64,000 nt of DNA from the NCBI GenBank assembly GCA_029882215.1, contig JAOULC010000014.1:1-64000 (forward strand), in the 5' to 3' direction. A model generated the notes under the pieces. That model was not told the origin of the DNA, did not search any database, and saw only the letters and a list, made by a program, of their open reading frames with translations. The stretch's first letter is position 1. Each line of letters begins with the position of its first letter. This DNA comes from Gammaproteobacteria bacterium (GTDB lineage: Bacteria; Pseudomonadota; Gammaproteobacteria; SZUA-229). The translations under genes and the position numbers were made by a program. Shown piece by piece: positions 1 through 64,000 of the stretch.

Positions 1-939
1 AGAGACGGGGGTATTATCTGTTGCTGTCTGACCGGTAGATATTGTATTTGTAGCACCATAAGAATCTGTAACCGTTAAACTAACACTGACTGTTCCTTCA
101 TTTGGAAAGATATAAGTGAGTTCTTTTTCATTAAAGACCTCTTCACCAATTTCAGCACTATTAACTATCCACTGCCAGCTAACAATACTGTCTTCTGGAT
201 CCGGGTCATACGACAGATCAGTAAAGCGAATATAGTCACCTTCAACCGGCTGATTGGGTAAGAATTCAAACCTGGCAACAGGTGGCAGATTGACATTATC
301 AAAATACGCCCACGAGGAATGTGCTTCATTACTGTCGCCTGACAGCCCGTATTCCAGAGTCAGCTCAGAGCCATCAACCGGTAAATTTGATAATTTAGCG
401 ACAACCCAGCCAGTATCGAGAAACTGTCCACGCTTACCGACATCAATCACAATATCACACGGCAGTTGAGAACATGTCATGACCTGTCCGTCGGGCATGG
501 TAAACACTAACGGATTACCCTGTTCGTCACTGATAGTGGCAGACTCTACAGATGGACCAGTGAGCTTGATGGTAAAGTGATCATATCCCCTGTGTTCCCA
601 TGAAAATAATCTAAAGCTTAAGAGAATGTGATCGCGCACAGAGTAGAAATGTTGCGCTACAGAATTGAGGCCACTCGGTTGTTTTTCGGATACTGCCTTA
701 GGTGAGCCAAGTCTTAGCATATGCTGATTTTTATAAGGCAACACCGTAATATTCATATCATCATAAGTGGATGAGTCAGCAGGACCATCTTGACTTGTAA
801 CAATGACACTGTCTGATTGTGTAACATCCCAGGCTGAAAGCCCTGATTCGAAACCCGAATTAACAAGACCAGATGCATATAGTGATTGACTTAAGGAAAA
901 CAAAAAAGAAGTAGAGAAAACTATAATAAAGACACGCAT
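1..939 (-). CDS. Secreted protein with PKD domain, C-terminal part beyond window
   Basis: An open frame runs from an ATG at 939 to the left edge without a stop, so only about 313 N-terminal residues are visible. Residues 1-22 look like a Sec signal peptide with a likely cut after LYA. The mature protein opens with LVNSGFESGLSAW, a pattern typical of beta-sandwich carbohydrate-binding-like modules. From about residue 225 there is a PKD-type Ig fold (PVARFEF... YDPDPEDSIVSWQW). The start has a strong AGGAG ribosome site 7-8 bases upstream. It probably acts outside the cell or on the surface in adhesion or polymer binding. The catalytic or anchoring part, if any, lies outside the window, so no specific function can be given. 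Confidence 0.75.
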   Translation of the reverse strand, partial: MRVFIIVFSTSFLFSLSQSLYASGLVNSGFESGLSAWDVTQSDSVIVTSQDGPADSSTYDDMNITVLPYKNQHMLRLGSPKAVSEKQPSGLNSVAQHFYSVRDHILLSFRLFSWEHRGYDHFTIKLTGPSVESATISDEQGNPLVFTMPDGQVMTCSQLPCDIVIDVGKRGQFLDTGWVVAKLSNLPVDGSELTLEYGLSGDSNEAHSSWAYFDNVNLPPVARFEFLPNQPVEGDYIRFTDLSYDPDPEDSIVSWQWIVNSAEIGEEVFNEKELTYIFPNEGTVSVSLTVTDSYGATNTISTGQTATDNTPVS

Positions 940-1521
940 AACGATCACTCCTTTTTATGCAGTACAATCCGTTAATTCATGATAAAGAATGTGTTAAAAC
1001 CACCTGTATAAACTTAAATAGCTGATTATTTTCAAGAGTGCAGATCTGAAGAATAATTAACAAGACAACAGATATATTATGAAAATTTAAGTTTATACCA
1101 TAAAAATACTTAAGACTAAAAAAAAGTATTTTTACAACGAGATTTATCCAAAAAATGGTTTACAACCATAAACCCAATTAATTGTTGTGGTCAAAATAAT
1201 ATATAAATTACCGTAAATATTTATGAAGCATATTTGATGCCAAAATAAATTATTAGTACCTAAACAAAGACTTATACAAGCCGCTGACATAAAGAAACAA
1301 AATATGTAAAGATAACTGACTAGTTGTATAGCGGTATATATCTGTAGACAGTTGGAGTTTTATATAACAGTAATTTTTACATGTCCAATAAGTATATTTA
1401 TGCTAAGTTATAATTAATAATTATAAATCCTTAATATTAAATATTTAATTAATACAAAACATGATAAAACAAAACCATTACTGGTAATAATCATGAATAA
1501 ACGACATGGATAGATTTTAAA
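940..1521. other. AT-rich divergent intergenic region
   Basis: About 580 bases lie between the divergent PKD-protein and transporter genes. The region is very AT-rich with many TTAAT/AATTA words. It includes a perfect small inverted repeat ATGGTT-TAC-AACCAT at 1155-1169. No convincing ORF, RNA gene or canonical promoter could be singled out. It presumably carries the promoters of both flanking genes. Confidence 0.5.
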
Positions 1522-4212
1522 TTGCTGCTAAAAGAAACAGGAAAATTCTTTCTTATAAGCGACAGCGAGCTGCCAAAAGTCTTCTATTTCTATTGCCTGT
1601 ATTTTTTAATTGGAACCGGAATGGCCCTCGGAAGAGGAACCGCTGATGCACTATTTTTTAAGCGGTACGGTATCGATTATCTGCCTGTAATGTATATCAT
1701 TGTCAGTGTAACACTCTGTTTATCTAGTCTTTTATATGCAGCACTCGCTGATAGAATTCCCGCAGAAAAGTTTTTTAAGTATCTGTTTTCTATATTAGCT
1801 ATCCTCCTTATTGGAAACTGGCTTGCGATCTCAGAAACAGATAGCGGTCTTTCTTACCCGCTCTATTTTATAATTTACGAGGTAGCATCTGAATTACTGG
1901 TTATCCATGCAGCGCATTACTTTAGTCAAAATTTTGATACCTTACAGACCAAAAGGCTCTCACCAGTTATTATGAGCGGTGCACAAATTGGTGCTATATT
2001 TGGCGGTATTTTTCTCGCTACTGCATCTCATCTCGTAGGAGTACAGAATATTATTCTTATATGGTGCCTGCTGCTGAGTCTAAGCCTATTGATCATTACC
2101 ATCAGGCACCGCCAGACAGGACCTTCTCCTTATTACAGAGCTGGCTACAAAAGCAACAATAAGATTGAACAGTCAGTCAGTGATATAAAAGAAGGCCTGT
2201 CATTACTTAAACACTCAAATTTACTGAGGGCCATGTCATTTTCACTTTTTTTCATGGTCATTACATTTTATGTAATGTCCTATTCAGTTAACAGAATATA
2301 TACCGATACATTCACTTCAGAGGAATCGCTAACAGCATTTTTTGGTGTGCTGAGTGCGGTTAATAGTGTTGCTGCCCTGTTCATTCAGTTGTTTATAACA
2401 AACAGATTAATTAGGCGATTTGGTGCAAAGAAGATAAACCTGATTTTCCCAATCACCAGTATATTCAGTTATCTGGCATTATTAATTAGCTTTGCACTGC
2501 CCAGTGCAATTATGGCAAGTTTCAATAAAGATGCGCTAATGATAGCGGTGCGCAATCCAGTAAGAAATATATTTTTTAGCGCCCTGCCTGACAATATTCA
2601 GGGGCGAGCCAGAGCAACCTCGATAGTGGTAGTAATGCCAATAGCACTGTCATTAACCGGTGCTCTTATCTGGATAATGCAATCATTTGAAAATCCTGTA
2701 TATTTAATCGCTTTAGGTATTAGTTCAGCACTTTTATATTTATATTATTGCAGGCAAACCAACAAAGCCTATGTAGCAGAAATGGTGTTACATCTTAAGA
2801 AAAAACTATTCATACCTGAAACTGATAAGAGAATAAATACCGGAACACATGACAAGGAACTGCTTGAAGAATTGTCTCTTAGTCTTACAAAAAAGAATAC
2901 ACTAACAGTCGATTTGGCACGTTATATCACGACTTACTTTCCGTTCAATGCGAATCAGTTGATTCTTAATAATATTGACAACACTGACAAAGCAACTAAA
3001 GATGAAATAATTCATTTACTCGGTAAAAATTACACCAAAGAGCTGCATTTTTATTTGAAATCTGAAATTAATACGACTGACATACATCTTAAACATACAA
3101 TACTAACAACACTTTTTGAATCAAGAAATACAGACAGCTTCAGCTTAATAACAGACAGCCTGAACAGTGACAGCCCAAGACTACAAGCAGCAGGTATATA
3201 CGGTTGCCTTATATTTGATGATGAAAACAGCTACGAAAAGGCCATTTCAGTATGGACAGAGCTGACCGAATGTAATCACATAAATTCAAGACTGGCATCG
3301 CTAGAGTTAATAAAATGCATTAATACTAGCAATTCAGATCACACCTTAATACTCGATAACTATAAAATCATTATTAGTAATTTGCTGAAAAGCGAGCAAT
3401 ACAGAGCACTTAAATTAACCCTTATAAACCTGCAAAACTGGCCTGAAGATAAATTTGATGAAATCAGTGAGCTAATATATGAGACTTATAAACGGACACC
3501 TCCCTGCATCAGGTTACTTTGTATAAAAGTATGCCACCTGATGTCAGATTACATGCAGCTATTATTTATGCAGGAGGTCCTTGAAGACAACAGCCAGCTG
3601 GTAAGAGATCAGGCTGTAGAAAAACTTATCACATCTGAATCATACAGTCCGACAGACCTGGTTAAATGGATTACTACTTACAATAAGGGCTCACCACGTT
3701 CTCAATTATCGGTACTAAAAGTACTCCAGCAGCACAATACATCCAAACAGTTAATGAAAGATATTGCTATTGCTAAAGCTAAAGATGCACAGTTAATAAC
3801 AAAGGCGATCAGAATTATTAGTGTCGACCCGAGAAAAAAATCAATACCATCGCTGGAGTTACTAAACTACACATTAACTGACAGACGACAGCAAATCATT
3901 GACCTGACACTTTTTGCCATGCATACACTTGAAGATCCAAATAACATCGATGTAGTAAGAGCAGGTATAAAAAGCCATAACCCGCGACATATAGCGAATG
4001 CTTGTGAAGTACTTCTGAATTTGAACGAAAGAGAGATCGCAGACATATTAATTGATATATTCGAAGATCTAAATCATAAAAAGAACGAGATATCATATAA
4101 TGAAGCAAAAGATTTTAGCTGCACTCTGGATATACTATTATGGTGCAGTAAAAGACTGGATCCCTGGTTACAGTGCTGCTCTCTTAATGCTAAAGATTTA
4201 TATGTACAATAA
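1522..4212 (+). CDS. ATP/ADP-translocase-like membrane protein with C-terminal helical repeats
   Basis: This 896-residue protein has two halves. Residues about 19-430 hold around twelve hydrophobic segments and resemble the nucleotide translocase (Npt/Tlc) and MFS-related fold. Residues about 430-890 are soluble and wholly helical, with the spacing expected of HEAT/ARM-like repeats. Known nucleotide transporters of this family stop after the membrane half, so the repeat tail suggests a regulatory or docking role. The frame is open from a TAA at 1498, and the only usable start before the first membrane helix is TTG at 1522. It lacks a clear ribosome site, so the start is uncertain. The next gene, 20 bases on, encodes a lone cyclic-nucleotide-binding fold that may work with it. 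The substrate is unknown. Confidence 0.7.
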   Translation: MLLKETGKFFLISDSELPKVFYFYCLYFLIGTGMALGRGTADALFFKRYGIDYLPVMYIIVSVTLCLSSLLYAALADRIPAEKFFKYLFSILAILLIGNWLAISETDSGLSYPLYFIIYEVASELLVIHAAHYFSQNFDTLQTKRLSPVIMSGAQIGAIFGGIFLATASHLVGVQNIILIWCLLLSLSLLIITIRHRQTGPSPYYRAGYKSNNKIEQSVSDIKEGLSLLKHSNLLRAMSFSLFFMVITFYVMSYSVNRIYTDTFTSEESLTAFFGVLSAVNSVAALFIQLFITNRLIRRFGAKKINLIFPITSIFSYLALLISFALPSAIMASFNKDALMIAVRNPVRNIFFSALPDNIQGRARATSIVVVMPIALSLTGALIWIMQSFENPVYLIALGISSALLYLYYCRQTNKAYVAEMVLHLKKKLFIPETDKRINTGTHDKELLEELSLSLTKKNTLTVDLARYITTYFPFNANQLILNNIDNTDKATKDEIIHLLGKNYTKELHFYLKSEINTTDIHLKHTILTTLFESRNTDSFSLITDSLNSDSPRLQAAGIYGCLIFDDENSYEKAISVWTELTECNHINSRLASLELIKCINTSNSDHTLILDNYKIIISNLLKSEQYRALKLTLINLQNWPEDKFDEISELIYETYKRTPPCIRLLCIKVCHLMSDYMQLLFMQEVLEDNSQLVRDQAVEKLITSESYSPTDLVKWITTYNKGSPRSQLSVLKVLQQHNTSKQLMKDIAIAKAKDAQLITKAIRIISVDPRKKSIPSLELLNYTLTDRRQQIIDLTLFAMHTLEDPNNIDVVRAGIKSHNPRHIANACEVLLNLNEREIADILIDIFEDLNHKKNEISYNEAKDFSCTLDILLWCSKRLDPWLQCCSLNAKDLYVQ

Positions 4213-4232
4213 TAAGATTAAACGAAACATAT

Positions 4233-4694
4233 ATGACTGATATATTTGAAAGAATTCTATTACTTAAACGGTCATCTGTTTTTAGTAAAATACAGACTGA
4301 AGACCTCCAGATAGTTGCACAATCACTTGAATTAGCATCGTACTCTAAAGGTGACAGGATTTTTGACATCGACGACGACGGAGATCTTATGTATATAATC
4401 CAGCAAGGTTGCATTGGTATCTCCACACATAATGACCCCACTATAAGGGAATTTATCGTGACATTGAAAGCCGGCGACTGTTTTGGTGAAATGAACTTAC
4501 TGGATGAATTACCACGGTCAGCGACAGCACACGTCATTGAAGATGCAGCTTTACTTTGCTTACATAAAGAAAAACTTCATGGTCTTATCGTTAATTACCC
4601 TGAGCTCAGTCTCGGAATCCTTAAGAGCCTGAGCATAAAATTAAGAGAAACAACCATTATGCTACAGCAGTGCAATAGTGAACTAGAGAAATAG
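4233..4694 (+). CDS. Single-domain cyclic-nucleotide-binding (CAP_ED) protein
   Basis: The 153-residue product is essentially one CAP_ED beta-barrel (residues about 10-130). Its phosphate-binding cassette reads GEMNLLDELPRSATA at about 85-99, which keeps the Gly-Glu and Arg-Ser-Ala positions that hold a cyclic nucleotide in CRP-like domains. There is no DNA-binding helix-turn-helix, only a short helical C-terminus. It therefore cannot be a CRP regulator and more likely works as a detachable sensor subunit. It starts 20 bases after the translocase-like gene and probably shares its transcript. Many homologues of that transporter carry this domain fused, so the pair may be a split version. The ligand is not known. 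Confidence 0.75.
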   Translation: MTDIFERILLLKRSSVFSKIQTEDLQIVAQSLELASYSKGDRIFDIDDDGDLMYIIQQGCIGISTHNDPTIREFIVTLKAGDCFGEMNLLDELPRSATAHVIEDAALLCLHKEKLHGLIVNYPELSLGILKSLSIKLRETTIMLQQCNSELEK

Positions 4695-4752
4695 TATTAT
4701 ATTAAATGGAACTCTTCAATGAAGTATAGCTAATCATACTGCTAAACCAGTA

Positions 4753-5166
4753 TCAGGCTAGTGCTTTCTTTTTAACCATGGTTAATCTGTTACGACCGTC
4801 ATCTGTTTGCTGATAGCTCATCTGATCAAGATTTTTTTTCATTAAGTACACGCCCATTCCACCCTTGCTTCTCCTGGACAATGGAACATTCAGATCCGGA
4901 GCTATTTTTTTTGTTGGATCATATAACCGGCCACAGTCAGTCAGCACAACAATCAGTGCATTTTCATGTTGCTCGACATCTACTTGTATTTCACCTTCAC
5001 AGCCACAATAACCGTGTAGAATAATATTTGTAACTGCCTCATCTGTAGCTAATTTAATATCATAAATCTCAGCATTGCTGAGACCCAGCGCTTTTGCCTG
5101 AGCCTCAACAAATTCATACGCCAGTGATAAGTGCTCGTAATCAGCAGGTATTACAATCCTAGCCAT
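4753..5166 (-). CDS. RsbW-like anti-sigma factor / serine protein kinase (HATPase)
   Basis: The 137-residue protein is a GHKL ATPase of the RsbW/SpoIIAB kind. The N-box is DEAVTNIILHGY (E43, N47), the G1 region LTDCGRLYDP (D77, G79) and the G2 loop KGGMGVYLMK (about 101-110). Proteins of this family phosphorylate a STAS-domain antagonist on serine and hold a target, classically a sigma factor, when the antagonist is phosphorylated. It is the last gene of a three-gene minus-strand set, 27 bases after the STAS gene. No sigma factor gene lies nearby, so the regulated partner is unknown and may be another effector such as a cyclase. Confidence 0.85.
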   Translation of the reverse strand: MARIVIPADYEHLSLAYEFVEAQAKALGLSNAEIYDIKLATDEAVTNIILHGYCGCEGEIQVDVEQHENALIVVLTDCGRLYDPTKKIAPDLNVPLSRRSKGGMGVYLMKKNLDQMSYQQTDDGRNRLTMVKKKALA

Positions 5167-5193
5167 TCTGGTATTAGAGTTCTATTTTAAATA

Positions 5194-5559
5194 TCAGAAT
5201 GCAGAAATTGCTTCATCTAAATCAGAATAGATGTTTATATAACTGTCAAAACCCAGTGTTTTAACAATTCTACTGACTTCATCTGTCGGGTTAAGCAGCC
5301 CAAGATGAGGCGTTTTACCGCCATCAGTTATACCACCAAGCATACTATAGATTGAATGCATGGCTTTAAATCCGGCGCTGGACATATACCCTACCTCTGT
5401 CATATCCAGTAGCATATAGTCGGCTCCTTCTTTCTTCTCTTCTTCTGCTTTTTCTTGCAAGCTTGTATAGGTACTGGCATCCACCTGACCGATGAGCTGC
5501 AAAACGGTAACCGGTACCCGACCTTCTTTATTAACAACATTTATTTTCAAACTTGACAT
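5194..5559 (-). CDS. STAS-domain anti-sigma factor antagonist (RsbV-like)
   Basis: The 121-residue protein is a single STAS domain. The segment DMTEVGYMSSAGFKAMH aligns with the SpoIIAA/RsbV phosphorylation motif, which makes Ser61 the likely phospho-acceptor. The residue before it is Ser in place of the usual Asp. The neighbouring kinase should phosphorylate it and the neighbouring SpoIIE-type phosphatase should dephosphorylate it. The ATG at 5559 has a good GGAGG ribosome site about 6 bases upstream. It lies between the other two members of the switch with short spacers, indicating one operon. Confidence 0.87.
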   Translation of the reverse strand: MSSLKINVVNKEGRVPVTVLQLIGQVDASTYTSLQEKAEEEKKEGADYMLLDMTEVGYMSSAGFKAMHSIYSMLGGITDGGKTPHLGLLNPTDEVSRIVKTLGFDSYINIYSDLDEAISAF

Positions 5560-5597
5560 TCCATCCTCCAGTTGGCTTTTATGGCCAAGAAAATTAA

Positions 5598-6866
5598 CTA
5601 TTGAATAATACTCATCCCTGCCTGTCTCTTAAGTGCCAGCATAGTAATATCATCCGACTGTGTAGCACCTAAAGTAAACTTCCTTATATCTGCTTCTATT
5701 CCACTCAATACATCTTCTGTCGATTGAGTGCTATTGCACAAATAATTTTGTAACCTTTCCATTCCATATTGTTCATTATATATATTCATTGCCTCGGTTA
5801 CACCATCTGTATAACCTAACAAAATATCACCCTCATCAAGATGGGCTTTCTTTACTTCAAAGTGCGCACCGGGAAACAATCCAACTACCGGACCTGTTGT
5901 ACCCAGCTCATACTTGATTTTTTTATCACCTATAATTTCGACTGTTTCATGCCCACAGTTCACATAACTTATATCACCAGTTTTTAAATCAATCATGGAA
6001 AAAAATACTGTTGCAAACATATTTGAACGACCATGTGTCATGGAGATATAATTATTAGTCAGTGAAATACTTCTTAACAGCAATTCTTCGGGCATATTGG
6101 CGGTATTTTTATCTCCAATGAAAATATTCGAATCGAAGTATTTTTCAGCATTGGTAGAGGCACGTAACAGACTCCTGAACAATGTCATAAATAAAGCAGC
6201 TCCGACACCTTTATCAGCCACATCGGCAATTATGAATGCAAGCTGGCCGTTTCGATCGACAATAAAAGCATCATAGAAGTCACCGGCACATTCACGAGCC
6301 GCATGAAAATAATCGGCCAGCTCCCAGCCATCTATCTCCGGCAATTTTTCAGGGAGAAACCCTGACTGTATTTTACGACCAATCTTTAACTCGGTTTCTA
6401 ACTCCCGAATCTGCAAATAATCATTTGATATATCAGTTACCCGACTGCGCATTGAGCTGCATAAGGAGGAAATAATAGACGTTGTTATCTCAGGTGTCTC
6501 TCTCATAAGTTCGTGCAATGTTTGCTTGGTAATCTCAAGTAATATTGTTTCAGAAACAGCAGATATAGATGCACTGCGCACATCATTATCCAGTATAGCC
6601 ATTTCACCAAACACTTCGCCTGCGCCTATCTTGTTGTATACAATATCATTATCATGCACTTTTACTGAACCAGTATGGACGATGTACATAGAAGAGCCAG
6701 TTTGCCCTTTTTCAAAAACTAATTTATCTGGAGGAATAACGAGAACATCGACTAACAAGGAAATCTTTTTTACAGTCGACTCACCAGCGTGTGAAAAAAA
6801 ACGGGATTGTCGTAGTGTTTTTAGAATATCAGACTGTTTCACAGGGAGATCTATATCAACATCCAT
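5598..6866 (-). CDS. Cyclic-nucleotide-sensing SpoIIE/RsbU-type serine phosphatase
   Basis: The 422-residue protein has an N-terminal CAP_ED domain (about 17-135, cassette GEMAILDNDVRSASI), a helical signalling linker (about 140-168) and a PP2C-like SpoIIE phosphatase domain (about 170-415). Metal-binding acidic residues are visible in GDFYDAF (D196), ADVADKG (D215) and GYTDGVTEA (D354). In this family the enzyme removes phosphate from the STAS antagonist, which then frees the target of the RsbW-like kinase. Having a CAP_ED sensor at the front means the switch is probably set by a cyclic nucleotide or similar ligand. It is the first gene of the operon. Confidence 0.87.
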   Translation of the reverse strand: MDVDIDLPVKQSDILKTLRQSRFFSHAGESTVKKISLLVDVLVIPPDKLVFEKGQTGSSMYIVHTGSVKVHDNDIVYNKIGAGEVFGEMAILDNDVRSASISAVSETILLEITKQTLHELMRETPEITTSIISSLCSSMRSRVTDISNDYLQIRELETELKIGRKIQSGFLPEKLPEIDGWELADYFHAARECAGDFYDAFIVDRNGQLAFIIADVADKGVGAALFMTLFRSLLRASTNAEKYFDSNIFIGDKNTANMPEELLLRSISLTNNYISMTHGRSNMFATVFFSMIDLKTGDISYVNCGHETVEIIGDKKIKYELGTTGPVVGLFPGAHFEVKKAHLDEGDILLGYTDGVTEAMNIYNEQYGMERLQNYLCNSTQSTEDVLSGIEADIRKFTLGATQSDDITMLALKRQAGMSIIQ

Positions 6867-7177
6867 TTAGATAGCACTCTCTATATTTTTAACGAGGGCA
6901 AACCATATGCATCAATCATATTACATTTTGTTAAAAACAAAAACTATATATGTGAAATATTATGATTTATAAAAATATCATACCTGAAATATATAGTGCA
7001 TATATTTTATATTTATAGGAGCCATAGACCTTACTTATAAGCCGGCCTTAACAACCACAAAATGATCATCAGAGTTGATTTTGTTACTTTCTGTACACCG
7101 CTTGATATAAACACAAAAAAAAATACACCTTATACTATTTCATTACTACTGCGCATAAAGTCATATTTCTTATGCAT
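6867..7177. other. AT-rich intergenic region before the partner-switching operon
   Basis: About 310 AT-rich bases separate the start of the phosphatase gene from the terminator of the fdhC transcript. The region should hold the promoter of the minus-strand partner-switching operon. I see no ORF and no GG-N10-GC sigma54 site here. A loose inverted repeat (GCATAA...TTATGC) lies at about 7152-7175, just before the terminator. Confidence 0.4.
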
Positions 7178-7203
7178 AAAAAAGCCAGATAAATCTGGCT
7201 TTT
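7178..7203 (-). terminator. Intrinsic terminator of the fdh operon
   Basis: A ten-pair stem AAAAGCCAGA / TCTGGCTTTT (7180-7189 with 7194-7203) closes a four-base loop. It lies 25 bases after the fdhC stop codon, and A/T runs on both sides allow it to work in either direction. Confidence 0.85.
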
Positions 7204-7227
7204 CCTGGCTAAAATAATATCAGCTAT

Positions 7228-8286
7228 TTATGCAGATGATTTTGCACCTGTAACATCCATATCATCATTATCCTGCATAACTTCATCATACCAGAGATCA
7301 TGATGTTGTTTTGCCCAGTTCTCATCTACTTCGCCGGTAAGCATTCCATCGAGTGAGCCTTCACTGCCAAGGGTTCCGATGTAGATATGACCAAAAGCAA
7401 TCGATATCCAGATGATAGATAATGCACCATGTACCAGATTTGCATTTTGCATAGTACTGCGAACTTGTTCCAGGTTTGGAAAATCAAGAATTAATCCGCT
7501 GATGCCTACAGTTAGACCAACCAGTGTAACGATCCAGAACCAGACTTTTTCACCACCATTGAAGCGCCCACAACTAACGTGCTGATTACCAATGATGCCG
7601 CCGCCACCGGCTTTAAACCATTTGATATCATTGTCGTTAATCATATTATGTTTAATCCAGCTAAGAATTAAAATAACCAGTACCGCGACAAACAATGGAC
7701 CGAGATAATTATGCACCGCCATTGCAAGAGACGCATAAGCAGCAAAACCATCACCACCCAATACCGGTATTAAAACGTATCTGCCAAACAACATGCTAAG
7801 GCCTGTAATCGCTAGAATGATGAATAACGACGCCACGGTCCAGTGGATGATACGATCAAAAATACTCCAGCGTGTGATTGTTTTACCAGAACGTCCATTA
7901 TCCAGTTTCATGCCACCCGATTTAAGGTGATACAAAAGAATGGTCAGCAGACTGATTAGCACCAGATAACCACCAATGGTGGCAACGGCACCATTACGCA
8001 GCCGGCGCCAGTTTTCTCCTGCACTCTGAATCAGTACATTTTTTTCCAGCCTGTTTATGTCTGTATAACCTTCCTCTCCGCCACGAACAGCACGCCAGTA
8101 ATTGGCACGCGGGTTTGATTCTGCAGTTTGATCAGCTGCATTCGCTGTAGATATTACATCTGTATAGACGTAACCACCTAAAGGCATTAACACTACTGAT
8201 AAAACCATAATAAGAAATGACCAGCCCATCATGCGCTTGCGGCGTGACAGACGGGAGTCCTTATTGCTGCTTATCTGTTTAGTCAT
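7228..8286 (-). CDS. fdhC: Formate dehydrogenase cytochrome b556 (gamma) subunit
   Basis: The 352-residue integral membrane protein belongs to the FdnI/FdoI cytochrome b family, which carries electrons from the FdhAB heterodimer to the quinone pool. It is longer than E. coli FdnI (about 217 residues) because of an N-terminal extension with a membrane segment at about 20-45 and a periplasmic stretch to about 100. Four core membrane helices follow. Likely haem b ligands are the His in RIIHWTVASL, AVHNYLGPLF, LVHGALSII and FGHIYIG. Its gene closes the operon directly before a strong terminator. The extended form is common in free-living proteobacteria. Confidence 0.92.
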   Translation of the reverse strand: MTKQISSNKDSRLSRRKRMMGWSFLIMVLSVVLMPLGGYVYTDVISTANAADQTAESNPRANYWRAVRGGEEGYTDINRLEKNVLIQSAGENWRRLRNGAVATIGGYLVLISLLTILLYHLKSGGMKLDNGRSGKTITRWSIFDRIIHWTVASLFIILAITGLSMLFGRYVLIPVLGGDGFAAYASLAMAVHNYLGPLFVAVLVILILSWIKHNMINDNDIKWFKAGGGGIIGNQHVSCGRFNGGEKVWFWIVTLVGLTVGISGLILDFPNLEQVRSTMQNANLVHGALSIIWISIAFGHIYIGTLGSEGSLDGMLTGEVDENWAKQHHDLWYDEVMQDNDDMDVTGAKSSA

Positions 8287-8300
8287 TATAACTCTCCACC

Positions 8301-8498
8301 TTAACGGTCGGTCTGAACCATATCAAAACGTTCACGTAAGCGTTCTTTATGTGCACTGGATTTTGATGCGCTTAGTAAAGGATCGATAGGCCCTTTATAA
8401 ACACCCGGTGCATGCATCCCAGTCACGACATCGTCATAACAAGCCGTTAGTAAGACACTGCTTAGCAACATGATCATGATGCTGAAAACTCTTAGCAT
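8301..8498 (-). CDS. Small lipoprotein inserted between fdhB and fdhC
   Basis: I do not recognise this protein. The ORF is open further upstream, but ATG 8498 is preferred because a GGGGACG ribosome site lies about 5-8 bases upstream. This gives 65 residues. It has a classic lipoprotein signal with the lipobox LLTAC, so the mature chain is only about 45 residues and is anchored to a membrane by its first Cys. The mature part ends in a charged helix (SSAHKERLRERFDMVQTDR). It is 14 bases from fdhC, so it is co-transcribed. A role in assembly or periplasmic anchoring of the dehydrogenase is only an inference from position. Confidence 0.65.
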   Translation of the reverse strand: MLRVFSIMIMLLSSVLLTACYDDVVTGMHAPGVYKGPIDPLLSASKSSAHKERLRERFDMVQTDR

Positions 8499-8566
8499 TT
8501 TTACGTCCCCGTTTATTAGTTGTCTCATGAAAACGAGACTGCTTTAACAACAGCCTCGTTTCACTT

Positions 8567-9154
8567 TTAGGATTTGCCGTAAGCCTTGTCCCATCCCCAG
8601 GTTTGAGGGCGGTCACTGCGGCGCAGCGTACGTTCTCTGTAAATACCTGAGACGATATCTCCATCACCCGCCAGCAATGCTTTGGTAGAACACATTTCAG
8701 CACATAATGGTAGCTTGCCTTCTGCAATACGGTTACGACCGTATTTTTCGCGTTCAGCTTCAGAGTTATCTTCTTCAGGGCCACCGGCACAGAAAGTACA
8801 TTTATCCATTTTTCCACGCACGCCAAAGGCAGACTGCTGTGGATACTGTGGTGCACCAAACGGACAGGCATAAGAGCAATAACCGCAACCGATACACTGA
8901 TCCTTGTCATGCAGCACGATGCCGTCGTCAGTTGTATAGAAACAATCGACCGGGCAAACCGCAGCACATGGAGCATCGGTACAATGCATGCAGGCTACTG
9001 AGATTGATTTTTCCCCGGGCTCACCGTCTCCAAGTGTTACCACTCGACGACGATTAACACCCCAGGGCACTTCATTTTCATTCTTACATGCTGTGACACA
9101 ACCGTTACACTCTATGCACCGTTCTGCATCACACAAAAACTTCATACGAGCCAT
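8567..9154 (-). CDS. fdhB: Formate dehydrogenase iron-sulfur (beta) subunit
   Basis: The 195-residue protein carries four Cys-rich motifs for four [4Fe-4S] clusters: CIECNGCVTAC (from residue 13), CMHCTDAPCAAVCP, CIGCGYCSYACP and a split CTFC ... CAEMC set. It is the electron conduit between the molybdo/tungstopterin subunit and the cytochrome b. It lacks the C-terminal membrane anchor helix of E. coli FdnH (about 294 residues), which is common in shorter FdhB proteins of this type. There is no signal peptide, so it is expected to travel with FdhA through the Tat system. It lies 38 bases after fdhA. Confidence 0.93.
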   Translation of the reverse strand: MARMKFLCDAERCIECNGCVTACKNENEVPWGVNRRRVVTLGDGEPGEKSISVACMHCTDAPCAAVCPVDCFYTTDDGIVLHDKDQCIGCGYCSYACPFGAPQYPQQSAFGVRGKMDKCTFCAGGPEEDNSEAEREKYGRNRIAEGKLPLCAEMCSTKALLAGDGDIVSGIYRERTLRRSDRPQTWGWDKAYGKS

Positions 9155-9192
9155 TTTTTATTCTCCTCGTTGTTTTCTTTGTCGCGGCCTGT

Positions 9193-12105
9193 TTAAGCGC
9201 GTGTTATTTTACAGAGTGATGCTTTTGTTTCCTGCATCTGTGTCACTGTGTCATAGCCATAAGTAAAGACAGTATTTGCTGCTTCACCGACTACATATGG
9301 CTGCGTACCTTCGGGGTATTTATCTCGCAGATCTTTACCCTGGAACACACCACCAAAATGGAACGGCGTAAACACAACACCTGGCGATACACGCCGGGTT
9401 AACATCGCTTTGACTTTAATGCGAGAACCTTCAGGCCCTTCAACCCAGACATCCTGACCGTCTTTAATGCCAATGTTATTGGCATCAGCCGGATTCACCT
9501 CAACAAACATATCCTGTTGCAGTTCTGCCAGCCATGGGTTTGAACGCGTCTCTTCACCACCACCTTCGTATTCAACCAGACGTCCACTGGTGTGGATCAA
9601 TGGATACTCCTTGGAGTAATCTTTGGCCTGAATTGAAGCATAACGAGTCGGTAAACGATAATGTGATTTACGGTCTGCAACAGTTGGGTACTTTTCTACC
9701 AGGTCACGGCGTGAAGTATAAAGTGGCTCACGATGAACCGGCACAGGATCAGGGAATGTCCAGACAACAGTTCTTGCCTTGGCATTACCAAACGGTGCAC
9801 AGCCATGTTTAATGGCTACACGCTGAATGCCACCGGACATATCAGTCTTCCAGTTTTTACCTTCCGCCGCGGCTTTCTCAGTAGCTGTCAAATCATCCCA
9901 CCAGCCTAACTTTTTCAGCAAGTCTGCGCTGAACTCAGGATAACCATCTTTCAGTTCAGAGCCTTTACTATAAGAGCCATTCGCCAGCAAGCTTTCACCG
10001 TTACGCTCAACACCAAAGCGAGCACGGAAGGTTAAACCACCCTCTGAAACCGGCATATTTGTGTTATACAAAATCGGTGTACCTGGGTGCTTCTGCTCTG
10101 GTGTACCCCAGCAAGGCCAGGGTAAACCGTAATACTCGCCATTGATTGGGCCACCCTCAGCTTTAAGCGAGGTCGTATTAAAAGTATGCCAGTTTTTCTG
10201 ATGTTCTTTGAGACGTTCAGGGCTGTGACCGGTGTAACCTATCGTCCACATGCCACGGTTAAATTCGCGGGTAATGTCTTCGATAACAGGCTCACCATTT
10301 TCAACTTTAATATTTTTGAATAACTGATCAGCAAAGCCCAGTTTTTTCGCAAACTTATACATGATGTTATGGTCAGGTAATGACTCGAATAACGGATCGA
10401 AAATCTTATCACGCCACTGCAGTGAACGATTTGATGCTGTGACTGAACCATAAGTTTCAAACTGTGTGGCAGCCGGCAATAAATAAACACCATCTTTACG
10501 ATCGTGCATAACGGCAGATACAGTTGGGTACGGATCAACAATAACCATCAGGTCAAGTTTTTCCATGGCCTCTTTCATTTCCTGACCACGAGTCTGACTG
10601 TTTGGCGCATGCCCCCAAAGTACCATGGCTTTTACATTGTCTCGTTGTGCAATGTTGTCTTTATTTTCAAGCACACCATCAATCCAGCGCGATACAGGAA
10701 TACCACTGGTGTTCATTGGTGAAACATCTTTGCCCTTCGACTGTTCAAAGCTGCCCTGATCAAAACGGCCTTTCATCCATTCATAATCAAGATCCCAGAC
10801 TTTTGACCAGTGCTTCCACGCGCCTGCTGATAAACCGTAATAACCCGGCAGACTGTGTGAAAGAACACAGAAGTCAGTTGCACCCTGAACATTGTCATGA
10901 CCACGGAAGATATTTGTACCGCCGCCTTCAACACCCATATTGCCCAGTGCTAACTGGAAAGTGCAATAAGCACGTGTATTGTTATTACCTGTGTGATGCT
11001 GAGTACCACCCATGCACCATACAAAAGTACCCGGACGATTTTTTGCCATCATTTCAGCAGCAGCTTTTACTTCAGTTTCAGCAACACCGCTAACACGCTC
11101 TACTTCTTTTGGATTCCACTTTGCGACTTCTTTGCGGATTTCGTCAAGACCATAAACACGCTGATTAATGAAACTTGCATCTTCCCATTTGTTTTCAAAG
11201 ATATGCCACAACATACCCCAGATAATAGGAACATCACTACCCGGACGAATGGCTAAATGAAGGTCACTGTGTGCCGCAGTACGGGTGAAGCGCGGATCGA
11301 TCACCACAACTTTCGCGCCGCTTTCTTTAGCTCGCATAATGTGCTGAACGGCAACAGGGTGTGCTTCAGCAGGATTAGAACCAATCAGTAAAATCGATTT
11401 GCTGTTATGCATATCATTAAATGAGTTGGTCATTGCACCGTAGCCCCAGGTGTTTGCAACACCAGCTACCGTGGTTGAATGACAGATCCTCGCCTGATGA
11501 TCGACATTATTCGTGCCCCATATAGCCGCGTATTTACGGAACAAATAGGACTGCTCGTTATTGAATTTTGCAGAGCCTAACCAGTAAACAGAATCAGGAC
11601 CCGATTTCTTTCTGATGTCCAGCATCTGGTCGCCGATTTCATCAATCGCCTGATCCCATGACACTCGCTGCCACTTACCATTAACTAATTTAGTAGGGTA
11701 CTTAAGACGACGCTCGCCATGACCATGTTCACGTACTGAGGCACCTTTGGCACAGTGTGCACCTAAGTTAAACGGATGATCGAAGGCAGGCTCCTGACCT
11801 GTCCACACACCATTTTCAACTTCAGCGTAAATACCACAGCCGACTGAGCAGTGCGTACAAACTGATTTTATTGTTTTTACATCACCACCTGTTGCTGACG
11901 ACTTAGCATTCGCTTTTTTCATCATCGTCGGTGACAGCATTGTTGTCAGAGCCGCACCACCGGCAGCCAGTCCTGAACGACATAAAAATGTACGTCGGTC
12001 GATACCATTACCGCTAGACTGACGATTAGTAGTATTAACTACCTTCGCCTCTTCTACGGCCTGACCTACGACTTGGGTCTGAGTTTGTTTTTTTCTCAGT
12101 TTCAT
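9193..12105 (-). CDS. fdhA: Formate dehydrogenase catalytic alpha subunit (Cys form, Tat-exported)
   Basis: The 970-residue protein belongs to the DMSO-reductase superfamily. It starts with a Tat signal (DRRTFLCRSGLAA, Arg37-Arg38). A [4Fe-4S] motif follows at Cys83, 86, 90 and 118 (SVCTHCSVGC). RICHSTTVAG places Cys208 where E. coli FdnG has selenocysteine. His209 next to it is the conserved catalytic His. The C-terminal molydopterin-dinucleotide-binding domain runs from about residue 820. It oxidises formate to CO2 in the periplasm using bis-MGD with Mo or W. No in-frame UGA is present. The gene lies 50 bases after the small Tat protein gene, in the torD-led operon. Confidence 0.95.
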   Translation of the reverse strand: MKLRKKQTQTQVVGQAVEEAKVVNTTNRQSSGNGIDRRTFLCRSGLAAGGAALTTMLSPTMMKKANAKSSATGGDVKTIKSVCTHCSVGCGIYAEVENGVWTGQEPAFDHPFNLGAHCAKGASVREHGHGERRLKYPTKLVNGKWQRVSWDQAIDEIGDQMLDIRKKSGPDSVYWLGSAKFNNEQSYLFRKYAAIWGTNNVDHQARICHSTTVAGVANTWGYGAMTNSFNDMHNSKSILLIGSNPAEAHPVAVQHIMRAKESGAKVVVIDPRFTRTAAHSDLHLAIRPGSDVPIIWGMLWHIFENKWEDASFINQRVYGLDEIRKEVAKWNPKEVERVSGVAETEVKAAAEMMAKNRPGTFVWCMGGTQHHTGNNNTRAYCTFQLALGNMGVEGGGTNIFRGHDNVQGATDFCVLSHSLPGYYGLSAGAWKHWSKVWDLDYEWMKGRFDQGSFEQSKGKDVSPMNTSGIPVSRWIDGVLENKDNIAQRDNVKAMVLWGHAPNSQTRGQEMKEAMEKLDLMVIVDPYPTVSAVMHDRKDGVYLLPAATQFETYGSVTASNRSLQWRDKIFDPLFESLPDHNIMYKFAKKLGFADQLFKNIKVENGEPVIEDITREFNRGMWTIGYTGHSPERLKEHQKNWHTFNTTSLKAEGGPINGEYYGLPWPCWGTPEQKHPGTPILYNTNMPVSEGGLTFRARFGVERNGESLLANGSYSKGSELKDGYPEFSADLLKKLGWWDDLTATEKAAAEGKNWKTDMSGGIQRVAIKHGCAPFGNAKARTVVWTFPDPVPVHREPLYTSRRDLVEKYPTVADRKSHYRLPTRYASIQAKDYSKEYPLIHTSGRLVEYEGGGEETRSNPWLAELQQDMFVEVNPADANNIGIKDGQDVWVEGPEGSRIKVKAMLTRRVSPGVVFTPFHFGGVFQGKDLRDKYPEGTQPYVVGEAANTVFTYGYDTVTQMQETKASLCKITRA

Positions 12106-12155
12106 CTAAAGCCCCTCACTATAAATTCGAATTTTACTGTCTGATTCATTAAAAG

Positions 12156-12353
12156 TTAGCCGCGGGTACTGTTGTAATAATCGCGTATATGCTGTGTTTC
12201 TTCATAACCTTTTGACTTTTTATCTACAGCTGTAACTTCAGCTTCTGCAGCTATCGCGCTCTGACCTGTTGCGGCAACAATAGCCACTGCGCCACCGGTT
12301 GCGACAGCGCCTTTTAAAAATTCACGACGTGACTTGTTTGATTTTTCTTTCAT
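12156..12353 (-). CDS. Small Tat-signal protein of formate dehydrogenase loci
   Basis: A 65-residue protein starts at ATG 12353. The GTG four codons earlier is rejected because GGAG lies six bases before this ATG. It has a Tat signal (SRREFLKGAVATGG), an Ala-rich hydrophobic stretch and a short mature tail with KGYEETQHIRDYYNSTRG. This matches the small 'formate dehydrogenase region Tat target' proteins that are regularly found beside fdhA. Their function is not established. The lack of Cys or His clusters argues against a redox role. It is located between torD and fdhA in the same transcript. Confidence 0.85.
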   Translation of the reverse strand: MKEKSNKSRREFLKGAVATGGAVAIVAATGQSAIAAEAEVTAVDKKSKGYEETQHIRDYYNSTRG

Positions 12354-12400
12354 CAGTCTCTCCACTCTCTTTTAATTTTGTGCTTACACATTTAATATTT

Positions 12401-13036
12401 CTAAACCATCATTGAGAAATAGCGGTTTTCAATTTCTAAAAACGCATCCCCTAATTCGCCAACAGCCCGGTAAAACCCGGATGTTTCTGACTGCTGTAAG
12501 TCCTGAAAAAACCGGCTCATCCAGTTGCTGATAAAATCCGTATAAAATGCTTTTTCAGTTTCAAAATCTGTTTCATCATCGATAATCAGTTGCGCCATGA
12601 CTTCGCATAAAGCAGCAACATGATCCTCCGGTTCGTGTACATCTTCCTGATGTTCAAAACCCAGCTCCAGTAATCGCTGCCTGAGGTGAGCCAGTGGTTT
12701 TTCCATTAAAAATCCGGTTAAATACCAGGACCCAAACGGTACCAGTTCACCTTTGCCTACACCGATAAATAAGAGTTGATATTCATCGGCAATCGCCTCA
12801 GCATTATTTCTTTCTGCTGCCAGCTTCAACATACTCCAGGCATTGACAATATGCTTCTCATCATCCTTCTCAGCATCTATGCCACCCAGCTGAGCAAGCA
12901 ATTCCTGACTGGGTGAATTTGCCAGTAAGGCCGCCAACAAGGCATAACTGTTGGCGCGGATTTGCTGGCTTTCTTCCAGTGGTTTATCTGCTGTGTCTTG
13001 CGCTGTGTCTTGTTCCACACATGTTTGATTCGACAT
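12401..13036 (-). CDS. TorD/DmsD-family molybdoenzyme chaperone
   Basis: The 211-residue all-helical protein resembles TorD-family chaperones. The region EYQLLFIGVGKGELVPFGSWYLTGFLMEKPLA carries the E-x-x-x-L-F-x-G ... P-x-G-S-x-Y signature (given here only to locate it, at about residues 104-135). Such chaperones bind the Tat signal of a molybdoenzyme and hold it in the cytoplasm until cofactor insertion. FdhA, two genes downstream, is the obvious client. It is the first gene after a sigma54-type promoter at 13064-13079, with a leader of only about 17 bases that includes TAAGGA. Confidence 0.88.
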   Translation of the reverse strand: MSNQTCVEQDTAQDTADKPLEESQQIRANSYALLAALLANSPSQELLAQLGGIDAEKDDEKHIVNAWSMLKLAAERNNAEAIADEYQLLFIGVGKGELVPFGSWYLTGFLMEKPLAHLRQRLLELGFEHQEDVHEPEDHVAALCEVMAQLIIDDETDFETEKAFYTDFISNWMSRFFQDLQQSETSGFYRAVGELGDAFLEIENRYFSMMV

Positions 13037-13063
13037 GTTTTTATTCCTTATTACGTTGTATAT

Positions 13064-13079
13064 TGCACATATTGAGCCA
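13064..13079 (-). promoter_or_regulatory. Sigma54 (-24/-12) promoter of the torD-fdhABC operon
   Basis: On the minus strand the site reads TGGCTCAATATGTGCA, with GG and GC ten bases apart as sigma54 requires. Transcription should start near 13053, 17 bases before the torD ATG. The match is to the -24 TGGC and -12 TGCA boxes. Confidence 0.75.
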
Positions 13080-13159
13080 TGTTTTTCAGGAAAATAAGGG
13101 GCATTAAACGGAAAATAGGGAGAGTGAGACTCAAAACTCTTATTTTATTTTCATCCCTC

Positions 13160-13193
13160 AGGCCAAAATGACGCGACCCAGCCATTTTGGCCT
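13160..13193. repeat. Perfect 11-bp inverted repeat upstream of torD promoter
   Basis: AGGCCAAAATG (13160-13170) pairs with CATTTTGGCCT (13183-13193) around a 12-base spacer. It lies right after the polyferredoxin stop codon. In the direction of transcription (minus) no U-tract follows; the T-run is on the plus-strand side (13195-13200). It is thus an imperfect terminator for the gene it follows. Its centre is about 123 bases upstream of the expected torD start, which is normal for a sigma54 activator site. Either role is possible. Confidence 0.6.
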
Positions 13194-13198
13194 GTTTT

Positions 13199-14827
13199 TT
13201 AATGCGATTGCTCCAGCTCATTACTGAACATATCCCTTACCCGACAGTCTTCACACATCTTCAGCCTGTTCATCGCCTCTTCGGACTGATACATAGAGTG
13301 ACCACTTAATTTTTCAGTAATATTGCTGATCATTTTATGTGTAGCAAAAGGTTTGCCGCAGCCGATACAGCAAAAAGGCGCTTCTTCATTTAGCAGGCGT
13401 TGCTGACGCTGCAGGTTAGGACTGTAGTTATATCTTGATGACAGTGTTATCGCTATTTCAGGACAGGCTGAGCTACAAAGTCCACACTGTACACAATTTG
13501 ATTCTTTAAATTTTAATTGCGGCAGGTCTTTACCATCTTCCAGTGCAGAGCCGGGGCACACAGAAACACAGGCCATGCAAAGCGTGCATTTTTCTTTATC
13601 AACCAGTATTTCACCAAACGGTGCACCAGCGGTTAAAGCCACTACCTCCGCCGGAGCAGGCGCAAATTTATAAAGATGATCAACCGCCAGACGCAAAGCA
13701 CTGCGTTTGTCATTTAGCGCCATATACGTGGCTGGTGTTACGCTTTCAAAGCTATTACTGTGAACTTGAATCTGCGGGCTTGTATCATTGTCAATGGACT
13801 GTCGCTGCAGACAGTTTGCATCCAGCCCCATGCCGGTAATTATTTCATGTGCGTATATCAGCTGATTATCAAGTGCTGCTATCACTTCACTGGCGGTGTT
13901 TTTGTGGGTTAATAAAACGACCTCATGTGCACCATAAGCAAAAGCTGTCAGCCATACTTCGATACCCACCGAAGCCGTCTCTTCTAACTGAACAGGGATA
14001 AAACTTTGAGCCCCCAGGGCATCCATTAAAGGGGTTTCCTGCTCACCATAAAAAACAATAACCGCTTGCTGACCACCGGCTTCGTGATAGGCTTTCAGCA
14101 TGTAACGTAATTTTTTCAGCGTATCCTGCAAACGTGGATAAACGTACTGAATAGCACCGGCAGGACAAACCGTTGCACAGACACCGCCACCCTGACAGAG
14201 AAACGGATCCACTTCGATTTTATCTTTAAGCGAGCTGATCGCACCAGCCGGACAGGCCTGAATACATCGCTGACAAGCTTTTAAACCGCTGTTGCCATGG
14301 GCACATATATCGGCGTTATATTCAAAGAATTTAGGCTTTTCAAACTCACCGGTCATATCCGGAACGGTTTTAATCACCTCTTCCAGCTCAAGATCATTTT
14401 TTGCTGTGAAGTAACCAAACGGCAGCAGACTGGTATTCATTACAGGCTCTGCGGACAGGTCGATCACCATATCAAAGGTGCTTTGTTCCGAGTGATAAAC
14501 CTGTATCAGGTTAACGGTTTTACCAGCCACTTCCAGCTCGGCAAGATAAGCACCAAGATGCCCCGTTAAACCACTTAGCTCACCATAAGCCAGCGCTGCC
14601 TTTTGATCTAATGAATCAAAATTGACAGCATCATTTTTTCGCGTGATCAGAACAACCAGCAACATCGACTCATGTAACCGATTAACCACATGAGTGACTC
14701 TGTCATCGCTGCCGATGATCAGCACATGGTTTTTTGCCTGATAAGATACCAGTGAGGTTGATTCAGCCGATAACAGACAAGCTGCATTCAATGCAGCCTC
14801 AATCGCGATACTATTATTTGTTAGCAT
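13199..14827 (-). CDS. Polyferredoxin-like 4Fe-4S protein of the fdh locus
   Basis: The 542-residue protein starts at ATG 14827, taken over the GTG six codons earlier, which overlaps its own GGGAG site. It contains two pairs of ferredoxin motifs: CQRCIQACPAG with CQGGGVCATVCPAG (about 185-225), and CTLCMACVSVCPG with CVQCGLCSSACPE (about 410-455). Between them is a segment like the MvhD/FrhD fold (about 240-330). The C-terminus has CIGCGKPF and CEDC pairs that may bind zinc or another cluster. Proteins like this sit beside fdh genes in several proteobacteria, but the electron partner is unproven. It is the third gene of the DUF3305-led transcript, 29 bases after DUF3306. Confidence 0.82.
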   Translation of the reverse strand: MLTNNSIAIEAALNAACLLSAESTSLVSYQAKNHVLIIGSDDRVTHVVNRLHESMLLVVLITRKNDAVNFDSLDQKAALAYGELSGLTGHLGAYLAELEVAGKTVNLIQVYHSEQSTFDMVIDLSAEPVMNTSLLPFGYFTAKNDLELEEVIKTVPDMTGEFEKPKFFEYNADICAHGNSGLKACQRCIQACPAGAISSLKDKIEVDPFLCQGGGVCATVCPAGAIQYVYPRLQDTLKKLRYMLKAYHEAGGQQAVIVFYGEQETPLMDALGAQSFIPVQLEETASVGIEVWLTAFAYGAHEVVLLTHKNTASEVIAALDNQLIYAHEIITGMGLDANCLQRQSIDNDTSPQIQVHSNSFESVTPATYMALNDKRSALRLAVDHLYKFAPAPAEVVALTAGAPFGEILVDKEKCTLCMACVSVCPGSALEDGKDLPQLKFKESNCVQCGLCSSACPEIAITLSSRYNYSPNLQRQQRLLNEEAPFCCIGCGKPFATHKMISNITEKLSGHSMYQSEEAMNRLKMCEDCRVRDMFSNELEQSH

Positions 14828-14856
14828 TGTGCTAATTACTCCCACTATCCAGTCAT

Positions 14857-15483
14857 TTACTCATGTTTGAGATTGTTTTTATTGCTTAATAACTCTTTTA
14901 TTTCCAGCGCTTCTGCTTCGGCATCTTTATCTGTTACCTCAGTATCAATCGCCACTTGCTGAGCTTCCTCCTCTGACTCCTGAACTTGACGAGTGAGCAC
15001 CTCTTCAGGTTCGGCATCATCCCTGCCTTCAGGACGTTCATCTGCTTCTTGATCCGCCCGTGCTTTAGCTTCAGCTTCGGCTTTTTCCTCTTCTTTTTTC
15101 TTTTCGCGGCTTAACATGCGTTTCATTTCTTCGGTGACCAGATCACCCAGAGGCTCGAAGTCAGTGAAGTCTTCGGCGTAATCATCAAGTCCGTCAACGA
15201 CATTTAAGGATGGAAGATGAAAAAGCTTACGCAGAGCCTGCCGGCGCAATACTTCGCTGACTTTTGGAGAAAGAAAGCCCGTGTAGTCAGATTCCTCTGA
15301 AAGACTTTCAAACGGCGGCATATCCTCATCCGTTTTTAACGCTGCTTCAGGTACAGATTCATGCTCGGCTTCAGCAACAAGTGGCTGCTCTTTTTTATTA
15401 GCCTGCTCTGCCTGCAGATTCTTTTGCCGCGACCAGCGGCTTAAAAAGCCGCTCTCATCAGCCATATCATCATGTTCACTCAT
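14857..15483 (-). CDS. DUF3306 protein
   Basis: The 208-residue protein has the DUF3306 N-terminal pattern GFLSRWSRQK followed by acidic low-complexity stretches and a central conserved part (about 72-115: GFLSPKVSEVLRRQALRKLF, then LNVVDGLDDYAEDFTDF). The C-terminal half is a highly charged Glu/Lys-rich region that is probably disordered. It is soluble and cytoplasmic by composition. DUF3305 and DUF3306 proteins almost always accompany fdh operons. Their task is unknown and assembly or regulation is the usual guess. Its ATG directly abuts the DUF3305 stop codon (TAAATG), suggesting translational coupling. Confidence 0.88.
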   Translation of the reverse strand: MSEHDDMADESGFLSRWSRQKNLQAEQANKKEQPLVAEAEHESVPEAALKTDEDMPPFESLSEESDYTGFLSPKVSEVLRRQALRKLFHLPSLNVVDGLDDYAEDFTDFEPLGDLVTEEMKRMLSREKKKEEEKAEAEAKARADQEADERPEGRDDAEPEEVLTRQVQESEEEAQQVAIDTEVTDKDAEAEALEIKELLSNKNNLKHE

Positions 15484-15999
15484 TTAGTGATTAGCCTTAT
15501 TGGTATCTTCTTTCCAGTCCACGCGTTTTCTTTTTTTTCTTTTTTCCGGTGCATAATGTTTCAGTACAAATGCTTCTAGCCATTTATAAATTTCAGCCGG
15601 CATGGGCACCTGAAAAACTTCATTATCCACTTCCAGATTAGAACCCGCTTCATCATAGTTAACACTGACAGTAGATGGCTTAAGCTCACCATTACCTTCT
15701 TCATCCTCACAAACAACAAATACAAAAGGCGTGTCAGAAATGATATTAAAGTAATAACTTTCGGCTTCATCTTTGAATAAACTAATCTGGTAATTGCTCC
15801 AGATATATTTTTTATCCCCGGCACCTATTCTTAATATACCCCGCTCTGGTTCAGCATCCGCCGTCCCGCCACCTGCAACGACGGCTTCTACTTCCCATTT
15901 TTCAGAGACCCAGATATTATTCTCGATGGTGCGGTGCTGCATAATGATTGAGACCGGGAATTTCTCAACTAACGCGATATCATCTACTTGCTCAGTCAT
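15484..15999 (-). CDS. DUF3305 protein
   Basis: The preferred start is ATG 15999, with GGAAG four to eight bases upstream, giving 171 residues. The earlier in-frame start near 16059 would overlap a sigma54 promoter. The N-terminus EKFPVSIIMQHRTIENNIWVSEKW is the DUF3305 hallmark region (about residues 11-34). The C-terminus is Lys/Arg-rich (KRKKRKRVDWKED). It is a soluble protein of unknown function found with DUF3306 in formate dehydrogenase loci. It is the first gene after the sigma54 promoter at 16055-16070 and so leads the accessory part of the fdh locus. Confidence 0.88.
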   Translation of the reverse strand: MTEQVDDIALVEKFPVSIIMQHRTIENNIWVSEKWEVEAVVAGGGTADAEPERGILRIGAGDKKYIWSNYQISLFKDEAESYYFNIISDTPFVFVVCEDEEGNGELKPSTVSVNYDEAGSNLEVDNEVFQVPMPAEIYKWLEAFVLKHYAPEKRKKRKRVDWKEDTNKANH

Positions 16000-16054
16000 T
16001 AGTCTTCCATATAAAAAGATAATAGATTTCTTGTTAACTCTTCCAGTAACACTA

Positions 16055-16070
16055 GGCAATTAGCATACCA
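16055..16070 (-). promoter_or_regulatory. Sigma54 (-24/-12) promoter of DUF3305-DUF3306-ferredoxin genes
   Basis: The minus strand reads TGGTATGCTAATTGCC, with GG at 16069-16068 and GC at 16057-16056, exactly ten bases between. The expected start is near 16044, giving a 45-base leader to ATG 15999. Confidence 0.72.
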
Positions 16071-16160
16071 ATAGCACTTAATGCTTTAAGAGCGGGATAT
16101 TATGTTTGCATGATGATTCCTTGCACTGCGCTTTCTGGTACAAAACAACACAGGATGTAT

Positions 16161-16173
16161 CATTTTGACCCAC
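16161..16173 (+). promoter_or_regulatory. Putative activator half-site shared with the tupA region
   Basis: CATTTTGACCCAC matches CAATATGACCCAC at 24638 in 11 of 13 bases. It lies midway between two divergent sigma54 promoters, about 118 bases upstream of one expected start and about 123 upstream of the other. This is the normal enhancer distance for an NtrC-type activator. A weaker mirrored copy (TGGTACAAAA) sits about 20 bases to the left. Confidence 0.5.
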
Positions 16174-16258
16174 ATCATTGGTAATATTTCCCGCCAAATT
16201 CCTTTTCTGGCCTTTAATTCTTTTAGTTAACGCCGGCCTCAGAGCCATAATTAAATAA

Positions 16259-16274
16259 AGGTATGACTCTTGCT
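16259..16274 (+). promoter_or_regulatory. Sigma54 (-24/-12) promoter of the moaA-fdhD operon
   Basis: The plus strand reads AGGTATGACTCTTGCT, with GG at 16260-16261 and GC at 16272-16273. Expected start near 16285, about 43 bases before the moaA ATG. Confidence 0.7.
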
Positions 16275-16327
16275 TTATTCTTGCCATATACATTATTTAA
16301 CTAAATAAAAAACTAATCCGGGATCTC

Positions 16328-17344
16328 ATGGATATCTTAAAGGCACAAGACACTAATCTCTTGATTGATAAATTCGGCCGTCAGGTGACTTATGTCAGGC
16401 TCTCAATAACCGACCGCTGTGACTTTCGCTGTCAATACTGCATGTCTGAAGATATGAAGTTTCTTCCCCGGGAAAAACTGTTAACACTGGAAGAAATGTC
16501 CCTGCTGGGTGAAACATTCGCATCACTGGGTGTTAACAAAATAAGAATTACCGGCGGCGAGCCGCTGGTCAGAAAAAATATCATGCTACTGTTTCAAAGA
16601 CTGGGAAAAATAGATAGCATAAAAGATCTGACCTTAACCACTAACGGCTCCCAGCTTGCAAAATATGCCAGCGAATTAAAAAATGCCGGTGTCACCCGCA
16701 TCAACATTAGCCTGGATAGCCTGCAGGAAAATAGATTTCATGACATCACCCGCACCGGTAACTTATATCAGGTACTGGGTGGAATAGATGCTGCTATTGA
16801 AGCAGGCTTCAGACAAATAAAACTCAATGCCGTGATCATGAAAAATCACAATCATGATGAAATACTGGATCTGACTGAATTTGTGGTTAACCGTGGTATC
16901 GACATCAGCTTTATCGAAGAGATGCCCTTGGGTAGCGTCAGCTCTCATGACAGAGATAAAACCTATTACTCCAGTGACGATGTGAAAAGCGATATTGAAA
17001 AACGTTTTTTATTAACATCATCTGCAAAAACATCGGCCGGACCGTCGCGTTATTATGACATTGAAGGCACAGAGTCATCGGTTGGTTTTATTTCACCACA
17101 CAGTCATAACTTTTGTGAAAGCTGTAACCGTGTGCGCGTTACCGCTGAAGGCCGGCTCTTATTATGCCTGGGTCAGGAGCACTCTGTGGATTTACGCGAC
17201 ACCATGCGCCGTTATCCAGGCGATGCCGATATGCTGCGCACCACCCTGATCGAATCAATGCACATCAAACCAGAGGGCCACGACTTTAACACTGACGGCG
17301 GAGTCCCTGTCATTTTACGACATATGAATATGACCGGAGGTTGA
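16328..17344 (+). CDS. moaA: GTP 3',8-cyclase MoaA
   Basis: The 338-residue radical-SAM enzyme makes the first step of molybdopterin synthesis, turning GTP into 3',8-cyclo-GTP. The SAM cluster motif is CDFRCQYC (Cys31, 35, 38). The second, substrate-binding cluster is in FCESCNRVRVTAEGRLLLCLG (about 262-282), and the C-terminus ends in the conserved Gly-Gly. It leads an operon with fdhD and an HTH regulator, two bases from fdhD. The rest of the early pathway (moaBCDE) is not in this window and must be elsewhere. Confidence 0.97.
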   Translation: MDILKAQDTNLLIDKFGRQVTYVRLSITDRCDFRCQYCMSEDMKFLPREKLLTLEEMSLLGETFASLGVNKIRITGGEPLVRKNIMLLFQRLGKIDSIKDLTLTTNGSQLAKYASELKNAGVTRINISLDSLQENRFHDITRTGNLYQVLGGIDAAIEAGFRQIKLNAVIMKNHNHDEILDLTEFVVNRGIDISFIEEMPLGSVSSHDRDKTYYSSDDVKSDIEKRFLLTSSAKTSAGPSRYYDIEGTESSVGFISPHSHNFCESCNRVRVTAEGRLLLCLGQEHSVDLRDTMRRYPGDADMLRTTLIESMHIKPEGHDFNTDGGVPVILRHMNMTGG

Positions 17345-17345
17345 A

Positions 17346-18230
17346 ATGAGCAGTGATGCAAATAACACAGCAAGCAGACCTGCGCCTGTTTTATCCAGTG
17401 AAGGACTAAGCCCGACCTATTCTGTTATGGCGACTGATGAATACGGTGAGCAACAGGAAAAACACATTGCCGGCGAGCGGCCGCTTACTATTTATGTTAA
17501 CAAAAAAGAAATTGTGACCCTGATGACACTCGGCACTCAACCCGAGGCGCTGGTATTAGGCTATTTAAGAAACCAGGCTTTTATCGACGATATAGCAGAA
17601 ATAAAATCCGTTCAGGTTGACTGGGAAACAGAATCAGCGGCCATTACCACTCACAACAAACATGACTGGGAAGAAAAACTCAGCAAAAGAACCGTGACCT
17701 CAGGCTGTGGTCAGGGTACGGTTTTTGGCAATATGATGGAACAGCTTGAGAACATAAGATTTGAAAACACTCAAATAAAACAGTCTGTTATTTATGACCT
17801 GCTCGACAATATCAGCAAACAAAATGAAATTTATAAACGTGCCGGTGGTGTGCATGGCTGCGCACTGTGTAAAGACGATCAGCAGTTAATTTTTGTCGAA
17901 GATGTCGGCCGGCATAATGCAGTCGATACCATCTGCGGGCTGATGTGGCTGGATAACATAAGTGGCGAAAACAAGACGTTTTATACCACCGGCCGTTTAA
18001 CGTCTGAAATGGTCATCAAAGTAGCGCAAATGGGCGTACCGGTTATTTTATCCCGTTCCGGCGTGACTCACATGGGCTTTTCTCTGGCACAGCAGCTGGG
18101 GGTTACACTGATTGCCCGTGCCAAGGGTAAACATTTTCTGGCTTTTAACGGCTCAGAGAATATCAGCTTTGATCAGACACCTGATAAAAAACCTCACAGT
18201 CATAAAACCCGTCAGGTCAGTCACTCATGA
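17346..18230 (+). CDS. fdhD: FdhD sulfur-carrier protein for formate dehydrogenase
   Basis: The 294-residue protein transfers sulfur from a cysteine desulfurase to the metal centre of the dehydrogenase, which is needed for activity. The conserved loop reads TVTSGCGQGTVFG with Cys121. The second Cys of the CxxC pair found in E. coli FdhD is Gly here. Further conserved parts are GGVHGCALC and EDVGRHNAVDTI (about 170-198) and FYTTGRLTSEMVIK. It overlaps the next gene by four bases (ATGA), so these genes are translationally coupled. Confidence 0.95.
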   Translation: MSSDANNTASRPAPVLSSEGLSPTYSVMATDEYGEQQEKHIAGERPLTIYVNKKEIVTLMTLGTQPEALVLGYLRNQAFIDDIAEIKSVQVDWETESAAITTHNKHDWEEKLSKRTVTSGCGQGTVFGNMMEQLENIRFENTQIKQSVIYDLLDNISKQNEIYKRAGGVHGCALCKDDQQLIFVEDVGRHNAVDTICGLMWLDNISGENKTFYTTGRLTSEMVIKVAQMGVPVILSRSGVTHMGFSLAQQLGVTLIARAKGKHFLAFNGSENISFDQTPDKKPHSHKTRQVSHS

Positions 18231-19171
18231 GCAATGTCAAAACGATAGAAAACCTTTCAACTGAGCATGAAAACCAGCCACGCTTCATGAATGTAAAACA
18301 GGTTTCAAATTATTTACAGTTGAATGAAAAAAAAATCTATGCCTTAGTCAGCGAAGGAAAAATTCCGGGAACGAAAATTACCGGCAAATGGATGTTTCCT
18401 AAAGCACTGATTGATAACTGGATTATCGAGTCGAGTCATGGCGGCCTGCTCACCGACCGGCTGATTGTTGCAGGCAGCGATGATTCACTTATGCAGCGCG
18501 TTATCATGCAAATCGCCAGTAATATTCAGTCGAATGCGCTGGTCAGCTATACCTGCACCGGCACAAGACTTGGCCTGTCACTGCTCTCACACCATAAGGC
18601 AGACATCTGTGCGATGCATTGGGGTCCTTATGAAGAAAGTCATTTGCGCCACCCGGCTTTATTACAGCAATATGCTCAACATCAGAACTGGGTACTTATC
18701 AGATTATTTAAACGCGAGCAAGGCCTGCTAATCGATAAGGATCTGCTTAAAGCCGTCGATACAGATGATTTGAAAGGCATACTGGAAACCAATCTTCGCT
18801 GGTGCAGCCGTCAGAGCGGAGCCGGTTCACAACGTTTTTTACAGGAAACCCTGCAGCACTTCATGATACAAGAAGATAACCTTAAAATCAGTTGCACCGC
18901 GCTGTCTGAACGTGACTCCGCTTCAAGAATTGCAATGAAACAAGCCGATGTAGCCCCAGGAACCCGCAGCATCGCGACCGAATTCTCACTCGGCTTTATA
19001 CCCATTGGCTGGGAAGCATTTGATGTGGCGCTGTATCGCGGTGTTTATTTCCGTACACTCTTTCAATCACTGCTTGAGGAAATAAAGACTGACACCTGTC
19101 AAAAGCTTGCCGAACAACTGGGCGGCTATGATTTTGCTGAAAGCGGAAAACTTATCTGGTCGGCCGATTAA
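18227..19171 (+). CDS. HTH regulator with periplasmic-binding-protein-like sensor domain
   Basis: The 314-residue protein has an excisionase/MerR-type winged helix at about 20-68 (MNVKQVSNYLQLNEKKIYAL ... GKWMFPKALIDNWI). A PBP-like domain follows (about 75-305), of the sort usually fused to molybdate or tungstate sensing regulators. RQSGAGSQRFLQETL and FSLGFIPIGWEAFDVAL are characteristic stretches. It has no signal peptide, so it acts in the cytoplasm as a one-component regulator. Its place in the moaA-fdhD operon points to sensing oxyanion or cofactor supply for the fdh/moco genes; the ligand is inferred, not shown. Confidence 0.82.
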   Translation: MSNVKTIENLSTEHENQPRFMNVKQVSNYLQLNEKKIYALVSEGKIPGTKITGKWMFPKALIDNWIIESSHGGLLTDRLIVAGSDDSLMQRVIMQIASNIQSNALVSYTCTGTRLGLSLLSHHKADICAMHWGPYEESHLRHPALLQQYAQHQNWVLIRLFKREQGLLIDKDLLKAVDTDDLKGILETNLRWCSRQSGAGSQRFLQETLQHFMIQEDNLKISCTALSERDSASRIAMKQADVAPGTRSIATEFSLGFIPIGWEAFDVALYRGVYFRTLFQSLLEEIKTDTCQKLAEQLGGYDFAESGKLIWSAD

Positions 19172-19580
19172 TCAGCTATACACACCCCATTATTGGGCTA
19201 ATTCGGCAACGGTATCTCTGATGGCCTTTAGCGTCCAGCTGTTAAATCGGTTAATTTATAGCCCAGCTAAAACCCCGGCCTGCAGTCTAGATCTTTACAG
19301 AAATGATGGAGACTGTCATCACCAGCCCACATCATTTAAGGATTAAAATACAGCCACACCTCATTTATTAAATACATCGTAAAATTCATACCGTTCATCC
19401 CGTATTTCAAACACTATATATGTGCATTAATTGTCCAATCTTCAAATATGATAGGATCTGATAATCCCCACACATAAATTTATAATTTAATAATAATTTA
19501 ATAATAATTTAATAAACAAAACGCCCAACCCGCTAATCTTATACCAACGCTATAAGCACTGTAATAATTAAAGAGAATCC
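19172..19580. other. Intergenic region with AT-rich tandem repeat
   Basis: This 409-base gap separates the HTH regulator from a sensor kinase gene. It holds no supported ORF and no GG-N10-GC site. At 19484-19516 an 11-base unit AATTTAATAAT occurs three times in tandem (last base of the third copy differs). A GAGAA-type ribosome site precedes the kinase ATG at 19581. Confidence 0.5.
19484..19516 (+). repeat. Three tandem 11-bp AT-only repeats
   Basis: AATTTAATAAT is repeated at 19484, 19495 and 19506 with one final mismatch. The unit length is close to one helical turn. It lies 65-97 bases before the sensor kinase start and may bend DNA or ease melting. Confidence 0.85.
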
Positions 19581-20960
19581 ATGCAAGCAGTAAAATTCGA
19601 TAAGATAATGATATCTGCATTGATATACGTTATCTGGGTAATCCTCTATGTTGTTGTCGACTATCACCACCATAAATATGAGCTATATACTTCACTGGAT
19701 ACCCGCCTCGAATTAGCCGCCCGTAATTTTATTAGCGTCATCCCGGAGAATTTCCATCACAAGGACCTGGACAAAAATAGCATCAGTAAAGAACAGGATC
19801 TGGAGTTTATTAAGCAGTTTAATAAATACGCCAGACTGAATAATATCCACTATATATACTCCATGATACTGAAAGAGGATAAAATCTATTTTGCAGCATC
19901 CAACGCCACGGCGGCTGACCTTGAAAAAAATAACGGTGGGTTTTATTTTTACCACTATGATGATGCGGCTCCTTATGTTTATCAGGTATTTGAAAATAAA
20001 CAGCCCAGCTTTCATGAAGTCAATAACCAGTGGGGTAGCTATAGAAGTGTCTTTATTCCCTTCACCGCTAAAGACGGAACAGTATATGTGGTTGGTGCTG
20101 ATATACCGTCCGAATACATCGCAGTCAGACTACAGGACGAATTAGTTAAGGCCTCCGTTATTTCTATACTCTTTATTCTCGCAGCGATACCTTTTTTTGT
20201 AGCGTACACAGCCAGGATACATAAATCAAAAGAGATAGAATTTAAAATGAAAACAGCTGAGAATGCAAACAAAGCTAAGTCTGATTTTCTTTCTACCATG
20301 AGCCATGAATTACGTACCCCGCTGAATGTGATTCTTGGTTTTACACAGTTACTTATGCGCGAAGAAAAAAATAATAGCAAGCAGGATGACTTGAAAGAGA
20401 TATATCATGCCGGAAATCATTTACTGGAATTAATCAACCAGGTATTAGATCTGTCAAAAATAGAATCCGGTACCGAGCAGTTATCGATTAAGATTTATAA
20501 ATTATATGATTTACTGAATGACTGCCTGCTCACCATCAGCCCGATTGCGATGGAACGCTCAATTAAAATAGTCAACAACGTTGACCCCATGCCAGCTTAT
20601 GAAATAAATGTAGATAAAACCCGTTTTCGCCAGATTCTTTTGAACCTGTTCTCCAACGCCATCAAATACAATGAGGAATACGGAAAAGTCATCATCGACT
20701 GTGTTCTGCCAGATAAATATAATCTGTGTCTTTCTGTTTCTGACACCGGTAAAGGACTAACACCAGAACAAAAGAGCCAGATTTTCAAACCCTTCAATCG
20801 GGCAGGTGCAGAAAATTCAGATATTAATGGTACCGGTCTGGGTCTGGTAATATCAAAAGATTTAATTGAAAAAATGAATGGCTCAATTGGTTTTGAAAGT
20901 GAGAGTGGTATAGGCAGTCGCTTCTGGGTACAGGTTCCGCTTGCACCAGTCAAACTCTAA
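19581..20960 (+). CDS. Membrane sensor histidine kinase, no partner regulator adjacent
   Basis: The 459-residue protein has membrane helices at about 10-28 and 190-212 around a periplasmic domain of about 160 residues (Cache-like fold is possible: YIYSMILKED, PYVYQVFENK). The phospho-acceptor is His242 in MSHELRTPLNVILG. The ATPase domain has N-box LFSNAIKYN, G1 VSDTGKGL and G2 GTGLGLVISKDLI. There is no receiver domain. It converges on the Cache kinase gene with a 13-base gap, and the only response regulator nearby is the sigma54 activator, so it may be an orphan or a second input to that regulator. Confidence 0.85.
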   Translation: MQAVKFDKIMISALIYVIWVILYVVVDYHHHKYELYTSLDTRLELAARNFISVIPENFHHKDLDKNSISKEQDLEFIKQFNKYARLNNIHYIYSMILKEDKIYFAASNATAADLEKNNGGFYFYHYDDAAPYVYQVFENKQPSFHEVNNQWGSYRSVFIPFTAKDGTVYVVGADIPSEYIAVRLQDELVKASVISILFILAAIPFFVAYTARIHKSKEIEFKMKTAENANKAKSDFLSTMSHELRTPLNVILGFTQLLMREEKNNSKQDDLKEIYHAGNHLLELINQVLDLSKIESGTEQLSIKIYKLYDLLNDCLLTISPIAMERSIKIVNNVDPMPAYEINVDKTRFRQILLNLFSNAIKYNEEYGKVIIDCVLPDKYNLCLSVSDTGKGLTPEQKSQIFKPFNRAGAENSDINGTGLGLVISKDLIEKMNGSIGFESESGIGSRFWVQVPLAPVKL

Positions 20961-20973
20961 GCAGGTTGTCGCA

Positions 20974-23034
20974 TTAAAATGATTCTGTAGCCTGAAGTTC
21001 TGCTACCTGCTCGGGCTCATGCAGCAAAAAGATACTAAAACAACTTCCTGCATCCGGATTATTTTCCACTTTTATTGAACCGCCATAACGCTGAACCAGT
21101 CCAAAGCTGACAGAAAGCCCCAGACCCGTACCGCTCTGCTTTGTTGTATAAAACGGATCAAATACCCTGCTAAGTTTATGTTCAGAAATACCGACTCCAT
21201 TATCTCGTATAATAATAACAACACCTTTATCGTCCCAGTTATTACTTTCGATTTCAAGCCGGCCACTCTCATCACATGATGCCTGAACAGCATTGACGAT
21301 TAAATTGATAATAACCTGCTGCAGTTCCTGCTTATGAATTTTTACTGAAATATCCGCTTTTAAATCCAGCTTAATACCAATGTGATGAGTTTCAACTTCG
21401 TGTTTAACCAGTGGCAAGGTATCTTCAATCAGCTGATTAACATTAACCGAGTCGACATATTCCGATGCCTCACCGCTGCGAGAATACTGTAATAAGCTTT
21501 CTAGAATGGTGCGTATGCGATATACCTGTTCAATAATGAGATCTGACTCATGTTTAACCGGGTTCATTTTTTCACCCATTTCGGCCAGCATCAGTTCCAT
21601 ATTACCCAGGATTACCGCAGTGGGATTATTGATCTCATGCGCTATTCCGGCGGTAAGCTCACCCAGTGATGCCAGCTTTTCAGCCAGCACCAGTTGTTTT
21701 CTGGTTTCGTTTAATAACTGAATATTTTTCTCTAAGGCTTCATTTTTAGTTTGTAGTTCTTTGGTACGTTCCTCCACTTTATATTCGAGCATTTCTGCAG
21801 CATGTAGAATATGTAAATTATGATCATGCAACTGGTCAAGCATCGTATCGAACTGTTTTGCCAGCTCACCAATTTCATCATCGCTATCAACGTCACCAAT
21901 TCGTAACTGTTTGCCAGAGTGCGTACCCCTGACAACAACCATCATTTGCTCTATCGGCTTGAAAATAGATTTTGCACCACGAATTGCGAACCAGCTGGAC
22001 AGTAGCGTCACTATAAAAAATAACAAAAACAGGATCAGTAATGCATTGCGATATATCTGACTAAACGGCGTTTCAAGAAATCCGGCATATAAAATACCAA
22101 CCCGCTGCCCGCCCACATCATAAATCGGTTCATAAGCCGATACATACCAGTTATTAACAACAAAGGCACGGTCAATCCATTTTTCACCCAGGTCTAATAC
22201 TTTACTGCGGACTTCCTTCGACACTCTTGTTCCTAGGGCCCTTTCACCCGAGTCTGCAAGCACATTGGTACTTATTCTGACATCGTCGATAAACACAGTC
22301 ACGGTTCCTAAACTACCCGACATTAAACTGCCGGGCGCATAAACCAGATCACGAATACTGTCGACAAACTTGAAATTTCTGTTCAGCAGCACGCCGCCAT
22401 CCAGTATGGCAATCACACTACCTGTGGCATCCCGCACAGGATAAACCATGCGCAACATCATGCCGCGATCTTCAACTTTATGTTCAATCGGCACTGCATG
22501 CGGCGTATCAATCAGAGTCAGTCTCAGCTGTTTATTCTCAATCGATTTTTCTCGCGCCAGATCTTCCTGAGAAAATATTTCTATTCCGCTTTCCGGCTGA
22601 CCCGATTTTGCGTAACTGAATAACACCGAGTGTTTGCTTTTTGTGTAACCTAAATAAGCAGCTTCATTCAGCCAGTTACCGCTTAAATCTATCAAGTGAA
22701 GAAAATCAAAGTGACTTTCATTTTTTAATGCAGATAATTCATTATTAAGTGTACGGGAGTCCTTTAGATTTAAGCTATTTCTGAAAACATAAGACTCAGC
22801 GAGTTTTTCAAGTTGCGACAGATAATTTTTTTGTTGCTGATAAAACGCATCATGAGTAACAGAAAGATCCGTACTGACTTTCATAAAAAGCTGCTGATAA
22901 CTAAAACTTTGACTCCAGTATGCCGCCATAACAAGAATAACCGGCATAACAATAAATACCGGCAATAAGACCAGTATCAGAAGTTTATATCGCAGATTTT
23001 TATTAATTCTGGCGCGGGTTTTTTTAAAAATCAT
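20974..23034 (-). CDS. Cache-domain sensor histidine kinase (NtrB-like)
   Basis: The 686-residue protein has membrane helices at about 19-40 and 330-350 enclosing a large periplasmic Cache domain (about 45-325; VYPVRDATGSVIAILDGGV and VGILYAGFLETPF are typical). Then follow HAMP (about 351-403), a coiled coil (405-450) and a kinase core with His466 in GIAHEINNPTAVILGN and ATP-binding motifs DNGVGIS and GTGLGLSVSFG. It lies 64 bases downstream of a sigma54 activator gene on the same strand, so the two form a two-component system. The ligand is probably a small molecule sensed outside the cytoplasmic membrane; formate or an oxyanion would fit the context. Confidence 0.9.
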   Translation of the reverse strand: MIFKKTRARINKNLRYKLLILVLLPVFIVMPVILVMAAYWSQSFSYQQLFMKVSTDLSVTHDAFYQQQKNYLSQLEKLAESYVFRNSLNLKDSRTLNNELSALKNESHFDFLHLIDLSGNWLNEAAYLGYTKSKHSVLFSYAKSGQPESGIEIFSQEDLAREKSIENKQLRLTLIDTPHAVPIEHKVEDRGMMLRMVYPVRDATGSVIAILDGGVLLNRNFKFVDSIRDLVYAPGSLMSGSLGTVTVFIDDVRISTNVLADSGERALGTRVSKEVRSKVLDLGEKWIDRAFVVNNWYVSAYEPIYDVGGQRVGILYAGFLETPFSQIYRNALLILFLLFFIVTLLSSWFAIRGAKSIFKPIEQMMVVVRGTHSGKQLRIGDVDSDDEIGELAKQFDTMLDQLHDHNLHILHAAEMLEYKVEERTKELQTKNEALEKNIQLLNETRKQLVLAEKLASLGELTAGIAHEINNPTAVILGNMELMLAEMGEKMNPVKHESDLIIEQVYRIRTILESLLQYSRSGEASEYVDSVNVNQLIEDTLPLVKHEVETHHIGIKLDLKADISVKIHKQELQQVIINLIVNAVQASCDESGRLEIESNNWDDKGVVIIIRDNGVGISEHKLSRVFDPFYTTKQSGTGLGLSVSFGLVQRYGGSIKVENNPDAGSCFSIFLLHEPEQVAELQATESF

Positions 23035-23098
23035 TTGATACTAAAACAATGCTGTTAAAGCGGCTGTTTTGTGTACTGAAATTGTGGGCATAATAGCT

Positions 23099-24505
23099 TC
23101 ACGTCCAGCTCTGAAATTTTCGCTCAAGTGTTTTTCGTGAAACTCCAAGACGACGGGCAGCTTCTGATTTATTACCGGCAGCTGATTCCAGAACTCTCAT
23201 CATATGATGTTTTTCAACATCCTGAATCGTCCAGCTATCCGGGTAGTCGAATTTATCCGCCTCAGCTGCCGCAGAAGTATTTACCGAACTTCTTTGAATG
23301 CAGTCAATAGGTGTTTTCCCCAGCAACAATGAGCGCTCAATAATGTTTTTAAATTCGCGGATATTACCCGGCCAGTGATATGACTGTAAAGCGATAAGGT
23401 CCTGATGATTAAATGGAATAGACTGCACACCGAGTTGTGCCGAGAGCGTTGCTGAGAAATAACTGGCTAATAAGGGGATATCTTCTTTGCGTTCAGCCAG
23501 TGACGGCATCTTAACGGATATAACATTTAAGCGATAAAACAAGTCTTCACGAAAGTTACCTTTTTCAACTTCAGCTGACAGGTCTCTGTTGGTTGCAGCA
23601 ACAATTCTGGTATCTACCGCGACCTCTCGTTCAGAGCCCACAGGCCGGATAACACGTTCTTCCAGCACACGTAATAACTTGGTCTGCATAGCCAGTGGCA
23701 TCTCACCTATTTCGTCCAGAAACAGTGTACCGGCATTGGCATAGGTAAATAACCCCTGTCGTGACTGATGGGCCCCTGTAAAAGCACCTTTAACATGACC
23801 GAACAATTCACTTTCAAGCAAGTCAGGAGAAATAGAGCCGCAGTTAATCGGTACAAAAGCACCTCGTCTGCCGCTGTACTCATGCATTGCTTTGGCGGCC
23901 AGCTCTTTACCGGTACCGGACTCGCCTTCTATTAGTAAGGTCGATGGTGATGGTGCTACCCTCTTAATAACACTACAGACTTCCTTGATGGCATCACTGC
24001 TGCCTACCATGCCATCCATTTCATAGAACTGGTCGACCTGACGCTGTAAAATAAAATTTTGCCGGGTGAGCTGCTGCTTTTCTAGGCAGTTTCTGACCGC
24101 TGATAGCATTTGCTCGACACGAAACGGTTTTAAAATAAAATCAGCCGCACCGGTACGTAAAGCCTGAATAGCCGTATTCATATCAGCAAAAGCCGTCATA
24201 AAAATCACATCGGTTTGCACGCCATTAGCACGCAAGTCCTGTATCCACTCCATGCCGGAGCGTCCGGGCAGCCGAATATCCATTATCATTAAGTCAAAGT
24301 GACAACGTTTTCTTAATGCGTCAGCCTCATCAATGCTTTCAGCTACTTCAATAAGACCACATTCTTTTTTCAGACTTTTTTCCAGAAAATTACGCATCCC
24401 CGGTTCGTCATCAACAATTAAAATGGACGAACCAGAGTAAGTTTTTGTAGCAGCAAGAGCATCAAAATCGTTAACCACTTCTTCATTTGAAGTCATACCA
24501 GCCAT
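23099..24505 (-). CDS. NtrC-family sigma54-dependent response regulator
   Basis: ATG 24505 is chosen because AAAGGGGA lies seven bases upstream; the TTG six codons earlier overlaps that site. The 468-residue protein has a receiver domain (phospho-Asp76 in MIMDIRLPGRSG), an AAA+ domain with Walker A GESGTGKE (about 194-201), the sigma54-contact loop GAFTGA (240-245) and Walker B LFLDEIGE (about 262-269), and a Fis-type helix-turn-helix at the C-terminus (SEAARRLGVSRKTLERK). It needs sigma54 promoters as targets, and four candidate promoters occur in this same island. It is divergent from tupA across a region with inverted repeats that may be its binding sites. Confidence 0.94.
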   Translation of the reverse strand: MAGMTSNEEVVNDFDALAATKTYSGSSILIVDDEPGMRNFLEKSLKKECGLIEVAESIDEADALRKRCHFDLMIMDIRLPGRSGMEWIQDLRANGVQTDVIFMTAFADMNTAIQALRTGAADFILKPFRVEQMLSAVRNCLEKQQLTRQNFILQRQVDQFYEMDGMVGSSDAIKEVCSVIKRVAPSPSTLLIEGESGTGKELAAKAMHEYSGRRGAFVPINCGSISPDLLESELFGHVKGAFTGAHQSRQGLFTYANAGTLFLDEIGEMPLAMQTKLLRVLEERVIRPVGSEREVAVDTRIVAATNRDLSAEVEKGNFREDLFYRLNVISVKMPSLAERKEDIPLLASYFSATLSAQLGVQSIPFNHQDLIALQSYHWPGNIREFKNIIERSLLLGKTPIDCIQRSSVNTSAAAEADKFDYPDSWTIQDVEKHHMMRVLESAAGNKSEAARRLGVSRKTLERKFQSWT

Positions 24506-24546
24506 CAATATCCCCTTTAACAAATGTTAATTTTAAAGTCAGAAAA

Positions 24547-24567
24547 ATTGTAACAAATTATTACAAT
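24547..24567. promoter_or_regulatory. Perfect inverted repeat before the sigma54 activator gene
   Basis: ATTGTAA (24547-24553) and TTACAAT (24561-24567) face each other across seven bases. It lies 42-62 bases upstream of the activator ATG, where a promoter or operator is expected, so it might be an autoregulatory site. AT-rich palindromes also arise by chance. Confidence 0.4.
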
Positions 24568-24637
24568 CAAGAAAGTTATATAGATCTTTCACAGAAAAAA
24601 AACCTAAAGAGCCACCACATTTACCGGATAACTGGAT

Positions 24638-24674
24638 CAATATGACCCACTGTATAAGTATCTGGGACATATTG
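24638..24674. promoter_or_regulatory. Putative enhancer: 12-bp inverted repeat upstream of tupA
   Basis: CAATATGACCCA (24638-24649) and TGGGACATATTG (24663-24674) are inverted with 11 of 12 pairs across a 13-base spacer. The centre is about 135 bases upstream of the expected tupA start, ideal for an NtrC-type activator. The left arm matches the site at 16161. Confidence 0.6.
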
Positions 24675-24764
24675 TCTAATATTTTTTTGCCGCTATTTTT
24701 TCTGTTTACTGATAAAACTGCCAAAAGCTAGCTGCAGGGCAAGCATCAGTGTCACTAAAAGCCA

Positions 24765-24780
24765 TGGCATAAGTTTTGCA
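24765..24780 (+). promoter_or_regulatory. Sigma54 (-24/-12) promoter of the tupABC-mobAB-moeA operon
   Basis: The plus strand reads TGGCATAAGTTTTGCA, a near-consensus sigma54 site with GG at 24766-24767 and GC at 24778-24779. Expected start near 24791, 27 bases before the tupA ATG. Confidence 0.82.
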
Positions 24781-24817
24781 GTAATACATTTTTAATCTCT
24801 TTCAAGACAAAGTATTA

Positions 24818-25642
24818 ATGAATAATAAACTGACTCTATCCAATATAAAACATTTTTTATTACTTTTACTATTAATTAGTAGTTCAGCAAATTCTGATAC
24901 ACTTCGGCTCGCAACCACCACCAGTACAGAAAATTCAGGACTATTAAAAGTACTATTACCTGAATTTGAGAAAGCCAGCAGCTACAAAGTACATGTGATC
25001 GCTGTAGGCACTGGCAAGGCCTTACATATGGGGCAAGCAGGTGATGCGGATGTCATACTGGTACACTCGCGCAAAGCAGAAGAAAAATTCATTGCAGACA
25101 TGCATGGTGTTAATCACCGCAGTGTCATGTATAACGATTTTGTTATCGTTGGCCCGGAGAATGACCCGGCCAATATCTCGGCTACTACAAATGCCGTGCA
25201 AGCACTTAACAATATCGCCCGTGCAAAAGTGATGTTTATTTCCCGGGGTGATAATTCTGGCACGCATAAAAAAGAACTATTACTCTGGCAATCGGCCAGC
25301 ACTAAACCTGATGTTAACTGGTATCGAGAAGCAGGACAGGGAATGGGCAAAGTATTGCAAATGGCGGATGAATTATCCGCTTACACTTTAACCGACAGAG
25401 GCACATGGCTGTCGGTCGCACAAAAATCATCTTTAAAAGTTTTATTTGAAGGCGATAAGCGTCTGTTTAACCCTTATGGTGTGATTGCTGTTAATCCTGA
25501 TAAATATCACGATATTAATTACCTCGGTGCCATGTCATTTATTGCCTGGCTAACCTCTCCTAAAGCTCAGCAAATGATTGCAAACTACCGCATTAATAAC
25601 AAAGTACTGTTTACGCCGATGGCGGTATTGAGCATACAGTAA
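24818..25642 (+). CDS. tupA: Tungstate ABC transporter substrate-binding protein TupA
   Basis: The 274-residue periplasmic protein has a signal peptide (about 1-26). Its mature part opens with LATTTSTENSGLLKVLLP and continues with GTGKALHMGQAGDADVILVHSR, the hallmark of the TupA/WtpA-like oxyanion-binding group and distinct from ModA. FISRGDNSGTHKKELLLW is the second conserved anion-binding region. TupA binds tungstate with high selectivity over molybdate in characterised members; which metal is used here cannot be read from sequence. It is the first gene after a strong sigma54 promoter and its stop overlaps the tupB start. Confidence 0.92.
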   Translation: MNNKLTLSNIKHFLLLLLLISSSANSDTLRLATTTSTENSGLLKVLLPEFEKASSYKVHVIAVGTGKALHMGQAGDADVILVHSRKAEEKFIADMHGVNHRSVMYNDFVIVGPENDPANISATTNAVQALNNIARAKVMFISRGDNSGTHKKELLLWQSASTKPDVNWYREAGQGMGKVLQMADELSAYTLTDRGTWLSVAQKSSLKVLFEGDKRLFNPYGVIAVNPDKYHDINYLGAMSFIAWLTSPKAQQMIANYRINNKVLFTPMAVLSIQ

Positions 25643-26340
25643 TGGAAAGTATCTCCGGCGCCTCTGTTCATGCTTTGCAACTGCTGTTTTCAGGCAATGC
25701 GGAGCTGTGGAATATCATTGCGCTCTCCTTCAGTGTTTCACTAAAGGCCATTTTAATTGCAGCGCCGGTCGCGATAGTGCTGGCCTTTTTGATGGCTTAT
25801 CAGCGTTTTCCCGGACGCCGCCTGTTGATTTATTTATTTAATACATTACTTTCTGTACCGGCTGTTGTGATTGGCTTAACACTGTATCTGTTATTTTCTC
25901 GCAGCGGTCCTATGGGTGACCTGAAGTTGCTTTTCACACAGGATGCCATGATCATTGGACAGATTATTCTCTGCATGCCATTAATACTGATCATGAGTCA
26001 CGCAACCTTTCAGGCATCAGACCGCCGCATCTGGGAGACAGCCCGCACCTTAGGTGCCAGCAGAATACAAGCCATGCTGACGGTGATGTATGATATTCGC
26101 TTTGGCCTGATGGCTGCGCTGATAGCCGGTTTTGGTCGCATCGTCGCCGAAGTAGGCTGTTCTATGATGATAGGTGGCAACATTCTTCACCACACCAGAA
26201 ATATTCCGACTGCCATTGCACTGGAAACCAGTAAAGGTGAGTTTTCTCAGGGCATTGCACTGGGCATTGTTTTACTGATCATGGCAATGACTCTCAACGT
26301 ATCCCTTAGTCTGTTACAAGGTAAAGGAGAAATGATTTGA
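25642..26340 (+). CDS. tupB: Tungstate ABC transporter permease TupB
   Basis: The 232-residue membrane protein has five to six helices and the ABC permease EAA loop: ETARTLGASRIQAMLTV (about 132-148), which docks on the ATPase. It is of the length expected for TupB. Its ATG overlaps the last base of the tupA stop and its own stop overlaps the tupC start, so the three transporter genes are translationally linked. Confidence 0.92.
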   Translation: MESISGASVHALQLLFSGNAELWNIIALSFSVSLKAILIAAPVAIVLAFLMAYQRFPGRRLLIYLFNTLLSVPAVVIGLTLYLLFSRSGPMGDLKLLFTQDAMIIGQIILCMPLILIMSHATFQASDRRIWETARTLGASRIQAMLTVMYDIRFGLMAALIAGFGRIVAEVGCSMMIGGNILHHTRNIPTAIALETSKGEFSQGIALGIVLLIMAMTLNVSLSLLQGKGEMI

Positions 26341-27062
26341 AGCCCTACTCCATCACTTTCCGCCATCTGCAAAAACATTTCAATAAGCGCACACTGTTTA
26401 CCATTCCAGAGCTGACGATTGAATCCGGCAAATGTGTGTTGCTAAGCGGGATCAATGGCAGCGGTAAATCCACTTTGCTTAAAACCATTGCAGGACTTGA
26501 AAAACCCTGTCATGCCGATATCATTCACAACGGCAAAAGCATCGACTGGCGCTCTGCGTACAAACAAATTCATAAAGAAATTATTTATCTGCACCAGAAC
26601 CCGCTTATGTTCGATGCCAGTGTCGCCGATAATATTACGTATGGCATGCGTAAACAGGGATTTAGTACTGAAACCATTTGCAGTAAACTCGACAATGCAC
26701 TGCAATGGGCTGAGCTTGAAGCACTTAAAAACAACAATGCCCGTCATTTATCAGGCGGTGAAAAACAACGTGTCGCACTGGCCCGTGCCTATGTACTCTC
26801 ACCCAAAATATTACTGCTGGACGAAGCTTTTTCCAATATGGACATTGAAGGCCGCAAACGCACCTTCGATCTGATCTGTAAGCTGAAGGATGAAGGCATC
26901 GGCATTATCCTTACCAGCCATGAGGCGACACAAATCATCTCTTTAACGAAGCATCATATCAGGCTGGAAAACGGTCAGCTGCTTGAGATCAATCATAAAG
27001 GTAATGTGGTTTCAAATGTGGCAAAATCTGGTAACTTATCTTTAGTACAGGAAACCGCATAA
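26337..27062 (+). CDS. tupC: Tungstate ABC transporter ATPase TupC
   Basis: The 241-residue protein has Walker A GINGSGKSTLLK (about 38-49), the signature LSGGEKQRVALARAY (about 138-152) and Walker B ILLLDEAFSNMD. It starts at TTG 26337, which overlaps the TGA of tupB and has AAGGAGA seven bases upstream; the nearby ATG at 26332 is out of frame. It energises uptake of the oxyanion bound by TupA. No C-terminal TOBE/Mop domain is present, unlike ModC. Confidence 0.92.
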   Translation: MKPYSITFRHLQKHFNKRTLFTIPELTIESGKCVLLSGINGSGKSTLLKTIAGLEKPCHADIIHNGKSIDWRSAYKQIHKEIIYLHQNPLMFDASVADNITYGMRKQGFSTETICSKLDNALQWAELEALKNNNARHLSGGEKQRVALARAYVLSPKILLLDEAFSNMDIEGRKRTFDLICKLKDEGIGIILTSHEATQIISLTKHHIRLENGQLLEINHKGNVVSNVAKSGNLSLVQETA

Positions 27063-27068
27063 CTATTT

Positions 27069-27689
27069 ATGACTATTCATATTGCAACACAGAAAATAAC
27101 CGGCGTTATACTTGCCGGTGGCCGTGCCAGGCGCATGGACGGTCAGGATAAAGGTTTAATACGAGTCAATAACCAGCCCATGATCCGGCTTATTATTGAT
27201 CAGCTGACGCCACAGGTAGCGAACATTCTGATCAATGCTAACCGCAACCTTGAAGAATATAAAAGCTTTAATTACCCGGTCATCAGTGATCAGGACGCCA
27301 GTGACTTTAACGGCCCGCTGGCAGGCATGCTAAGCGCTATGCGAGCCTGTGATTGTGACTATATTTTATCGGTGCCCTGTGACGGGCCTTTTTTACCCGC
27401 CGATTTAAGCACACGTTTGTATCGCGAATTATCAGCACATGATGCAGATATTTGTGTGGTACACGACGGTGAAAGAATGCAGCCGGTGTTTGCACTGATA
27501 AAAACTGAACTGGCGGATAGCCTGCAACAGTTTCTTGATAACGGTGACAGAAAAATTGATCTCTGGTATCAGCAGCATAAAACCGTTCTGGCTGATTTTT
27601 CTGATGATAAAAATATTTCTCTGAACATCAATACACCCGAAGAACTAATAAAACTGGAACAACAGCTCAGTGAGACACCGGCATGTTAG
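27069..27689 (+). CDS. mobA: Molybdenum cofactor guanylyltransferase MobA
   Basis: The 206-residue enzyme joins GMP to molybdopterin to make the bis-MGD used by FdhA. The nucleotide-binding start GVILAGGRARRMDGQDKGL (about 13-31) and the metal-site region SVPCDGPFLPADL are typical. It overlaps mobB by seven bases. Its place after the transporter links metal uptake to the guanylated cofactor needed by the dehydrogenase. Confidence 0.95.
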   Translation: MTIHIATQKITGVILAGGRARRMDGQDKGLIRVNNQPMIRLIIDQLTPQVANILINANRNLEEYKSFNYPVISDQDASDFNGPLAGMLSAMRACDCDYILSVPCDGPFLPADLSTRLYRELSAHDADICVVHDGERMQPVFALIKTELADSLQQFLDNGDRKIDLWYQQHKTVLADFSDDKNISLNINTPEELIKLEQQLSETPAC

Positions 27690-28240
27690 AAAACGCAAAG
27701 ATTCCATTACTGGGCTTTGCCGCATTCAGCGGCACCGGTAAAACAACATTACTCAGCAAAGTTTTACCGGTATTAAAATCACACGGCATACGGGTTGGTG
27801 TTTTAAAACACGCTCACCATAACTTCGACATAGATCACCCGGGCAAAGACAGCCATACCTTGCGTCATGCCGGAGCCTCTCAAATGCTGATTGCGTCCAG
27901 CAAACGCTGGGCTTTGATGACGGAAACACCGGAAAAAAATGATGCCCCCGACCTCAATGAAATGCTGTCACAGCTTGATCAGAGCAAACTGGATATGATT
28001 CTTGTGGAGGGTTTTAAAGGTGATTCATTCCCTAAAATTGAACTGCACAGACAGTCCTTGGGCAAACCATTGCTGCACTGTGATGACAAAGATATCATTG
28101 CCATTGCAACCGATGATGCCATTGCAACCGACAGCCCTATTCCACAACTGGATATTAATGATGAAATGAAAATAATCGATTTTATTCTCGGTTATCTAAA
28201 CATTAGCCTGCAAACTGAAAAACCATCAATCAAAGCATAA
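27683..28240 (+). CDS. mobB: Molybdopterin-guanine dinucleotide biosynthesis adaptor MobB
   Basis: The 185-residue GTP-binding protein has the P-loop FAAFSGTGKTTLLSKV (about 12-27), the HAHHNFDIDHPGKDSHTLR region and DMILVEGFKGDSFPKIELHR. It helps but is not essential for MGD formation in known systems. An 18-base near-perfect tandem duplication at 28097-28132 encodes two consecutive copies of a six-residue AIATD-type unit in the C-terminal part. Confidence 0.94.
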   Translation: MLENAKIPLLGFAAFSGTGKTTLLSKVLPVLKSHGIRVGVLKHAHHNFDIDHPGKDSHTLRHAGASQMLIASSKRWALMTETPEKNDAPDLNEMLSQLDQSKLDMILVEGFKGDSFPKIELHRQSLGKPLLHCDDKDIIAIATDDAIATDSPIPQLDINDEMKIIDFILGYLNISLQTEKPSIKA

Positions 28241-28246
28241 AAAATT

Positions 28247-29500
28247 ATGACAAATACCGACTGCTTTAGCGCGACCACCCCGCCCACTATGTCTTTTGAT
28301 CAGGCACATGCGTTTATCTCAGAACAGATACAAGTCATCTCCTGTGTTAATAAAGTAGCCATCCGTTCGGCACTGGGTTTATATATTGCTGAAGATGTTC
28401 ACTCGACAATTAATGTGCCGTCCCATATCAATTCAGCAATGGATGGTTATGCCATCAATGCTAAGGATATTCCAGTTAATGCAGAAGCAAGGCTAGACGT
28501 GGCTGGCACCTCATTTGCCGGCAAGCCGTTAACATTAAATATCATGCCTGGCCAGTGTGCTCGTATTATGACCGGCGGCGTGATGCCAGCTGGCACGGAT
28601 ACCGTGATCATGCAAGAAGATGTGCAGCGCAGCGGTGACACAGTTATTATTCAGCCGGGGCACCAGCCAGGGCAGAATGTCCGGCTCGCGGGAGAAGATC
28701 TTGCGATCGGTGAAATCGCCTTAAAGAAAGGTCAGAAAGTAATGCCGGCTGAACTGGGCATTCTGGCTTCACTCGGTCTTTCTGAAGTTAAAGTTTATCG
28801 CCGCTTACGCGTTGCTTTTTTCTCAACCGGTGATGAATTGCGTTCCATTGGTGATACCCTCGGTGACGGCGATATTTATGACAGCAACCGCTACAGTCTC
28901 TATGGCATGTTAACGCGGCTGGGTTTTGATGTGCTTGATATGGGCGTTGTTGCTGACTGTAAAGAAGATATAGAACGTGCCTTTAGTGATGCGGCTGATA
29001 ACGCTGACATCATCATCACCAGTGGCGGCGTTTCGGTAGGAGACGCGGACTTTGTCAAAGAAACGCTCAACACCATGGGTGAAGTTAAGTTCTGGAAAGT
29101 AGCCATGAAACCCGGCCGGCCACTGGCTTTTGGTAAAGTTAAAAATGCCTTCTTTTTTGGCCTGCCCGGTAACCCGGTAGCGGTGATGGTGACTTTTTAT
29201 CAGTTTGTTCAAAAGGCCTTGTTAACCATTGCCGGCGCACAAACTAAACCTCGGCTGCAGTTACAGCTGCCCTGCACCAGCGCTTTTTTAAGAAAAACAC
29301 CCGGTCGAACGGAATTTATTCGTGGCCAGATAACAACAGATGATACTGGCAGAATGAGCGTCGCCAGCACCGGCAAACAGGGTTCGGGAATTCTGCACTC
29401 AATGAGCGCAGCCAATTGCTTTATCGTACTAAAGCATGATGATGGTATTGTTAATGTCGGGGATATGGTTCATGTAGAACCCTTTGATGGATTTATTTAA
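28247..29500 (+). CDS. moeA: Molybdopterin molybdenumtransferase MoeA
   Basis: The 417-residue enzyme inserts the metal into adenylated molybdopterin. Conserved motifs are SAMDGYAINAKD (about 65-76), RIMTGGVMPAGTDTVIMQED, TSGGVSVGDADFVKE (about 261-275) and FGLPGNPVAVMVTF. Domain order matches MoeA: an N-terminal interrupted beta domain, the MPT-binding MogA-like domain, and a C-terminal beta barrel. It is the last cofactor gene of the tup operon, six bases after mobB. The adenylating partner MogA is not in the window. Confidence 0.96.
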   Translation: MTNTDCFSATTPPTMSFDQAHAFISEQIQVISCVNKVAIRSALGLYIAEDVHSTINVPSHINSAMDGYAINAKDIPVNAEARLDVAGTSFAGKPLTLNIMPGQCARIMTGGVMPAGTDTVIMQEDVQRSGDTVIIQPGHQPGQNVRLAGEDLAIGEIALKKGQKVMPAELGILASLGLSEVKVYRRLRVAFFSTGDELRSIGDTLGDGDIYDSNRYSLYGMLTRLGFDVLDMGVVADCKEDIERAFSDAADNADIIITSGGVSVGDADFVKETLNTMGEVKFWKVAMKPGRPLAFGKVKNAFFFGLPGNPVAVMVTFYQFVQKALLTIAGAQTKPRLQLQLPCTSAFLRKTPGRTEFIRGQITTDDTGRMSVASTGKQGSGILHSMSAANCFIVLKHDDGIVNVGDMVHVEPFDGFI

Positions 29501-29575
29501 GTAAATAAACAGTTTTAGAAAATCTGCTGACACTGCTATTAATATTAAATTTTAAGACACAACACAGATGATACT

Positions 29576-29968
29576 TTGAAAATACTAAGCCTGCTTTGCC
29601 CAAAACAATCCCGTTCATTTAAAGCCCAGCGCTGGGTCAGCGTATTATTGCGCAGCTTACACCTGATCGGCATCGCCGGTGTGGGCGGTGCTTATTTATT
29701 TGCCCTAACAAAAGAGCAATGGATGCCCTTTATGCTGCTAACTGTTGCAACAGGAATCGCCATGATTATTTTAGAAACCTGGCATAATGGCATCTGGCTG
29801 ATAGAGCTGCGCGGACTATCTATAGTGCTAAAACTCATGCTGCTTTCATTGAGTTTTGTTATTGGCTTGCAACCGGTTATTCTGATTTGCGTCATCCTCA
29901 TCTCCGGCATCATGTCACATGCACCGGCAAAAGCCCGGTATTATAATTTTTTAAAGAAAACATCATAA
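29576..29968 (+). CDS. Small membrane protein of unknown function
   Basis: I do not recognise this 130-residue protein. It has three to four hydrophobic helices (about 22-44, 51-68, 82-115) with Arg/Lys-rich ends, and a His-Leu-Ile-Gly and an ETWHNGIWL segment. The frame begins with TTG at 29576 with only a poor ribosome site, so the start is uncertain. It follows moeA by 75 bases and ends just before a strong terminator, so it is probably the last gene of the tup-mob-moe transcript. No function is proposed. Confidence 0.55.
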   Translation: MKILSLLCPKQSRSFKAQRWVSVLLRSLHLIGIAGVGGAYLFALTKEQWMPFMLLTVATGIAMIILETWHNGIWLIELRGLSIVLKLMLLSLSFVIGLQPVILICVILISGIMSHAPAKARYYNFLKKTS

Positions 29969-30006
29969 AAAAAGCCGGCCAATAAATGAATACTGGCCGG
30001 CTTTTA
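29967..30006. terminator. Bidirectional intrinsic terminator
   Basis: A GC-rich stem AAAAGCCGGCCA / TGGCCGGCTTTT (29970-29981 with 29994-30005) with A and T runs at both ends lies between convergent genes. It can stop transcripts from both the molybdenum operon and the isocitrate dehydrogenase gene. Confidence 0.93.
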
Positions 30007-30027
30007 ATCTAAACTAATAATAAATAA

Positions 30028-32271
<2,244 letters not shown>

Positions 32272-32455
32272 CTACGCGGAACCTATCCGCAAGAATAGGA
32301 CTATTATATTTCAGATTGAGACAGGGTTCACGCTCTAAGGCACAAACCCCTGCAAAATTGGGTAATGACTAACCGTGAGAGTTATGGCCGAAGCAGTGAA
32401 GTCACATCCCCCTGCTCCATCATGCCTGTCACTATACTGCTGATGACAGTCAATT

Positions 32456-33037
32456 TTACCAGAGCCCGCCTATCATAAACTGAGTTGAAGAATGCACTTC
32501 ATTATTAATTGTCCGGTTGACAAAATTCAGTGAGAAGACCAGTCTCGATTCACTCGACACAGGCAAACTATAACCTGCACCGACCAGCACAGCTGTACCT
32601 GTGCCATTTTCAACACCAAAAGTGTTATTAAACAGCGTGTAAACCGAGCGCGCTGAACCAAGGTCAGCACGCACAAATAAACCATCTCCTACCGAAGCAG
32701 TCAGGTATTTAATCGCACTAATACCAACATGTGAGGCACTATGCGTTACGATATTCGCACCGTAATAATTAGATACAGAGTCTGATGAACTATTTGACAC
32801 TACACCAACAAGAGTTGACGAATCATACACAGGCCAGTACAAGCCTATTTCAGCTGCTAACGAAAGCCGGCTTGTTGCATAGGTATTTTCAGAAGAAACA
32901 ATGACATTTTCAACCGAAGCCGGGTTGGTATTGTTAGCAGGCCCAAGATTAAATGTCATGTACCAGTCTTCTGGTTCAGCAGAAGTGCTGGTTGAAAAGA
33001 GTGAGATTAATACTGAAGCCAGAATAATTTTAAACAT
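32456..33037 (-). CDS. Small outer-membrane beta-barrel-like protein
   Basis: The 193-residue product has a signal peptide (about 1-20, cut near STSA-EPED). The rest alternates polar and nonpolar residues as in beta strands, and the chain ends in Trp, as many outer-membrane barrels end in an aromatic residue. Glycine- and aromatic-rich strands recall 8-stranded barrels, but no family motif is clear. It is flanked by unrelated genes and seems to be a single-gene unit. A weak inverted repeat CTGTCA / TGACAG follows it near 32430. Function is unknown. Confidence 0.65.
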   Translation of the reverse strand: MFKIILASVLISLFSTSTSAEPEDWYMTFNLGPANNTNPASVENVIVSSENTYATSRLSLAAEIGLYWPVYDSSTLVGVVSNSSSDSVSNYYGANIVTHSASHVGISAIKYLTASVGDGLFVRADLGSARSVYTLFNNTFGVENGTGTAVLVGAGYSLPVSSESRLVFSLNFVNRTINNEVHSSTQFMIGGLW

Positions 33038-33204
33038 ATTATACCTATCTGAAATGCCATTAATTTTTTTGAAGATACTACCACAAACATCCTTTCATTT
33101 TTTACTTTCTGGCTAAGGCCTGCAAATGAAAATGGATCACAGGATAAGCAAATAGAAGGGAGAGTACTTTAGATTTCAGAAAATATTCATAACCCGGCTT
33201 TACA

Positions 33205-34236
33205 CTAAACCAGACTCCAGTCAATTTTATCCAGACGCTTTGCGGCAATATAAAATATGGCCATGCCTGCACTCACTGTTTCTTCCATATCCGGATTACT
33301 GATGATGCTTGTATCTTTTATCGCCAGTACAGTGGCTTTATGCTGTTTCTTGAAAGCGATAAACAGGTCTTCAAAAAGCCATACTTTGTCAAGATTGTAT
33401 GGCACATCTATTCTGAACAATGTCGCACCGTTCAGGTTTGAGATCAGGTGCTGAAACACATTACTGGATTCCGGGTCCTGTAATTCCTGCGCCATTAAGT
33501 AGACATTAACCGGCAGGATAACCTGATTAAGATAACTTTCTTTTGCCGGCAAGTTATATATTTTATTAACATGGTCTTCATCAAGCAGGTAACAGACTAA
33601 ATGTGCTGTCTGGTTAATTTCACGGAATGCGTAGGCAGTAAAGAAAGTCTGGTTATCATCAGAACCATAGATGATTATTTTTGCCGCATGTTCGGCAGCA
33701 GACCGGTTCATTACATCTTTTGATGCCAGTTCACCACGTATATATTCAACAGTAGTACCATATAAAGGATTGCTTTCTTGCTCACTTGAGCAGAGCACAA
33801 TACATTCCGCCCTGTCATTTGATAAAATTTCCTCAACAATTTTTTCAGTGCTCCCTTTACGGTAGCCCATTATGATGGTGTGTCCTTGAAGTTTCATTAC
33901 AGCCAAGCCTTTTGAACGTTTATTAACAATTTTTAGTACCAGTTCTGTTATTTTAGCGATAACCAAAGTAAGTGCACCGATCCCCAGCAACATAATACAG
34001 ACAGCCGCAAAGCGACCGGACATTGTTGCCGGAGCATAGTCGCCATAGCCTACGGTAGTTGCTGTGACGAAAAACCACCAGCTATAGTTATTGACTATTT
34101 CGGTTTCAGCTGAGAACACCATCAGCGCGTAGCCGGCAAAATAAATCCCCAGCATCATGTACAGCACAACCGCCCATGCACGGGAGTACAGTGCGTATAA
34201 CGATAGATTAATAAGCCGGCGCAAATGAAATATCAT
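33205..34236 (-). CDS. Two-helix potassium channel with RCK-like cytoplasmic domain
   Basis: The 343-residue protein has two membrane helices (about 22-41 and 76-100) around a pore loop with the K+ selectivity filter TVGYGD at residues 61-66. A Rossmann-like RCK/TrkA-N region follows (about 115-240) starting GHTIIMGYRKGS, where the usual GxGxxG is altered. The plan is that of MthK-type gated channels. Its ATG abuts the stop of the aminopropyltransferase gene (TAAATG), so the two are translationally coupled, linking K+ flux to polyamine-like chemistry. It is the last gene of the operon. Confidence 0.85.
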   Translation of the reverse strand: MIFHLRRLINLSLYALYSRAWAVVLYMMLGIYFAGYALMVFSAETEIVNNYSWWFFVTATTVGYGDYAPATMSGRFAAVCIMLLGIGALTLVIAKITELVLKIVNKRSKGLAVMKLQGHTIIMGYRKGSTEKIVEEILSNDRAECIVLCSSEQESNPLYGTTVEYIRGELASKDVMNRSAAEHAAKIIIYGSDDNQTFFTAYAFREINQTAHLVCYLLDEDHVNKIYNLPAKESYLNQVILPVNVYLMAQELQDPESSNVFQHLISNLNGATLFRIDVPYNLDKVWLFEDLFIAFKKQHKATVLAIKDTSIISNPDMEETVSAGMAIFYIAAKRLDKIDWSLV

Positions 34237-35913
34237 TTAATCAAGCTGCCAGCTGTAGTCAGTGTATTGTGTTAATAAACAAGGTTGCATGACTGTATTA
34301 ATGCAGTGACTCGCTGAATCCAGCTCACCCTTACCGAACGCAAAAGAGGCCATCATTAACTCGGGAGTGATGAAATCAGTTTCAACTGAAAAGCGGCTGA
34401 GTGATGCCAGTTCTGCTTTGATGTTTGCTGCAGTATCAGCAGTAGTCCATGCAAGAAAAAATCCCCAGTCGCCGAATGACGGAATATTTTGACGATATGG
34501 CAGCACCGAATAACCGGCAGCCATGAGAGTATTACCGATGGTTAAAAAGGCCTCTTTGGCATGATAAGGTGATGTTGACTGTACAGCAATAAAAGCATTG
34601 ACTGATAAATGACGTTTGAGTTTACGATAAAACTGCTTGCTGTAAAGTTTACTTAATTCAACCGAAGACGGATCCGGAAAATCAATAATAACAGCATCCC
34701 ACTGCTGACGGTGAAGCTGATTAATAAACTGGTCGGCATCAAGAGTGTAGACGTTAACGGATGCGACCCACTCCGCTTTCAGCTGGCCTTTCTCATCGAC
34801 TTCGTTAGTACTTAAATACACACCCTTGACGTTTACTGCTTCGATGCCAGCCGGCTGCTGAACAATAATACGAGCATCATGAAAAGCATCTTTATTAAGC
34901 TTTCTCATATATTTGTTATGCGTTGCCAGCTTAACCATTTCCGGATCGAGATCCACCAGCGTAATACTATCCACTTTTTTATACTTCAGCACTTCTCTTA
35001 GTGCCAGGCCGTCACCACCGCCAAGTATCAGAACATTTTTAGCATCTGAAGCCAGCGACATCGCCGGATGAACAAGAAAATCGTGATAACGTTCTTCATC
35101 CAGTGAAGAAAATTGTGTGTTACCGTTAATATATAAACGCACATCACCACTGCTTTTGTTTTCTGTTATGACCAGATGCTGATATTTAGAGGTTTCTTTA
35201 TGTACGATTGGGTCATCATAAAACCGTTGCTCTAATAAATTACTGATATCACGATTTTGCATATACCCAATGGTCAATATACAGGCAGTCAGCGTCACAA
35301 CAACAATGGGTATGAAACGCTGCTTAATGACTTTGGTGTGAATGAAATACAATACGGTTATTAGTGCAACGGCAAAGTTAAAGCCTGCCACAATAAAGCT
35401 GATTTCAGTCAGTGGGTAATGTTTTAGTAAAAATTTTACCCAGATAATGGCACCGATAAATGCACCGATATAATCCATGGCGTAAACAATCGCAAGATTA
35501 GCTTTAAGTTGTATTTTATTTTGTTCGATTATTCTCATCACCAGCGGTATTTCGAAGCCGATTAGAAAACCAACCAGTAATACAAAAAAGTAATGAACCA
35601 GTTGAAAGCTGTTATCTAGATAGGCATAAGCACCGTAGATAGCTAACGGTGCAAAACCGCCAATAATGGCCATGACGACTTCAAGCGCCATGAATTTATA
35701 AATCAGGTTGTCGTCCGACATCCTGCTTTGAACAAGGCCGGACACACCCATCATTAACATCATGGCAGCAATCACAAGAGAGAACTGCTCTATTGAATTA
35801 CCGAGGATATAGGTGGTTATGGTCGCCAGAACATATTCATTAACCAGTCCGCTCGCACCCGTTGAAAACATACAAAAGGCCAGTAATACCGGTAAAAAGC
35901 GTGGCGTATTCAT
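34237..35913 (-). CDS. Membrane-fused spermidine-synthase-like aminopropyltransferase
   Basis: The 558-residue protein has six to seven membrane helices (about 1-215) followed by a spermidine-synthase-like domain. The dcSAM-binding motif is ILGGGDGLALR (about 296-306), the acidic residue LVDLDPE is at about 319-325, and the proton-acceptor region is IIDFPDPSS (about 409-417). An insertion of about 35 residues (353-386) splits the catalytic fold before the second acidic motif. Such membrane fusions are not canonical SpeE and their product is not established; they may act on a lipid or periplasmic amine. It lies 34 bases after DUF350. Confidence 0.82.
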   Translation of the reverse strand: MNTPRFLPVLLAFCMFSTGASGLVNEYVLATITTYILGNSIEQFSLVIAAMMLMMGVSGLVQSRMSDDNLIYKFMALEVVMAIIGGFAPLAIYGAYAYLDNSFQLVHYFFVLLVGFLIGFEIPLVMRIIEQNKIQLKANLAIVYAMDYIGAFIGAIIWVKFLLKHYPLTEISFIVAGFNFAVALITVLYFIHTKVIKQRFIPIVVVTLTACILTIGYMQNRDISNLLEQRFYDDPIVHKETSKYQHLVITENKSSGDVRLYINGNTQFSSLDEERYHDFLVHPAMSLASDAKNVLILGGGDGLALREVLKYKKVDSITLVDLDPEMVKLATHNKYMRKLNKDAFHDARIIVQQPAGIEAVNVKGVYLSTNEVDEKGQLKAEWVASVNVYTLDADQFINQLHRQQWDAVIIDFPDPSSVELSKLYSKQFYRKLKRHLSVNAFIAVQSTSPYHAKEAFLTIGNTLMAAGYSVLPYRQNIPSFGDWGFFLAWTTADTAANIKAELASLSRFSVETDFITPELMMASFAFGKGELDSASHCINTVMQPCLLTQYTDYSWQLD

Positions 35914-35947
35914 TTACTGTAATTTAATTACTTAATCACACAAAGCC

Positions 35948-36799
35948 TTAAAGAATTGCCATCCCGAGGATAAGGGCCATACCAATTTTCGCCAGCGTCA
36001 GCTGCACGGCAGCGACCCGCTGATCTTTAACAATGATATCACTGACTTTGGTTGAGGTAATAATAACAAGATCGATTAAAATCTCGAAAACATACAACAT
36101 AATCATACCGGCTAACGCTGCAACAATGAACTCAACCGCCGCATCAGCCGGTGTCAATGTTATGCCATTACCGACAATAGCACTTTGCAGAATTAATCCA
36201 TAGGCAATTATCTTTCCTGACAAATAAATACCTGCAGACAAATTACTTTGCTGCACACAGGCAACCGGATTGATTTTCTTAGCCAGTACTTTTTCATACA
36301 AAAGTACTAGTAAAATCATTGTCAGCTGACCGGCAATAAAATAAACAACAGATGAAACAATACCGCCATCATCACCTTTAATACTGGCGTAAGCGAGTAA
36401 ACCGGTCATGACAGAGGTACCAAATTCAACCATGCCGATTGCAACATTGCCGTTTTTTAGTTCAACAGTATTGTTAACTTTCGGCAGCAAGGCTTTATCG
36501 GTAACAAACAAAGAGACCAGCATGAACGCCATAGCAACAAAGCCATATATGACGGTATTAGTAAGATCCTGCAGAATATCCGGACTGCTGCTTCCGGACA
36601 TGACGCCGATCATTGCAATGGCAAGACCCAGTTGTGCACCGGAACGTCGCAGGCCAACAGCCATATTACCGTCAGCAATCTGATCATCCGCAGAGTAATG
36701 TTTTGATGATTTAATATTTAAAATATACTTCATGACTGTTGCCAGTGCGAGATACACCAGAGCATACATAACGTAGTACATGTAGTTCTCAATATTCAT
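35948..36799 (-). CDS. DUF350 (YjfL-like) membrane protein
   Basis: The 283-residue protein has about eight membrane helices. A motif N-x-A-x-G-x-x-x-(S/F)-G recurs near residues 45, 116 and 187 (GNMAVGLRRSG, GNVAIGMVEFG, SNLSAGIYLSG), with a worn fourth copy near 257 (RVAAVQLTLAK). This is the DUF350 unit, here in fourfold form. E. coli YjfL belongs to the same family and lies in an operon with PspA-like and glutathionylspermidine-synthase-like genes. Function is unknown; transport or membrane stress is suspected. It sits between a lipoprotein and the aminopropyltransferase gene. Confidence 0.85.
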   Translation of the reverse strand: MNIENYMYYVMYALVYLALATVMKYILNIKSSKHYSADDQIADGNMAVGLRRSGAQLGLAIAMIGVMSGSSSPDILQDLTNTVIYGFVAMAFMLVSLFVTDKALLPKVNNTVELKNGNVAIGMVEFGTSVMTGLLAYASIKGDDGGIVSSVVYFIAGQLTMILLVLLYEKVLAKKINPVACVQQSNLSAGIYLSGKIIAYGLILQSAIVGNGITLTPADAAVEFIVAALAGMIMLYVFEILIDLVIITSTKVSDIIVKDQRVAAVQLTLAKIGMALILGMAIL

Positions 36800-36832
36800 A
36801 AATATTCCAACCTTATAATTTGGTAATAATTA

Positions 36833-36852
36833 CAACTGTTCGCTAACAGTTG
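36833..36852. repeat. Hairpin between lipoprotein and DUF350 genes
   Basis: CAACTGTT and AACAGTTG form a perfect eight-pair stem with a CGCT loop, 11 bases after the lipoprotein stop. It has no strong U-run, so it may be a weak attenuator or an mRNA processing or stability element inside the operon. Confidence 0.55.
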
Positions 36853-36863
36853 AAAGTTATTTG

Positions 36864-38525
36864 TTATTTTCCGCCACCTGCTGGGCCGCGACTTCTTGAT
36901 GATTCACCGGCACCCCGTATTGAAGACTGTGCACGGGAAGATCGTTGTGACTTACCCGATCGTGCTGCCTGAATATCGGCCGGATTACGGCGTGCAAAAT
37001 CACTGTCTCTGTAGCGACCGTTGTCGTATGTACTGGAGCCCCAGGTTCCGTACTCATTAGCACGGCCATAATAAGGACTGCCACGGCGATGACTACGATA
37101 GCTATTATAATCATCATAGTAATAACGCGGCCGCCCCGTTAGCGCATTGAAGAAACTGTACATGCCGTAATAATGCCAGAAAGACCGGCCATTCTCATTT
37201 CGCCACTCACCATACTGATTACTACCTGTGGCCAGACCATTCGTCATTAGCGGTTTTGCTATTGTTGCCATACCAACCGGCTGAGCATCTTTTAATGCAT
37301 CCTCTTCATAGTAACCGTAAGGTTTGGTCAGTATTGCCATACCAAGATTATCAAACTGAGACCAGAAATCATCTTCTTTAACTGCAATCCATTCTCCTTC
37401 AGTCATCTGTTCATTAACAACTTCAACATAACGGTGAAAGGTATTGGTATATATTTTTTCAATCCAGTACTCTGCATAATCATCACCGCGTGGCCAGTTC
37501 CATTTTTTATCGATGCGCAGTGCATCCCAAACCGCTTTCGGAACATTCAGTTTGAAATTCTGTCGTCCCCAGCTCGACGACAGATTTGCAATCGTGTCTG
37601 TTTGCAGGCTATCAAAATATTCAAAAAGTTTTTCATCAATCATTACAGCCGGGTAGTATCCGGTTGTACCGTCACCACAATATTCTCCTTCACACCAGCT
37701 TGCTCGGCCAATGACAACAAAGTATTCAATCCTTTGATCAGCAAGAATTTTAGTGTAACTTTTATACAGCTCATCGAATTTTTCGTTTATTTTATTTTGA
37801 TAGTCGGTTGTATCAGCTAACGTTTTGGATAAAGCGACAGCTTCATCACCGAAGCTTGCATAATCAATATCCGCAGATAGTTTACTAAACTGATAATTTA
37901 TCTGCTTTGATGAGGCACTGGCTTTTTCAAGCAAAGAATTTAAAACGTTAAGTTTTTCTGTAACATCATCTTTTTTATGAGCATAGTCAGAGCTGACATT
38001 ATTTGCTCTTTTTGTCAGTTTTTTTGCCAGCGCAATCAGCTGGTCAAATTCACGCTGTGCTTTTTCATGTATCACGGAAGCTGTGTCCCGTACATTGATC
38101 AAAAAAGCGATTCGTTGCTCCGGATAGAGCGCTGCCTGACGGGATTTTTCCAGTTCAATTTCAAACAGCCTGAGCTGTATACGTGCAGCGGTGTCTTCGT
38201 TTGGATCATCACGATCCATGATGGGTATTATTTTTGACTGATACAGCGTATCAGCTGCAGCAAGAAATTCTTTAGATTTAGCAAAGTTTTCTTCCCAGCC
38301 TTCTTTTTCAAGGTAAGGTTTGAAAAACAGCCATTCTTGATGTGAGCCAAGCTGATCAAACTCTGTTTTCTTAGCCACAATAAAATCGTTATGCCTTACT
38401 AACTGATCAGGGATATTTTCTATTGACTGAACCACACCGTCAGACAAACCACTGCAAGCAGTAAGAAAAAAACTGGAAATTAACACATAAAACAAACCTG
38501 ACAGGCTTCTATTAACGCGATTCAA
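36864..38525 (-). CDS. Large lipoprotein with disordered Ser/Arg/Gly-rich tail
   Basis: I choose TTG 38525 because AAAGGGGG precedes it by five bases and the resulting N-terminus is a clean lipoprotein signal (lipobox FLTAC, Cys at residue 24); the first in-frame ATG would lie inside the preceding gene. The mature protein of about 530 residues has a helical, coiled-coil-like middle (about 110-270), a globular part with WGRQNFKLNVPKAVW, and a C-terminal tail of about 85 residues rich in Tyr, Arg, Ser and Gly, ending in GPAGGGK. I cannot assign a known family. The tail recalls the low-complexity ends of YjfM/YgiB (DUF1190), which also neighbour DUF350 genes. It is likely a membrane-anchored envelope component. 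Confidence 0.72.
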   Translation of the reverse strand: MNRVNRSLSGLFYVLISSFFLTACSGLSDGVVQSIENIPDQLVRHNDFIVAKKTEFDQLGSHQEWLFFKPYLEKEGWEENFAKSKEFLAAADTLYQSKIIPIMDRDDPNEDTAARIQLRLFEIELEKSRQAALYPEQRIAFLINVRDTASVIHEKAQREFDQLIALAKKLTKRANNVSSDYAHKKDDVTEKLNVLNSLLEKASASSKQINYQFSKLSADIDYASFGDEAVALSKTLADTTDYQNKINEKFDELYKSYTKILADQRIEYFVVIGRASWCEGEYCGDGTTGYYPAVMIDEKLFEYFDSLQTDTIANLSSSWGRQNFKLNVPKAVWDALRIDKKWNWPRGDDYAEYWIEKIYTNTFHRYVEVVNEQMTEGEWIAVKEDDFWSQFDNLGMAILTKPYGYYEEDALKDAQPVGMATIAKPLMTNGLATGSNQYGEWRNENGRSFWHYYGMYSFFNALTGRPRYYYDDYNSYRSHRRGSPYYGRANEYGTWGSSTYDNGRYRDSDFARRNPADIQAARSGKSQRSSRAQSSIRGAGESSRSRGPAGGGK

Positions 38526-38586
38526 ACCATCCCCCTTTAAGAGCTTTTTATTAAAGCTAGCAGCACAAGCAAACGCCAGCAGCTTA

Positions 38587-39219
38587 TTAATCCGCACTGA
38601 CTTGCAATACATTAATAGATTTAGAATTTATTTCATGACTGATAAAGGCCTCGCGCTGAGGTCTTTCATCATCATCTTCATGCCAGGTTTCAATGGTCAG
38701 GAAAGTTTTCTCATCCTCAGACTCAAACTCATAGGCTCGCATCGGCACACCATCTTTAGATCCGTTAGCTTTTATAAAGCGCCCTGCCCATGTATCTTCT
38801 TCGCTGTAATAATAGGTAATACCGTTATATACAACCGCTCCTTCCTCTTCATCGGCAATATATTCAAGGTCATTTCGGGTTAGTGACTTCCCCTCAAACT
38901 TAATCTCACGCATTTTAACCAGTGAATCCGTCTGGCTAACTTCAAGCTCATCATCAAATTCCCATTCCACATAAATCGTCTCACCTGTTTCAAGCGAAAA
39001 CAATTCCAGCTCGGTGATCCAGTAGTCTTTTTTACGTGGTTTGAAGTTATCCCACTTAACATCAAGATAAAGAAAAATATTATTCACTTTCCATGTCTGA
39101 TCATTAAGCTCAAGATAGCCGCCCTTTTTAAGGGATTTGATATTATGTATGGACTGTTCAGAAGCTGGCAACGGGTTTAATCCTCTGATAGCAGCCAGTC
39201 GATGTGTTACATCAGTCAT
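38587..39219 (-). CDS. DUF4178 protein
   Basis: The 210-residue soluble protein is a DUF4178 domain: LKKGGYLELNDQTWKVNNIF (about 30-49), then WITELELFSLETGETIYVEWEF and a later EEDTWAGRFI segment, ending near a C-terminal beta region. It has no signal peptide. DUF4178 genes often keep company with DUF350 and polyamine-synthase-like genes, as here. It lies two bases after the TelA-like gene and 61 bases before the lipoprotein start. Biochemical role unknown. Confidence 0.83.
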   Translation of the reverse strand: MTDVTHRLAAIRGLNPLPASEQSIHNIKSLKKGGYLELNDQTWKVNNIFLYLDVKWDNFKPRKKDYWITELELFSLETGETIYVEWEFDDELEVSQTDSLVKMREIKFEGKSLTRNDLEYIADEEEGAVVYNGITYYYSEEDTWAGRFIKANGSKDGVPMRAYEFESEDEKTFLTIETWHEDDDERPQREAFISHEINSKSINVLQVSAD

Positions 39220-39221
39220 GC

Positions 39222-40376
39222 TTATTCACCTTTACCGATAACTTCGCCTTCAATGACTTTTTCACCGCTTTCTAATTTTGCCTGTTTCTCATAATCATCA
39301 TTATCTTTTGCATCACGCAGTCCCTGAGCAACAGGGCTAAGCTCTGCCGTCATCTCAGCGAGTTTTGCGCTGGCTTCACGGGCTTTTATCGTGCTGTTTG
39401 CCATGGTTTCATTAGCTGTATTAACGGCCTGCATCAGCTGATCGAAACCTTCTTCCATCTTTTCAAGCGCGATAACCGGGTTGTTATACAGATCACCGAT
39501 TTCAGATGCGGCTTTATTCACAGCTGCTGCATTTTGCGCCATCATATCGCCAAGTCCTTCCTGAAAACTTTGAACGGCCTGTTTGACTGTATCCTGTTTG
39601 GCAAGTGCCGCCTGAATGCGCAGTGCATTCGTCATCACCATCGGGCCAACTGTCAGTGCACTGTCAATTTGCTCACTTAGCAGTTCATTGGTTGCAACCG
39701 TCTGATCAATACTGATAAAAAACTGTACAGCGGCCTGCTCCATAGTTCGCAGATCACGAATACGTCGTGCCGCTTTATTTTTTACAGAAGCCAGCTTTTG
39801 CAGCTCCTGTGCATCAGTGGCATCCGTTTCTGATTCTAATTTTTCAACTTCTGTGATAAAAATTTCACCAATATATATTTCTGACTGAATTTCTTTTTGT
39901 GCCGCTTCAATTTCAGTGTATTGATTTTCAAGTTCAATACTCGTTTCCAGTAAGTCATCTTTACCTGCACGCAGACCGGATAAAATACCATTGACATGTT
40001 TTTGCATCGGCTCATATTTGTGGATAAAACGGGAAACGGCTTTTCGCTTTATTCCTTTTGGCATCCATGAGAACCACCATGCATTATTCAGTGAATGCGG
40101 GTTCAGATCATCCATTGCGCCGCGCAGTTCCAGTAGTTTTTCACCCGTCGGAGATTTTCCATCCAGACCTTTTAGCAGTGAATTGACGCTGTTTGACATC
40201 AGGTCATTTGCCGCAGCCATTTTCTTTTGCGAGCCGGCACCTATCACATCAATCGCACGCATTAATGCCGGGCCTGTTTTTTCCTTTACGGTATTAACCA
40301 GAGCCTGAGACTTTTCTTTCATTCCACCTATTGCTGATTCGTCTGCCCACTTAGGTGTTTTTGCTTGATCACTCAT
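39222..40376 (-). CDS. TelA/KlaA-like toxic anion resistance family protein
   Basis: The 384-residue protein is almost wholly helical with long coiled-coil segments (about 130-200 and 260-350). The stretches LNPHSLNNAWWFSWMP, LENQYTEIEAAQKEIQ and PMVMTNALRIQAALAKQDTV match the TelA (KlaA, PF05816-type) pattern. Members were linked with tellurite and toxic-anion resistance and with cell-envelope stress, but the mechanism is unclear. It is preceded by an XpaC-like membrane protein gene (12 bases), a partner commonly found beside TelA. It is cytoplasmic and probably binds the membrane through its partner. Confidence 0.82.
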   Translation of the reverse strand: MSDQAKTPKWADESAIGGMKEKSQALVNTVKEKTGPALMRAIDVIGAGSQKKMAAANDLMSNSVNSLLKGLDGKSPTGEKLLELRGAMDDLNPHSLNNAWWFSWMPKGIKRKAVSRFIHKYEPMQKHVNGILSGLRAGKDDLLETSIELENQYTEIEAAQKEIQSEIYIGEIFITEVEKLESETDATDAQELQKLASVKNKAARRIRDLRTMEQAAVQFFISIDQTVATNELLSEQIDSALTVGPMVMTNALRIQAALAKQDTVKQAVQSFQEGLGDMMAQNAAAVNKAASEIGDLYNNPVIALEKMEEGFDQLMQAVNTANETMANSTIKAREASAKLAEMTAELSPVAQGLRDAKDNDDYEKQAKLESGEKVIEGEVIGKGE

Positions 40377-40388
40377 AATTACCTCTGA

Positions 40389-40979
40389 TTATATTTTGAA
40401 GCGTTGTTTCAAGAATTTTGCTTTTGAATTAAATTCGCTGGTTTGACGTGCTGCCAGCATACTTTTGACCTCGGCCAGTTCGGATTTCATGCCAGATAAG
40501 CCCTCTTCTACGGCTATTATCGTGGCTTCATCATTTCTGGCCTCTTCAGCCAGCGCTATATAGGGCTTAATGGATTTTTCCGGTAAGTATTCACTCGCCA
40601 TTCTGTTAATGACCCATGCAAGCTCTCCATCGGGGCCTGCCAGATTAACCTTAGGAAGCAGATCCAGTAACTGATCGATAATCTCTTCAAATGCATTTCG
40701 AACCTCAGCTGGCATAATGCACTTGCGTAGATGAATATTAATCATCAACAGTGACTCTGTTCCAAGCTCTGCCGCTGTTTTAGGTACAGCAGCCGCTGAC
40801 TGATCTTTATCAGATGTCGCATGCTTTGATGATAAGTAGCCTGCAAGCAAATAAAAAAGCACAGCAATAATGACAGCAATGATCAGGCCGGGCAGAAAAC
40901 CCAGGGACAGGGAAAGGACTAATGCCATTACAATAGCTATCAATACGGCTATCAGCAGGTTTTTATCGTTAGTTTTCAT
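40389..40979 (-). CDS. XpaC-like membrane protein, partner of TelA-like protein
   Basis: The 196-residue protein starts with two close membrane helices (about 8-27 and 29-50), then a helical cytoplasmic domain (about 65-196). The helical part (ESLLMINIHLRKCIMPAEVR, then FEEIIDQLLDLLP) resembles the 5-bromo-4-chloroindolyl phosphate hydrolysis / XpaC family that typically sits next to TelA genes. The family assignment rests mostly on layout and context, so it is moderate. It is the first gene of the operon, with about 145 bases of upstream sequence separating it from DUF2339. Confidence 0.6.
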   Translation of the reverse strand: MKTNDKNLLIAVLIAIVMALVLSLSLGFLPGLIIAVIIAVLFYLLAGYLSSKHATSDKDQSAAAVPKTAAELGTESLLMINIHLRKCIMPAEVRNAFEEIIDQLLDLLPKVNLAGPDGELAWVINRMASEYLPEKSIKPYIALAEEARNDEATIIAVEEGLSGMKSELAEVKSMLAARQTSEFNSKAKFLKQRFKI

Positions 40980-41124
40980 AATTTTTAGTTACTATCTCAT
41001 TGGGTGAACGTAGCTCAAGCGACCTGATAACTCACTGGCTGAGCTTAAATATAAGCAGGCAAATATACCTACAATTGACAGTTATAACCAGCCAAAAGCA
41101 CATCTTTCCAGTCTCATGTTGATA

Positions 41125-44100
41125 CTAACACATTGAAATAACACGGGTATTTTTAACTTTCTGGAATAAGTATGCCGCCAGCATCAGAATAGTTCCCATA
41201 CACATTAATGCAATGACCTTGTGGATATGACTAAAGTCATTCATATCATGTAACAGGACTTTTGCTGCCGTTAATGCATATAACGCTATAGACAGCCGCA
41301 GCACCCCCTTGTAGCCATCAATTAAGGTCAGGAACAATACGACCACTGCATGAACTAACATGGCGATTGAGGTACCAACCGACCATGGATCGAAAACAAG
41401 GTTGAGCATACCGCTATAGCCAATAAAAATCAGGCCGTGAAATAGCCACAGCTGGGTATTTCTTGGCATGGATTTTTTTTGCAGATAACTCAGCACCGCA
41501 TGGCGCTGATGCGTGATATACCACAACCCCGCAAGGGCGATAAAATCAGCCGCAAATGACAGGTATGAGTCTTCTACTTTTATAAATACCAGCACCGGTA
41601 TAGCAATAAGGCCCGACCACACCAGAAGATAAGCCAGGCTCATGGTGCTGCGCATGAGCACGCGAACTCTGCGCTGCTGTATCATATAGATGAAGAAGAA
41701 TACGCTTATCAGTAATGACAGCGCAATCTGCCCGCTTAAAGCATAGCTAAATGCTGCCAGCGCAAAACCATAGAAATACGGACTGCTTAGTGCGATTTTC
41801 GTATACCTGGTTAAATTTCCACCTGCTCTGCTGATTGTCTTTTCGCTGTAATGAAAAAGCGTGAGTACGGTGACACCCGCTATCAGGGCTGCTAAACCGG
41901 GTAACTGCTGTGCGCCGGTAACAGCATTTAATGCCATTAAGACCGTGCTTAAAACCGCAACAAAAAACAATATGTTTAACTGTATTAAAAGCGCTTCAAT
42001 CTTTAGTTTTTTATACATCAACCAGCTGACAGCAAAAGATAGCCAGATAAACACAGGGACATATTCTGTGTACAAACGGAATATTCGCGGCAGGAATAAC
42101 AGCGGTATGAGCAAATAAACACCGATACGAACTTTTACAGCAAGATGATAAGCTGGCTGTTCTGAAGCGGAATATTCATATACCCACTGTAATGCCCAGG
42201 CACACAGTAACACTTCAGCCCATGCAATCTGGGTCGCTAAAGATTGCTCAGTAAAATGCAGGTTACCCACAGCCTGATAACTAAACCACGTCATGACAAC
42301 AAACAACAAGAAGTGTGCCCATGCTAATTTTTCGGTTAGCGGCAAATCTTCTTTTAAACTGCGGTGCAATAAGAACAATAACGGAATTGCTGCAGCTGTA
42401 AACATCCACTCTTTAAATAAGATGGCAATTGTATATAAGAAAAAAGATGTTAAATACAAGGAAAGTGTTTCGCTTAGAATATATTGATGTGGCAGACGTG
42501 ATTCGTTTTCACTTAACGACTCTGTTTTATTAACAACCCAGCTGCTAATTGATAATAAACTTCCGACAACAATAAAATCCAGCCAGAGAAAGCTGAACAT
42601 TAAGGTCTCTTGATTAGCAATATGCCGAATACCAATCTGTAGCAAACTCAGAACCAACAATACAATCGGCACATAAAAAACCAGCTGATGTAACATGGCT
42701 GCCAGTTTTTCACCGCGCCCTTGCAGACCAGAGCGTTGATAATAAAAATGCAAGGCCCACGAAAAAAACAGCGTCTCTGCCATTAGGATCCATGTAGTCA
42801 GTGATTGTTGTGATATAAAAGTGGTATCAGTGCTCACCATACCCGCCAGAAAATTAACAACAAAACTTACAAATAAATAAAAACCGATAAGCTGAGCGAA
42901 ACGTAAGCGGAATTTTGCTGCTCGATAGAAACACCAGAGCATTGGCAGTACCAGCAGAACCGACATCAGTGCAGGCAAAAATACAGCCAGTATAAATCCT
43001 GATGCAGCTGCTCCCCATAATGTATAAATTTCATTCTGTACAAACGCCGCTTTAAGCTCGATCGGCTCTGCACTGTCTTTAAAGCGTTCTATTAACCGGT
43101 AAGCGAGAAAACTCAAAAAACCAAAAGTAAGTAGCTTAGTCCAGTACCACGACACTGTGTTATCTGCAACGGCATAACCTTCAGTCATTATGTGCCACAA
43201 AAGCCCTAGCATCGCCAGCAGATAGATAGCGTAACCTTCCGCTCTGATTAATTTATGCTGATACTGAAAACCAATATAAGCCAGGATTAATCCTTCCATG
43301 GCCCATATAACACTGCTGACATCGACGGGTGCCAGTACAAAAACAGATGTAGCGACAAGCAGACCAGCCATAAGAAAGTAGACCGGCGCTAATGCCGTTT
43401 TTAAAAGCTTAAATTTTAATACAATGACAGCCAGTATCACTGCATGAATGAGTAAAATACTCGCAACAGTCATATCACCCGTTGACACTTGCAGCATGGC
43501 ATATATGAAGTAAAAGACATTTGAAACCAGTAAGGTCACATCATAGCGGCTGAGCTGTGTTTTTATTTTTAGCCCCTGGAAAGACCAGTAGTAGACATAC
43601 ATATAAAAAAAACCGCTTAGCAGCGTTGCTATCACAAACGAACTAATGGCTTTACTGATACCGATGTATTCAATGACCGACAAACTCAGCACAAACATGA
43701 TGTGCGATAAAGCAGGCCATTTTATTTTATGCGACAAATACAGATTGGCGCATGAAAGAACAAATAAATACAAAAGAAAAACCAGCCCTATCGCTTCCAT
43801 ATCGCCGATAATAAACGGCGTAAAAACACCGCCGACAAGCGTGACAAAAGCCACGACTCTGGTTTCATAAATGAGTGCAAGAACAAAAGAACTCAGTGTG
43901 ACTGCCATTAACAATAAAAAACCACTGGACTCAGATATCATGCCGTAATAAGGCCCTATAAAATAGGCCGTCAGGTAATTAAAAATAACGCCTAATGCTA
44001 TGATACTCGCTGCATATTCGCGAAAATCTGTCTGTTTACGGGCAAGTAAAGCGCCGGCAGCTATTATTCCTGCGCCAACAACAAAACCCGTTAGCGCCTT

Positions 44101-44736
44101 TAAAGTATCGCTAAAGACTGTATAAAATGAGTATTGCAGTAAATAACCAAAACCAACTGTCAGCGTCAGCAAACCTGCAACAGTCATTAAGAAAACAGGC
44201 GCTTTGCCCTGATCTTTATAATGAAGATAGAGTTTAATTAACTTATGAAACAGTGCCTGAAAAGGTGCGGTGAACAGGGACAAACGGCTTAGTATAAAAT
44301 AAAAAATTGCTATAAAAAACTTACTAATAAATACATTTAACAAACCCGGCTCCGGGGTTTTGCTATTTACACTGTCATCACTGTCCGCCGCTGAAGCTGG
44401 CTCTGATTTAGTCTGCTCATTTTTCTCTGTAGATGTTGAAACTTTTATTGCCTCTGCTACAGGTGACTTATTCAGGTTTGTTGTTACAGATCTTTCATAG
44501 GCTACTGAATCTGATGACTGCTGAACAATTGCCGGGGATTGTTTTTCTGTATAAGACCCTGATATTGCAACATCAGCCGGAAGAGATGCCTTTTGTTCTG
44601 ACTGAACTGATTCACGTAAGACCCCGAGTTCTGATTTAAGCGCAAGAATTCTGCTGTTAAATTCATCTCTGGTATTTTCAAGAACATGCTCAAGCTCATC
44701 AATTCTCTGTTGCAGAGACTTTGTAGCATCAGTCAT
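41125..44736 (-). CDS. Giant DUF2339 multi-spanning membrane protein
   Basis: The 1203-residue protein begins with a coiled coil (about 1-48: QQRIDELEHVLENTRDEFNS), then a Ser/Glu-rich linker (to about 130), then around 30 hydrophobic helices to the C-terminus. This is the DUF2339 layout. The domain GLLTLTVGFGYLLQYSF and the FTPFIIGDMEAIGLV region are typical. Function is not known. It has its own promoter region downstream of the purA terminator and lies immediately upstream, same strand, of the XpaC/TelA operon. A functional link is possible but not shown. Confidence 0.88.
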   Translation of the reverse strand: MTDATKSLQQRIDELEHVLENTRDEFNSRILALKSELGVLRESVQSEQKASLPADVAISGSYTEKQSPAIVQQSSDSVAYERSVTTNLNKSPVAEAIKVSTSTEKNEQTKSEPASAADSDDSVNSKTPEPGLLNVFISKFFIAIFYFILSRLSLFTAPFQALFHKLIKLYLHYKDQGKAPVFLMTVAGLLTLTVGFGYLLQYSFYTVFSDTLKALTGFVVGAGIIAAGALLARKQTDFREYAASIIALGVIFNYLTAYFIGPYYGMISESSGFLLLMAVTLSSFVLALIYETRVVAFVTLVGGVFTPFIIGDMEAIGLVFLLYLFVLSCANLYLSHKIKWPALSHIMFVLSLSVIEYIGISKAISSFVIATLLSGFFYMYVYYWSFQGLKIKTQLSRYDVTLLVSNVFYFIYAMLQVSTGDMTVASILLIHAVILAVIVLKFKLLKTALAPVYFLMAGLLVATSVFVLAPVDVSSVIWAMEGLILAYIGFQYQHKLIRAEGYAIYLLAMLGLLWHIMTEGYAVADNTVSWYWTKLLTFGFLSFLAYRLIERFKDSAEPIELKAAFVQNEIYTLWGAAASGFILAVFLPALMSVLLVLPMLWCFYRAAKFRLRFAQLIGFYLFVSFVVNFLAGMVSTDTTFISQQSLTTWILMAETLFFSWALHFYYQRSGLQGRGEKLAAMLHQLVFYVPIVLLVLSLLQIGIRHIANQETLMFSFLWLDFIVVGSLLSISSWVVNKTESLSENESRLPHQYILSETLSLYLTSFFLYTIAILFKEWMFTAAAIPLLFLLHRSLKEDLPLTEKLAWAHFLLFVVMTWFSYQAVGNLHFTEQSLATQIAWAEVLLCAWALQWVYEYSASEQPAYHLAVKVRIGVYLLIPLLFLPRIFRLYTEYVPVFIWLSFAVSWLMYKKLKIEALLIQLNILFFVAVLSTVLMALNAVTGAQQLPGLAALIAGVTVLTLFHYSEKTISRAGGNLTRYTKIALSSPYFYGFALAAFSYALSGQIALSLLISVFFFIYMIQQRRVRVLMRSTMSLAYLLVWSGLIAIPVLVFIKVEDSYLSFAADFIALAGLWYITHQRHAVLSYLQKKSMPRNTQLWLFHGLIFIGYSGMLNLVFDPWSVGTSIAMLVHAVVVLFLTLIDGYKGVLRLSIALYALTAAKVLLHDMNDFSHIHKVIALMCMGTILMLAAYLFQKVKNTRVISMC

Positions 44737-44931
44737 TGATTATTCCTTTAAATCTATTTTTTATTATTCAATGTATTTTAAAATTTCTGATACGGCAATA
44801 TAACATGGTTATATCACAGCGATAACAGTCATACCCGGTCATTGAGTAATGTTTATACCACAGAGTGGATTATCTGCGCACAGGATCATGTCTTTTTAAG
44901 ACAGCTTAGCCTGTTTAACTTTCAATAATGC

Positions 44932-44962
44932 AAAAAAAACCTGTCACATGGACAGGTTTTTT
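44932..44962. terminator. Intrinsic terminator of the purA transcript
   Basis: AAAAAACCTGTC / GACAGGTTTTTT (44934-44945 with 44951-44962) form a perfect 12-pair stem with a five-base loop, 16 bases after the purA stop. The A and T runs allow action on both strands. Confidence 0.95.
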
Positions 44963-44977
44963 CAGTCAGAAAACATC

Positions 44978-47456
<2,479 letters not shown>

Positions 47457-47485
47457 TTAACTCTTGATTCTAAAATTGTGTTTCT

Positions 47486-47668
47486 TTAACGCAAAGCATA
47501 CAGGATGACAACGCCTAACAACATACTACCCAAACCAACCCAGCGCAGAATATTATCCGGGAGCTGGCTAATTTGTTGCATGGTCTCGCGCCACATAGCC
47601 GGATTGAGAAACGGCATTATACCCTCAATCACCAGCAGCAGTGCTATTGCATGTAAAATTTCATTCAT
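47486..47668 (-). CDS. DUF2065 (YjeT-like) small inner-membrane protein
   Basis: The 60-residue protein has two membrane helices (about 3-23 and 40-58). The motif LVIEGIMPFLNPAMWRETM followed by LRWVGLGSMLLGVVILY is the DUF2065 pattern found between hflC and purA in many relatives. Function unknown. It begins after the hflC terminator and leads the hisZ-purA group. Confidence 0.85.
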   Translation of the reverse strand: MNEILHAIALLLVIEGIMPFLNPAMWRETMQQISQLPDNILRWVGLGSMLLGVVILYALR

Positions 47669-47751
47669 AAAGGTGGGCTTTCTTTGCTAATTATTGGCAA
47701 TCGCCACTGCTAGCCTTGTCTGGCCCCGTGACAGATGAACATTCTGCACAT

Positions 47752-47782
47752 AAAAAAGCCGGAAGATAATAAGCTTCCGGCT
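47752..47782 (-). terminator. Intrinsic terminator of the hflKC transcript
   Basis: AGCCGGAAG and CTTCCGGCT (47757-47765 with 47774-47782) pair across an eight-base loop. On the minus strand the stem is followed by six Ts, 20 bases after the hflC stop. Confidence 0.93.
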
Positions 47783-47801
47783 GTTGCTAGTTTGATAGTC
47801 T

Positions 47802-48671
47802 TTATTTATTCACCTTACCGTCTGAGTTTTTCAGATAGCGGAAGAACTCAGAGTCAGGTTGTATCAACATAACATCCGATTTTTCTCTGAAGGTTTCTTT
47901 ATACGCTTCGAGACTACGGTAAAAACGATAGAACTCACGGTCTTTAGAGAAACTGGATGCATAGATATTGGCTGCTTTCGCATCACCATCACCACGCAGC
48001 TTTTCTGCATCACGATAAGCCTCTGCCAGAATAACCTTGCTCTGTTTATCAGCATCAGCTGTTACACGTTCTGCAGCTTCTCTGCCTTCTGAGCGAAATT
48101 CACGGGCATCACGTTCACGCTCTGTGCGCATGCGCTGATAGACCGATTCGCTGATTTTCTCAGGGTAATCGATACGCTTGATCCGTACATCGACAATCTC
48201 AACACCTAAGGACTCCGTCTTATCTCCCGCTAACTGAGTCATGATACCCATGATTTCAGCACGATCACCGGTGATCACTTCCTGAATAGTTCGTTTACCA
48301 AATTCATCACGAAGACCATTATTGACGATCTGATAAAGCAGCAAGCCTGCTCGTCTTTCATCACCACTGGTCGCCAGGAAGTATTTTTCAACATCCTGAA
48401 TACGCCATTTGATAAATGAATCAACAATCAGATATTTTTTCTCTGCCGTTAAAAAACGCTCCGGACGCTGATCCATGGTTAAAATACGTGAATCAAACTT
48501 TCTCACGTTATTCACAAAAGGCACTTTCCAGTGCAGCCCTGGCTTGTAGTCTGAACGTTCAATCGAGCCAAACTTTAACAGTATTGCTTTTTCTCGCTCA
48601 TCAACAAAAAAGGCCGATAAGGAGATCGCCGCAAGGACAGCAATGATAATAACAGGTATAAGCTTATTCAT
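47802..48671 (-). CDS. hflC: FtsH protease modulator HflC
   Basis: The 289-residue SPFH-domain protein has an N-terminal membrane anchor (about 3-22) and a periplasmic SPFH/PHB domain (about 20-200), including ERSDYKPGLHWKVPFVNNV, then a helical region rich in Glu/Arg. With HflK it forms a cage around FtsH that limits its access to membrane substrates. The gene directly overlaps hflK at the junction (start and stop share base 48671), so expression is coupled. Confidence 0.96.
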   Translation of the reverse strand: MNKLIPVIIIAVLAAISLSAFFVDEREKAILLKFGSIERSDYKPGLHWKVPFVNNVRKFDSRILTMDQRPERFLTAEKKYLIVDSFIKWRIQDVEKYFLATSGDERRAGLLLYQIVNNGLRDEFGKRTIQEVITGDRAEIMGIMTQLAGDKTESLGVEIVDVRIKRIDYPEKISESVYQRMRTERERDAREFRSEGREAAERVTADADKQSKVILAEAYRDAEKLRGDGDAKAANIYASSFSKDREFYRFYRSLEAYKETFREKSDVMLIQPDSEFFRYLKNSDGKVNK

Positions 48672-49843
48672 TATCTTGTCTCCCTTGAACGTGACGGTAT
48701 TCTGTTTCGTAAATCATCTAAGCCTGTGCCTGAGTCTCTTGCATCATCTCCTGCACTTAATGAGTCCAGTACATTAGTAGATTGCTTAGAGGTCATGCCT
48801 GAGCCCTGTAAAATTTTATCCAGAGGCAAGAACATCATATTATTACCTTTTACATCAACCATGACTTTTGTTGAATTACTCAGCACATGCTCAACCATAT
48901 CGATATATAAACGGTCACGGGTTACACCCGGAGCCTGCTTATATTCCTTTAATAAGGAGGTAAAACGACCGGCATTACCTTCTGCTCGGGCAATAACTTC
49001 CAGCTGATATGATTCTGACTCCGCTTTTAAACGAGCCGCAGCACCACGCGCTTTAGGTACCACTTCATTGCGGTATGCTTCTGCTTCATTCAGAAAGCGA
49101 ACTTTATCTTCAAGCGCTTTATTCACATCATCAAAAGCCGCTTTAACGGCTTCCGGTGGTTTTGCCTGACGAATGTTAACTTCAGTAATGGTTAGACCCG
49201 TTTTATATTGATCCACAATTTCCTGGGTTAATTTTTGTACGTCCGCGGCGATAGTGGCTCGCCCTTCGGTAATAACAAAATCCATATTTCTGCGACCAAT
49301 GCTTTCACGCAAGGCACTTTCTGTAGAATTTTTAAGGGTGACTTCAGGGTCGACCGTATTAAAAATATAATCTGTCGGGTTATCGACACGATACTGAATC
49401 GTACCTTCAATATCGACAATATTTGTATCCTGTGTCAGCATGGTTTCTTCAACACCAATAGAATAAACCTTTGCAACATTTACCTTGACGACATTCTGAA
49501 TAGGACGAGGAAGATGCCAGTGTAGACCACTCTGAACAGTCTCTTTATAAGCGCCAAACTGCATGACGATGCCGCGCTCAGCCTGCTCGACTTTATAGAT
49601 ACCAGAAGCAGCCCATAAAGTGATAACTATCGCCGCAATAACGCCTATGCCCATACCGCCACCAGATGATGAGGATGAACCACTGCCTTTATTATTACCG
49701 CCAAAAATACCGCTTAGTTTTTTCTGGAAGTTACGAAACGCTTCATCAAGGTCTGGTGGCCCCTGATTATTTCCGCGATTACCCCCGTTATTACCCCAGG
49801 GATCTTTCTTGTCGTTATTATTACCAGGCTCATTCCAAGCCAT
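48671..49843 (-). CDS. hflK: FtsH protease modulator HflK
   Basis: The ATG at 49843 is used, with GGAG eight bases upstream; the TTG two codons earlier is less likely. The 390-residue protein has a Gly/Asn-rich cytoplasmic N-terminus (about 1-65), a membrane helix (about 68-85) and an SPFH domain (QAERGIVMQFGAYKETVQSG onward), then a helical C-terminal part. It pairs with HflC in a large complex controlling FtsH. It follows hflX by 64 bases. Confidence 0.96.
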   Translation of the reverse strand: MAWNEPGNNNDKKDPWGNNGGNRGNNQGPPDLDEAFRNFQKKLSGIFGGNNKGSGSSSSSGGGMGIGVIAAIVITLWAASGIYKVEQAERGIVMQFGAYKETVQSGLHWHLPRPIQNVVKVNVAKVYSIGVEETMLTQDTNIVDIEGTIQYRVDNPTDYIFNTVDPEVTLKNSTESALRESIGRRNMDFVITEGRATIAADVQKLTQEIVDQYKTGLTITEVNIRQAKPPEAVKAAFDDVNKALEDKVRFLNEAEAYRNEVVPKARGAAARLKAESESYQLEVIARAEGNAGRFTSLLKEYKQAPGVTRDRLYIDMVEHVLSNSTKVMVDVKGNNMMFLPLDKILQGSGMTSKQSTNVLDSLSAGDDARDSGTGLDDLRNRIPSRSRETR

Positions 49844-49907
49844 ATGCAAACTCCAATTGTTTCAATTTATTAATGTGACACAGTAAGTCTGTCATGAACC
49901 ACGCATT

Positions 49908-51221
49908 TTATGGGCGTTGCACGACAGTCGCAAGGCTTTTATCGGTAAAAAGAAGATCGAGATCGAGACTTTCCCGGCTCACCAACTGATTTAAATCCCG
50001 TCTGGAAATTGATAAATTTATCAGGCTATTGCCCAGCTCATCATTTCGCTCTGATTTAATCGCCCCCAGCTTAAATAATAAAGCACGTAAGCGGCTCTGC
50101 GCCGGTGTAAGGCAGATTTCACCCTGTATAAGATCCTGCCTGAATCGCTCCAGCAATACCTCTTTCAACAGATCCAGTCCTCTGTTCTTTTCTGCTGACA
50201 GCCAGCTGCGTTTTACCTCACCCAGCTCGTCACGATCCACCCACGGATCAAGATCAAGCAAATCGATCTTGTTCATGACCTGTATCTGCGGTACTTCCTC
50301 AGCACCGATATCCGCTAACACCTGATTTACCTGTTCAATATTATGCAGCCTGTTGTCATCGGCTGCATCAATCACATGTAACAGTAAATCAGCCTCTTTG
50401 GTTTCCAGTAAGGTTGAGCGAAACGCATCCACTAAATCATGTGGCAAATGCCGTATGAAACCGACCGTGTCGGCCAGAATCACACTACTGGCATCATCCA
50501 GTTTGAGCTTTCGGAAGGTGGGATCGAGTGTTGCAAACAGCTGATCCTGCACATACACACCTGACTGAGTCAGTGCATTAAACAGCGTCGACTTACCCGC
50601 ATTGGTATAACCTACCAGTGCAATCGTCGGTGTTTCGGCTTTTTTGCGTGACTGCCGGCCCTGTTGACGCTGGCTGCGAACTTTTTCCAGGCGGCGATTA
50701 ATTTGTTTGATACGCTGAGCCAGTAATCGCCGGTCAGTTTCCAGCTGGGTCTCACCCGGCCCACGCAAACCAATACCACCTTTTTGCCGCTCAAGATGAG
50801 TCCAGCCACGTATCAGCCGGGTAGACAGGTGTTTTAACTGTGCCAGTTCAACTTGTAACTTACCTTCAAATGAACGCGCTCGCTGAGCAAAAATATCAAG
50901 AATCAGCCCTGTTCTATCCAGTACTCGGCATTTAAAAGTGGCTTCGAGGTTACGTTCTTGCGACGGACTGAGTGCATGATTAAATAACACCAGCTCAATA
51001 CCATTGGCTTCGATAAATGCTTTAATCTCCTCGGCCTTACCGGATCCAACGAAGAGTTTGGCATTTGGCTTTTGACAAGACGAGGTGAATTCAGCAATAG
51101 ACTCTGCGCCAGCAGATGCAGCCAGTTCACGGAACTCACCCAAATGTTCTCGCCGGGATTCATCATGAATATCGACGTGAATCAGGATTGCTCGTTCACC
51201 GCTACCGGGACGATCAAACAA
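49908..51221 (-). CDS. hflX: Ribosome-associated GTPase HflX
   Basis: The 437-residue protein has an N-terminal HflX domain (about 1-180) with the linker RGPGETQLETDRR, and a G domain from about 198: ALVGYTNAGKSTLFNALT (P-loop), ATLDPTFRKL (switch), DTVGFI and NKIDLL. HflX rescues stalled ribosomes after stress. The start is TTG 51221 with GGAG five bases upstream; no ATG fits. It is separated from hfq by a hairpin. Confidence 0.95.
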   Translation of the reverse strand: MFDRPGSGERAILIHVDIHDESRREHLGEFRELAASAGAESIAEFTSSCQKPNAKLFVGSGKAEEIKAFIEANGIELVLFNHALSPSQERNLEATFKCRVLDRTGLILDIFAQRARSFEGKLQVELAQLKHLSTRLIRGWTHLERQKGGIGLRGPGETQLETDRRLLAQRIKQINRRLEKVRSQRQQGRQSRKKAETPTIALVGYTNAGKSTLFNALTQSGVYVQDQLFATLDPTFRKLKLDDASSVILADTVGFIRHLPHDLVDAFRSTLLETKEADLLLHVIDAADDNRLHNIEQVNQVLADIGAEEVPQIQVMNKIDLLDLDPWVDRDELGEVKRSWLSAEKNRGLDLLKEVLLERFRQDLIQGEICLTPAQSRLRALLFKLGAIKSERNDELGNSLINLSISRRDLNQLVSRESLDLDLLFTDKSLATVVQRP

Positions 51222-51265
51222 ATTAACTCCAGTATTTAGATACCACTAATTAGATAAATAAAAGA

Positions 51266-51290
51266 CGCCAGATAATGCTGCCATTATCTG
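51266..51290 (-). terminator. Hairpin after hfq, probable terminator or attenuator
   Basis: CAGATAATG and CATTATCTG form a perfect nine-pair stem with a four-base loop. On the minus strand it is followed by GCGTCTTTTATTTAT, a U-rich stretch. It lies between hfq and hflX and may only partly stop transcription. Confidence 0.6.
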
Positions 51291-51345
51291 CCGCTAGTAT
51301 ACCTTAAGCACAAGAGGGACTGTGTTTGATTTTCAAGAAAACCAA

Positions 51346-51588
51346 TCAGGCATTGTGACCATTTTCGTCAGCCGGAGCCAGTTTTACCGGTCTTGATGGC
51401 ACAACGGTAGAAATAGCATGTTTGTATACCATCTGGCTTACTGTATTCTTTAATAACACGACAAACTGATCAAACGATTCAATCTGGCCCTGCAATTTAA
51501 TGCCATTGACGAGATAAATCGCAACGGGAATACGTTCTTTGCGCAAAACGTTTAAAAATGGCTCTTGTAATGATTGCCCCTTAGGCAT
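51346..51588 (-). CDS. hfq: RNA chaperone Hfq
   Basis: The 80-residue protein has the Sm1 motif ([20 protein letters not shown] start; [20 protein letters not shown] at about 29-48) and the Sm2 motif ([12 protein letters not shown]). It pairs sRNAs with mRNAs as a ring of six. The C-terminal tail is very short (about 12 residues after the core) compared with E. coli Hfq (102 residues). It follows miaA by about 115 bases, in the usual order. Confidence 0.98.
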
Positions 51589-51702
51589 AACTAACTCCCT
51601 ATTCTAATTAGTATTATTCAAGTTAAACAAAAAAAATCCCTTTAGCAACACAGTTCATTCGGTAATTATGTGGCCAGACTACGCTCAAACAAGTAGCAGG
51701 CA

Positions 51703-52677
51703 CTACAATGATAGCGAATATTTTAAATTTTGCAGTAATTCTTCTTTTTTGAGTGTGTCCGGATCGTAAAAGTTTGCATTTTGTTCTTTTCTGAGCCAGG
51801 TAATCTGTCTTTTTGCCAGCTGGCGCGTTGCAAACACCCCCCGGTCGATCATTTCCGGGTAATCGTACTGCCCTTCCAGATACTCAAGTGCCTGACGGTA
51901 ACCGACCGAGCGCATCGATGACAAATCAAGACTGACATCATTATACTTTTTTAAATCTTCAACTTCTTGCAAAAAACCCTGCTCCAGCATTTTTTTAAAG
52001 CGTGTCTCTATTCTCTGGTGCAACACGGATCTGTCTTGCGGAAACAGCACTATCTTTATTAACTGGTAATTGAGCTTTTCAGACTCCTGCTCTGCCCACA
52101 GTGCCGACATCGGACGACCTGTGATCTCATAAATCTCTAAGGCTCTTTGTATCCGTTGCGGATCGTTTTTATGTATTCGCTCTGCCGCTACCGGATCGAC
52201 CTGCATTAGCCTGTCATGCATTGCATCCCGCCCCAGATTTAAGGCTTCTGCTTCAAGCTTTTTTCTCACCACCTGATCGGCCGAAGGTAGTGGTGACAGA
52301 CCTTCCTGCAAAGCCTTGTAATACAGCATAGTCCCCCCCACCAGCAGCGGTATTTTGCCGCGCGATGTGATGTCGTTCATTAAAGCCAGACAGTCATGAC
52401 GAAAATCAGCCGCAGAATACGTCTGCTGTGGCTCTCTTATGTCAATTAGATGATGCGGTGCAACAGCCAGTTCTTCTGCCGTGGGTTTGGCAGAGCCAAT
52501 ATTCATGCCGCGATAAACCAGAGTCGAATCCACGCTGATAATTTCACACGGCAAATGCTTTATCAGCTCGATCGCCAGACCGGTTTTACCGGTTGCTGTC
52601 GGACCCATGATGGCGATAGCAAAAGGCGCATCATTGCTCACTCCCGGCGCCACTGTAAATGATTCCTGAGCCGCCAT
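51703..52677 (-). CDS. miaA: tRNA dimethylallyltransferase MiaA
   Basis: The 324-residue enzyme adds the isopentenyl group to A37 of tRNAs that read UNN codons. The P-loop is IMGPTATGKTGLAIEL (about 23-38) and the conserved motifs ISVDSTLVYRGMNIGSAKP and DLSSMRSVGYRQALEYL are present. The Asp of DSTLVYRG replaces the more usual DSALVYRG only at the neighbouring residue. One base separates it from mutL, so both share a transcript. Confidence 0.97.
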   Translation of the reverse strand: MAAQESFTVAPGVSNDAPFAIAIMGPTATGKTGLAIELIKHLPCEIISVDSTLVYRGMNIGSAKPTAEELAVAPHHLIDIREPQQTYSAADFRHDCLALMNDITSRGKIPLLVGGTMLYYKALQEGLSPLPSADQVVRKKLEAEALNLGRDAMHDRLMQVDPVAAERIHKNDPQRIQRALEIYEITGRPMSALWAEQESEKLNYQLIKIVLFPQDRSVLHQRIETRFKKMLEQGFLQEVEDLKKYNDVSLDLSSMRSVGYRQALEYLEGQYDYPEMIDRGVFATRQLAKRQITWLRKEQNANFYDPDTLKKEELLQNLKYSLSL

Positions 52678-52678
52678 C

Positions 52679-54529
52679 TTACTGACCTCTCAAAAATAAT
52701 TTATCGATCTGGGAAACATTCATTTGCACCCAGGTTGGCCGCCCATGATTACACTGACCGCTACGCTCGGTTGTTTCCATGTCTCTTAATAGCGCATTCA
52801 TTTCAGGCAAACTCAGCTGGCGGTTGGCCCGTACCGAGCCATGACAGGCCATGGTGCCAAGTACTTCATTCATCATATTTTTAATGCGCTCACTACGGCC
52901 ATGCACACCATAGTCCGATAATACGTCGCGCACTAATGACTCAGCATTTGTTTTATTCAGCAGTAATGGAATCTGCCGTATACGCACTGACTGCGGACCA
53001 CTGCGATCAACCTCCAGCCCAATCTCGGCAAAAAAAACCTGCTCTGCTTCCACCAGCTCTGCCTCTTTTTCACTGACATCAATATCTATTGGTACCAGTA
53101 AAGGCTGAGATGAGATACCGCCACTTTCATAAGAATGTTTTAAACGTTCATAAGTAATGCGTTCATGCGCTGCGTGCATATCAACAATCACCAGACCGTC
53201 GCGGTTCTCTGCCAAAATAAAAATACCGTGCAGCTGTGCTTTGGCAAAACCTAAGGGAGGGTATTCTGCATTCTCAGCACTGTTCAAACCGCCAATTTCT
53301 GCCTTCGCCTGTGAACTGGCTAATTGCGTATAAGCCGCTATTTGTTCTTCGACGGCCAGTGACATTGAGGACTGGCGAGGATTGTATGCCTGATTATTTT
53401 GGTAGCTTTGAGCAAAAGCCGGATTATTACCGCTGCTCGCTTGAGCAAACTCAGCCGGCGGACTCATGTTTGCATAGCTTTGCTGATAGTTTGCCTGAAA
53501 GCCTGTTTCATTGCCGGGGCTGGCCGGCTTTATTTTAGCAATGGCATCGTGTATCGCCCGGTATAAAAAGTCATGTACGGTTCTTGATTCACGAAAACGC
53601 ACTTCACTTTTAGTCGGGTGCGCATTGACATCAACCAGTACAGGGTCAAGTTCAAAATACAATACATAAGCCGGGTGCCGGCCATGAAAGAGTACATCCT
53701 GATAGGCCTGGCGCACAGCATGCGTAATCACACGGTCTTTTACCATACGGCCATTAACATAAAAATACTGTAAGTCAGCCTGACTGCGTGAAAAAGTCGG
53801 TAAGGCAATCCAGCCCCATATTTTCAAACCGATGGCTTCATGTTCTAGATAAACACTTTGCTCGATAAAACTTTTACCGCAAATCTCAGCAATCCGTTTT
53901 TCCTGACCCGGGCGGTCTGCTGCTGCACGAAACTGCCTTACTGTTTTACGGTTACTAGATAAACTAAGGCTGATATCAAAACGGCTTAATGCAATGCGTT
54001 TTACCACATCATCGAGATGTTTAAATTCTGTTTTTTCTGTTTTAAGAAACTTGCGCCGGGCCGGGACATTAAAAAACAAATCACGGACTTCTATCGTCGT
54101 ACCTGTTTTATGAGGCACAGGTTTTTGTTCGATTTCTTTCTCACTGCCATCACCGATGACCTGCCAGCCTGACTGATTTTCAGTAGCCGATGAAATCACC
54201 AGTCGTGAAATGGATGCAATACTGGGAATGGCTTCACCACGAAAGCCAAGACTGCCCACATGCTCCAAGTCATCCAGATTACGGATTTTACTGGTCGCAT
54301 GACGCGATAGTGCCAGCGCCATATCGTCTTTATGTATGCCCGAACCATTATCGGTAATCCGGATCAGCTTGGTTCCGCCCTGCTCTACATCGATGTTGAT
54401 CTTGTCAGAACCGGCATCAATACTGTTTTCTAACAGCTCTTTAATCACTGAAGAGGGCCGTTCAACAACCTCACCGGCTGCAATTTGGTTGATCAGCTGG
54501 TGTGGCATCTGATGAATACGTTTAAGCAT
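52679..54529 (-). CDS. mutL: DNA mismatch repair protein MutL (endonuclease-type)
   Basis: The 616-residue protein has a GHKL ATPase N-terminus: ELLENSIDAGSDKI (about 31-44), DNGSGIHKDD and HATSKI. A Ser/Gln-rich linker (about 340-415) leads to the C-terminal dimerisation domain. That domain carries DMHAAHERITYE, fitting the D-x-H-A-x2-E-x4-E metal motif of nicking MutL proteins, plus ACHGSVR and CNHGRPTW. This suggests an intrinsic endonuclease and methylation-independent strand choice, unlike E. coli MutL, which lacks that motif and uses MutH. Confidence 0.95.
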   Translation of the reverse strand: MLKRIHQMPHQLINQIAAGEVVERPSSVIKELLENSIDAGSDKINIDVEQGGTKLIRITDNGSGIHKDDMALALSRHATSKIRNLDDLEHVGSLGFRGEAIPSIASISRLVISSATENQSGWQVIGDGSEKEIEQKPVPHKTGTTIEVRDLFFNVPARRKFLKTEKTEFKHLDDVVKRIALSRFDISLSLSSNRKTVRQFRAAADRPGQEKRIAEICGKSFIEQSVYLEHEAIGLKIWGWIALPTFSRSQADLQYFYVNGRMVKDRVITHAVRQAYQDVLFHGRHPAYVLYFELDPVLVDVNAHPTKSEVRFRESRTVHDFLYRAIHDAIAKIKPASPGNETGFQANYQQSYANMSPPAEFAQASSGNNPAFAQSYQNNQAYNPRQSSMSLAVEEQIAAYTQLASSQAKAEIGGLNSAENAEYPPLGFAKAQLHGIFILAENRDGLVIVDMHAAHERITYERLKHSYESGGISSQPLLVPIDIDVSEKEAELVEAEQVFFAEIGLEVDRSGPQSVRIRQIPLLLNKTNAESLVRDVLSDYGVHGRSERIKNMMNEVLGTMACHGSVRANRQLSLPEMNALLRDMETTERSGQCNHGRPTWVQMNVSQIDKLFLRGQ

Positions 54530-54620
54530 GTGTTTTATGAGCTGGCGAAGAAAAGCTGTATTTTATCAGGAAGCTAACACTTTTTGGGGGGGATCATAAA
54601 AAGATTTTAATGATTAGCAA

Positions 54621-54665
54621 GAGCTGATAACAAGACCTGACTCAAACAGGTTTCTTTTTCAGCTC
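54621..54665. repeat. Nested hairpin between amiC and mutL
   Basis: GAGCTGA (54621-54627) pairs with TCAGCTC (54659-54665), and inside this ACCTG (54635-54639) pairs with CAGGT (54647-54651). It lies just after the amiC stop. U-richness is weak, so it may be a modest terminator or an mRNA structure. Confidence 0.5.
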
Positions 54666-54694
54666 ATGCCGCTTTACGGATAAATATTAAACAA

Positions 54695-56020
54695 TCAGGC
54701 CACTGTATATGGAATTTTAAGTGCCTGACCAACCTGCAGATGATCGCTGGTTAAACGATTGAGCATTTTCAAATCCATTGAGCTGACTTCGTATTGCTCA
54801 GCAATACCTGCCAGTGTTTCACCAGTGCTGGTTTTGTGTTCTTTATTATTTAATGATAACCAGGTACCGGGAGGTGCTTTTCGGCCAAAGTAATCTGAAA
54901 CGCCACGCAGAATTGCCTGCGCGGTCTTAGCCTGATGCGCCGGACTACGCAGTTTGCGTTCTTCTTTTGGGTTAGAAATAAATGCCGTTTCTAATAAAAT
55001 CGAGGGTACATCAGGCGATTTTAAAACCGCGAAGCCGGCCTGTTGTACACGTTTTTTGTGTACCCTGCCGATACGCTTTAATTCCCCGAGAACTTCATCA
55101 CCCACATCCAGACTGGACTGAATAGTGCCGGTCAGGGATAAATCAAGCAGTACTTCTGCCACCATGTCATCTTTATTATCGAGCTGAACACCACCGATTA
55201 AATCAGAGGCATTTTCTTTTTCTGCCAGCCAGCGAGCTGTTTCAGAGGATGCACCATCGACAGACAAGGCATAAACAGATGAACCGCGTGCGCGGGTATC
55301 ACGATAAGAGTCGGCATGTAATGAAATCAACAGATCAGCTTTATGTTCACGCGCTTTTTTAACCCGTTCACGCAATGCCATGTAGTAATCACCATCACGG
55401 ATCAGAACCGGCTTCATGCCCGGGTATTTTTTAATCACAGCGTGTAATTTACGGGCAATCGCCAGAGTTATGTCTTTCTCTTTGGTGCCCAGGTGCCCAC
55501 TGGCGCCTGGGTCCTTGCCACCATGACCGGCATCGATAGCCACCACAACATCACGTAACTTTGGTTTTTTTGCTTTCTTTTTGGCAATAGCGCCGTTCTT
55601 AACATCTTCCAGGTCGATCACCAGCCGATGACCGGCGCCAGACTCTGGTTTGAGCAAAAAGCTACGGGGTGTCACATGATTACTTAAATCCAGAACAATG
55701 CGCAGATCAGCGCCATTACGCACACCGGTACGAACCCCTTTTAACAAGGCGTTATGCATTTCTTCTATCAGGCCGGAATCAACTAGGCGTGTGTCCTTAA
55801 TATCCACAACAACCCGCTCAGGGTTATGTAAACGGAACAATGAGTGTTCTATGGAGCGATCGAGATCAAAAACCAATCGGGTATTACTGGCTGACTGTGA
55901 CAAACGAATATTGTTAACAGAAGCCGGTTGCGCCGCATTAGCCACACGTGAGATAGCCGGGGCAACGACAATGCCACTGATTCCTACAAATTTTTTGAGA
56001 AAATTACGCCTGTTATCCAT
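54695..56020 (-). CDS. amiC: N-acetylmuramoyl-L-alanine amidase AmiC
   Basis: The 441-residue periplasmic enzyme cleaves septal peptidoglycan so daughter cells can separate. It starts with a Tat-type signal (NRRNFLKKFVGISG), then an AMIN domain (about 33-130), an Amidase_3 zinc domain (about 158-375) and a C-terminal LysM (about 393-438). Zinc and catalytic residues are in IDAGHGGKDPGASG, KEKDITLAIA, LLISLHADS and LLETAFISN. It lies between tsaE and mutL, the classic gammaproteobacterial position. AmiB is an alternative name; the Tat signal favours AmiC. Confidence 0.92.
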   Translation of the reverse strand: MDNRRNFLKKFVGISGIVVAPAISRVANAAQPASVNNIRLSQSASNTRLVFDLDRSIEHSLFRLHNPERVVVDIKDTRLVDSGLIEEMHNALLKGVRTGVRNGADLRIVLDLSNHVTPRSFLLKPESGAGHRLVIDLEDVKNGAIAKKKAKKPKLRDVVVAIDAGHGGKDPGASGHLGTKEKDITLAIARKLHAVIKKYPGMKPVLIRDGDYYMALRERVKKAREHKADLLISLHADSYRDTRARGSSVYALSVDGASSETARWLAEKENASDLIGGVQLDNKDDMVAEVLLDLSLTGTIQSSLDVGDEVLGELKRIGRVHKKRVQQAGFAVLKSPDVPSILLETAFISNPKEERKLRSPAHQAKTAQAILRGVSDYFGRKAPPGTWLSLNNKEHKTSTGETLAGIAEQYEVSSMDLKMLNRLTSDHLQVGQALKIPYTVA

Positions 56021-56133
56021 GACAATTAACCTGTCGCTTCAATCTAATTTTACTTAGTGATACTTATAGTGTCGTCTTTTTTAAAGATAAATCAAGTTTT
56101 TTCTCAATAAATTTAATGAGATAGCATACTTTC

Positions 56134-56622
56134 CTATAGTAATTCATCACGAAGCAGCTGTAACATAACGTTTTTACCCATTTCAGTCGCTGCCGACATT
56201 TCCAGATTTCTACCCGTTTCAGCATAGCTGAGATTGATAGTCAGATCCGGCATTGGCAAAAAGCCTTCTGCCTGCTGCGGCCACTCGATCAGGCAGATAG
56301 AATGGCCATCAAAGTAATCCCTGCCACCGGCATATTCCAGCTCTTCGGGATCTGCCAGGCGATATAAATCAAAATGATAAACCATCAGTTCACCCAGCTG
56401 GTAAGGCTCTACCAGAGTATAGGTCGGACTTTTAACAATGCCTGTAAAACCTAAGGCCCTCAAAAATCCTCTGACGAAGGTTGTTTTTCCGGCACCAAGA
56501 TCGCCAAATAAAAAAACCAGCATTCCGCCAAAGGCTTTATCAGCCAGTCTGCCAGCAAACTGCAGCTGCGCTTCTTCATCGGGCAGATGAGTCGTAAAAC
56601 AATCTTTAGATTTAAAAGTCAT
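56134..56622 (-). CDS. tsaE: tRNA threonylcarbamoyladenosine synthesis ATPase TsaE
   Basis: The 162-residue protein has the P-loop FLFGDLGAGKTTFVRGFL (about 37-54), SPTYTLVEPYQ and HFDLYRLADPEELEYAG. It works with TsaB and TsaD on t6A37 of ANN-decoding tRNAs. It follows nnrDE by 21 bases and is followed by amiC 113 bases on. Confidence 0.96.
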   Translation of the reverse strand: MTFKSKDCFTTHLPDEEAQLQFAGRLADKAFGGMLVFLFGDLGAGKTTFVRGFLRALGFTGIVKSPTYTLVEPYQLGELMVYHFDLYRLADPEELEYAGGRDYFDGHSICLIEWPQQAEGFLPMPDLTINLSYAETGRNLEMSAATEMGKNVMLQLLRDELL

Positions 56623-56643
56623 GGGTAAACTTATAGATGAACG

Positions 56644-58134
56644 TTAGTAGTTAATGAACTGACGAATGAATGGCAATAAATCACTGGCAAGCAAGCCTGT
56701 CTGGCCTGCAGCCGTCACCGCCGCATCAGCCGCCTGAGAATGCAGACAAACACCTATCCTTGCTGCCTCCTCTTTTTCATAGCCCTGCGCCATTAAAGCC
56801 GCAATCACCCCGCTCAAAACGTCACCCATGCCGGCTGACGCCATGCCAGGGTTGCCGAAGGGGCATACATCAATCGGATCTTTGCCATCAAAAACCAGCG
56901 TTCCCGCCCCTTTTAAAACAATAACAGCATTGTATTCAGCATATAAACGCTGGGCCGCGCGAAACCGGTCTTGCTCTATAGCAGCAACATCGATACCTAG
57001 TAGTCGTGCCGCTTCACCAGGGTGCGGAGTGATAACGGCATCCGACAGATCGGCTGCATGTTCAGGTAAGTGATATAAGGCATCAGCATCTAACAACTTA
57101 TAATGATCCTGATATAACACCTGCTCAAAAAGCTTTTTACCCCATTCATCACGACCCAAACCCGGCCCTATCGCGATAACATTAACGCGTTGCAACAACT
57201 CATCCGCAATGACCGGCTCATCAACACCATAAACCATAATTTCAGGCTGGACCGATACCACCGCTGCAACATGTTCCGGTCGCGTGATAACACTCACCCG
57301 GCCCACACCACTTCTTAAGGCAGACTGAGCTGCCAGAATAACAGCCCCGCACATGCCTTTGTTACCACCCACGATCAACAAGTGACCAGTTTGACCTTTA
57401 TGTGTACATGGCTTGCGCTGATGTAAATAAGAAGAGAGCTCTTCATCACCCAATAAGTATGCCTCTTCTTCAAACTGTGAATAGACCGATGCCGGCACCT
57501 GAAGATCATTAAAAATAATTTCACCGCAGTAGTTACGCGCCTGCCCGGTGAACATACCTTTTTTCAAACAAATAAAGCAAACACTATAGTCTGCAATAAT
57601 CGCATTGCCAAAAACAGCCCCGGTATCCGCATCTAAGCCGCTTGGAACGTCAACTGCGATAACAGGCGTATCCAGCTCATTAACCCGCTCAATAACTTCG
57701 ATCCATTCTGGATCCAGTGCTCGCTTAAGACCTGTGCCTAAAATAGCATCAATAATTAAATCAGCACTGCGTAACGCATCGTCCAAGTCCTCTACAAACT
57801 CCCCGCCGGCTTCCTGCCAGTCCAGATAAGCCTGCTGCGCATCGGCTTGCAAATCATCAGGGTCGCTTAAACTATAGACGCTGACATCGCGCCCCTGCTC
57901 TATTGCCTGTTTAGCGATCAAATAACCATCACCTGCATTATTGCCGGCACCGGTTAAAATGAGTATGGAATGAAGTTGTGGAAACTTGAGCCGGTAAAAT
58001 TCGCAAACAGCATTAGCAGCACGCTGCATTAGAAGGTAAGAAGCAATACCAGCATCACTGCTATTGCCTTTGATAATTAACTGATCGAGCTCGCGGCTTT
58101 GCTGCTTGCTATAAAGTCTGCGGGTATAAAACAT
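56644..58134 (-). CDS. nnrDE: Bifunctional NAD(P)H-hydrate epimerase / ADP-dependent dehydratase
   Basis: The 496-residue fusion repairs hydrated NAD(P)H. The N-terminal epimerase part (about 1-215) has TGAGNNAGDGYLIAKQA and AVDVPSGLDADTG. The C-terminal dehydratase (about 230-490) has LLIVGGNKGMCGAVILAA, LDADALYHL, TPHPGEAARLL and the ADP site FGNPGMASAGMGDVLSGVI. The fused form is the usual bacterial YjeF layout. It starts the tsaE-amiC-side group. Confidence 0.95.
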   Translation of the reverse strand: MFYTRRLYSKQQSRELDQLIIKGNSSDAGIASYLLMQRAANAVCEFYRLKFPQLHSILILTGAGNNAGDGYLIAKQAIEQGRDVSVYSLSDPDDLQADAQQAYLDWQEAGGEFVEDLDDALRSADLIIDAILGTGLKRALDPEWIEVIERVNELDTPVIAVDVPSGLDADTGAVFGNAIIADYSVCFICLKKGMFTGQARNYCGEIIFNDLQVPASVYSQFEEEAYLLGDEELSSYLHQRKPCTHKGQTGHLLIVGGNKGMCGAVILAAQSALRSGVGRVSVITRPEHVAAVVSVQPEIMVYGVDEPVIADELLQRVNVIAIGPGLGRDEWGKKLFEQVLYQDHYKLLDADALYHLPEHAADLSDAVITPHPGEAARLLGIDVAAIEQDRFRAAQRLYAEYNAVIVLKGAGTLVFDGKDPIDVCPFGNPGMASAGMGDVLSGVIAALMAQGYEKEEAARIGVCLHSQAADAAVTAAGQTGLLASDLLPFIRQFINY

Positions 58135-58186
58135 AGCGGAATCATAACAAATGTTTGATCATTTCTAGTAGTGATTTTACGAACAA

Positions 58187-59113
58187 TTACTCTGCCGCTA
58201 TTTTAACCTGATCTCGCCCCATATTCTTTGCACGATATAGTGCTTCATCTGTTCTCTTGAAAAGTGAATCACTACCTTCTCCATAACAGTAACTGCCCAT
58301 ACCAATACTCACACTGATATTTATTAACTGTTCATCATATTCTACTAATAAACCTCTAACTGAAAGGCGAATACGCTCGGCCACATCCATAGCCGTTAAC
58401 GAATCAACATCACTCAGTAAAATCGCGAACTCTTCACCGCCGTAGCGAAACACAACATCACTGCTACGGGTTGCATCTTTCAGTGCATTCGCAACAGCAC
58501 GGAGCACCTGATCACCTGCAGCATGGCCATACACATCATTTACTTTTTTAAAAAAATCAATATCCAGCAGCATTAATGAAAGGGGTAATTTATGTCGTTC
58601 TGCCAGGCTCAACTCACGCTCAATATCCCGATCATATGCAGCACGATTATGTAAACCGGTTAAGGCATCAAGCTGAGACATCAATACCGCTTTACGATAC
58701 TGAATAGCATTACGTAACGGCTGCACCAGCACGCAAAGTAATTTTTCCAGATGCTTTAATTCAGTTTCTGAGAAACGACGCCCGCGGTAAACGGTTAACT
58801 CGCCTAACACCACATCTTCAATATTCAGGCTATAGGAACACTTATGCCGTGACTGTCGGCCAAAGTGGAGATTTATTGCCGGCTCGGGGTAAGCCAGTGA
58901 GTAATGAAAACCATCAAATAACAGATCTTCAGCCACTGCCTGCATAAAAATTTCAACGCACTGATCGACCTCCAGTGTCGCTAACAGACGGTTGGTTATG
59001 CTATATAACCGGCGCTCCAGCTGCGCCTGACGGTATTCTTTAATCCGTTCAGCACCAAAATTGGTAACCTCAAGATTGCGCTCTAATACTGGTAATTGAA
59101 TTTGTGTACTCAT
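58187..59113 (-). CDS. Diguanylate cyclase with N-terminal GAF-like domain
   Basis: The 308-residue protein has a GAF-like region (about 35-135) and a GGDEF domain (about 145-305). The active-site signature is GGEEF at 225-229 in FRYGGEEFAILLS. RSSD five residues upstream (216-219) fits the RxxD inhibitory site, so c-di-GMP should feed back on it. There is no membrane helix, so it responds to a cytoplasmic signal. Target unknown. It is a single-gene unit between nnrDE and a pentapeptide protein. Confidence 0.9.
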   Translation of the reverse strand: MSTQIQLPVLERNLEVTNFGAERIKEYRQAQLERRLYSITNRLLATLEVDQCVEIFMQAVAEDLLFDGFHYSLAYPEPAINLHFGRQSRHKCSYSLNIEDVVLGELTVYRGRRFSETELKHLEKLLCVLVQPLRNAIQYRKAVLMSQLDALTGLHNRAAYDRDIERELSLAERHKLPLSLMLLDIDFFKKVNDVYGHAAGDQVLRAVANALKDATRSSDVVFRYGGEEFAILLSDVDSLTAMDVAERIRLSVRGLLVEYDEQLINISVSIGMGSYCYGEGSDSLFKRTDEALYRAKNMGRDQVKIAAE

Positions 59114-59243
59114 GACCTGTAAATCCTGTTAATGATTTACAGTATAATTAGCTAATATCGTGCCAGAGATAAATATCACTATATAAACAATAACTTAGGT
59201 ACTAATGTGCTATGTTTTGTCAAATAATTGACGACATATCCGG

Positions 59244-60179
59244 TTATTTTTTAACTTCCGGAATACAGCGATCAACAGACTGACGTGCACAGCGTTCCCC
59301 GTCGGTCCAGATTGCATGATCAAAACGAGTGCCTTGCACCAGCACGTTTGAAAGCATGGCATTTGTTAAATCTGCATAAGAAAGGTCCGCGCCTGATAAA
59401 TCAGCATTACTTAAGTTGGCATTATTTAAGTTAGCACCAACCAATAGAGTGCGGTTAAGATTTGCCTGTGACAGGTTTGCATTTTCAAGGCCCGCATAAG
59501 ACAGATTAGCTGCACTAAAGTTTGTTTTTACTAAAAGCGCGCCAGTTAGACGGGTGCTTTGCAGGTTGCTTTTTTCCAGGTTCATAGACACCAGATCAAT
59601 ACTGATCTTGTTACATGACTGCCAGTCAATACCGGCAGCCGGTTTTACCGAGCAGTCAGTATCAGCTACTCTTATAACGGGATCTAACAGTAAAAAACTG
59701 ATCATTAATACCGACACTACAATGACAAGACTAACCACCCCATACAGTGTGAGTCTTTTAGTTTTAACACGCTGTGCAGAAAAATCCGATTTTAATTTAA
59801 GGTATGAAGAAGAGACTTCTTCTTTGTTTTTGCGCCGCTCACCCGGCTGCCGGCGACCATCACTAATACCATCATCAGTCTGTCGCTGATGAGCTTCACG
59901 GCGAATATCACCACGACGTTCGTCTTCACGTAATTTAGCCTGATGCAAACCTGCCTTTCTACCTGCCAGATGGCTCTGTTTAACTTCATCCGGAATTAAA
60001 GAAGGTAAGCGGGCAATGGGAATCCATTTACTTTTATCCATACTCACCAGCGTATCGGTATCAATCCGCCCAAGAATAAGATAACTGCCAATTAGCTTAA
60101 CCGGAAAAGGCCCGGTAATCTTTTCACTTTTTTTTATATACCAGAGTACTGGCTTACTATGCGACTGATCATTCATCAT
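59244..60179 (-). CDS. GYF-like / pentapeptide-repeat membrane protein
   Basis: The start is uncertain; ATG 60179 is chosen and ATG 60194 is also possible. The protein of about 311 residues begins with a GYF_2-type domain (about 10-70: LWYIKKSEKITGPFPVKLIG). A basic Arg/Asp-rich stretch follows (about 80-130) and then a membrane helix (about 145-170). The C-terminal part, probably periplasmic, has a pentapeptide repeat: NLSYAGLENANLSQANLNRT, then more A(D/N)LSx units (about 210-290). Such repeats form a right-handed beta helix. The layout hints at a link between a cytoplasmic peptide-binding domain and an outer scaffold. Function unknown. Confidence 0.72.
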   Translation of the reverse strand: MMNDQSHSKPVLWYIKKSEKITGPFPVKLIGSYLILGRIDTDTLVSMDKSKWIPIARLPSLIPDEVKQSHLAGRKAGLHQAKLREDERRGDIRREAHQRQTDDGISDGRRQPGERRKNKEEVSSSYLKLKSDFSAQRVKTKRLTLYGVVSLVIVVSVLMISFLLLDPVIRVADTDCSVKPAAGIDWQSCNKISIDLVSMNLEKSNLQSTRLTGALLVKTNFSAANLSYAGLENANLSQANLNRTLLVGANLNNANLSNADLSGADLSYADLTNAMLSNVLVQGTRFDHAIWTDGERCARQSVDRCIPEVKK

Positions 60180-60267
60180 TAAATAATAGCCCATCAATAA
60201 AAAAGTTTGCGGTATTCAGTGTTCAGTTTGCAGTTAAACCAAACCAAACACTAGTCACTATCTGAGT

Positions 60268-61560
<1,293 letters not shown>

Positions 61561-61596
61561 TTAAAATATATTGAAGTCATACACAGTAATTTGTGT

Positions 61597-61977
61597 TTAT
61601 AGAAATTGCTTACCCAAAACAAAACCTATCCAGATGGCCAAAATACAGCTGAATACACTGATCAGCATATTCAACCCGGCTTTACTTAATTCGCCCTGCT
61701 GGATCAGCTGCATGGTTTCCAGTGAAAAGGTTGAGAATGTAGTAAAGGCACCTAAAAAACCGATCAGGATGGCCGCCCGCCATTCTGTCGAGACGCTAAA
61801 TTTTTCGATAAGAAATACACTCATCACTCCCATCAAAAAAGACCCCGCCACATTGACGGTTAAGGTGCCATATGGAAAGGCTCTGCCTAAAACGTTATAC
61901 ACCATGCTGGAAATACCAAATCGCATAACCGACCCGGCAGCACCGCCACAGGCGATAAAAAGCAGCTCCTTCCACAT
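61597..61977 (-). CDS. crcB: Fluoride channel CrcB/Fluc
   Basis: The 126-residue protein has four membrane helices and the family motifs GGAAGSVMRFGIS (about 10-22), GTLTVNVAGSFLMG (about 37-50, with the conserved Asn) and GFLGAFTTFSTFSLE (about 73-87). It forms dual-topology dimers that let fluoride out. Four bases separate it from the acnB stop. No fluoride riboswitch can precede it, since it lies right behind acnB. Confidence 0.96.
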   Translation of the reverse strand: MWKELLFIACGGAAGSVMRFGISSMVYNVLGRAFPYGTLTVNVAGSFLMGVMSVFLIEKFSVSTEWRAAILIGFLGAFTTFSTFSLETMQLIQQGELSKAGLNMLISVFSCILAIWIGFVLGKQFL

Positions 61978-61981
61978 TTAA

Positions 61982-64000
61982 CTAGCCCAGTGTTACCGGA
62001 AAAACATTAGCGGCCACATCACGGTATTCTGCCATCTGATTAAAGTTCAGGTACTGGTATATCTCATCCGACATCGGCTCGATATTGCCCATCAGCTGCA
62101 TATATTCTTCCATATCAGGGATATGACCCAGAATAGAACAGATAGCCGCCAGCTCAGCTGAACCCAAATAAACATTGGCACCATTACCTAAGCGGTTAGG
62201 GAAGTTTCTGGTTGAAGTAGAGAACACGGTTGCGCCATCAGCAACACGTGCCTGATTACCCATGCACAATGAACAACCCGGCATTTCGGTGCGTGCACCG
62301 GCTTTACCGAAAGTGCTGTACACGCCTTCTTCAATAAGCTGTTTCTCATCCATACGTGTTGGCGGAGCAACCCATAAACGTGTCGGTATATTATTAGTGC
62401 CTTCAAGCAATTTACCGGCTGCACGGTAATGACCGATATTGGTCATGCATGAGCCGATAAAGACTTCATCAATTTTAGTGCCTTTAACATCCGATAATGT
62501 TTTCACATCATCCGGATCATTCGGACAAGCCAGAATCGGCTCTTTAATGTCATTCAGATCAATTTCTATGATTTCTGCATATTCTGCATCGGCATCCGGC
62601 TCGATCAACGTCGGGTTAGCTAACCAGCCTTCCATTGCATCTATGCGGCGCTGCAAAGTGCGCTTGTCTTCATAACCGTCGGCAATCATGCATTTTAATA
62701 AAGTGATGTTTGATGCCAGGTATTCAGCAATCGATTTTTCACCCAGACGAATCGTGCAACCGTTAGCAGAACGTTCAGCTGACGCATCAGATAGTTCAAA
62801 CGCCTGCTCGATTTTCAGATCCGGCAGACCTTCAATTTCTAACACACGGCCGTTAAAGACATTCTTTTTACCTTTCTTCTCAACCGTTAATAAACCTTTC
62901 TGAATTGCCACATAAGGAATGGCATTCACCAGATCACGCAAGGTAATACCGGGCTGCATTTCACCTTTAAAACGCACCAGAACCGATTCCGGCATATCCA
63001 GCGGCATTACACCCATTGCCGCACCGAATGCCACTAAACCGGAACCGGCCGGGAATGAAATACCAATCGGAAAACGGGTATGGGAATCACCACCGGTACC
63101 CACTGTGTCCGGCATCACCATGCGGTTTAACCAGGAGTGAATAACACCATCACCGGGGCGCAATGACACACCGGCTCGCGTCTGCATGAACTCTGGTAGT
63201 GAATGCTGCAAGGTGATATCAACAGGCTTTGGATAAGCCGCTGTATGACAAAAACTTTGCATCACAAAATCAGCCGAGAAACCAAGACAAGCCAGTTCTT
63301 TTAGTTCATCGCGCGTCATTGCACCGGTGGTATCCTGAGAACCCACTGTTGTCATTCTTGGCTCACAATAAGTGTCAGGACGCACGCCTTCAACACCACA
63401 GGCTTTACCAACAATTTTCTGCGCCAGTGTAAAACCTTTACCTGTATCAGCCGGTGCCACAGGACGTAAAAACAAAGGAGACGGACCATCACCTAAACCA
63501 TCGCGCGCTTTATCGGTTAAACCACGACCAATGATTAACGGGATACGACCACCTGCCCGCACTTCGTCCGGCATGGTGGTTGGGCGTAAATCAAATTTAC
63601 ACAGCTCTTCACCGGCTTCATTCAGAATCATGCCAGCATAGGGTTTGATGGTAATCACATCACCGGTTTCCATACCTGCAACATCACACTCAATCGGTAA
63701 TGCGCCGGAGTCTTCGGCAGTGTTAAAAAAGATCGGTGCAATCTTGCCACCTAACACCACGCCACCCTGACGCTTGTTAGGAATAAACGGGATATCGTGT
63801 CCCATGTACCAGAGCACGGAGTTGATTGCCGACTTACGCGAAGAGCCGGTACCAACCACATCACCGACATAAGCCAGTGGGTGACCTTTTTTCTTCAGTT
63901 CTTCGATGGTTTCAAGTGGACTGTCCATTTTAGTCGCTAGCATTGACTTGGCGTGTAATGGAATATCCGGACGACTCCAGGCCTCTGTTGCCGGAGACAG
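61982..64000 (-). CDS. acnB: Aconitate hydratase B, N-terminus beyond window
   Basis: The frame stays open to the right edge with [20 protein letters not shown], so the true start lies beyond 64000. About 672 residues are visible of some 860. Cluster-binding Cys are in [16 protein letters not shown] and [27 protein letters not shown] and [17 protein letters not shown] are typical AcnB segments. It interconverts citrate and isocitrate and feeds the monomeric IDH of this window. It is followed by crcB. Confidence 0.97.

Follow-up and report, generated by a model that had tools for sequence, protein, structure and literature searches.

A TelA-type version of the PspA/aminopropyltransferase operon in a gammaproteobacterial genome

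We analysed a window of 64,000 nucleotides, which is the whole stretch of DNA presented here, and confirmed seven open reading frames between positions 33205 and 40979, all on the minus strand (Table 1). Families were assigned by Pfam and NCBIfam profile scans of the seven proteins. The sequence-only reading had described seven close-set minus-strand genes, and all of them were present, with gaps in transcription order of 12, 2, -26, 64, 34 and 0 nt. The overlap of -26 nt between the DUF4178 and lipoprotein genes becomes a gap of about +61 nt if the lipoprotein starts at TTG 38525, the probable start, which lies 3' of AGGGGG; ATG 38612 is also possible. The stop codon of the aminopropyltransferase gene directly abuts the start codon of the K+ channel gene (TAAATG), so the claimed shared junction does exist. 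No sigma-54 (PspF-type) promoter was seen 5' of the first gene in the 15 TelA-type loci described below, and a generic promoter scan showed no excess of sites (29 found, 33 expected).

Table 1. Genes of the operon, listed in transcription order
Gene	Product	Coordinates	Strand	Supporting features
1	XpaC-like protein, 196 aa	40389..40979	-	conserved family in 15 loci; position 5' of TelA
2	TelA family protein (PF05816), 384 aa	39222..40376	-	PF05816 142.5 bits
3	DUF4178 protein, 210 aa, cytosolic	38587..39219	-	PF13785 30.7 bits
4	lipoprotein	36864..38525	-	lipobox LTAC-S; C-terminal motif common to PspA-type lipoproteins
5	tandem DUF350 membrane protein, YjfL-like, 283 aa	35948..36799	-	two DUF350 domains
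6	7TM-aminopropyltransferase fusion, 558 aa	34237..35913	-	PRK03612; Spermine_synth; GGGDG + DxxDP
7 (optional)	2TM K+ channel with RCK/TrkA_N domain, 343 aa	33205..34236	-	Ion_trans_2 + TrkA_N

The protein encoded by gene 1 carries a transmembrane hairpin at its N terminus (residues ~3-54), followed by a C-terminal part of about 140 aa. It did not match the XpaC model PF10112 at E<=1, 4 of 14 members of its family gave weak matches (best E 0.0028), and the family profile aligned with true XpaC at only 8.7% in hhalign. In the class sample, XpaC lies directly 5' of TelA at most of the TelA loci, and the gene in the window takes the same position. Because the window protein alone is not recognised as XpaC, the name "XpaC-like" rests mainly on position and on the transmembrane hairpin. 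The protein is presumed to be a membrane anchor for TelA. Thus, of the XpaC/TelA pair named by the sequence-only reading, the TelA assignment stood and the XpaC label was weaker than had been stated. The TelA match exceeded its cut-off of 30 bits and covered profile positions 13-326 of 332, and the protein belongs to a divergent TelA subfamily. It contains no transmembrane segment and is all-helical by prediction. The AlphaFold model had a mean pLDDT of 56, with a hairpin (107-183/189-259) that was fairly confident in part; compared with the PDB, this low-confidence model retrieved generic helical bundles at E values no better than 0.02, and a search by sequence found no solved structure for TelA. 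The TelA family is widespread, with Pfam controls matching in Bacillus, Lactococcus and Methanosarcina.

The DUF4178 protein scored above the PF13785 cut-off of 25 bits. The lipoprotein comprises the lipobox, a helical-bundle domain, a beta domain, a C-terminal SFWxxYGMY motif and a conserved basic tail (RGPxGGGK). It had been called surface-anchored; the lipobox is present, yet the orthologues in four other loci (L055-L057 and L146) carry a transmembrane segment in its place, so this label is weaker than had been stated. The lipoprotein model had an overall pLDDT of 73 and was good over residues ~25-410. A Foldseek search with this model gave no match at E<=0.001. The matches from VIA-align, with Z up to 12, were generic helix bundles and uninterpretable. 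The two DUF350 domains of the membrane protein scored 136.3 bits (cut-off 26); proteins of this YjfL type have eight transmembrane segments, of which a simple hydropathy scan resolved six.

Gene 6 encodes the transferase fused to a membrane domain that had been proposed as polyamine-like. It scored 578 bits against PRK03612 (cut-off 472) and 110.6 bits against Pfam Spermine_synth, which agrees with that proposal. The predicted AdoMet-site motif GGGDG and the putative catalytic DxxDP of the spermidine-synthase fold are kept; the corresponding residues, G298-G302 and D411/P413-D414-P415, were invariant in 11 members, and the motifs were further supported by alignment to solved enzymes. The nearest solved relatives were 7xif, a polyamine aminopropyltransferase, and thermospermine synthase. 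Family searches of the whole genome found SpeD (AdoMet decarboxylase) and a separate soluble SpeE elsewhere, indicating that the substrate can be made and that the enzyme of the operon is not the housekeeping one. On linkage with AdoMet decarboxylase, Ravi et al. (PMC11237479) cite Li et al. 2019.

We then searched genome contigs for TelA and obtained 13 loci besides the window. In 12 of these, the six genes from XpaC-like to aminopropyltransferase occurred in the same order and orientation; in the remaining one (L051), the contig ends within DUF4178. A second search, starting from the aminopropyltransferase and covering 398 genomes of the phylum, added one locus from another class (genome G282, locus L146). 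Its six genes have the same order, with two extra short ORFs between the DUF4178 and lipoprotein genes. The TelA of this locus is 18% identical and matches PF05816 above cut-off (55.4 bits), its XpaC-like protein is recognisable, and its DUF4178 protein is 36% identical to that of the window. This gave 14 complete TelA-type loci, window included, with differing flanking genes, in hosts that include Pleionea mediterranea, Kangiella-like and K189A-clade genomes. Since the order is kept in 14 genomes, the association of the six genes is more than chance. Neighbourhood conservation had been suggested as a check on the seven-gene set, with a lack of it as grounds for rejection; the co-occurrence was found for six of the seven genes.

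The same downstream genes occur behind a different gene pair. By comparative genomics, Ravi et al. 2024 described an operon in which DUF2170/CesT and PspA are accompanied by DUF4178, lipoprotein, DUF350 and aminopropyltransferase genes (PMC11237479); the term TelA and toxic-anion terms are absent from that paper. We found 18 loci with DUF2170/CesT-PspA-DUF4178 and lipoprotein-DUF350-aminopropyltransferase, the lipoprotein or DUF350 gene not being seen in two, and verified in L061 that CesT is DUF2170 and that PspA is present. The two types thus read CesT-PspA-DUF4178 and XpaC-TelA-DUF4178, both with lipoprotein-DUF350-aminopropyltransferase, and these matching orders indicate that TelA occupies the slot of PspA. 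Profile comparison between the types gave hhalign values of 100% for the aminopropyltransferase, 99.6% for DUF350 and 98.9% over 49 columns for the SFWxxYGMY motif of the lipoprotein C-terminus. The DUF4178 profiles matched weakly (5.5%, E 0.007), with the same model, PF13785, for both, although the PspA-type protein of L061 scored 24.6 bits, just below cut-off. In contrast, TelA and PspA showed no profile similarity (0.3%), nor did XpaC and CesT (0.3%). In an aminopropyltransferase tree of 67 rows, the 14 TelA-type rows grouped as a single clade (100/99) whose sister, under midpoint rooting, was the clade of PspA-type rows. The aminopropyltransferase, DUF350, the lipoprotein C-terminus, DUF4178 and the optional K+ channel were shown to be homologous between the two operon types.

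The cluster is the TelA version of a known operon type, of which the PspA version was previously described. Compared with the operons that Ravi et al. place in their second major group (CesT/Tir-PspA with a 7TM-spermidine synthase; Shewanella AAN56744-AAN56747), the window operon has DUF4178, tandem DUF350 and the 7TM-aminopropyltransferase in common, and both types carry a K+ channel in part of their loci. The C-terminal motif of the group's lipoprotein (Ctha_1186 domain) is also found in the window lipoprotein, as compared via PspA-type lipoproteins. The window operon differs in having XpaC-like-TelA instead of CesT (DUF2170)-PspA at its head, in block order and in a longer lipoprotein; a ribbon-helix-helix gene, present in some operons of that group, occurs in none of the TelA-type loci. 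The earlier statement that no biochemical description of the complete set was known stands, and the TelA version is likewise undescribed, but the PspA version has been covered by comparative genomics (PMC11237479).

We also assessed the co-occurrence of the two systems. PspA was not found in the window's own genome, and only 1 of 54 genomes of its family has it; because the family is generally without PspA, its absence is a lineage trait and was not used as evidence of replacement. Mutual exclusion between the TelA operon and PspA was looked for and not found, as 8 of the 14 other carriers have PspA elsewhere in the genome. No PspA-type aminopropyltransferase operon was found in the 15 TelA-operon genomes, and 14 of these lack a second 7TM-aminopropyltransferase. 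In three of the 15 genomes, a CesT-PspA pair occurs by itself, lacking the aminopropyltransferase block (L202-L204).

Other TelA and PspA contexts resemble the window in part. At the gammaproteobacterial TelA loci sampled, XpaC usually precedes TelA and an SPFH gene often follows. Both the XpaC-TelA-SPFH-zinc-ribbon operons of this class and the Firmicutes XpaC-TelA/YaaN pair (Listeria lmo1966-lmo1967) have the XpaC-like gene directly 5' of TelA, as here; their TelA proteins are about 23-25% identical to that of the window. The former have SPFH and zinc-ribbon genes in place of the polyamine block, save L058, where XpaC-TelA-SPFH-zinc-ribbon lies beside DUF4178 and an aminopropyltransferase. 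L058 is placed elsewhere in the aminopropyltransferase tree, and the TelA encoded there groups with those of the SPFH context, which indicates that TelA and aminopropyltransferases were joined at least twice. In Bacillus subtilis, the SPFH protein YdjI recruits PspA and is encoded in the pspA-ydjGHI operon (PMC8581546). This membrane-stress operon combines a helical coat protein with the SPFH protein and membrane anchors that recruit it, and elsewhere SPFH proteins are partners of TelA; it differs from the window in having PspA, not TelA, and no polyamine enzyme. SPFH proteins are a further case of partners that TelA and PspA have in common.

The sequence-only reading had pointed to yjfIJKLMC of Escherichia coli (group 3 of Ravi et al.) as a distant parallel, and this operon does begin with DUF2170-PspA. 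Like the window, it combines a two-gene head (yjfI-yjfJ), a lipoprotein-type gene, DUF350 (yjfL) and a polyamine enzyme. However, its head is DUF2170-PspA whereas that of the window is XpaC-like-TelA, the polyamine enzyme, encoded by yjfC, belongs to the ATP-grasp ligases rather than the aminopropyltransferases, its DUF350 is single, and DUF2491 and DUF1190 stand against DUF4178 and the window's lipoprotein. None of the window's seven proteins is an ATP-grasp spermidine ligase, DUF1190 or DUF2491. A promoter mutation raises yjfIJKL expression in heat-evolved strains, and an envelope role is predicted for these genes (PMC12492005).

TelA and the XpaC-like protein stand at the positions of PspA and CesT beside a homologous block, and this placement underlies an envelope-maintenance reading. 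The operon is probably a variant, built on TelA, of the PspA/polyamine operon for membrane maintenance, with TelA as a proposed membrane scaffold; from gene position, we read TelA and its XpaC-like anchor as doing the job of PspA in such a module. The context supports the earlier suggestion of an envelope stress system, since the same block is PspA-linked in 18 other loci. Further points in favour of the membrane-maintenance reading are the second joining of XpaC-TelA to DUF4178 and an aminopropyltransferase in L058, the SPFH partners of both TelA and PspA, and the nisin sensitivity reported for a Listeria telA mutant (PMC12791056). In the proposed mechanism, the XpaC-like protein would anchor TelA on the cytoplasmic side of the inner membrane. 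As a long-helix protein, TelA may assemble there, in the manner of PspA, into a scaffold where the membrane is damaged or over-charged. DUF4178 would link the TelA layer to the channel-like DUF350 protein, and the lipoprotein may report on the periplasm. The membrane-bound transferase would use decarboxylated AdoMet to produce an aminopropylated polyamine or other membrane amine, which could locally alter the positive charge that faces the anionic lipids. In loci that have it, the K+ channel might adjust K+ and membrane potential.

The K+ channel protein has two transmembrane segments, a TVGYGD filter and an RCK/TrkA_N domain, and its nearest solved chain is MthK. At L045, a K+-channel-like BLAST match lies 3' of the aminopropyltransferase, but the stretch read after the stop codon of the latter contained no intact channel gene, and the match was not counted. 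The gene occurs in only 4 of the 14 complete TelA-type loci (the window, L055, L056 and L057), and its absence from the other 10, among them L045 and L046 as the nearest relatives, would fit an unrelated downstream gene outside the system. We consider this unlikely, because the channel starts very close to or overlaps the preceding gene in L055-L057, as it abuts it in the window, and because it recurs in 7 of 18 PspA-type aminopropyltransferase operons and was noted by Ravi et al. in a third, ATP-grasp-type operon (PMC11237479). As the channel is optional, the earlier suggested control of charge balance by a polycation and a K+ channel is not the core of the system.

The remaining alternatives concern the function of the whole operon. 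It might mainly be a polyamine production or export unit, in which the 7TM-aminopropyltransferase and DUF350 make and move a specialised polyamine while TelA, XpaC-like and DUF4178 act as accessory regulators with no membrane coat. The enzyme domain scores as an aminopropyltransferase with its GGGDG and DxxDP motifs retained, its closest solved relatives are 7xif and thermospermine synthase, and the genome has an AdoMet decarboxylase. This explanation nevertheless has a rather low probability, given that a separate soluble SpeE is present, that the operon itself has no decarboxylase or transporter gene, and that the block is repeatedly linked to PspA, TelA or SPFH proteins. The names of TelA and XpaC-like, together with the link of YaaN/TelA to tellurite in the literature (PMC12791056), would instead suggest toxic-anion (tellurite) resistance. 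The same paper reports that a Listeria telA mutant became 4-fold more sensitive to nisin and only 2-fold more sensitive to tellurite (PMC12791056). The other five genes have no tellurite link and the closest operons carry PspA instead, which makes tellurite resistance very unlikely as the function of the operon. Anti-phage defence appears more improbable still. PSP operons were first met under phage stress, which was counted in its favour, and the aminopropyltransferase gave a weak PADLOC match to mad2 (E 5.5e-12). However, this match spans the methyltransferase-like fold only, the other scanned proteins had no PADLOC match, and the genes and their order are well kept from genome to genome, unlike variable defence islands.

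If the TelA-based membrane-maintenance reading is extended beyond this operon, TelA and its XpaC-like anchor could, tentatively, be a second membrane-scaffold system, non-homologous to or unrecognisably diverged from PspA/ESCRT-III, that does their work and is exchangeable with PspA in at least two kinds of operon, those with the aminopropyltransferase block and those with the SPFH/zinc-ribbon block. The presence of TelA-XpaC in the PspA-CesT slot provides a testable hypothesis, namely that TelA acts in scaffolding or repairing the membrane. It further indicates that the linkage between a membrane-bound polyamine enzyme and membrane maintenance extends beyond PspA, and so lends weight to the view that envelope repair involves local polyamine modification. 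If the scaffold reading of TelA is true, the phenotypes that telA mutants show with nisin, tellurite and antibiotics would be explained as membrane-repair defects.

The lipoprotein of the TelA operon is variable at its N-terminus, since four orthologues from TelA-type loci carry a transmembrane segment in place of a lipobox cysteine (Table), indicating that the anchor type changes inside the family. Its final residues (window ~36867-36920) form a basic tail, S-I/V-RGAG...RGPxGGGK, which is conserved across all orthologues and falls in a predicted disordered region. A similar basic C-terminal tail, RRGK, was found in the lipoprotein of L061, a PspA-type operon. The gap between the lipoprotein and DUF350 genes holds a perfect 8-bp inverted repeat (window 36833-36852; CAACTGTT-AGCG-AACAGTTG). 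It is not followed by a stretch of T and may form an intercistronic hairpin in the RNA. The overlapping 86-aa ORF had no family match and is probably a chance ORF.

Features in the window and in other loci
Feature	Location	Strand	Remark
86-aa ORF	window 36857-37117	-	other frame, overlaps lipoprotein C-terminus
DUF2339 membrane protein, 1203 aa	window 41125-44736	-	immediately 5' of TelA operon, same strand
hflX-hflK-hflC-hisZ-purA	window 44978-51221	-	upstream of operon; gene names read from inspection of translations
Lipoprotein orthologue	L055 10821-12467		transmembrane N-terminus, no lipobox cysteine
Lipoprotein orthologue	L056 4869-6545		transmembrane N-terminus, no lipobox cysteine
Lipoprotein orthologue	L057 10734-12407		transmembrane N-terminus, no lipobox cysteine
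Lipoprotein orthologue	L146 9844-11571		transmembrane N-terminus, no lipobox cysteine
DUF4178-DUF4178-aminopropyltransferase-XpaC-TelA-SPFH/GYF-zinc ribbon	L058 4100-12614		operon
CesT-PspA-RHH-small membrane protein	L204 330-5086		then possible YqiJ-like gene and probable flotillin
Downstream protein, ~550 aa	L059 5996-7660		example from third aminopropyltransferase clade

The E. coli yjfIJKLMC operon likewise lies just past hflK-hflC-purA. This shared neighbourhood may be coincidence, because the flanking genes in other carriers of the TelA operon differ from those of the window. The linkage to DUF2339 may be more than chance, as a relative also adjoins the operon in another TelA-type locus, immediately 3' (L050 8662-10866).

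The genome of the L204 CesT-PspA cluster also carries a TelA operon; the cluster resembles Ravi's first group (Ravi et al. 2024, PMC11237479) and the P. aeruginosa bac cluster. Two PspA-type operons (L103 and L104) have UPF0114 inserted and IspA (septation) adjacent. Loci of a third aminopropyltransferase clade (L149, L151, L155 and similar) encode a zinc-ribbon DUF4178, SPFH and the ~550 aa protein, with both TelA and PspA absent. The L058 operon is a second type of TelA-polyamine operon.
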